27,038 nucleotides of DNA, from the IMG/VR virus record IMGVR_UViG_3300037557_000671, positions 1 to 27,038 of that record. One strand, given 5' to 3'. The translations under genes were made by a program, and so were the position numbers. The stretch's first letter is position 1. The number at the start of each line of letters is the position of its first letter. The notes under the pieces are model-generated. The model was not told the origin of the DNA. It did no database searches and saw only the letters and a program-made list of their open reading frames with translations. Positions 1 to 27,038 of this stretch are shown here, in pieces. The DNA is from a virus.

Positions 1-2
1 AG

Positions 3-98
3 TTGATTGAAAAAAATCAATTAAAGAAAATTTGGTACAAAGGGGAAAAAGATTTTGGCAATTATAAACGTTTTATGGTAATCGGACAATGGCAGTAA
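3..98 (+). CDS. C-terminal end of an unidentified upstream protein (partial)
   Basis: A reading frame is open from the left edge and ends at a TAA at 96-98. The last 31 residues are basic and aromatic, ending KRFMVIGQWQ. The stop overlaps the start of the next gene (ATG at 89) by 10 bases, the close coupling common in phage operons. Too little is present to name a family, and it could still be a chance open frame in an AT-rich edge. Confidence 0.45.
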   Translation: MIEKNQLKKIWYKGEKDFGNYKRFMVIGQWQ

Positions 99-730
99 AA
101 TATGCTGTTGCATGCATATGTGTTGGTGACAAATATAATATAAAAGATATACAAAGTTTAGAAAACATGGTATTTAAAAATACTTCTTATAATATAAATT
201 TTCGTGTATTTGATGAACCGGTTCTTCCTAAATGGTGGACTAAGGTTTTATATCATTCTCCAATAATAGAACAGTTTACAGAAGAAGTTGTTTTAGCCTT
301 TGATTTAGATGTTGTAATAAAAGGTAATATAGATAGTTTATTTGATTGGGTAGAAAAACAAAATTATTTATGTGCTCCGTGGGCTCGCTGGAGGGAACAT
401 ATGGACGACTTTGAAGATCAAAGAAATAGAAATATACTATGTACTCCGTATAATTCTTCAATATTAGGATGGAAACCAAATACATGTTTAAAAATTTGGG
501 AGGAATTTGAATTTGAAGATATTGAAAAATATGATGGATTTGATACCTATCTTTGGATGAAAAAATTAGACCCTATTCGAATACCAGATAGTTTTTATTA
601 TTCAGCACATTTTTCTAATTACGAAGAATTAGATTATCCCATAGTTCTTTTTAACAAGGGCCAGTCAACCGGAATATCTGAAAAAAAGGATATTTCTATG
701 AGAGTTCCGTGGGTTAATAAATACAGATGA
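89..730 (+). CDS. Small GT-A-type glycosyltransferase-like protein
   Basis: This 213-residue protein looks like a compact nucleotide-sugar glycosyltransferase. Residues 5-14 form a hydrophobic beta strand followed by VGDKYN. A DLD motif sits at residues 72-74 within AFDLDVVIKGNIDSLF, which matches the DxD metal/nucleotide-sugar site of GT-A enzymes; the NIDSLFDW segment after it is typical of the GT-8-like group. W and aromatic residues around 95-100 and 155-160 fit an acceptor pocket. In T4-like phages such enzymes glycosylate DNA bases, virion proteins or host surface sugars, and the sequence does not say which. The stop codon is at 728-730 and the tmRNA acceptor piece begins almost immediately after it, so this gene and ssrA may be co-transcribed. 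Enzyme class is fairly sure, substrate unknown. Confidence 0.65.
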   Translation: MAVKYAVACICVGDKYNIKDIQSLENMVFKNTSYNINFRVFDEPVLPKWWTKVLYHSPIIEQFTEEVVLAFDLDVVIKGNIDSLFDWVEKQNYLCAPWARWREHMDDFEDQRNRNILCTPYNSSILGWKPNTCLKIWEEFEFEDIEKYDGFDTYLWMKKLDPIRIPDSFYYSAHFSNYEELDYPIVLFNKGQSTGISEKKDISMRVPWVNKYR

Positions 731-790
731 TACTGTTGACATATCTAGATAACAGTCAAGACATCGGTGCGATTCCGATCAGCTCCACCA
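731..790 (+). ncRNA. ssrA: tmRNA acceptor piece
   Basis: This piece carries the charged end of the two-piece tmRNA. The T-stem ATCGG (763-767) pairs with CCGAT (775-779) around a 7-base loop TGCGATT (768-774), which has G in place of the usual second T of a T-loop. The acceptor strand is 780-786, then ACCA ending at 790, so CCA is genomically encoded. A perfect ACTGTT/AACAGT inverted repeat (732-737 with 751-756) could form an alternative hairpin that competes with the P2 helix before processing. The 5' boundary is inferred from the end of the preceding gene. Confidence 0.88.
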
Positions 791-799
791 AGGGAAGTT

Positions 800-892
800 A
801 TGGAAAAATCAATTATGTGGATTGCAATAACTATAATTCTTACTCTGGTAATAACATACGGCGTTTTATATATTGGTTATGACTTTCGTTGA
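800..892 (+). CDS. 30-residue single-span membrane peptide inside the tmRNA intervening segment
   Basis: An ATG at 800 opens a 30-codon frame ending at TGA 890-892. It is preceded by AAGGGA (790-795), a Shine-Dalgarno-like sequence 4 bases upstream. The peptide begins MEKSIMWIAITIILTLV, so a charged N-terminus leads into a hydrophobic stretch at about residues 5-26, and it ends YDFR: one predicted transmembrane helix. The frame and its ribosome site fill the whole intervening segment between the CCA end (790) and the GGGGCTG start (894). No family is recognised. Small phage membrane peptides act as holins, antiholins or host-protein inhibitors, but nothing here chooses among them. Chance is possible for so short a frame, though the fit to the segment argues against it. 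Confidence 0.55.
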   Translation: MEKSIMWIAITIILTLVITYGVLYIGYDFR

Positions 893-893
893 T

Positions 894-1080
894 GGGGCTG
901 AAATAGATTTCGATTGATTGTGAGGTAAGATAAAGAGGTATCCGGTAGAGGCACCACCGTAACGGTCCATCAAACTAATCGCAAACAATAACGATTATAC
1001 TGCATACTCTTACGCACTCGCTGCGTAGACTATAGCCGAGTTGTGGCCGTCACTTGGGAACAGAAGCACGGTCAGCTACA
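894..1080 (+). ncRNA. ssrA: tmRNA coding piece
   Basis: It begins GGGGCTG and continues into a D-arm-like AGATTTCGAT, the equivalent of the conserved GGATTCGAC of bacterial tmRNA. The region 933-975 is where pseudoknot 1 is expected; ACCG-TAA-CGGT (956-966) can form a short hairpin there. The tag frame is at 981-1028. After the tag, TGGCCGT (1044-1050) pairs with ACGGTCA (1068-1074), flanked by TAGC (1033-1036) with GCTA (1075-1078), giving a closing stem-loop that probably marks the 3' end of the piece. There is no U-run after it, so the end is more likely made by nucleases than by termination. Confidence 0.88.
981..1028 (+). other. ssrA: tmRNA proteolysis-tag reading frame
   Basis: Starting at the resume codon GCA (981-983), preceded by CTAATC (compare ATAGTC in E. 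coli), the frame reads ANNNDYTAYSYALAA and stops at TAG (1026-1028). The YALAA end is identical to that of the E. coli tag ANDENYALAA, which directs tagged proteins to ClpXP and related proteases. At 15 encoded residues it is longer than the E. coli tag. Confidence 0.93.
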
Positions 1081-1099
1081 CAATTTGAAAAGGAAATAA

Positions 1100-1612
1100 A
1101 TGGCTGAATATATTAACAAAGAACCCTGTGAATTTATTTACAACATAACCGCTGTAGAAAGAGTTGTTGATGGAGATACTATTGATGCGGTTTTTGATTT
1201 GGGCTTTGATGTACGAATATGTAATAGAATTCGTTTACTAGGAATCGACACTCCTGAATCACGAACAAAAGATTTAGAAGAAAAGTTTTATGGAAAACTC
1301 TCATCGGCCGCACTCAAGTCGTGGGTACATTGGGCAGTCATGTCAGACAGAGATGATATCGAAATCCAATGTCGATGTCCAGAATCAGATAGTAGAGGAA
1401 AGTTCGGTAGAGTACTAGGTGAACTTTGGATTAACTGCACAGAAGATGGACATGAGTTTGGCGGATGGACAAATATAAACAAATGGATGTGTGAAAGTGG
1501 TTACTCAGTTGGATACTTTGGTGGAAGTAAAGAAGAGATTGAAGCAGAACATATGAAAAATAGAACACTCCTCGAAGAACGAGACGGAGTTAAGTATATA
1601 GAACATAGCTGA
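1100..1612 (+). CDS. Staphylococcal-nuclease-like (SNase) endonuclease
   Basis: This 170-residue protein has the SNase core: VDGDT at residues 23-27 (D26 equivalent to nuclease D21), RLLGIDTPE at 45-53 (R45, D50 and E53 aligning with R35, D40 and E43), and KFGRVLGELW at 101-110 (R104 aligning with R87). All catalytic residues are therefore present and a Ca2+-dependent nuclease is expected. The start ATG has AAGGA 6 bases upstream. It follows the tmRNA gene by about 20 bases and may share its transcript. No signal peptide is seen, so it would act in the cytoplasm, perhaps in host DNA breakdown or repair; phage roles for this family are not well established. Confidence 0.8.
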   Translation: MAEYINKEPCEFIYNITAVERVVDGDTIDAVFDLGFDVRICNRIRLLGIDTPESRTKDLEEKFYGKLSSAALKSWVHWAVMSDRDDIEIQCRCPESDSRGKFGRVLGELWINCTEDGHEFGGWTNINKWMCESGYSVGYFGGSKEEIEAEHMKNRTLLEERDGVKYIEHS

Positions 1613-1617
1613 TATCA

Positions 1618-2472
1618 ATGAGCACTAGAATAATAAAAAAAACATTTGTTGAAGTTTCTAACGATTTTCGGGGGTATTCTGAAACATATATGATTCTTCA
1701 ATATGAAAGCCCTCCCATCATATTATCTGGTCCAATGTTTAAAAGAGTTTTTCAACTCACAGAAAAAGAAGCCCTCCATTCAATTAGCTTACCGCATTTA
1801 AAAAATAAATTTCCCAAAATCGTGGGAAGAGCAAAACATATTTCTACTTTTACACAAATGCAATCGCATGCTACTATTTGGAAAAGTGGAATCGGAGATG
1901 ATCGTTCTGGCGGAATGGTTCTCCATGTTAAAGGAAATGTAACAGGACAGTTTAACCAAGATCTTTATACTGAAATGTTAAAAGGAGGTAGAAGAGTTAT
2001 AATGTTAAATGATGATACAATTGATGATCAGGAATTTGAAGATGAATTAAAAAAATTACAAAGTGATTTAAGAGAATTAGTTCACACAATATTCATTAAA
2101 GATCTCAAAATAATACCTGAAAAAACGTATGGTTCGTCCGATGATGATTATCCAAGTGAGTTTAAACAAGAATTAGATGGCCGGCAAAAAAATACCCTCA
2201 TTAAAAAATATATGCAGGGAATGGAAAAATTAATAGCTAGTAAAAAATATAAAGAAGAAGTATCAGATATGATGTTTGATATGATTGCTATTGGTGATTA
2301 TGAATATAATGAAGTTATTATGGAAAAAGTTAAATTATTAGCAATCTATGTTGTAGATCGAAACATAGACCATAAAGAAATTGGGAATCTAAAAAAACAA
2401 TTCAAAGTCCCCGTTTATCCCAATACCTCTCGCTCACAAATCGAAAAAGTCCTACAATCAATAAATTCATAA
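1618..2472 (+). CDS. Conserved-looking hypothetical protein, 284 residues
   Basis: No family is recognised. The protein is soluble and rich in lysine and glutamate. The N-terminal half (1-125) has a mix of strands with the segment SPPIILSGPMFKRVF, and residues 135-155 (DDQEFEDELKKLQSDLREL) look helical, possibly coiled coil. The C-terminal 100 residues look helical and end in PNTSRSQIEKVLQSINS. It starts 6 bases after the nuclease stop, without a strong ribosome site (ATCA before ATG), so translation is probably coupled to the gene before it. It ends just ahead of the sigma70-type promoter at 2479, so it closes the upstream transcription unit. Confidence 0.6.
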   Translation: MSTRIIKKTFVEVSNDFRGYSETYMILQYESPPIILSGPMFKRVFQLTEKEALHSISLPHLKNKFPKIVGRAKHISTFTQMQSHATIWKSGIGDDRSGGMVLHVKGNVTGQFNQDLYTEMLKGGRRVIMLNDDTIDDQEFEDELKKLQSDLRELVHTIFIKDLKIIPEKTYGSSDDDYPSEFKQELDGRQKNTLIKKYMQGMEKLIASKKYKEEVSDMMFDMIAIGDYEYNEVIMEKVKLLAIYVVDRNIDHKEIGNLKKQFKVPVYPNTSRSQIEKVLQSINS

Positions 2473-2478
2473 AATACC

Positions 2479-2507
2479 TTGACATCTCGTTGAATTTATT
2501 ATATAAT
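2479..2507 (+). promoter_or_regulatory. Consensus sigma70-type promoter for the folE-queC cluster
   Basis: TTGACA (2479-2484) and TATAAT (2502-2507) are both perfect consensus hexamers separated by exactly 17 bases. Transcription would start near 2514, leaving a short A-rich leader with AGGAG (2530-2534) before the folE ATG at 2538. A match this exact suggests recognition by unmodified host RNA polymerase, hence early or strong expression. Confidence 0.85.
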
Positions 2508-2537
2508 AATACTTTAAATAAAAATAAATAGGAGAAT

Positions 2538-3221
2538 ATGGAAGAACAGCGAAAATGTGATCCAGCGTTGGGTCATTTAATAAATGAACATTTGATAAGT
2601 CTTGGTTTAGAAACCCCCATGACTCAAGTTCGAGAAAAATTTGATGAAGAAAAAGCTATTGAAATTGTCAAAAATAATATGACAAGCATCATGGAGGCGC
2701 TGGGGTTAGATCTCAAAGATGATTCATTGCAAGACACTCCCAAAAGAGTGGCACACATGTTTGTGAATGAAATTTTTTGGGGACTTGATTATAATAGATT
2801 TCCAAAATGTACAAAAATAGAAAATAAGATGAACTATAAAGGTTCATTTGTATTAGAAAGAAATATTAATGTTCAATCATATTGCGAACATCACTTTATT
2901 GTTATTGATGGTGTTGCTAGTGTTGCTTATCTTCCAGGAGAGTTCGTTCTAGGGTTATCCAAATTAAATCGTATTGTTCAATTCTTTTCTAAGCGCCCTC
3001 AAGTTCAAGAAAGATTAACCGAACAAATTAGAGCAGCAATTGCATTTGTTGCTGGAACAGAAGATGTTGCAGTTCAAATTGATGGAGCACACTTTTGTGT
3101 TAAATCACGAGGTATTCAAGATCTTAGATCCACAACCGCCACAGCAGCATTGTCAGGAGTTTTTGAAAGTGGTACCCAACGTCAAGAATTCTTAGCAGGA
3201 TGCCGATCCTTAATGGCCTAA
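2538..3221 (+). CDS. folE: GTP cyclohydrolase I
   Basis: This enzyme converts GTP to 7,8-dihydroneopterin triphosphate, the first step of both folate and 7-deazaguanine (preQ0) synthesis. Residues 116-119 are CEHH and residues 185-187 are HFC, giving the zinc ligands C116, H119 and C187 that correspond to C110, H113 and C181 of E. coli FolE. GLSKLNRIVQFFSKRPQVQERLTEQI (positions 139-164) is nearly identical to the family signature, and the C-terminal region (CVKSRGIQD onward) matches the substrate-binding part. The length of 227 is close to that of E. coli FolE. It is the first gene after a consensus promoter, with AGGAG upstream. Its position ahead of a TGT-like gene and queC indicates that it feeds DNA-base modification, not folate synthesis. 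Confidence 0.95.
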   Translation: MEEQRKCDPALGHLINEHLISLGLETPMTQVREKFDEEKAIEIVKNNMTSIMEALGLDLKDDSLQDTPKRVAHMFVNEIFWGLDYNRFPKCTKIENKMNYKGSFVLERNINVQSYCEHHFIVIDGVASVAYLPGEFVLGLSKLNRIVQFFSKRPQVQERLTEQIRAAIAFVAGTEDVAVQIDGAHFCVKSRGIQDLRSTTATAALSGVFESGTQRQEFLAGCRSLMA

Positions 3222-3222
3222 T

Positions 3223-4098
3223 ATGACATATATTTCACATGAGATTCCCAGATGTTTAATAGATGAACATCAAGATTTTATTAGCGATTATCAATTTGTA
3301 TTACTTCATAAAATTTTAGAAGATAAAGATTATGCAGAGCTGGTTTGTGCATTTGCAGGTTGTGGAGAATTTACTTATCTTGATAATAGTTGTTTTGAAT
3401 TAGGAGAATCATTAGATAATGAAATTCTTTATGAATGGTTCACAAGGTTAGAACCAAACTATGTTGTCTTACCAGATGTTCTTGGAGATAAAAAAAGAAC
3501 ATTGGAAAGGTCTCTTGAATTTATTAATGATTATCCCGATACTATCATTCATGGCATGCCCGTTATTCAAGGTTCTACACCAGATGAAATGATTGAATGT
3601 TATAATGAATTTCTGAAGTTTGAATTTCCTATAATTGGTATTCCATTTGTATATTCTTGGATCGATAAGGACCCAACTCTTCAAGCAAATGGAAGAATTA
3701 AATTACTTGAAAAAATGGATAAGGAATGTATTAATAAAAATTTAAAACATCATTTATTGGGAACCTGGCAAGCAAGAGAGTTTGCGCATTATAGGAATTA
3801 TGACTGGATTCATAGTATAGATACTTCTAATCCGGTGATGTCAGCATTAGATGGTACCCCTTATGCGGGTATTCATGGATTGACACAAAAACCGAAATCA
3901 ACATTTGATTCTGTTTATGATATGAAAGAAGAAGATATTAATTTAGATCTTTTATATTATAATGTTGATACCTTCAAAGAAATTGTTACAGGAATTGGGT
4001 TTAACGCCGAAAGACGTTCTGCTAAATTTCCCGAGAGAAAATATCCAAAGGATTTGGATTATTACAAATATTCTACATATTCAGGCACACATGGCTAA
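3223..4098 (+). CDS. TGT-like (DpdA-family) 7-deazaguanine transglycosylase
   Basis: This 291-residue protein resembles the queuine tRNA-ribosyltransferase fold used by DpdA enzymes, which exchange guanine in DNA for a 7-deazaguanine. Visible elements are YLDNSCFELGES (residues 52-63, D54) in the place of the TGT DSGGFQ motif, VVLPDVLGD (81-89, D85), HGMPVIQG (110-117) and WIHSIDTSNPV (195-205). D200 is the candidate catalytic nucleophile. It lacks the C-terminal CxCxxC zinc site of bacterial tRNA TGTs, as expected for DNA-type enzymes. It starts one base after the folE stop region and overlaps the next gene by 8 bases. Context (folE, queC, amidotransferase) strongly supports the assignment; identification rests on motifs and neighbourhood. 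Confidence 0.72.
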   Translation: MTYISHEIPRCLIDEHQDFISDYQFVLLHKILEDKDYAELVCAFAGCGEFTYLDNSCFELGESLDNEILYEWFTRLEPNYVVLPDVLGDKKRTLERSLEFINDYPDTIIHGMPVIQGSTPDEMIECYNEFLKFEFPIIGIPFVYSWIDKDPTLQANGRIKLLEKMDKECINKNLKHHLLGTWQAREFAHYRNYDWIHSIDTSNPVMSALDGTPYAGIHGLTQKPKSTFDSVYDMKEEDINLDLLYYNVDTFKEIVTGIGFNAERRSAKFPERKYPKDLDYYKYSTYSGTHG

Positions 4099-4321
4099 TA
4101 AAATAAACCCAGAGCATTATCAAAGTGATACTAACTTAGAAGCAATTGATGTTATAGAAGCGTTTGATTTAAATTTTCATCGTGGTAATATTGTTAAGTA
4201 TGTATTACGAGCTGGTAAGAAAACGGAAAAGGGTTATGAAAATAAAGAAAAACAATTAGAAGATTTAAAAAAATCAAAATGGTATCTTGAAAGATTAATC
4301 AAGACTGTTGAAGAAGGTTAA
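4091..4321 (+). CDS. DUF3310 family protein
   Basis: The 76-residue product begins MANKINPEHYQ and carries the DUF3310 pattern: HYQ near the N-terminus, an AIDVIEAFDLNFHRGNIVKY block (residues 18-37), LRAGKK (39-44) and LEDLKKSKWYLERLI (56-70). The family is common in phages and is sometimes annotated as a nucleotide-kinase-like or SaV-like protein without firm biochemistry. An ATG at 4091 was chosen over upstream in-frame starts because those lie deep inside the preceding gene and the family pattern starts here. It overlaps the transglycosylase end by 8 bases and is followed by queC after one base, so it is cotranslated with the modification genes. A role in that pathway is only inference. 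Confidence 0.75.
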   Translation: MANKINPEHYQSDTNLEAIDVIEAFDLNFHRGNIVKYVLRAGKKTEKGYENKEKQLEDLKKSKWYLERLIKTVEEG

Positions 4322-4322
4322 T

Positions 4323-5066
4323 ATGAATTTACGTGAAGCTAGAAATAAACTTCCAAAGATTGAAAATAATGTCGCTGTTATATTATCAGGCGGCATGGAT
4401 AGTTCTATTGTTACAATGATGTTGGCTCGTCATTATGGACCAGAAAAAGTATTTGCTTTAACATTTAATTACGGACAAAAACAAGTAGCTGAATGTGGAA
4501 AAGCAAGAGACTTATGTAAAGAATTAGGTGTGGCACATAAACAATTAGATATTGGTTATTTTGGAGAATTGGTTCAACCTATTAGTGCAAATATATCTGG
4601 TACTGATATTGATATGCCCGACATTAAAGAAGTATTAGGAGATCCTCAACCCGTAACATATGTTCCATTTAGAAATATGATGTTATTGAGTAACGCTTGT
4701 GCTTTTGCAGAAGTGGTAAAGGCGGAATATATTTTTTGTGGTCTTCAAGTTCATGATGAATATGGTTATTGGGATACTAGTCAAGCTTTTGTTGATGCAC
4801 TTAATGGGATCACAGTTTTAAATAGAACATTTAAAACAAAAATTATTGCACCGTTTTCTTTATTGAGCAAAACAGAAGAACTTAAAATTTGTAAAGAATT
4901 GAGAACATACAATTTATTACAACATACTTTAACTTGTTATGATCCGGATGCAGAGGGAAAAAGTTGTGGTACATGTCCATCATGTAGTGAACGTATTAAG
5001 GCATTTATGAATATTGGTGATCCGGATCCAATTCCATATCAAAAAGAGATAGACTGGCATGTGTAG
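4323..5066 (+). CDS. queC: 7-cyano-7-deazaguanine (preQ0) synthase
   Basis: QueC converts 7-carboxy-7-deazaguanine to preQ0 using ATP and ammonia. The PP-loop SGGMDSS is at residues 22-28. The zinc site is C205, C215, C218 and C221 (TCYDP...CGTCPSC). FNYGQKQ (48-54) and VPFRNMM (114-120) are further family blocks, and 247 residues is near the E. coli length. The ATG at 4323 has AAGG 5 bases upstream; an in-frame TTG at 4308 lies inside the preceding gene and is less likely. Its last 8 bases overlap the glutamine amidotransferase gene, suggesting coupled expression of two proteins that are often fused as Gat-QueC. QueD and QueE are not in the window. Confidence 0.94.
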   Translation: MNLREARNKLPKIENNVAVILSGGMDSSIVTMMLARHYGPEKVFALTFNYGQKQVAECGKARDLCKELGVAHKQLDIGYFGELVQPISANISGTDIDMPDIKEVLGDPQPVTYVPFRNMMLLSNACAFAEVVKAEYIFCGLQVHDEYGYWDTSQAFVDALNGITVLNRTFKTKIIAPFSLLSKTEELKICKELRTYNLLQHTLTCYDPDAEGKSCGTCPSCSERIKAFMNIGDPDPIPYQKEIDWHV

Positions 5067-5670
5067 TATTTCAGCAAGTAAAGATAAAAAGCTTTTACTT
5101 AAATTAGTTGACCTAAATAGATACCGCGGGGAAGAATCACATTCTGTTTCTCAGTTTTTGTATACTGATGATGGCCTAGACCTTAAATCTCAAACAAAAT
5201 CTTACGGGCCTTTAGATTTAGATTTATTAGATGGAAATTGGGATTATTGTGTAGTGCATCAACAAGCACCAACATCAAAAGAAGTTAATAATACTGATTT
5301 AGCAACAGGTAGATTTATTCATCCCGCTGAAAAAGACAAATCATATTTGTGGCATAATGGTATTATTAAAGAAGGAAAATTTGAAGGTGATTGGGATACG
5401 GAATGGTTATTTGATCAAGCATTAAATGAAGATCTAAATGAAGTAGATGGAACTTTTGCTTGCATGTTATATCATGAAAATCAAATATATGTTTTTCGTA
5501 ACGAAATCAGTCCTTTGTTTAAAGACAGTGCTTCTTTTTCTTCAACTAAGTTTGAAGGATCAACACCGGCAGTACCAAATATAATGTGGAAGTTAGATTA
5601 TGGAACTGGTGTTTTAGAAGAAAAGTGGAAATTTAAAACTAAAGAAAATCCCTATCATTTTGGAGAATAA
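5059..5670 (+). CDS. Class-II glutamine amidotransferase (free GAT partner of QueC)
   Basis: The protein begins MCSISASKDK, so removal of Met exposes Cys2, the N-terminal nucleophile of class-II (Ntn) glutamine amidotransferases. Further family features are RYRGEESHS (residues 21-29, equivalent to the RGPDS block), LWHNGII (97-103), DTEWL (113-117) and VDGTFACML near 129-137. At 203 residues it is a stand-alone glutaminase domain with no synthetase domain. In phages and archaea a GAT domain fused to QueC is linked to conversion of preQ0 to the G+ (archaeosine) base. Here the two are separate genes overlapping by 8 bases, with queC first, which keeps the GAT Cys at a free N-terminus. It would supply ammonia to the modification step; the exact acceptor is inferred. 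Confidence 0.75.
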   Translation: MCSISASKDKKLLLKLVDLNRYRGEESHSVSQFLYTDDGLDLKSQTKSYGPLDLDLLDGNWDYCVVHQQAPTSKEVNNTDLATGRFIHPAEKDKSYLWHNGIIKEGKFEGDWDTEWLFDQALNEDLNEVDGTFACMLYHENQIYVFRNEISPLFKDSASFSSTKFEGSTPAVPNIMWKLDYGTGVLEEKWKFKTKENPYHFGE

Positions 5671-6140
5671 TGTTTGTACATCCTGTGAATGCCTCTACTG
5701 AGGTAACGAATATAGATGAAACAATGATACAACCTAATACTATTGATTTACGAATCGATAAGGTTTATCGAGTTGGCGCTGGTCCAATGCACATGGATGA
5801 AGACAAAAAAGAACATAGAAAATTAATAGAACAAAAGGTTGATGGAAATGGCAATTTTACTTTAGACCATGGCGCCACTTATCAAATTCAATCTAAACAA
5901 CATGTTGATATAGCAGAAGGAGAAATTGCAATTCTTCTTGGCAGAAGTTCTTTTAATAGAAACGGTGTTTTAATTATAAGTTCAATATATGATTCAGGAT
6001 TTAAAGATTACGCCGGCGCTACTTTGTATAATCCTACTGGCGAAACTACAGTAAAACCAAATACACGGTTTGCACATTTAATTATAGCTAAGGCTGAAAC
6101 ACTACACAAATATGATGGGGACTATGGCGAAAAAGGTTGA
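5670..6140 (+). CDS. dUTPase / dCTP-deaminase superfamily protein
   Basis: The 156-residue protein has the shared trimeric fold signatures: IQPNTIDLRI (residues 20-29), GRSSFNRNGVL (91-101) and IYDSGFKDYAGATLYN (106-121). The GRSS block is common to both enzymes. The glutamate that deaminates dCTP (E138 in E. coli Dcd, within LEFYN) appears as threonine in ATLYN, while D108 sits where dUTPases carry the catalytic aspartate. A dUTPase is therefore more likely than a deaminase. Either would lower dUTP and feed dTTP synthesis. Start and stop overlap the previous gene by one base (TAATG), so translation is coupled to the modification cluster. Confidence 0.75.
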   Translation: MFVHPVNASTEVTNIDETMIQPNTIDLRIDKVYRVGAGPMHMDEDKKEHRKLIEQKVDGNGNFTLDHGATYQIQSKQHVDIAEGEIAILLGRSSFNRNGVLIISSIYDSGFKDYAGATLYNPTGETTVKPNTRFAHLIIAKAETLHKYDGDYGEKG

Positions 6141-6372
6141 ACTAGATAAGAAAAATTTGATTAAGATGTTAACACCTGAAAAATTTAATATAGAGGTAAA
6201 AACTTTATCTGATAAAATGCCTATAATGGATGCTATATTATATTATTGTGAGAAACATACATTAGAATATGAAACGGCGGCTTCTTTAATTTCAACAGAT
6301 CTTAAAAGATCATTAAGAAAAGAAGCAGAAGATTTAAATTTTATTCGAGCAACATCAAAATTACCAATATGA
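6124..6372 (+). CDS. gp33: gp33-like late-transcription accessory protein
   Basis: In T4, gp33 bridges host RNA polymerase carrying the gp55 sigma to the sliding clamp and co-activates late transcription. This 82-residue protein resembles the short gp33 versions of marine T4-like phages: MPIMDAILYYCEKHTLEYET (residues 32-51), then LISTDLKRSLRKEAEDLNFI (55-74). Synteny is supportive, since T4 also has 33-59-32 in this order. ATG at 6124 was preferred because it gives an MAKK start; in-frame ATGs at 6112 and 6115 are possible. It overlaps the previous gene by 17 bases. The hydrophobic-acidic clamp-binding tail of T4 gp33 is not evident; the end is TSKLPI. TATAAATA late boxes in this window agree with the assignment. 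Confidence 0.62.
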   Translation: MAKKVELDKKNLIKMLTPEKFNIEVKTLSDKMPIMDAILYYCEKHTLEYETAASLISTDLKRSLRKEAEDLNFIRATSKLPI

Positions 6373-6382
6373 GAGACAACAA

Positions 6383-6568
6383 ATGTTTAAAAAAATTAAA
6401 CAAAGTTGGGAAAATATTTGGCTACCTAAATTACAAGATGGTAAAACAAAAGTCGAATTGGAAAGAGATAAAACATATGAATCTAGATGGGTTTGGTATC
6501 ATACTCTTCTCGTGATTGAATTAGCTGTAGCCAATTTACTCCTGCTTTATATTGCAATTAAATTATGA
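6383..6568 (+). CDS. Small single-span membrane protein, 61 residues
   Basis: The N-terminal 35 residues are charged (MFKKIKQSWENIW...LERDKTYESRW) and the last 25 form one hydrophobic helix (residues 37-60, WYHTLLVIELAVANLLLLYI). This predicts a C-tail-anchored inner-membrane protein with the bulk in the cytoplasm. It sits between gp33 and gp59 and overlaps the gp59 start by 4 bases (ATGA). No family is recognised; such proteins are frequent between replication genes of large phages and mostly uncharacterised. The ribosome site (GAGAG) is weak. Confidence 0.65.
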   Translation: MFKKIKQSWENIWLPKLQDGKTKVELERDKTYESRWVWYHTLLVIELAVANLLLLYIAIKL

Positions 6569-7161
6569 ATGATTTTGAATGTTATAGTACTTACACAGCT
6601 TTAAAATTACACTTTACATCAGAGTATGATTATTTTAAATATAATGGAAAATGTAATGTAACTTTATCGTCTTTTAATAAGCGAAAAGAAAGATTTTTCT
6701 TTAAGAAATTATCTCGAGAATATAATAGCGGAGAATTAGTAGATTTTTTAGTATCTAATTTTTCAAGTAATATAAATATGTGGATAGGTGATGCATTTGG
6801 CGAAAGGTGTGTATCAACTTATCTGGAATGGAAAAAACGTATTGAGAGTTTACAATACAACTTCCGTTCCGATTGTACAAGTATCATGGATGATAACCCA
6901 GAAAATTTCGACAGTTTGTTTGAAATAATCGATGGACAACATCCTCCAATATTTCGTTATGTTTTAGCGAAAAAAATAAATATTGAAACATTTATTATAT
7001 TGGATGATATTTTGAACTTTATACCAAAATTTAATGAAGAGTTGCAGGATACAATAGTGTGGCCGGACTACTTCAAGATGTGTATGAAGTATAAACCTTT
7101 CTTTAACCATGATCTTAATAGTAGTAAAGATACTTTGAAAAAAGTACTTGAAATTCAGTAA
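6565..7161 (+). CDS. gp59: gp59-like helicase loader
   Basis: T4 gp59 loads the gp41 replicative helicase on gp32-coated forked DNA. This 198-residue protein (T4: 217) aligns through landmarks: YDYFKYNGK (residues 21-29) against YDVIKYNW in T4, KRKERFFFKKLSREYN (39-54) against KRRDKYFFQKLSEKY, VSNFSSNINMWIGD (63-76) against ISNLVANQDAWIGD, and KINIETFIILDDILNFI against SFETFILLDSFLNII. The gene lies between gp33 and gp32 as in T4. It starts in a 4-base overlap with the small membrane-protein gene. Identification is firm from both similarity and synteny. Confidence 0.88.
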   Translation: MNDFECYSTYTALKLHFTSEYDYFKYNGKCNVTLSSFNKRKERFFFKKLSREYNSGELVDFLVSNFSSNINMWIGDAFGERCVSTYLEWKKRIESLQYNFRSDCTSIMDDNPENFDSLFEIIDGQHPPIFRYVLAKKINIETFIILDDILNFIPKFNEELQDTIVWPDYFKMCMKYKPFFNHDLNSSKDTLKKVLEIQ

Positions 7162-7176
7162 GATTTAGGTTATAAT
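7148..7176 (+). promoter_or_regulatory. Sigma70-type promoter for gp32
   Basis: TTGAAA (7148-7153) and a perfect TATAAT (7171-7176) are separated by 17 bases. The -35 lies in the last codons of gp59. Transcription would begin near 7183, giving gp32 its own transcript, as gene 32 of T4 also has. Confidence 0.68.
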
Positions 7177-7180
7177 AATA

Positions 7181-7207
7181 GTTATATTATGACAGCGTGG
7201 ATATAAC
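7181..7207 (+). promoter_or_regulatory. Hairpin in the gp32 leader, candidate autoregulatory operator
   Basis: GTTATAT (7181-7187) and ATATAAC (7201-7207) form a perfect 7-bp stem with a 13-base loop. It lies at about -62 to -36 from the gp32 ATG and is followed by an unstructured A-rich stretch containing the ribosome site AAGGAG. T4 gene 32 mRNA has a pseudoknot at a similar distance followed by an A/U-rich unstructured region where gp32 binds cooperatively and blocks its own translation. A pseudoknot partner was not identified, so the operator role is inferred from layout. Confidence 0.5.
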
Positions 7208-7242
7208 GAAAAAATCGAAACAAAGCAGATACAAGGAGAAAT

Positions 7243-8160
7243 ATGTCGTTTGCAGATATGAAAAAGAAAAGAGGTTCCTCATTAAGCCGCCTCTCCGAAG
7301 AGCTTAATAAAATTAACAGTCCCCAAATTGGAGTAGATGATAGATTCTGGAAAGCAGATCTAGATAAAGCTGGTAACGGTTATGCTGTTATTAGATTTCT
7401 TCCTCCTGTTGAGGGAGAAGATCTTCCATGGGTACGTGTTTTCAATCATGGTTTTCAAGGACCAGGTGGATGGTATATTGAAAATAGTCTTACTACTAAT
7501 GGTAACAAAGATCCAGTTTCTGAATATAATTCTAAACTTTGGGATACCGGTCTCGAAGCTAATAGAGATATTGTTCGTAAACAAAAAAGACGTTTGACTT
7601 ATTATACTAATATTATGGTCATTGAAGATTCAAAACGTCCTGAAAATGAAGGTAAAACGTTTTTGTTCAAGTTCGGAAAGAAAATATTTGATAAGATTAA
7701 TGATCAAATGAATCCTCAATTCGAAGATGAAACTTCTGTTAATCCATTTGATTTTTGGGAAGGTGCAAATTTTAAATTAAAAATTCGTAAGGTAGAAGGT
7801 TTTACTAATTACGATAAAGCTGAATTTGCGGCTCCAACACCATTATTTGAAGATGATGAAAAATTAGAAACTGCATGGAAACAGCAATATTCTCTCCAAG
7901 ACTTTCTCAAGCCAGATAATTTTAAATCTTATGAGGATCTTAAAGCAAGACTTAATAAGGTTCTTGGTAGTGGAGTTGATCCTAATATGCAAAGAGCAGC
8001 GGAAACTGTAATTGGACCAGTTGACTCAATGCCTTTTGATGGGGTTCCTCATAGGCCGACTCCTCAGCCAACTCAAAGTGGTAATTCGGATGAAGGATCA
8101 TCCAAAGAAGGAGATGCTAGCAGCCTTTCCTATTTCGCCAAATTAGCAGACGAAGAATAA
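7243..8160 (+). CDS. gp32: gp32-like single-stranded DNA-binding protein
   Basis: gp32 coats single-stranded DNA in replication, recombination and repair. The 305-residue protein (T4: 301) has the N-terminal basic LAST-type cooperativity motif KKKRGSSLSRLSEEL (residues 6-20), an OB-fold core with VIRFLPPVEGEDLPWVRVFNHGFQG (positions 49-73), and an acidic serine-rich tail that contacts other replication proteins. T4 binds zinc through one His and three Cys in the segment after NHGF; here that segment (WYIENSLTTNGNKDPVSEYN) has no cysteine at all, a state also seen in marine relatives. AGGAG lies 5 bases before the ATG. The preceding promoter and leader hairpin suggest independent and autoregulated expression. 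Confidence 0.95.
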   Translation: MSFADMKKKRGSSLSRLSEELNKINSPQIGVDDRFWKADLDKAGNGYAVIRFLPPVEGEDLPWVRVFNHGFQGPGGWYIENSLTTNGNKDPVSEYNSKLWDTGLEANRDIVRKQKRRLTYYTNIMVIEDSKRPENEGKTFLFKFGKKIFDKINDQMNPQFEDETSVNPFDFWEGANFKLKIRKVEGFTNYDKAEFAAPTPLFEDDEKLETAWKQQYSLQDFLKPDNFKSYEDLKARLNKVLGSGVDPNMQRAAETVIGPVDSMPFDGVPHRPTPQPTQSGNSDEGSSKEGDASSLSYFAKLADEE

Positions 8161-8214
8161 AATTAAAAAGCAGAAAGGGCTAATCTTAATTCAAAGGATC
8201 TTTGCTCTTTCTGC
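8160..8214 (-). terminator. Rho-independent terminator for the minus-strand block
   Basis: GCAGAAAGGGC (8170-8180) and GCTCTTTCTGC (8204-8214) make an 11-bp stem with one G-T wobble. Read on the minus strand the stem is followed by TTTTTAATTTTA. The stop codon of the tape-measure-like gene (8186-8188) is in the 23-base loop, so the 5' arm is inside the coding region. On the plus strand no U-run follows, so it should end only the minus transcript. Confidence 0.6.
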
Positions 8215-10474
8215 CCGCATCCGGTTTAGTTACTTGTGTATAAACAGTAGATGAATTAACTGAACTAGAATCCACATTATTTAACGTACCCCCTCCACCT
8301 TTATTTTCCTTCGCTTCTATTAATTCTCGTTGTTTTTTTTCAGCTTCTATCATTTTTCGGTAAGCAGCGGGATCATTTCTTTCCATTTCAGCACGGGCTA
8401 CAGTTTCATCCGAAAACAATCGATCTGCGGCAAATCTACCCATTTTACCCATATCCATCAACATTCCCGCAATATATTGGGGGAGGTTTTGAAAGAATAG
8501 GAATACTGGGTCTATAAGGTGTTCTGTAAGAGCATCAACTGCCATAGTAAATATTTTTTTAATGCCGGTGAAGAAAGAAAAATTACCGTCGGAATCTCTT
8601 AAATTTTTATCAATAAATTCTACCGCATTATTAAAATCAAATTTCTTTAATATCCAAGCAACTGCCTCACCCAAAAGATTTGGGATAGCGAACAATACAT
8701 CATCGAATATAGACTCTATACCCGACCCTATTGCGCCTGTAATGCCACCCTCTTCATAACCCTTCATAACGTTTGTTATAATATCAAACGCGGCAAATAA
8801 GAAACCAATAGGAATAAAAATCCTCCCAAGTACTTTAGCGATTTTTCCAACGGTTTTTAATATGCCTCCTATTGGTTTCATCCAATCGGTCAATGGAGCA
8901 ACTATAGCTTTAAATGTTTTAGCAATTTTAGTGAATGCTCCTTCTGGTCCAAATGATTTACCAATTGAGGCTTTAAAAGATTCAAATGTTTTTATTGGAT
9001 GTGCCAGAGCCTCTGCATTTAAAAATCCAAGAGCATTAAAGTTAAGTACGTTTACTAATTTAAAAAAGCCTTTTGTAATTTTTAGTAATGTTCCTAACAT
9101 ATTATCCATCGCAGTTAGGAAACCGGTTTTAACTTGTCCTAATTTACTGGTTTCATCGAGCGCTGGAAATGTTAAAAATTTGGACATTCTCGCGGTGAAA
9201 CTAGTTTTAGACTTACTAATAGTTTCTGAAACATCGTCACCTATGTTAAAAATTTTAGTTTTCAATTTAGAAAACATACCTTCTTTTTTAAATTGAATTC
9301 CCTCAACATCTTTTGGGTCTAGACCCAACATTTTTAATTGTTTTGCAAAGAAAGAGTTTTTAGCTACTTTACTTGCATCAACTACATCATCACCAATATC
9401 TAATATGTTAGCATGTTTTTTCAAGAATTTTATCTTTGCTGCATCGGATAAACCTTCTGCTCCTTCAGCAAATTTTAACATTTTTGATTGATCTTTTAGG
9501 AACTTTATCTTAGACTTATCCATGCCATCAGTATGTTTGGCCATCCACTCTAACATTTTTGATTGCTTCTTCAAGAAGCCGGCTTTATCTGCGGCGGATA
9601 AATCCTCAGCTTTATCCAGCCACTTCAACATATTACCTTGTGTTTGAAAAAACTTCTTCTTAGCAGCATCGGTGAATTTGCCTTGATCACCAGTCCACTC
9701 TAACATTTTATTCAAATCTTTAGTAAAACCACCTTTCCAATTCTTTGCAGTAGCCTGAGTAGTATCAAATTTTAAAAACTTTTTAAGATCATCAAAATAT
9801 CCAGCTTTATTTTTTGAGAGTTCATCTGGAAATTTTTGTTCAAATCCGAAGTACTTTTTCAAATTAAAAAAGAATCCACTTTTAGCTTTACCAAGTTCTT
9901 TAATGGCCGGGGCTTCATCTCCAAAACCTAGCCATTTTTTCAATCCGGCAAAAAAACCTACTTTTGGTTTACCGAACTCATCAAGTTCAGAGGTAAAACC
10001 AGTAAACATGGTGCTCCATTTATCCTTAAAAGCAAGAATCCCTGCACCTAATGCACCAGCCATTCCAGCAGCAATTCCACCCCAACTGAATTCGAGTTCT
10101 TTGGTTTTCTGAATTTCTGGACCTTTATCTTTATCTTTACCTTTTAGGCGCGCAGCTTCCATGGCGGCTTCTAGTTTCTTACGCTCAGCATCTTTTATAA
10201 AATCAACGTATCCCTCTAAAATTTGAGAACTTCTATACGTATGCGCCTCAATTGATTGAAGTAAGGTATTGCTCGTACCCCCTAGCTTAATTGTGTTTGT
10301 CCAAAATTGAGACTGCTTATCAAAAGAATCTTTCATTTGATTTACAAACATTCCGCTAGCTATAGCATCTGCACCTAATTGACTGGAAACATCATCCTGC
10401 CATTTTCTGCGCGCAGATACTTCAGACGGATCCGATTTAGTGGTTCCTGTCACTGTTACTTTTTCTTCAGCCAT
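8186..10474 (-). CDS. Tape-measure-like tail protein with 25-residue repeats
   Basis: The 762-residue protein fits a tail tape measure (role of T4 gp29): it is long, lysine- and alanine-rich, repeated, and sits directly downstream of a gp26/chaperone frameshift pair. Order of parts: a polar helical N-terminus (1-128), a glycine/alanine hydrophobic segment (130-149), about twelve repeats of 25 residues (about 168-468), then a helical region with hydrophobic spans at about 547-570 and 577-612, and a charged C-terminus with a GGGG linker. Hydrophobic spans are common in tape measures that insert in the host membrane during DNA entry. AGGA lies 7 bases before the ATG. T4 gp29 is 590 residues, so a somewhat longer tail is possible. 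No direct family match was recalled, hence moderate certainty on function. Confidence 0.65.
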   Translation of the reverse strand: MAEEKVTVTGTTKSDPSEVSARRKWQDDVSSQLGADAIASGMFVNQMKDSFDKQSQFWTNTIKLGGTSNTLLQSIEAHTYRSSQILEGYVDFIKDAERKKLEAAMEAARLKGKDKDKGPEIQKTKELEFSWGGIAAGMAGALGAGILAFKDKWSTMFTGFTSELDEFGKPKVGFFAGLKKWLGFGDEAPAIKELGKAKSGFFFNLKKYFGFEQKFPDELSKNKAGYFDDLKKFLKFDTTQATAKNWKGGFTKDLNKMLEWTGDQGKFTDAAKKKFFQTQGNMLKWLDKAEDLSAADKAGFLKKQSKMLEWMAKHTDGMDKSKIKFLKDQSKMLKFAEGAEGLSDAAKIKFLKKHANILDIGDDVVDASKVAKNSFFAKQLKMLGLDPKDVEGIQFKKEGMFSKLKTKIFNIGDDVSETISKSKTSFTARMSKFLTFPALDETSKLGQVKTGFLTAMDNMLGTLLKITKGFFKLVNVLNFNALGFLNAEALAHPIKTFESFKASIGKSFGPEGAFTKIAKTFKAIVAPLTDWMKPIGGILKTVGKIAKVLGRIFIPIGFLFAAFDIITNVMKGYEEGGITGAIGSGIESIFDDVLFAIPNLLGEAVAWILKKFDFNNAVEFIDKNLRDSDGNFSFFTGIKKIFTMAVDALTEHLIDPVFLFFQNLPQYIAGMLMDMGKMGRFAADRLFSDETVARAEMERNDPAAYRKMIEAEKKQRELIEAKENKGGGGTLNNVDSSSVNSSTVYTQVTKPDAGRKSKDPLN
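9071..9973 (-). repeat. Twelve-fold 25-residue protein repeat in the tape-measure-like gene
   Basis: A motif like K-x-x-F-[LF]-x-x-L/Q-x-K-M-L-x-[WF] recurs with its phenylalanine at residues about 175, 201, 227, 250, 276, 300, 325, 350, 376, 401, 426 and 452, a spacing of 23 to 26. Best-preserved units include AGFLKKQSKMLEWM, IKFLKDQSKMLKF and IKFLKKHANILDIG. At DNA level the copies are diverged, so the array is old and kept by protein selection. Confidence 0.8.
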
Positions 10475-10484
10475 TTAGCTTCCT

Positions 10485-10685
10485 TTATTGATTTTTCATT
10501 TTTGCTGCTTCTTGTTCCATTCTATCATTCTCTTCTTCAATATGCTCTATTAGCAATGTAAGATATATTTCTCTTTCATAACACATTAAATTTTCTAACT
10601 CGGACAAACTCCAATTATGACCTTGTACAACTGCGAATAGAGTTCTATAATAATTATGTAAAGTATTATGTCCGAGTACTAACCG
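10485..10685 (-). CDS. Tail-assembly-chaperone-like extension, reached by -1 frameshift from gp26
   Basis: A 66-codon frame runs from the CGG at 10685-10683 to TAA at 10487-10485 in the -1 frame relative to gp26. Its product contains WSLSELENLMCYEREIYL then a charged helix LIEHIEEENDRMEQEAAK, the pattern of short phage tail-assembly chaperones. No ATG, GTG or TTG lies near its beginning; the first TTG and ATG are 26 and 33 codons in, with no suitable ribosome site. Upstream in this frame stops occur inside gp26. Expression therefore most likely needs the slippery site at 10691-10685, giving a fusion of about 301 residues. It ends 10 bases before the tape-measure-like ATG. Confidence 0.65.
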   Translation of the reverse strand, partial: RLVLGHNTLHNYYRTLFAVVQGHNWSLSELENLMCYEREIYLTLLIEHIEEENDRMEQEAAKMKNQ

Positions 10686-11389
10686 AAAAAACTCTGCAGC
10701 CCCTCCAAGACTGATTCTTGCTTACTATTACACTTTGGACAAGTAAATAATACCTTATGCTTTAACTTAGGCATGGTATTAAAATAAGCAATAAGCTTTC
10801 CGAATTGTTGTTGATTTAAAGACATAATAAATTCTTCTAATTCCTGTTCCGTATAATCTTTTATATCATGATAATCTTCACCTTCCCAAATTCCTTCTAT
10901 GCAAGCTTTGGTAATTGCGAAGATAGAATCCATTTGTGATTCTTCCGGAGGCCTTGTCATTCTATCAATATCTGGATATTTTAATTTAACTTTTACTTTA
11001 TTAGTTAGACTTATTAAATCCTGATGATCTTTGTTAATCTCTAAACCAATTTTTTCGAGATTAATTATAACTGCAACTGATTCATCGCAATCTTTGGTTT
11101 GACATTTCATGCCGATTTCAACACTTTCGCCAACTGAACGAGCTCTTAGATTTAGAAAAAATAATTCTACATCAAAGGCGGGAAGTTTTTCAATATCAAC
11201 ACTATCATCAAGACAACAATTACTGATAATTTCTTTTGTAGCTCTTACGATGTCTGCTGTTTCACCGCCTTCAAGAGCTGTTAGTAAGATCTTTTCTTCT
11301 TTAACTAAAAAAGGTCTATATTTTATTTTGTGGTCCACACTATGTAATTTAAGTTCATAGGTAGGATTGTTCACGACTGGTAAAGCCAT
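10679..11389 (-). CDS. gp26: gp26-like baseplate hub assembly protein (zinc-ribbon type)
   Basis: The 236-residue protein matches the T4 baseplate (gp26) family. An N-terminal strand region reads PTYELKLHSVDHKIKYRPF (residues 9-27) followed by LVKEEKILLTALEGG (28-42), the family hallmark. Two cysteine pairs, C96/C101 and C217/C220 (CPKC), could form a zinc ribbon. In T4, gp26 is needed for baseplate hub assembly. GGAG lies 6 bases before ATG. The last codons carry a slippery heptamer, so the protein may be made both as 236 residues and as a longer frameshift product; together with the tape-measure-like gene just downstream this resembles the G/GT system of lambda. Confidence 0.8.
   Translation of the reverse strand: MALPVVNNPTYELKLHSVDHKIKYRPFLVKEEKILLTALEGGETADIVRATKEIISNCCLDDSVDIEKLPAFDVELFFLNLRARSVGESVEIGMKCQTKDCDESVAVIINLEKIGLEINKDHQDLISLTNKVKVKLKYPDIDRMTRPPEESQMDSIFAITKACIEGIWEGEDYHDIKDYTEQELEEFIMSLNQQQFGKLIAYFNTMPKLKHKVLFTCPKCNSKQESVLEGLQSFFG
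10685..10691 (-). promoter_or_regulatory. Candidate -1 ribosomal slippery site T-TTT-TTC
   Basis: On the minus strand the last gp26 codons are AGT TTT TTC GGT TAG. T-TTT-TTC matches the X-XXY-YYZ rule and lets both tRNAs re-pair after a -1 slip, entering the downstream frame at CGG just before the gp26 stop. P2 uses a similar T-TTT-TTG site in its E/E' tail chaperones. No clear downstream pseudoknot was identified. Confidence 0.6.
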
Positions 11390-11437
11390 TATATCTCCAT
11401 ATTAAAATTTATTATGTATTATTTTCTTGTTCTCGGC

Positions 11438-12040
11438 TCACTGTGGTGGGCCTCCCGGTGCTCTTTTATTTGGGTTATTGTGCCCTGCGCCATTTATGGG
11501 AACCCATTTTTTGTATTGGAAATTCACGCTAAATTTTCCTACTTGATTTAATTGGTCCCAACCTAAGTTAACAGCATCAACATTAGTTGGGAAAGCTTGT
11601 TGATATTCAGCACCGACGGTAGCGCTGTTTACTGCAGTTGATGTCGCCATTTGATCAAACATGAAGACCTTAACCGTTCCTATGTATTGATTTTGATATC
11701 TTATATTTGCCGTTACAGGATCAATTATATAATCCATCCATTCTAAAAATGCATTTCTTACTATATGAGAGTTTGCCATTATAAAACTTAATTGAAGATC
11801 TCCATAAGTTTGTTCTCTTCCCAGTTTGCGGGTCGGACCATAATGCCTTAACTCCGAAGTCGCTATTGTTTTTCCTGGCATCGGTGCAGTATCACAAAAA
11901 TATTCGGCTGTATCGGCGGCGCCCTTGACATTGCCAAATCCTGAAAGGGCATCGGGAAACTTAACCCTAGCTATAAATTTGTTTAAAGGAGCTAAACCCC
12001 TATGTAAATCTAATTTTGATATAAAACTTGTAGGATCCAT
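11438..12040 (-). CDS. Tail-tube-fold protein, gp54- or gp19-like
   Basis: The 200-residue protein shows the T4 tail-tube fold signatures: MPGKTIATSELRHYGPTRKL (positions 54-73), then a strand DLQLSFIMANS and FLEWMDYI, as in gp19 and its paralogues gp48 and gp54. Its place in a baseplate block near gp48 favours the gp54-type tube initiator, but the size is nearer gp19 than T4 gp54 (320). The true tail tube gene is normally beside the sheath gene, which is not in this window. GGAG lies 4 bases before ATG. The tail is Pro/Gly/Asn-rich (residues 183-200). The distinction between gp54 and gp19 is not settled. Confidence 0.65.
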   Translation of the reverse strand: MDPTSFISKLDLHRGLAPLNKFIARVKFPDALSGFGNVKGAADTAEYFCDTAPMPGKTIATSELRHYGPTRKLGREQTYGDLQLSFIMANSHIVRNAFLEWMDYIIDPVTANIRYQNQYIGTVKVFMFDQMATSTAVNSATVGAEYQQAFPTNVDAVNLGWDQLNQVGKFSVNFQYKKWVPINGAGHNNPNKRAPGGPPQ

Positions 12041-12049
12041 AAAACTCCG

Positions 12050-12667
12050 CTATATTTTATAAGAATGATGTTCAATTATTTCTTTACTATCACCCCAAAC
12101 TCTTGCTTTTGTAACGCCGGTGCCTCCACCACGAGATCTAAATTCTTCTACTGGTAAATGTAATGCAGTGGTCCATTCATTGGGTTCAACATGAATAAAT
12201 TGTGAACGAACATATGCACCCGGTGTTAAATCATATTTATGAAGGGTAGGCTTAGCTTCTTTAAACCTAGCAAACCCCTTAATATCATTATATGAAACAT
12301 TTAAATAAGCTTCCAAATCTTCCTCATTTAAAAATCCAATTAGTTTTTTCATTAATACTTCTCTTAATCTATAAGGGAGATAATGAAAATTCATTCCTAA
12401 CACACCTTTGGAATAAGGCATTATTGGAATAACTAGAGGAAATACATCATAATAAGGCAATTGCTCTTTTAATTTGGGTTGATAATGAAAAAAATACATT
12501 CTTCCCAATTTAAGTGTTTTTTCTCTATTGCCTTCACTTATAATACTATAAGGATTTCTAAGTGAACCTACTCTTCCAATTATTAATGAGTGCCGGAGCC
12601 GATCATACTTTTCCCTAAGCCATTTAACCGCGTCATCTTCTATATGTGAAAGTTTTTGTAGTGCCAT
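12050..12667 (-). CDS. Conserved virion or assembly protein of unknown function
   Basis: The 205-residue product has a helical N-terminus (residues 6-35), a central block YFFHYQPKLKEQLPYYDVFP followed by LVIPIMPYSKGVLGMNFHYL (about 58-97), and a basic C-terminal half with RSQFIHVEPNEWTTALHLPVEEF. I recall this arrangement from marine T4-like phages but cannot tie it securely to a T4 gene. In T4, gene 4 has gene 2 (DNA end protector) and gene 53 as neighbours; here the neighbour of gp4 could be a gp2 counterpart, which is a guess from position only. It starts 3 bases after the gp4 stop with no clear ribosome site, so translation is likely coupled. Confidence 0.6.
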   Translation of the reverse strand: MALQKLSHIEDDAVKWLREKYDRLRHSLIIGRVGSLRNPYSIISEGNREKTLKLGRMYFFHYQPKLKEQLPYYDVFPLVIPIMPYSKGVLGMNFHYLPYRLREVLMKKLIGFLNEEDLEAYLNVSYNDIKGFARFKEAKPTLHKYDLTPGAYVRSQFIHVEPNEWTTALHLPVEEFRSRGGGTGVTKARVWGDSKEIIEHHSYKI

Positions 12668-12670
12668 ATA

Positions 12671-13114
12671 TTATTTAGAGAGTAATTGATCTTCTGTTAT
12701 AATTTTAAATTTCCAATTTTTATATTCACAATATGTGATAGCAGCCTTCCATTTAGCCTCATTAACTCCATATCTTTTCATTTCTAATATATATCTACCA
12801 CTTTTTCTTTTATTCAAACGCGGTTTAGGTGGAACTGTTTGAGATTTAGGTTTTACCTCAATAATAGATGTTTCAAAAGTTCCATCATGTTTTTTTATTT
12901 TAACCCAAAAATCAGGATAATATTTGTGTATTTTTCTATCAAAAGGTGATCTATATGGTATAAATATTTCCTCACTAGACCACTTAACAACGTTTGTATT
13001 AGAATCACAATACACCATGAAACGCCTTTCCCACAAGCTTCTATAAATTATCTTAGTGGGGTTTCCTTTATATTTATCGCGATGTTTTGGTTTATATTTT
13101 CCCTTGTAAGCCAT
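12671..13114 (-). CDS. gp4: gp4-like head completion protein (TnsA nuclease fold)
   Basis: T4 gp4 (also called gp50) completes filled heads before tail joining. The 147-residue protein has the PD-(D/E)xK arrangement of TnsA-like nucleases: E29 in WERRF, PD at 67-68 in YYPDF, and E86-V-K88 in IIEVKPK. WSSEEIFIPYRSPFDRKIH (45-63) matches the segment that precedes the PD in this family. Both ends are basic (KGKYKPKHRDKYKG), suited to DNA contact. It is the first gene of the minus-strand block, with a TATAAATA late box 36 bases upstream. No strong Shine-Dalgarno sequence is visible before the ATG. Confidence 0.82.
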   Translation of the reverse strand: MAYKGKYKPKHRDKYKGNPTKIIYRSLWERRFMVYCDSNTNVVKWSSEEIFIPYRSPFDRKIHKYYPDFWVKIKKHDGTFETSIIEVKPKSQTVPPKPRLNKRKSGRYILEMKRYGVNEAKWKAAITYCEYKNWKFKIITEDQLLSK

Positions 13115-13126
13115 AATAAATATAAT

Positions 13127-13134
13127 GATAAATA
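13127..13134 (+). promoter_or_regulatory. Possible late promoter for the plus-strand baseplate block
   Basis: GATAAATA differs from TATAAATA in one base and lies 35 bases before the gp48 GTG, nearly mirroring the minus-strand box. One mismatch is easily met by chance in AT-rich DNA; position in the only inter-block gap is the main support. Confidence 0.4.
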
Positions 13135-13149
13135 ATTAGATATATAAAC

Positions 13150-13157
13150 TATTTATA
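13150..13157 (-). promoter_or_regulatory. T4-type late promoter for the minus-strand structural block
   Basis: The minus strand reads TATAAATA exactly, the element recognised by the gp55-type late sigma of T4. Transcription would start about 6 bases on, near 13144, with the gp4 ATG at 13114. The box overlaps the region just before the gp48 ribosome site on the other strand. Confidence 0.7.
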
Positions 13158-13168
13158 AGGAGAATTGC

Positions 13169-14044
13169 GTGGCCAATAAGTATGAGACGTACCCGGAAAA
13201 CTTACAAAAAGATGAAGAGGGGCATTGGGTAATGTTTCAATCCTATCCCCAGCTCTTTGCGGAAGACACAGGCGATGCCCAATTTAACATCGTCCTTCCT
13301 ATGGGTGCGCAAGCATTAATTTCAACAGCAGAAGCTGTATATGGGGAACAAGAAGGCCTAGGAACAATTATTACAGAAGCGTCTAAAAAAATTGCGGTTG
13401 GAATAGAAGACTATGTTCAATCCAAGGGCACCGTTGAGGGCCTGATTGGGGCTTTTAAAACGGGTGGAGTAGAGAAGTTGCTCAACTCTGGCGAGGACGT
13501 AGGAGAACATCTGGCGGCAACTTTCCTTGGAAAGTCTGATATGTTGAAAAAAGCATTAGGCGGAGCAAATCTAGCCGTAAACCCTAAAATGTCCTTATTG
13601 TATCAGGGCCCTGGAAAATTTAGAAAATTTGTATTTGAATTTCCTATGATTGCGAAAAGCAAAACTGAATCAAATACAATAAAAACAATCATAAAGCAAT
13701 TTAGAAGTTCAACTTTGCCTGGTTATAAAAAATTCGGTGTTGCGAATGATTTTGCTCCCGCCGGTGGGTCTGGCGGATCTACACGCCAAAAAGGTTCCGG
13801 AACGAACTTTTTTACTTTCCCGAGTACCTGGGATATTAGATTCGGCCATAATGCCATTCAAGGAGGAGGTGAAGAAATTCCATTTAAAATAGCAAGATGT
13901 GTTTGTAATAGTGTTATAGCCAATTACGCCGCAGCCGGTGTTCCATTCTTTTTTAATGACGGCGAACCATTCGAAGTAAAATTAACCGTTTCTTTTACAG
14001 AGACAGTTATTATCACCAGAGACCTAGTTGAGAACGGATATTAA
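13169..14044 (+). CDS. gp48: gp48-like baseplate tail-tube cap
   Basis: T4 gp48 sits on the baseplate hub and starts the tail tube with gp54. This 291-residue protein contains LAVNPKMSLLYQGPGKFRKF followed by VFEFPMIAKSKTESNTIKTI (about residues 137-176), the tube-fold block shared with gp48, and ends with strands LTVSFTETVIITRDLV. The middle region 45-130 is rich in Gly/Ala/Glu. The start is GTG at 13169 with a perfect AAGGAG 6 bases upstream. Its stop overlaps the next start (TAATG). Synteny with gp53 and the hub genes supports the call. Confidence 0.8.
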   Translation: MANKYETYPENLQKDEEGHWVMFQSYPQLFAEDTGDAQFNIVLPMGAQALISTAEAVYGEQEGLGTIITEASKKIAVGIEDYVQSKGTVEGLIGAFKTGGVEKLLNSGEDVGEHLAATFLGKSDMLKKALGGANLAVNPKMSLLYQGPGKFRKFVFEFPMIAKSKTESNTIKTIIKQFRSSTLPGYKKFGVANDFAPAGGSGGSTRQKGSGTNFFTFPSTWDIRFGHNAIQGGGEEIPFKIARCVCNSVIANYAAAGVPFFFNDGEPFEVKLTVSFTETVIITRDLVENGY

Positions 14045-14616
14045 TGTCATATTTTTCATATTTACCAGAAATTCAATATAATATAACCGGAAATAAATAT
14101 AACGAGACAGTTACCGCCAGAGATATATTTATTCGGAATTTGATAAAACAAAATGTACTCGATAAGGGTTTAAATTTTGAAAAACATACCATAGGAGAAG
14201 CAGAGCGGCCTGATACAACATCCTACCTTGTATATGGTGATGTTAAATATGATTGGGTAATATTTTTAACCAATAAAATGATGAATCCCTATTTTGATTG
14301 GCCCCTGAGTTCTCAAGATTTTACAAAAATGATAAAAGGAAAATACGGTTCTGTTGAACGGGCTAAAAAACAAATTTATGAATATAGACAAATTTTACAA
14401 GAAGCAGACTACACGCCAGACCGACAAGTAAAAAATTTAATGGAGGTTATAATAGATAAAGACGCATATAATGCTCTGCCTGCTCCGGAGCGGAAAAGAA
14501 TAACCAAATATGATATTGAATTTAAAAGAAACGAAGCAAATAGGGTGATCAAAATAATTGATCCACAATATGTGGAAGATATTTTAAAAGAAGCACAAAC
14601 TAAAAGATATAGGTAA
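14044..14616 (+). CDS. gp53: gp53-like baseplate wedge protein
   Basis: gp53 links neighbouring baseplate wedges around the hub in T4. The 190-residue protein (T4: 196) shows the family layout: N-terminal YFSYLPEIQYNITGNKY, VTARDIFIRNLI (residues 23-34), then GEAERPDTTSYLVYGDVKYD (about 51-70) followed by WVIFLTNKMMNPYFDWPLSS, and a charged helical C-terminus. The RPD...YGD...W..L.N...DPY pattern is diagnostic. It starts in a one-base overlap with gp48, and the hub gene follows after 5 bases. Confidence 0.87.
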   Translation: MSYFSYLPEIQYNITGNKYNETVTARDIFIRNLIKQNVLDKGLNFEKHTIGEAERPDTTSYLVYGDVKYDWVIFLTNKMMNPYFDWPLSSQDFTKMIKGKYGSVERAKKQIYEYRQILQEADYTPDRQVKNLMEVIIDKDAYNALPAPERKRITKYDIEFKRNEANRVIKIIDPQYVEDILKEAQTKRYR

Positions 14617-14621
14617 TAAAA

Positions 14622-16568
14622 ATGGGCAGCCATCTAAGTCATGAACAAATTACAATAGTCGAAAAGGTACCTCAATGTGTTTCCCCAATTGGCCCGGAAA
14701 CTCCCAACGCGGAAGATAGGGAAAGAAGTCAAGAGCAACCAGGCGCATATTTAATGAGCAAGTGTGATTTGTTGTCACCGAATGTGGACAAGGAAATAAA
14801 TATTATACCAATGATTGATACGGTAACTATACATGAAGATATTTCTAAACCTTATCTATATTGTGATATTTCGATAAGAGATGCTCGTGGGCTCAGAGAA
14901 CAAGTTCCGATTGTAGGTGAAGAATTTATTTCTTTAGAAGTTGCAACAAAAACTTTTTCACCACCTACGGGCACCGGCGCTAATCCTCTCGATAATATTG
15001 TCAAAAAGGTTTTCAGAGTATATGAAGTATCTCCTATAGTTAATTCTTCGGAAAGGATGAAATTATATGTTCTTCATTGTATTTCAATAGAAGCTATTGT
15101 TAGTGAAAAAAAGAAAATAAGTAAAGGGTACCAAGATACAAAAATAGAATGGGTTGTTAAGGATATTTACGAAAATTATATCGCAAAGCCAATGGATAAT
15201 TTCTATAGATCATTTAAGTTAGATACTGATCCTAAGCGGCTTATAATTGAACCAACAGAAGATATATATAATTTTTGTTTTCCTTTTAAAAGCCCATTTG
15301 ATATTATTAAAGATTTGGCGGAAAAAGCAACTGTTGCACCAGAAATAGATATGAGAAATATTTCCGCGTTAGAAGGGCCAGAGTCTGGAGTCGACGAGGA
15401 AGAAAATCTACCAGCAACCGGTGCTTTATACATGTTTTACGAAACTTTATCGCATTTTAAGTTTGAGAGCTTAGAAACTAGTTTTAAAAGGAAACCCAAA
15501 CGACATTTTGTATCAAAAATAGATTCTGTGCTAGACCCGAAAGATAATTTTCTCGGTCGCGGCCAGGCCGGAATGGCATTTAATAATACAGAAGAAGTTA
15601 GTATCGATAGTCTTTTTAATGTTATTGATAATATGAAAGAAGGAATGTATGCCTCTAAATTAATAACTCATGATATGGTTCGAATGAGATATAATATGTT
15701 AGGATACAGATATATTGAGAAAAAAGATGATCGGCAAGATATAGAACAATCAGCCATGGCAAGTGGATTTCCTTCCGCAGATTTGTCAATCACAAAGATA
15801 CCGGATTTAACCCGACAACTCGGAGTGGGTAAGCTTTGTTCATATAATCATGATTGCTTACTTGATGATGACGGTGGAGAAGGTTCTCGTATAAAATTTA
15901 CGGGAACAAATATGAATCATGGATATTTTTTGGGTTCAAATAGAAAAGGCCCGGGTGGTGCCGGCGCAGAGCCAGGTATTAATGAAGCGAATAAAGAACA
16001 AAGAATTCAAAAAAGAGATTCTCAATTTCAACAACTTGATAATATAAAAATAACTCTTAAAATAAATGGGGATTCGTCTTTAAGAGTTGGAGATATTATT
16101 TATTATCATGCACCATCACAGGTAGACGATAAATATCATTCCCAAGGAGAAGATCCTTTTTTAAGTGGTAAATATATTATGACAAAAATAAAACATGTAT
16201 TTACGATGGAGAGATATTACCAGGAAGTACAAATTAGAAAAGATTCCTTAGAGAATTGGCTACCAGGTACCGATCCCAATTTACTTACAGGGGCTGAAGA
16301 TTTGAGCGGCAGGAGCAGCGGAGAGGGAGTTTCTGATGAAGCAGCCGCGATTGTTCAAACTGCAATTTCTCCAGAGGGAAGAATTACAGGAGCTCTTTCT
16401 GGTGCAGCCACAAATATTAACTCCGGAGAAGGTAGTGTAACTGCGCCGGCGCCGGTTTATAGGGATATGGCTGGTAATGCTATTGATCCGTATGTAGCCG
16501 GCACGCCCAGCGCAGACCTGTATGGCGAAGATGGGAAACCCATTGGTTCTTATACTACGGGTAACTAA
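14622..16568 (+). CDS. Baseplate hub protein, gp27-like position
   Basis: The 648-residue protein lies directly before gp5, where the hub partner of the spike is expected (T4 gp27, 391 residues). Residues 60-130 read as a hub-type beta domain (IIPMIDTVTIHEDISKPYLY, then CDISIRDARGL). Residues 160-230 (WVVKDIYENYIAKPMDNFYR, then FPFKSPFDIIKDLAEKA) resemble the second tube-like domain of gp27/gpD-type hubs. Residues 480-560 contain ITLKINGDSSLRVGDIIYYH, an OB-like closing region, and YIMTKIKHVFTMERYYQEVQ typical of hub C-termini. The last 85 residues are low-complexity Gly/Ser/Ala. AGG lies 8 bases before the ATG. It is longer than T4 gp27, so extra domains are present. Confidence 0.72.
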   Translation: MGSHLSHEQITIVEKVPQCVSPIGPETPNAEDRERSQEQPGAYLMSKCDLLSPNVDKEINIIPMIDTVTIHEDISKPYLYCDISIRDARGLREQVPIVGEEFISLEVATKTFSPPTGTGANPLDNIVKKVFRVYEVSPIVNSSERMKLYVLHCISIEAIVSEKKKISKGYQDTKIEWVVKDIYENYIAKPMDNFYRSFKLDTDPKRLIIEPTEDIYNFCFPFKSPFDIIKDLAEKATVAPEIDMRNISALEGPESGVDEEENLPATGALYMFYETLSHFKFESLETSFKRKPKRHFVSKIDSVLDPKDNFLGRGQAGMAFNNTEEVSIDSLFNVIDNMKEGMYASKLITHDMVRMRYNMLGYRYIEKKDDRQDIEQSAMASGFPSADLSITKIPDLTRQLGVGKLCSYNHDCLLDDDGGEGSRIKFTGTNMNHGYFLGSNRKGPGGAGAEPGINEANKEQRIQKRDSQFQQLDNIKITLKINGDSSLRVGDIIYYHAPSQVDDKYHSQGEDPFLSGKYIMTKIKHVFTMERYYQEVQIRKDSLENWLPGTDPNLLTGAEDLSGRSSGEGVSDEAAAIVQTAISPEGRITGALSGAATNINSGEGSVTAPAPVYRDMAGNAIDPYVAGTPSADLYGEDGKPIGSYTTGN

Positions 16569-16608
16569 AGTGAAGATACATACAATGATTAAGATTTAAA
16601 AGGATAAA

Positions 16609-18738
16609 ATGGAACCAGATTTTATGGGAAAAGAGGGCTTTACTTGGGCCGTCGGTGTTGTTGAAAATAGATTTGATCCTTTATTTCTAGGAAGGTGCCG
16701 AGTAAGATGGTTAGGGTGGCACACCAAAGATAAATCGGATCTTCCTACATCGGCTTTGCCTTGGGCCTTTCCCTTAATGCCAATTACTTCTGCTTCTCAA
16801 ACAGGAGTAGGATTTAGTCCAACCGGACCGGTAGAAGGTTCTTGGGTACTAGGATTTTTTAGAGATGGAGAAAATGCTAGTGATCCCATTATGTTAGGAA
16901 CATTAGGAGGCCGGCCGGATAAACCTTGTAATCCGGATGAAGGCTTTAACGACCCAAGAGATTATTTTCCAGAATATTGGCAAGTCGACCCTGCTACTGG
17001 AACCATACAAGAGACGCCTCCAGGTTGGTTTCAAGATGTTCCCCAACATCCCATAGAGGTAAAAATAGACCCGGATAAGCCCAGTGGTTTGGAAATTAAA
17101 ATAGTTGAAAGATCCGATATACCTACTATCTCTGAAGGTCAGCAAGATGAAACCGGTGCGCCAACAAATTTAGTAAAAGCTGAAGGACCGCCGATGGCAA
17201 CAGCGGAACAAATACCAAATTTTGAATATAATTATAATTATCCACTTTTTAGATTTTTGGGTGAACCAACGACTCCTAGATTAGCCAGAGGAGAAGAAGA
17301 TCTGAGTACACACCTTAGTACCACTTTGGACACAAATGCCGACAACGAATTAGTAGCAAAACAAACAGGGGACACTAATTCTATAATTCAAATAAAAGAA
17401 AATTTGAGGTTGCAGCCCGTATTCAGAGCGAAGGCCGTTGGCGACGGGCCACCAACCTTTCGTGAACCGCAATCTCCTTATAAAGCATCTTATCCGTACA
17501 ATCATGTACACCAATCAGAAAGCGGGCATGTTACAGAAATTGATGATACTCCCGGCCGCGAAAGATTGCATTGGTATCACCGCTCTGGTTCATATAGAGA
17601 AATGTGGCCAGCAGGAAAAGTGGTTGATAAAACTAATGAAGATTATTATTCATGTGTTTTAAGAGATTCCTTCGAACAAGTTCATGGTAAAAAAATAACA
17701 ACTGTAAAGCATGGGTATGAATTATGTGTAAATGAATTAGGTGGCAGCGAAGACTATTGGCTACGGGTTAGAGGGCCTGGCGATGTGCATCTGGAAACAG
17801 AGGGAGGCAATGTTGAAGTATATTGTAAGGACGGTATTGCTTTTATCAATGCGCGGAGTATTGAATTTAATGCAAAAAACGAAATGATTTTTAATGCTCC
17901 TTTGTTTTATTCATCGGATTTCCCTCAAGATGAACCGTCTCTTCACGGCGGTCCCCAAGGTCCTCGGGCACCCGATTTTGTTAATGTTGGAACAACAATT
18001 AAAAGAAAAGGTGATATGTTGACGCATATAACAGGAGCGCATGCTGTAACCGCCGGATCAATGATTTCTAGTACTATGGGCGGAATGGGTATTTCTGCAC
18101 AAAGTTGCGTAACAAATATTACTCATGGCAGTGAAGAGGTTATTCAAGGAATGCATATATTAACTGGCAGTGTCATAGGAAAAGGTATTACGGTTCAAAA
18201 TGGAATTATTAATATAAGAAGTGCCGATGCAAAACTTGGTTCCGGAGGGATATTATTACAGGTAAATGAACTTCCTTCAACAACTGCTAAAGGAGCAGAA
18301 AGATCTGCAGGAGGGTATCTTGCTATTGAACCACTAGGAATACGCGATCCTGCATCTTCTGAAGTAACATTGGCTTCCAAATATGCTCCCGTAACAATGA
18401 AAAATTCTTTTGGAGAAATATCTATCCAAGGAAAAACTCAAGGGAGTGTTTTAGTATCTACTACCGGTCCGGGAGGAGAGGCAACGTTACGAACATCACT
18501 GGCTCAAGTAGGAATTGACGGCCAAGGTATAATAACAATTAAAAATGAAGTGGCTTCTTTAAGAAAAATTTTAGATGATTTTTTTACAGAATATTTACAA
18601 CATTCCCATGATCTGGTAGGGGCTACTACTGGAGGTTCTATTCTTCCTGGGGGTCAGGCATTACCGTTTATTCCCGGAAAAGCAGGACAAATGACTGTAC
18701 AGTCTCAAATGGCTCTTAATACTTTATTATCGGATTAA
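16609..18738 (+). CDS. gp5: gp5-like central spike protein lacking the lysozyme domain
   Basis: The 709-residue protein starts with a gp5/VgrG OB-fold: TWAVGVVENRFDPLFLGRCR followed by VRWLGWHTKDKSDLPTSALPW (residues 12-52) and GSWVLGFFRDG (80-90). A proline-rich linker follows (about 110-290). YPYNHVHQSESGHVTEIDDT (from residue 295), then ERLHWYHRSGSY begins the spike, which continues as repeated short strands (about 345-650) forming the trimeric beta-helix. The C-terminus has a helix with LQHSHD. T4 gp5 has a lysozyme domain between OB-fold and beta-helix; no T4L-type EGLRLKIYKDTEG or GIGH pattern is present here. AAGGAT precedes the ATG. Likely host-envelope puncturing without muramidase activity of its own. 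Confidence 0.87.
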   Translation: MEPDFMGKEGFTWAVGVVENRFDPLFLGRCRVRWLGWHTKDKSDLPTSALPWAFPLMPITSASQTGVGFSPTGPVEGSWVLGFFRDGENASDPIMLGTLGGRPDKPCNPDEGFNDPRDYFPEYWQVDPATGTIQETPPGWFQDVPQHPIEVKIDPDKPSGLEIKIVERSDIPTISEGQQDETGAPTNLVKAEGPPMATAEQIPNFEYNYNYPLFRFLGEPTTPRLARGEEDLSTHLSTTLDTNADNELVAKQTGDTNSIIQIKENLRLQPVFRAKAVGDGPPTFREPQSPYKASYPYNHVHQSESGHVTEIDDTPGRERLHWYHRSGSYREMWPAGKVVDKTNEDYYSCVLRDSFEQVHGKKITTVKHGYELCVNELGGSEDYWLRVRGPGDVHLETEGGNVEVYCKDGIAFINARSIEFNAKNEMIFNAPLFYSSDFPQDEPSLHGGPQGPRAPDFVNVGTTIKRKGDMLTHITGAHAVTAGSMISSTMGGMGISAQSCVTNITHGSEEVIQGMHILTGSVIGKGITVQNGIINIRSADAKLGSGGILLQVNELPSTTAKGAERSAGGYLAIEPLGIRDPASSEVTLASKYAPVTMKNSFGEISIQGKTQGSVLVSTTGPGGEATLRTSLAQVGIDGQGIITIKNEVASLRKILDDFFTEYLQHSHDLVGATTGGSILPGGQALPFIPGKAGQMTVQSQMALNTLLSD

Positions 18739-18739
18739 T

Positions 18740-18919
18740 ATGACAAAAAAGAAAAATGATGAATGGGTAAAACCGGAAGTAATCGGAATTCATCCTACAC
18801 TAGTTAAATTGGCTGAAAAAACTAAAAAATTAATAGAATTAGAAAGTCTTTTATTAATTACGGTAAAATCAGAAGTAGAAGCCTATAATGAAAAAGAAGC
18901 GAACAAGGGGAAACAATAA
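18740..18919 (+). CDS. Small hypothetical protein, 59 residues, between gp5 and the large structural gene
   Basis: An ATG at 18740 opens 59 codons to TAA at 18917-18919. The product starts MTKKKNDEWVKPEVIGIHP and continues with a helix (LVKLAEKTKKLIELESLL) and a charged tail, so it is a small soluble helical, possibly coiled-coil, protein. It starts immediately after the gp5 stop and its stop overlaps the next ATG by one base (TAATG), with AAGGGG before that ATG. The packing on both sides supports a real gene. No family is recognised; a baseplate assembly chaperone or minor spike component would fit the place. Confidence 0.7.
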   Translation: MTKKKNDEWVKPEVIGIHPTLVKLAEKTKKLIELESLLLITVKSEVEAYNEKEANKGKQ

Positions 18920-21900
18920 TGGCTGAAACAGATTTACCTTTTGGTGTAACATTAGATACAAGTTTAATAGGAACAACTACTAATGCAGATGGAACTGAAG
19001 CAACCGGAACGCATTTTGGAACTGATTTTGGAGCCGCGGCAGATGAAGATCCGGATCTCTGGAAATCAGCTAATTTAGGAGATTTAGGATTTTTAAAACC
19101 TTTTTTTGAAGCTTCAAAAAAGGGCCTAGAACTTCATAAACAAAACGCGGCATTTATTAAAGAAATATATGAAATAAACAAAGCTCTAATGTTGTCTACT
19201 ATAGATCCTATATTTGCAGCAATTCAAGCGATTCTTGATGAAATTTTAAAATTATTAAAAGATTTACGAGGCCTTGGTTTTTATATGCTTCCGGTTCATG
19301 CCCAGAGTGTTTCTTCAAATGTAGAACGAAATCCTATGACCGGTTCGCTATTTTATGGCGGCAAGACTTGGGTTCAAGCAAAGCGCGTAGGTGGTGATCT
19401 ATATCCGGCTGATATTACTAAGGGAGATAAAGTTGCACTTGATCCAATCTCCGGAGAGATAAATTATGTCGAACAAACAATTTTTAAAGACCTCGATGAT
19501 CCTGAACAAGATGTTGGTGGAGCAATCGACAAGTATTTTGTACAGATGAATAAGTGGACTGGCATGGTGTCACTAACTCCCGGAGGGATTTTACAAACCA
19601 TAGATGATTCTTTTGATGATCAACATGATGCTCCAAAACATATTGTAGCTGCTTCTGCCACCGGTAAAGCTCCGTCATTATCAGATTATCTGCCTGATAC
19701 GGATATTACTGGATTTGATAATTTTATAGATCCATCTTATTATCAATCAGGTAGACCAATTATGTCCAGTTCATCCAAGGTTGGTGGTATTATTTTTATA
19801 CTTGGCATGCCGGATTTTAATAAATTTACAACAATTTTAGAAAGTTTTAATAATTTTATAGATATAAAGGATTTTAGTACTTTATTAGACGATGTTAAAA
19901 AATTATGGGATCCTCAAATGGCATCACATGAAGTATTAGTAAAACATGTTGCCACTGTTATATCGAAAAAAGCGGCCGGTGCTAATGTTTCTGGAGTAGG
20001 CGCTGGTTTTGACGCGTCGGCGGTAACATCTGATGCAACTGCACCTTTCACAAAGGGCGAAACAGCTGTTGGGTCATTTCGTAAACAAAAAGTAGATCAA
20101 CCCAGAAGGATCATGTGTGCGGCTACCGGGGTTGTAGCACGAGTAGCAAATGTTAAGGAATCAAAAAACATGTTGATAGAACATTATGAGCCGCTAGCGG
20201 TTAGGGCCGGGCAGGGCCAGGGTGAAGAGATGACGGAAAGTAGATTGAGGATGAGAAATAAAACCATAAAGAAAAATAAAAATACATTGCCATATCAACA
20301 ACAAATATTAGAAGTAATATATGAAACTCCTGGTGGAGTATTTGAGAGGAATGATATAATATGGGAATGCGTACCCATAAATGAGACGAATATGCCCGGA
20401 ATGTCAAAATCCGGAGAGATAATGGGATTAGCCTCGGAAAAAAAGGCTGCAGAAAGTTCTCCCGTAGGAAAAATGTACGGACAAGTTAAACCTGGAAAAT
20501 GTGTGGCAGGTAGAGTAGTTTCTGCTTTTGATTCAAAAGGGAAAGCAACTCCTCCCAATTGGTATGGTAAAAGTTTAGAACAATTATTTCCACAGTTGGG
20601 GCCGCTACTTAATAAAGTTGAATCAGAGGTAAGAGGGATAAAAGCAACTGTTGCAAATGCTAGAACAACTATAGATCCGATTATAAAATGGCTTGATGAA
20701 AAAATAGATGATGTTATGCTCTTCGCGGCAGATATTGAAAAAATATTAGATTTATTTGCTAATGGTATTCCAGCAGCAGGCATGTACACTCTATACTTAG
20801 AACCAAGAGCTGGGGGCGTAGCTAAATTTAGAGAAAGAATGTTGGCAGCCGGTGGTCCAGATAAGCCCCCGGAAGATTTAAAATTTTGTGCCGGTGTCTG
20901 TTTTTTAGGAGGAGGACCAGACGGAAACCCACTTCTAAAATCCATAGATATGTTATCTTTATTATTGGGTTTAAGGAAAATGACAGAAGAAGAAACTGCT
21001 ACAAATGCTGATATGAAAGTTATAGCTACTCCACCATTTAGCGGAGATACAGTTTATCAGTCTGGAGATGAAATATTTTATAAAGGTTCTAATTATGTAT
21101 GTATTGGCACGAACGTTTCAGGTGAATTACCACTAATTAAAGATCCTATAGTAAACCCGGATACCGGATTAGGTTCCGGTGCTTTAATTCTTAATGCACA
21201 ATATTGGAAAAAATCTGATGCGGCCGTTGGTGCGGACGAAACAGTAGACGTTGGAGATGATAGAACGCCGGCGGCAATCATGTTAGCAAAAAGCACCTGG
21301 TTGAAAACTGCTAAAGCACGATTAGGAGAAATTTTAATTGTATTGATCGGTGAATCCGGCGGTATGAATTTAAGAAAAAAAATAAATCAAGTTTCTCTTT
21401 TTGGGTCTGTAGATGCCGTAACGGAAGTATTTACGGGGGAAAATAAAAATGTTTACATAGAATTAAAACAGTTGAGAGATAGTGATTTAAATGAATTAGA
21501 ATTATTAGTCTTAAGAATTGAAGAATTATTATCAGCAATTGAAATATCCTTAATTCAAGCATCTCCAGATAAAGATGCCGGCAGTGGAAGTTTAAGAACT
21601 AAAGGAAAATCATTATTAATGATAAATGGTGAATTTGTAGATTATGTTGATGATTTTGCTTCTGGTCAACGTAAAATCAGACAGAATACAACAATCACTA
21701 TATTGAATCCTTTACTGGATATGTCTAGTGAAACAAGATCTGTTGAAAAGATATCTAATACAACCGTGGCAATTCTTAATGAACCATTTTCTGTTGATAT
21801 AGATACTGCATTATCTTTTGACGTAGCTTTACGTTATGATCAAACGGCCTCAGAGTATGCAAACGATGAAACAAATAGAGCAAATAATACCCACTATTAC

Positions 21901-22500
21901 CATCCGGGCTATAGATTAAGAGAATTTTCTGCCAAAGCTAATACTATTTCGGTAATTATGCCAGATGCTAGTTCTGGTGAATATCCAACATTGCCGAGAT
22001 GGCAAGCGGGACAGGCGGGCCCACAAGGTGCAATTCGAACCTCTAGTTTTTATCCGGATGGTACTATAATAAAATTAAACGGAACTATGCCAGTTTCAGA
22101 AGGTTATGTGACAGACGCCACCGGCGATGGCGTAGAGGTTCTTGGTACAGAGTTAGATACGGCTGCGACATGGAGGGGTCTAGGTGTATCTACAGATGAT
22201 AAACTAATAGTTAATTTTGGCACCGAGAAAGGAAACAACTCGAAAGTGGTTCAGGAAACAATCGGAGACGAATATTTGGCCGTAACTGCCCCTTTTCAAT
22301 TTGGAACGAACCCTTTCGAACAATTTTTATATCACGAAGATTGGAAATTTGAAATATCATCTCTTTCACAAGCAGAGGAAGCCAAAAAGAATAAAATACA
22401 ACAGAGCAGAAATAAATTTGCAGAATATTTAGAAACTATTAATGAATACGCAGATACAGTCTATGATGATCTTTCTACTTTAGACAAAGAGGGCTGGTAG
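18919..22500 (+). CDS. Large baseplate/tail structural protein, 1193 residues
   Basis: No T4 counterpart is recognised. The protein begins with a disordered Thr/Gly/Asp segment (1-45), then a helical region (55-120, LKPFFEASKKGLELHKQNAA), a mixed region with TWVQAKRVGGDLYPADITKG, and several long helical segments (for example 560-620 and 820-900). At about residues 704-765 lies a small module reading DTVYQSGDEIFYKGSNYVCI followed by a conserved-looking YWKK, resembling the CBM5/12 chitin-binding-like fold. The C-terminus is strand-rich and then helical. Its place between gp5 and gp25 makes it a virion baseplate component, possibly contacting the host surface. Related large proteins occur at this place in marine T4-like phages. 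Confidence 0.75.
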   Translation: MAETDLPFGVTLDTSLIGTTTNADGTEATGTHFGTDFGAAADEDPDLWKSANLGDLGFLKPFFEASKKGLELHKQNAAFIKEIYEINKALMLSTIDPIFAAIQAILDEILKLLKDLRGLGFYMLPVHAQSVSSNVERNPMTGSLFYGGKTWVQAKRVGGDLYPADITKGDKVALDPISGEINYVEQTIFKDLDDPEQDVGGAIDKYFVQMNKWTGMVSLTPGGILQTIDDSFDDQHDAPKHIVAASATGKAPSLSDYLPDTDITGFDNFIDPSYYQSGRPIMSSSSKVGGIIFILGMPDFNKFTTILESFNNFIDIKDFSTLLDDVKKLWDPQMASHEVLVKHVATVISKKAAGANVSGVGAGFDASAVTSDATAPFTKGETAVGSFRKQKVDQPRRIMCAATGVVARVANVKESKNMLIEHYEPLAVRAGQGQGEEMTESRLRMRNKTIKKNKNTLPYQQQILEVIYETPGGVFERNDIIWECVPINETNMPGMSKSGEIMGLASEKKAAESSPVGKMYGQVKPGKCVAGRVVSAFDSKGKATPPNWYGKSLEQLFPQLGPLLNKVESEVRGIKATVANARTTIDPIIKWLDEKIDDVMLFAADIEKILDLFANGIPAAGMYTLYLEPRAGGVAKFRERMLAAGGPDKPPEDLKFCAGVCFLGGGPDGNPLLKSIDMLSLLLGLRKMTEEETATNADMKVIATPPFSGDTVYQSGDEIFYKGSNYVCIGTNVSGELPLIKDPIVNPDTGLGSGALILNAQYWKKSDAAVGADETVDVGDDRTPAAIMLAKSTWLKTAKARLGEILIVLIGESGGMNLRKKINQVSLFGSVDAVTEVFTGENKNVYIELKQLRDSDLNELELLVLRIEELLSAIEISLIQASPDKDAGSGSLRTKGKSLLMINGEFVDYVDDFASGQRKIRQNTTITILNPLLDMSSETRSVEKISNTTVAILNEPFSVDIDTALSFDVALRYDQTASEYANDETNRANNTHYYHPGYRLREFSAKANTISVIMPDASSGEYPTLPRWQAGQAGPQGAIRTSSFYPDGTIIKLNGTMPVSEGYVTDATGDGVEVLGTELDTAATWRGLGVSTDDKLIVNFGTEKGNNSKVVQETIGDEYLAVTAPFQFGTNPFEQFLYHEDWKFEISSLSQAEEAKKNKIQQSRNKFAEYLETINEYADTVYDDLSTLDKEGW

Positions 22501-22501
22501 G

Positions 22502-22509
22502 TATAAATA
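22502..22509 (+). promoter_or_regulatory. T4-type late promoter for gp25-gp6-gp7-like genes
   Basis: A perfect TATAAATA lies in the 30-base gap between the 1193-residue gene and gp25. Expected start is near 22515, just before the ribosome site GGAG at 22518-22521 and ATG at 22531. It is one of only two exact copies noticed, both in intergenic gaps in front of late genes. Confidence 0.72.
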
Positions 22510-22530
22510 AAGAAATCGGAGAAAATATAA

Positions 22531-22953
22531 ATGGCAGACGCAAAATATACAGAACTTGAATATGATAAAGATACGGGAGCAGCAGTATATTCTGATGTAG
22601 ATTTATCATTCAAAGTTCATCCCACCACCGGAGATCTTATTAAAACAAAGAACTCTACTGTTATAAAACAGTCTATGCGTAGTGTCTTACAAACTAGAGA
22701 ATTCGAAAGAATTGGACATCCTGAAATTGGATCAAATTTACAAACTCTGTTATTTGAACCTATGAATACAATTACAGAAGCCCGGTTAAAACAAAGTATT
22801 GAAGTAACTATGCAAAAACTAGAACCGCGCGCAATAATTAGAGGAATTCAGGTTATTGGTGAAGATAATAATAACAGATATAGAGTAAAAATAGTATTCA
22901 CTATGATGGGACAACAATCCTCAGAAACTTTCGAACAATTTTTATATAGATAG
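22531..22953 (+). CDS. gp25: gp25-like baseplate wedge protein
   Basis: gp25 nucleates the sheath and joins the wedge core with gp6 and gp53. The 140-residue protein (T4: 132) carries the family EPR motif at KLEPRAIIRGI (about residues 96-106), preceded by QSMRSVLQTREFERIGHPEI followed by GSNLQTLLFEP (47-77), all typical of the GPW/gp25 family also found in type VI secretion. It follows a late promoter and precedes gp6 by 8 bases. Confidence 0.93.
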   Translation: MADAKYTELEYDKDTGAAVYSDVDLSFKVHPTTGDLIKTKNSTVIKQSMRSVLQTREFERIGHPEIGSNLQTLLFEPMNTITEARLKQSIEVTMQKLEPRAIIRGIQVIGEDNNNRYRVKIVFTMMGQQSSETFEQFLYR

Positions 22954-22961
22954 GAAATACT

Positions 22962-24848
22962 GTGGCAGAACAATCGGCAAAATTACAAGTATCTGAATTA
23001 GATTATACTGGAATTAAATCAAATTTAATAGCATTTTTAAAAAGCCAATCTGAATTTGCAAATTTTGATTTTGCTGGATCCGGCTTAGATGTTATAATGG
23101 ATTTGCTTTCATACAATACATATTATAATTCTTTTTATTTAAATATGTTAGCAAATGAAATGTTTTTAGATACTGCGGAACTCAGAAATTCTGTTGTACA
23201 AAAAGCCAAACAAATAGGTTATACTCCACGATCCGTCCAAGGAACTAAAGCATTGGTTACATTAACCATAGTTCCGAATAATTCTGCAACAACTATGGTG
23301 GTTGAAAAAAATAAAAGATTTGTATCAACTATTGATGAACAAAAATATATATTTACAACAGCTAATTCCTATGCCGGGACAATGGGAGATAGTGGAACTT
23401 TTGTAATTCCTGATGTCCAATTAAATCAGGGGATTAGATTAACGCACACATATACAGTTGATTATGCCAATAAAGAACAACAATTTATATTACCAAATTC
23501 TAATACTGATGTATCAACTCTTTCTGTTATTATAAAAACATCACCCTCTTCAACTGAAACACACGCCTATCAAAAAATAACAGATACGGTTAAGGTTACA
23601 CCTACATCTAATGTATATTTTTTGTATGAAGGTTTTGAAAATAAATTTGAGGTTCAATTCGGGGACAATAAAGTTGGTTATCGACCGGCGGATGGAAGCC
23701 AAGTTATTTTAGGTGCAAATATATCTGATGGAATAGCTACTAATAAAGCTTCGGTATTTAAAGCCATAGACCCTATAGGCGGATTTTCTAATGTATCTGT
23801 ATTGACTACAACGGTTGGATACGGAGGAGCACCTAGGGAATCTATTACTGAAATTAAGTATAACGCGCCAAAATTATATGAAACACAAAATAGATGTGTA
23901 ACTTTAAATGATTATAAAAGAGTTGTGGAAAAAGAATGGGTTAATGCTGAATCCGTAACGTGCTGGGGCGGAGAACAAAATGATCCTCCGAGATATGGAA
24001 AAGCTTATATTGCCGTTAGACCCAAAAGCGGATTATTTTTAACATCAAAAGATAAAGAATTTATTAAAAAAGATATTTTAGCATCAAAGAATATGGTATC
24101 TGTTACGCCAGAAATTGTGGCACCGGATTATCTATACATGAAAATTACTGCTAACGTTCGATTTGATCCAAATAAAACTATAGAAGCACCTCAAGAAATA
24201 GGTGAAAGGATTATCGCAACTACTTTAAATTATAATACCGGAGAACTAGGAAAATTTGACTTGAGATTTAGGTATTCACGATTAACAACTTTAATCGATA
24301 ACTCTGACCCAGCAATTTTAAATAATCAAACCACTGTTTTATTATTTAAACGTTTAGTAGTAGAGCTCGGCCAAGCATTTAACTATTCTCAAAATTTTTC
24401 TAATCAGATAAAATTTCCTTATATTGGATATAAGGGGGCTGTAACATCTTCAAAATTTGACTACATTAATGAAAATACTAATGTATTAGAAACAAATGCA
24501 ATAATAAATGATGCTGATGGTATCCTTCAGGTTGTAAAAGAAGAAGCTGGGGCGGTAGCAATTGTTAATTCTAATGTAGGAACAATAGATTATGAAACAG
24601 GTAAAATGACATTAGTTGGATTTATACCTTATGCTGTTGAGCAGGTAGTAAATACAAATACTATTGAATTATATGTTGAAACAAATGTTCAAGATGTTAC
24701 TCCTATAAGAGAACAAGTTATATTAATTAATAAGAAAGATGTAGTAGTTAATATGATAGTAGATACATCATTAGTAACTGGCGATTTTGCACCGGCGACG
24801 GCTAATGAAACACCCGCTTTGGTAGTATATGGAGCTAATACCGCATAA
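22962..24848 (+). CDS. gp6: gp6-like baseplate wedge protein
   Basis: gp6 forms the ring that ties the wedges together. This 628-residue protein (T4: 660) has the conserved N-terminal block SELDYTGIKSNLIAFLKSQS (8-27), DLLSYNTYYNSFYLNMLANE (48-67), then MFLDTAELRNSVVQKAKQIG. The middle contains KLYETQNRCVTLNDYKRVVE and ESVTCWGGEQNDPPRYGKAY, typical of the gp6/gpJ-like core. It starts with GTG at 22962, with AGGA 7 bases upstream. The stop overlaps the next ATG by one base. Confidence 0.92.
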   Translation: MAEQSAKLQVSELDYTGIKSNLIAFLKSQSEFANFDFAGSGLDVIMDLLSYNTYYNSFYLNMLANEMFLDTAELRNSVVQKAKQIGYTPRSVQGTKALVTLTIVPNNSATTMVVEKNKRFVSTIDEQKYIFTTANSYAGTMGDSGTFVIPDVQLNQGIRLTHTYTVDYANKEQQFILPNSNTDVSTLSVIIKTSPSSTETHAYQKITDTVKVTPTSNVYFLYEGFENKFEVQFGDNKVGYRPADGSQVILGANISDGIATNKASVFKAIDPIGGFSNVSVLTTTVGYGGAPRESITEIKYNAPKLYETQNRCVTLNDYKRVVEKEWVNAESVTCWGGEQNDPPRYGKAYIAVRPKSGLFLTSKDKEFIKKDILASKNMVSVTPEIVAPDYLYMKITANVRFDPNKTIEAPQEIGERIIATTLNYNTGELGKFDLRFRYSRLTTLIDNSDPAILNNQTTVLLFKRLVVELGQAFNYSQNFSNQIKFPYIGYKGAVTSSKFDYINENTNVLETNAIINDADGILQVVKEEAGAVAIVNSNVGTIDYETGKMTLVGFIPYAVEQVVNTNTIELYVETNVQDVTPIREQVILINKKDVVVNMIVDTSLVTGDFAPATANETPALVVYGANTA

Positions 24849-27038
24849 TGGCTGATAATAGAATTTCTGAGATTATACAAAATCAATTACCTTCTTTTTT
24901 CACAGAAGAAGGCTCCAATCTCCCTCTCTTTCTTACTAAGTATTTTGAATTTCTAGAATCCTATCAAATAGAATATACTGATTTAATTTTAGATGAATAT
25001 AATATGGTTCTCGAAGACGACGAAAAAGCCTATTATATTTACGGAACAGCCTTAGATGACGGATTAATATACACTTCATCTGATGAAGGTATTGAATATG
25101 ATGTAGGATTACAAACAGGTTATTATTTTCCAATATATGGTAACAAGAAAGACGCCATAGCAGTTTCCGATGATCCGGATATAGTTTATGAATTACACTT
25201 AGAAGAATTCGCCGGACGTACATTTTATATGCCTCAAAAAGGAGGAGAAAGCGGCGTCAACTTCGGAGTATTTGAAAACGATCCACCTACAACAACACTT
25301 ACCCAATATGATTCTTCCGGTATATTTGTATTAGAAGACACACCGGAAGACGCAATACATAATAATGAATTATTAGTTGAATCAGATAGAGACCCAACTA
25401 CAGCAACATTTTCATTAGGTGAATTAATTGTTGGTTCCGTATCTGGTGTTGAAGCAATAATTACCGGTGTTCAAAATCACGGAGTTTACCCTGCCGGGAA
25501 ATATCTATCTACAGATACTACTAGTGCAAATTATAAAACTGATCCTCATGTATTATTTGCCCGGCCTATAAATTCTAAAGCTTTTCGCCACGGTGAAACA
25601 ATAATTGGGAAAAGGTCCAGAGCAAAAGCATATGTTGGCCGAACCGATAATGATATTAAAAGAAATCCTCTTCGAGGAGCTGCTGATTTAGATTTAGTCA
25701 ATGACATTGATGAAACTGATAATATGTACTTGGCGCGATTTAGGGATGATTTTCTAACAAATATTCCTATGGACTCTATTGGGGATATAAGACAAGCAGT
25801 TAAAACAGCGAAAGAAATTTATAGAGCAAGAGGAACAGAGGATTCATTTTTATGGTTATGGAGAACTGTTTATGGTTCGGAACAACTTTCCTTTATATAC
25901 CCAAAAGAAAGATTATTAAGACCATCTGATGGTACCTGGAGATCACTAAAATCTATTAAAATTTTTAGTGGAAGTGCTATAAATGCAGATATGTTTAATA
26001 GTAGAGTTATCAAAGGTGAACAATCTCAAGCAACAGCTACCGTTGATAATTCAATTTCATATTTTGAAGGATCAACGGGTGTAACAGAATTATTTTTGAC
26101 CGATTATGTTAAAGGATATGATATTCGTTTTGATGCCTATTCTGATTTTAGAGCAGACGAAGCGGTAGCAACAATTGAAGCGTTTGCCGATACAGAATTA
26201 ATGGGTGGAAAGCTTGCAGGAGATGAGGTTAAAGCAATGACCTTTCCGTCAGCATCTGCTCAAGGAACATGTATTGCGGTTATTGGGGAAATTGATATTA
26301 TAAGTAATGGAACTGGTTATGATATTAATGATCAACTTGTTCTTACCGGTGGAGCAGGACAGGGGGCTATAGCTCGTGTTGCAACCACTGCTAATGGTGC
26401 TATTGATGAAATTATCATTGATGATGGAGGAAATGGTTATATAGGTGGCGAAACGTTAGCGATTAATAATGCTGGGACATTGGGAACAGGTCATACTGGC
26501 GCAATTAGCAAAGTTCTTCCCACAGGATTGTATAGAAGTTCTAATACCTTGGTCAGCGCTGCCATATCAACCGCCGACGGCGGAACTGCGACTAATGGAA
26601 TATTATTAAATTCAGCTTCCTTTTCAATTGAACAAGAAGGAGTTAAATATCCAGAAAATATTAATACACACTTCAGTTCAAGTAATACAGTTACGTTTGT
26701 TGCACAAGTAGCGAATCAAGATACTGCTGATGGCGGTGCAAATATCTTATTAGAAGAAGGAACTGGTACAATTCTTATTGATAGTACAGATGGAAGTGCC
26801 GATGCTGGAGATAATATTCTTTGCCACACCAAGGCCTTTGAAGATGATATTCAACCAGGTTATTATGTATATGATTCTAAAACGGGGACCAAAGGAACAA
26901 TTGCAGGGCCTTCAGTAAATAATTCAACATTTATATATGCAATAGAAAGCCCAACCGAACCTAATTTTGTTGAAGGTTCTGCATGTGATCTTTATTACAG
27001 TGCAAATGGATCTATTGTTCCCGGTAAAACTAATATGT
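24848..27038 (+). CDS. gp7-like baseplate wedge protein (3' end outside the window)
   Basis: The frame is open from ATG 24848 to the right edge (730 codons). The N-terminus MADNRISEIIQNQLPSFFTE followed by LPLFLTKYFEFLE is the conserved opening of the wedge proteins that follow gp6 in marine T4-like phages. At about residues 304-365 is NIPMDSIGDIRQAVKTAKEI, then YRARGTEDSFLWLWRTVYG and YPKERLLRPSDGTW, a strongly conserved block. Residues about 480-555 hold glycine-rich repeats with GTGYDINDQLVLTGGAGQG and GNGYIGGETLAI units. The position of T4 gene 7 (1032 residues) after gene 6 agrees. The extra repeats suggest a host- or fibre-contact region. Calling it gp7 rests mainly on order. Confidence 0.8.
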   Translation, partial: MADNRISEIIQNQLPSFFTEEGSNLPLFLTKYFEFLESYQIEYTDLILDEYNMVLEDDEKAYYIYGTALDDGLIYTSSDEGIEYDVGLQTGYYFPIYGNKKDAIAVSDDPDIVYELHLEEFAGRTFYMPQKGGESGVNFGVFENDPPTTTLTQYDSSGIFVLEDTPEDAIHNNELLVESDRDPTTATFSLGELIVGSVSGVEAIITGVQNHGVYPAGKYLSTDTTSANYKTDPHVLFARPINSKAFRHGETIIGKRSRAKAYVGRTDNDIKRNPLRGAADLDLVNDIDETDNMYLARFRDDFLTNIPMDSIGDIRQAVKTAKEIYRARGTEDSFLWLWRTVYGSEQLSFIYPKERLLRPSDGTWRSLKSIKIFSGSAINADMFNSRVIKGEQSQATATVDNSISYFEGSTGVTELFLTDYVKGYDIRFDAYSDFRADEAVATIEAFADTELMGGKLAGDEVKAMTFPSASAQGTCIAVIGEIDIISNGTGYDINDQLVLTGGAGQGAIARVATTANGAIDEIIIDDGGNGYIGGETLAINNAGTLGTGHTGAISKVLPTGLYRSSNTLVSAAISTADGGTATNGILLNSASFSIEQEGVKYPENINTHFSSSNTVTFVAQVANQDTADGGANILLEEGTGTILIDSTDGSADAGDNILCHTKAFEDDIQPGYYVYDSKTGTKGTIAGPSVNNSTFIYAIESPTEPNFVEGSACDLYYSANGSIVPGKTNM

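Follow-up and report, generated by a model that had tools for sequence, protein, structure and literature searches.

An uncultured marine virus of bacteria (IMG/VR record IMGVR_UViG_3300037557_000671) carries, close to the start of the 27,038 nucleotides analysed here (the whole stretch, hereafter the window), a locus that a preliminary description interpreted as a circularly permuted, two-piece tmRNA gene of a T4-like phage. This raises the question of whether such a gene is indeed present and, if so, what is encoded by the segment that separates its two pieces. Two-piece forms are given as 53 of 133 unique phage tmRNA structures in the accessible text of Buchholz et al. (2022, PMC9004378), and for a tmRNA database, a paper of 2025 gives 79 sequences of bacteriophage origin and 11,946 of permuted form (PMC11915505). 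The remark that a permuted tmRNA is not well described in a T4-like phage does not hold, as the two-piece tmRNA of the cultured T4-like marine myophage Melnitz was published in 2022 (PMC9004378). Here, we confirm that the tmRNA gene of the window is real and of a known kind. Its spacer contains an ORF, absent from the preliminary description, which is a more unusual feature than the tmRNA itself. In a literature search that included the accessible text of PMC9004378, PMC11915505, PMC10504331 and PMC3978253, we came across no earlier account of a permuted tmRNA whose spacer encodes a protein, which does not prove its absence from print; as far as this search shows, a protein-coding tmRNA spacer is an undescribed variant, for which conservation across several unrelated families of proteins speaks. 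The accessible text of PMC9004378 does not mention a spacer ORF and lacks the words 'intervening', 'spacer' and 'microprotein'.

Results

The Rfam covariance model of permuted tmRNA (RF04321, tmRNA_permuted) matches positions 729-1028 over 213 of its 213 model positions with 114 bits (cut-off 47, E = 7.4e-22), with the acceptor part encoded upstream of the coding part, and the alpha_tmRNA model (RF01849) scores 61.7 bits against 673-1074 (cut-off 50). The pairings proposed earlier are recovered: the acceptor stem joins CAGCUCC (780-786) to GGGGCUG (894-900) in 7 of 7 pairs, G896 and U784 form the alanine-identity wobble at the G3-U70 position, and P2 is found within the Rfam alignment (757-759 with 914-916 and 753-755 with 918-920), which provides two further helices across the pieces (938-942 with 729-733 and 929-932 with 742-745). 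Piece order, cross-piece helices and G3-U70 are as in the alphaproteobacterial two-piece tmRNA (RF01849) and RF04321. On the plus strand, the Rfam alignment defines an acceptor piece (729-790), which comprises strands of the long-range helices and P2, the T arm (763-779), the 3' acceptor strand, A787 and an encoded CCA (788-790), and a coding piece (894-1080, 3' end approximate), which comprises the 5' acceptor strand, the 5' part of P2 (914-920), the partner strands of the long-range helices, the tag and a 3' element. Positions 790 and 894 are predicted ends of the pieces. Of the previously suggested span of 731-1080, the end at about 1080 was retained, while the start is better placed at 729. 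Located by the Rfam alignment and the tag pattern, the tag reading frame (981-1028, plus strand) is intact and reads ANNNDYTAYSYALAA, which terminates in a degradation signal, with UAG at 1026-1028 as its stop. In the 3' element, 1045-1050 is complementary to 1068-1073 in the manner of a pseudoknot, judged from base complementarity only, and the folding z of -0.06 indicates no excess stability.

Against the gene stands the result of ARAGORN, which, run in linear mode, made no call in the window. Among related loci, it called a permuted tmRNA in 28 of 50 and missed 22, so that two-piece phage tmRNAs may be more numerous than the published ARAGORN-derived numbers suggest. Most likely, the gene would give rise to a working two-piece tmRNA with the help of host SmpB, RNase P and tRNA-end-processing enzymes. 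A search for SmpB in 16 viral records, of which 15 had yielded a permuted tmRNA and one measures 177 kb, gave no match; this is not proof of absence because viral records may be fragments.

The assignment to a T4-like phage is corroborated by T4-type core genes, namely gp32 (PF08804 / phrog_224) and baseplate gp6, which place the window with the T4-like marine phages (Kyanoviridae). The top-ranked isolates for gp6 are Melnitz (38% identity), HTVC008M (37%) and Mosig (36%); gp32 shows 52-54% identity to cyanophage proteins among the 30 matches listed, and 8 further records were counted at 60-80% identity. On the basis of these proteins, we take the window phage to be an uncultured deep relative of marine T4-like phages. 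Downstream of the tmRNA gene lies an SNase-like nuclease gene (PF00565; 1100-1612, plus strand), and of 72 related loci, 48 have an SNase or gp32 relative downstream of the tmRNA; among the 45 whose downstream sequence extends to 2 kb or more, 39 do. Further downstream, GTP cyclohydrolase I (FolE-like), QueC-like and dCTP deaminase-like proteins are clustered at 2538-6140, perhaps as a 7-deazaguanine or nucleotide-modification cassette.

The two pieces of the tmRNA gene are separated by a 103-nt spacer (791-893, plus strand), which is bounded by the encoded CCA and GGGG and predicted to be absent from the mature tmRNA. Immediately 3' of CCA, a Shine-Dalgarno-like AGGGAAG (791-797, plus strand) is found, followed by an ORF (800-892, plus strand) for a 30-aa single-transmembrane microprotein, MEKSIMWIAITIILTLVITYGVLYIGYDFR. 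This ORF starts with ATG at 800, extends over 30 codons to a UGA (890-892) and ends one base before the coding piece.

Relatives of the locus were gathered by DNA patterns and protein queries, so that all counts are lower bounds and biased by the patterns. At least 125 distinct permuted-tmRNA-like genes were obtained, 121 of them with all seven acceptor pairs according to our script; the four with 6 of 7 pairs are probably false and were left out of the tree, the full-length-ORF test and the promoter-box count described below. By their spacers, the genes fall into several groups. Family A comprises at least 47 distinct viral tmRNA genes, that of the window included, with a 30-aa ORF in a spacer of 103-104 nt and AAGGAAG, AGGAATG or similar at the Shine-Dalgarno-like position. 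At least 13 genes form family B, with a basic ORF of 50-59 aa in a spacer of 178-366 nt, and at least 8 genes carry other hydrophobic ORFs (22-30 aa), in all of which a 19-residue window exceeds 2.2 on the Kyte-Doolittle scale (other-TM group; two members, L138 and L170, resemble family A). The remaining spacers measure 3 to 140 nt, and one distant permuted tmRNA (L073, about 402-576) has a 50-aa basic ORF in a 175-nt spacer, a possible further spacer gene family. A loose pattern recovers a tag frame in all 64 ORF-bearing genes (families A, B and other-TM) whose coding piece measures at least 170 nt, the other 4 of 68 being cut by contig ends. Acceptor-stem variants in relatives (GGGGGCG, GGGGGTG, GGGGATG) are likewise paired, whereby the scan itself required 6 of 7 pairs.

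A search with the family A peptide alignment found 67 viral loci, in 64 of which the ORF lies between CCACCA and GGGG; two loci (L269, L277) are cut by contig ends, and a third, found by its protein (L227), has GGGACGG facing CCGUUCC, which form seven pairs when counted by hand and retain U70. Within the extent of the contigs, family A was found only in tmRNA spacers. In family B, 9 of 21 loci lack a tmRNA piece from 160 bases upstream to 330 bases downstream of the ORF (L194-L197, L199, L200, L204 and L208 by inspection, L198 by the same match values). On the contig of L157, a family B ORF and a coding piece (L191, about 2649-2835) are preceded by sequence without an acceptor piece; this is a broken or split tmRNA which has kept its spacer gene. 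Another locus (L110, about 3312-3677) has a 366-nt spacer in which about 195 further bases follow a family-B-like ORF. In the family A gene nearest to the window's tmRNA (L107/L165), the ORF is mostly deleted and the spacer is 61 nt shorter, with both stem arms kept. Since the coding piece of L107 is 98% identical to that of the window, the family A ORF is dispensable.

Database searches gave little indication of function. Pfam (8 spacer peptides) and PHROGs (10) provided no convincing match, the best E value being 0.019 to a family of unknown function. Among 50,697 records of isolated phages, the family A peptide had no match at E values up to 10 and the family B peptide a single partial match (E = 7). 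Searched by blastn against phages, the tmRNA regions of the window, L149 and L065 had no match, and for L044, hits to six records covered 7-14% of the query and included one annotated tmRNA. The most economical guess is that the family A microprotein is a short membrane modulator.

To evaluate the coding potential of the spacers, a full-length ORF was defined as one with an ATG within the first 25 bases that covers at least 75% of the spacer, with dinucleotide shuffles serving as null. Such an ORF is present in 47 of 47 family A genes (expected 2.1), 12 of 13 family B genes (0.15) and 8 of 8 other-TM genes (0.28); as these groups were chosen for having an ORF, the test only shows that ORF length and position are not due to chance. 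In the rest group (spacers of at least 75 nt), the number is 1 of 15 (L073; expected 0.35). Short ORFs in L089, L090 and L067 are not full-length by this rule and were not counted, and L002 and L034, whose ORFs run into the coding piece, fall outside the rest group, which began at 75 nt. Substitutions provide independent information. Changes in family A were counted over codons 5-26, outside the spacer stem described below, on a tree comprising 43 distinct ORFs. There are 79 synonymous and 79 non-synonymous changes, plus one via a stop codon, compared to 41.7 ± 5.3 synonymous, 110.2 non-synonymous and 7.1 stop changes under random placement, where 79 synonymous changes were reached in 0 of 2000 draws. 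This corresponds to a dN/dS-like ratio of 0.38, and 66 of the 79 non-synonymous changes remain within the set AVILMFWCGT. The pairwise pN/pS over the same codons (0.50, with column shuffles as low in 3 of 200) is a weaker coding signal. For family B, pN/pS is 0.54 (11 distinct ORFs) or 0.38 (four of the MSFREIW subtype), both from small and saturated samples. We read the tree-based counts as purifying selection on the family A ORF. A chance ORF was rejected on account of the shuffle counts and the synonymous excess. The predicted transcript would have a non-coding role and also contains an ORF conserved as protein.

A T4 late-promoter-like box, AATAAATA (716-723, plus strand), ends six positions before 729 and has one mismatch to TATAAATA, which we take to be the 8-base T4 late-promoter consensus. 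In family A, 12 of 47 genes are preceded by an exact box (expected 0.4), in family B 11 of 13 (expected 0.1); with at most one mismatch, the numbers are 27 of 47 (expected 7.2) and 12 of 13 (expected 1.9). According to the preliminary description, the tmRNA may rescue stalled ribosomes late in infection. The position of the box in the window suggests that late transcription may start at the acceptor piece. TATAAAT is quoted in the accessible text of PMC9004378, where the Melnitz tmRNA is placed behind an early promoter and an early action is postulated; by analogy, this would speak against late expression of the window's tmRNA.

Melnitz (MZ577097, gene 86) provides a cultured counterpart, being, like the window phage, a T4-like marine phage with a permuted alpha-type tmRNA. 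Its 142-nt spacer has, as that of the window, paired ends, a Shine-Dalgarno-type site (GGAG) and an ORF starting with ATG, whereas the encoded protein is different and gp6 is, as given above, a distant match. The Melnitz ORF (family C) has 41 codons open at GGGG and a stop 42 bases into the coding piece. Family C comprises 18 viral loci, three more matching the coding piece only, and its pN/pS is 0.27 (first 35 codons, 11 loci). The ORFs of Melnitz and L429-L441 reach GGGG without encountering a stop, and for Melnitz the predicted cut coincides with a codon boundary; L439-L441 carry an 8-codon insertion that keeps the frame. In L442-L446, a stop lies 7 to 54 bases before GGGG. Among isolates, family C was found in four Melnitz records only, in which SsrA is the sole annotated feature under the match. 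The spacers of Mosig (about 44 nt) and Bajun (118 nt) contain no ORF listed by our script, and in HTVC008M a match was found whose spacer the spacer-locating script did not resolve. Just downstream of the Melnitz tmRNA match (L428, 1099-1147), a glutamine riboswitch, a motif described in the ssrA 3' domain, gives a score; unlike in Melnitz, none was found in the window at 1-3000 with E values up to 1.

Bacterial genes served as control. A pattern scan returned 117 loci (almost all alphaproteobacteria among the 80 titles listed), of which 114 are permuted genes with perfect acceptor pairs. Many alphaproteobacterial spacers have, as the phage genes, paired ends and UGAU before GGGG. The bacterial spacers measure 3-116 nt (median 35, one above 72 nt), and a full-length ORF is present in 1 of 114 (L287, 68-nt spacer), where the ATG lies one base after CCA and thus leaves no room for a Shine-Dalgarno site. 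In the 116-nt spacer of L328, open frames begin with GTG or run into the coding piece. In the SAR11 order, the RNA was found in 176 of 197 genomes; its span is 181-189 bases among the matches listed, too short to accommodate such an ORF when compared to the 300 bases of the window, and the spacers of five genomes read directly measure 7-12 nt.

The ends of the spacer pair with each other in ORF-bearing and ORF-less genes alike. In the window, the 5' arm (787-802, plus strand) contains the Shine-Dalgarno-like site and the AUG, and the 3' arm (878-893, plus strand) contains the end of the ORF and the UUCGUUGAU leader before GGGG; 793-802 pairs with 878-887, CAA (789-791) with UUG (889-891) and A787 with U893. 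Most of the Shine-Dalgarno-like site and the AUG thus lie inside the stem. The fold of 780-900 has a predicted energy of -36.5 kcal/mol (z = -5.13). In an arm-swap comparison, native arms pair better than swapped ones in 8 of 8 other-TM genes (-14.1 versus -7.3 kcal/mol), 8 of 9 family B genes (-14.0 versus -9.8 kcal/mol) and 33 of 35 ORF-less spacers of at least 26 nt (-14.8 versus -6.6 kcal/mol). In family A, native arms are better in 26 of 27 genes, with a tiny gain (-11.7 versus -11.4 kcal/mol) because the arms barely vary. The openness of the start codon, expressed as mean unpaired probability, was compared between the full precursor and an RNA without the last 20 spacer bases, representing the nascent state. 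It is 0.08 versus 0.37 in family A (lower in the full precursor in 42 of 47 genes), 0.20 versus 0.56 in family B (12 of 13) and 0.19 versus 0.38 in the other-TM group (only 4 of 8). For the window, it is 0.14 in the complete RNA and varies from 0.00 to 0.59 while the RNA grows, being open at some lengths, so that the window by itself supports a gate weakly.

Spacer genes are exchanged between closely related tmRNA genes. On a quick tree of 115 of the 125 tmRNAs, computed without the spacer (besides the four probably false rows, L069 and L073 with spacers above 120 nt and 4 short rows were dropped), the spacer label changes at least 19 times, with 8 changes for family A and 5 for family B forced by well supported branches. 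In the clearest case (L150 and L068), the acceptor pieces are identical (62/62) and the coding pieces 98% identical, with different spacer proteins. A family B and a family A gene share 98% of the acceptor and 94% of the coding piece (L129 and L136), and a second such pair 94% and 98% (L163 and L023); three looser pairs with differing spacer genes have 92-98% and 72-87% identity. Over all six pairs, the acceptor piece is thus 92-100% identical over 62 nt. L138 contains, no more than about 330 bases before its position 1435 and 5' of the intact tmRNA, a stretch that resembles a further acceptor piece of the window type, and so does L161; this looks like a replacement of the acceptor piece through recombination.

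Discussion

The explanation we favor, with a probability of roughly 80%, is that the locus is a functional alpha-type phage tmRNA gene whose precursor doubles as an mRNA for exchangeable microproteins. A single primary transcript would carry a ribosome-binding site right after CCA followed by a short ORF, so that the spacer would act as a coding slot. Ribosomes would probably load during transcription, as long as the 3' arm of the stem is still missing. Pairing of the two spacer ends beneath the acceptor stem would then make the ribosome-binding site and the start codon inaccessible. The folded RNA would then be the substrate for processing, with RNase P cutting before 894 and trimming proceeding to CCA; both steps would end translation of the ORF and yield the tmRNA. 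The RNase P cut would leave the stop codon of the microprotein one base from the RNA end and, in Melnitz, no stop at all. With such ends, the microprotein may be tagged by its own tmRNA.

This last consideration leads to a reading in which the locus is a self-targeting loop: the RNase P cut removes the stop or leaves it at the RNA end, and the stalled peptide is tagged by the same tmRNA. The missing stop before GGGG in Melnitz and L429-L441, the Melnitz cut on a codon boundary after 41 codons and the family A stop that ends one base before the cut are in line with such a loop. However, family B stops lie at least 9 bases and those of L442-L446 7 to 54 bases before the cut, and chance alone would give the Melnitz frame in 1 of 3 cases, so that we regard such a loop as unlikely. 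Chance could also have placed two RNA pieces around a small protein gene of the same operon, with no functional link to the tmRNA. Such an arrangement would account for the 9 of 21 family B loci without a nearby tmRNA piece, for L157/L191, where ORF and coding piece are kept without the acceptor piece, and for the exchange of spacer genes. It is a realistic possibility that we nevertheless doubt, since the leader-trailer stem joining both ends, start codon included, is kept in ORF-bearing genes and family A is confined to tmRNA spacers, as far as contigs reach.

Even less is to be said for an ordinary permuted tmRNA in which RNA conservation and an AU-rich sequence give rise to the spacer ORF as a side effect, which we consider quite unlikely. 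The spacer ends (stem and UGAU) are conserved as RNA also in ORF-less phage and many bacterial genes, U-rich spacers readily read as hydrophobic peptides, and the ORF is mostly deleted in L107/L165. On the other hand, the synonymous excess resides in loop codons outside the stem, full-length ORFs greatly exceed the shuffle expectation in three groups (selected by the presence of an ORF), and the slot also holds unrelated, non-hydrophobic ORFs with pN/pS values of 0.27 (family C) and 0.54 (family B). It is extremely improbable that the gene is a decayed, functionless fragment of a host tmRNA: while ssrA fragments are known from prophages (PMC9004378) and L157 exemplifies decay within the group, tag and acceptor stem are intact, alternative acceptor stems are still paired, and synteny is accompanied by many divergent intact relatives.

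Several known systems are comparable. In the T4 late genes e and soc, ribosome-binding sites are hidden by hairpins; translation is gated there by RNA structure, as it would be in the window, but no tmRNA is involved. A protein gene inside a tmRNA gene, as here, is also known where a group I intron interrupts the tmRNA gene and encodes a homing endonuclease; there, the self-splicing intron lies in the T loop, in contrast to the permuted spacer with ORFs of 22-62 codons described here (PMC11915505). The accessible text of the same paper also reports a permuted tmRNA with a tRNA-Ala gene in its spacer, likewise a second gene in this position, which is however an RNA gene and a single, nominally archaeal case (PMC11915505).

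Conclusions

Beyond the window, we tentatively suggest that in T4-like marine phages the tmRNA spacer is a modular coding slot gated by its stem and that, in the Melnitz lineage, processing turns the transcript into a non-stop mRNA; this wider proposal is possible rather than probable. If true, each transcript would give either a microprotein or a ribosome-rescue RNA, with the stem both aiding processing and gating translation, and the non-stop microprotein mRNA of the Melnitz lineage would be the very substrate of tmRNA. Since Melnitz and its host are cultured, the idea is directly testable. Small proteins can remain hidden by annotation, as illustrated by the Melnitz tmRNA feature, which has no annotated protein gene even though the ORF is conserved. 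Protein-coding spacers are added to the biology of tmRNA genes, the cargo in the spacer may be a reason for phages to keep permuted tmRNA genes, and the locus would make it possible to test how stable-RNA processing and translation are connected in infected cells.
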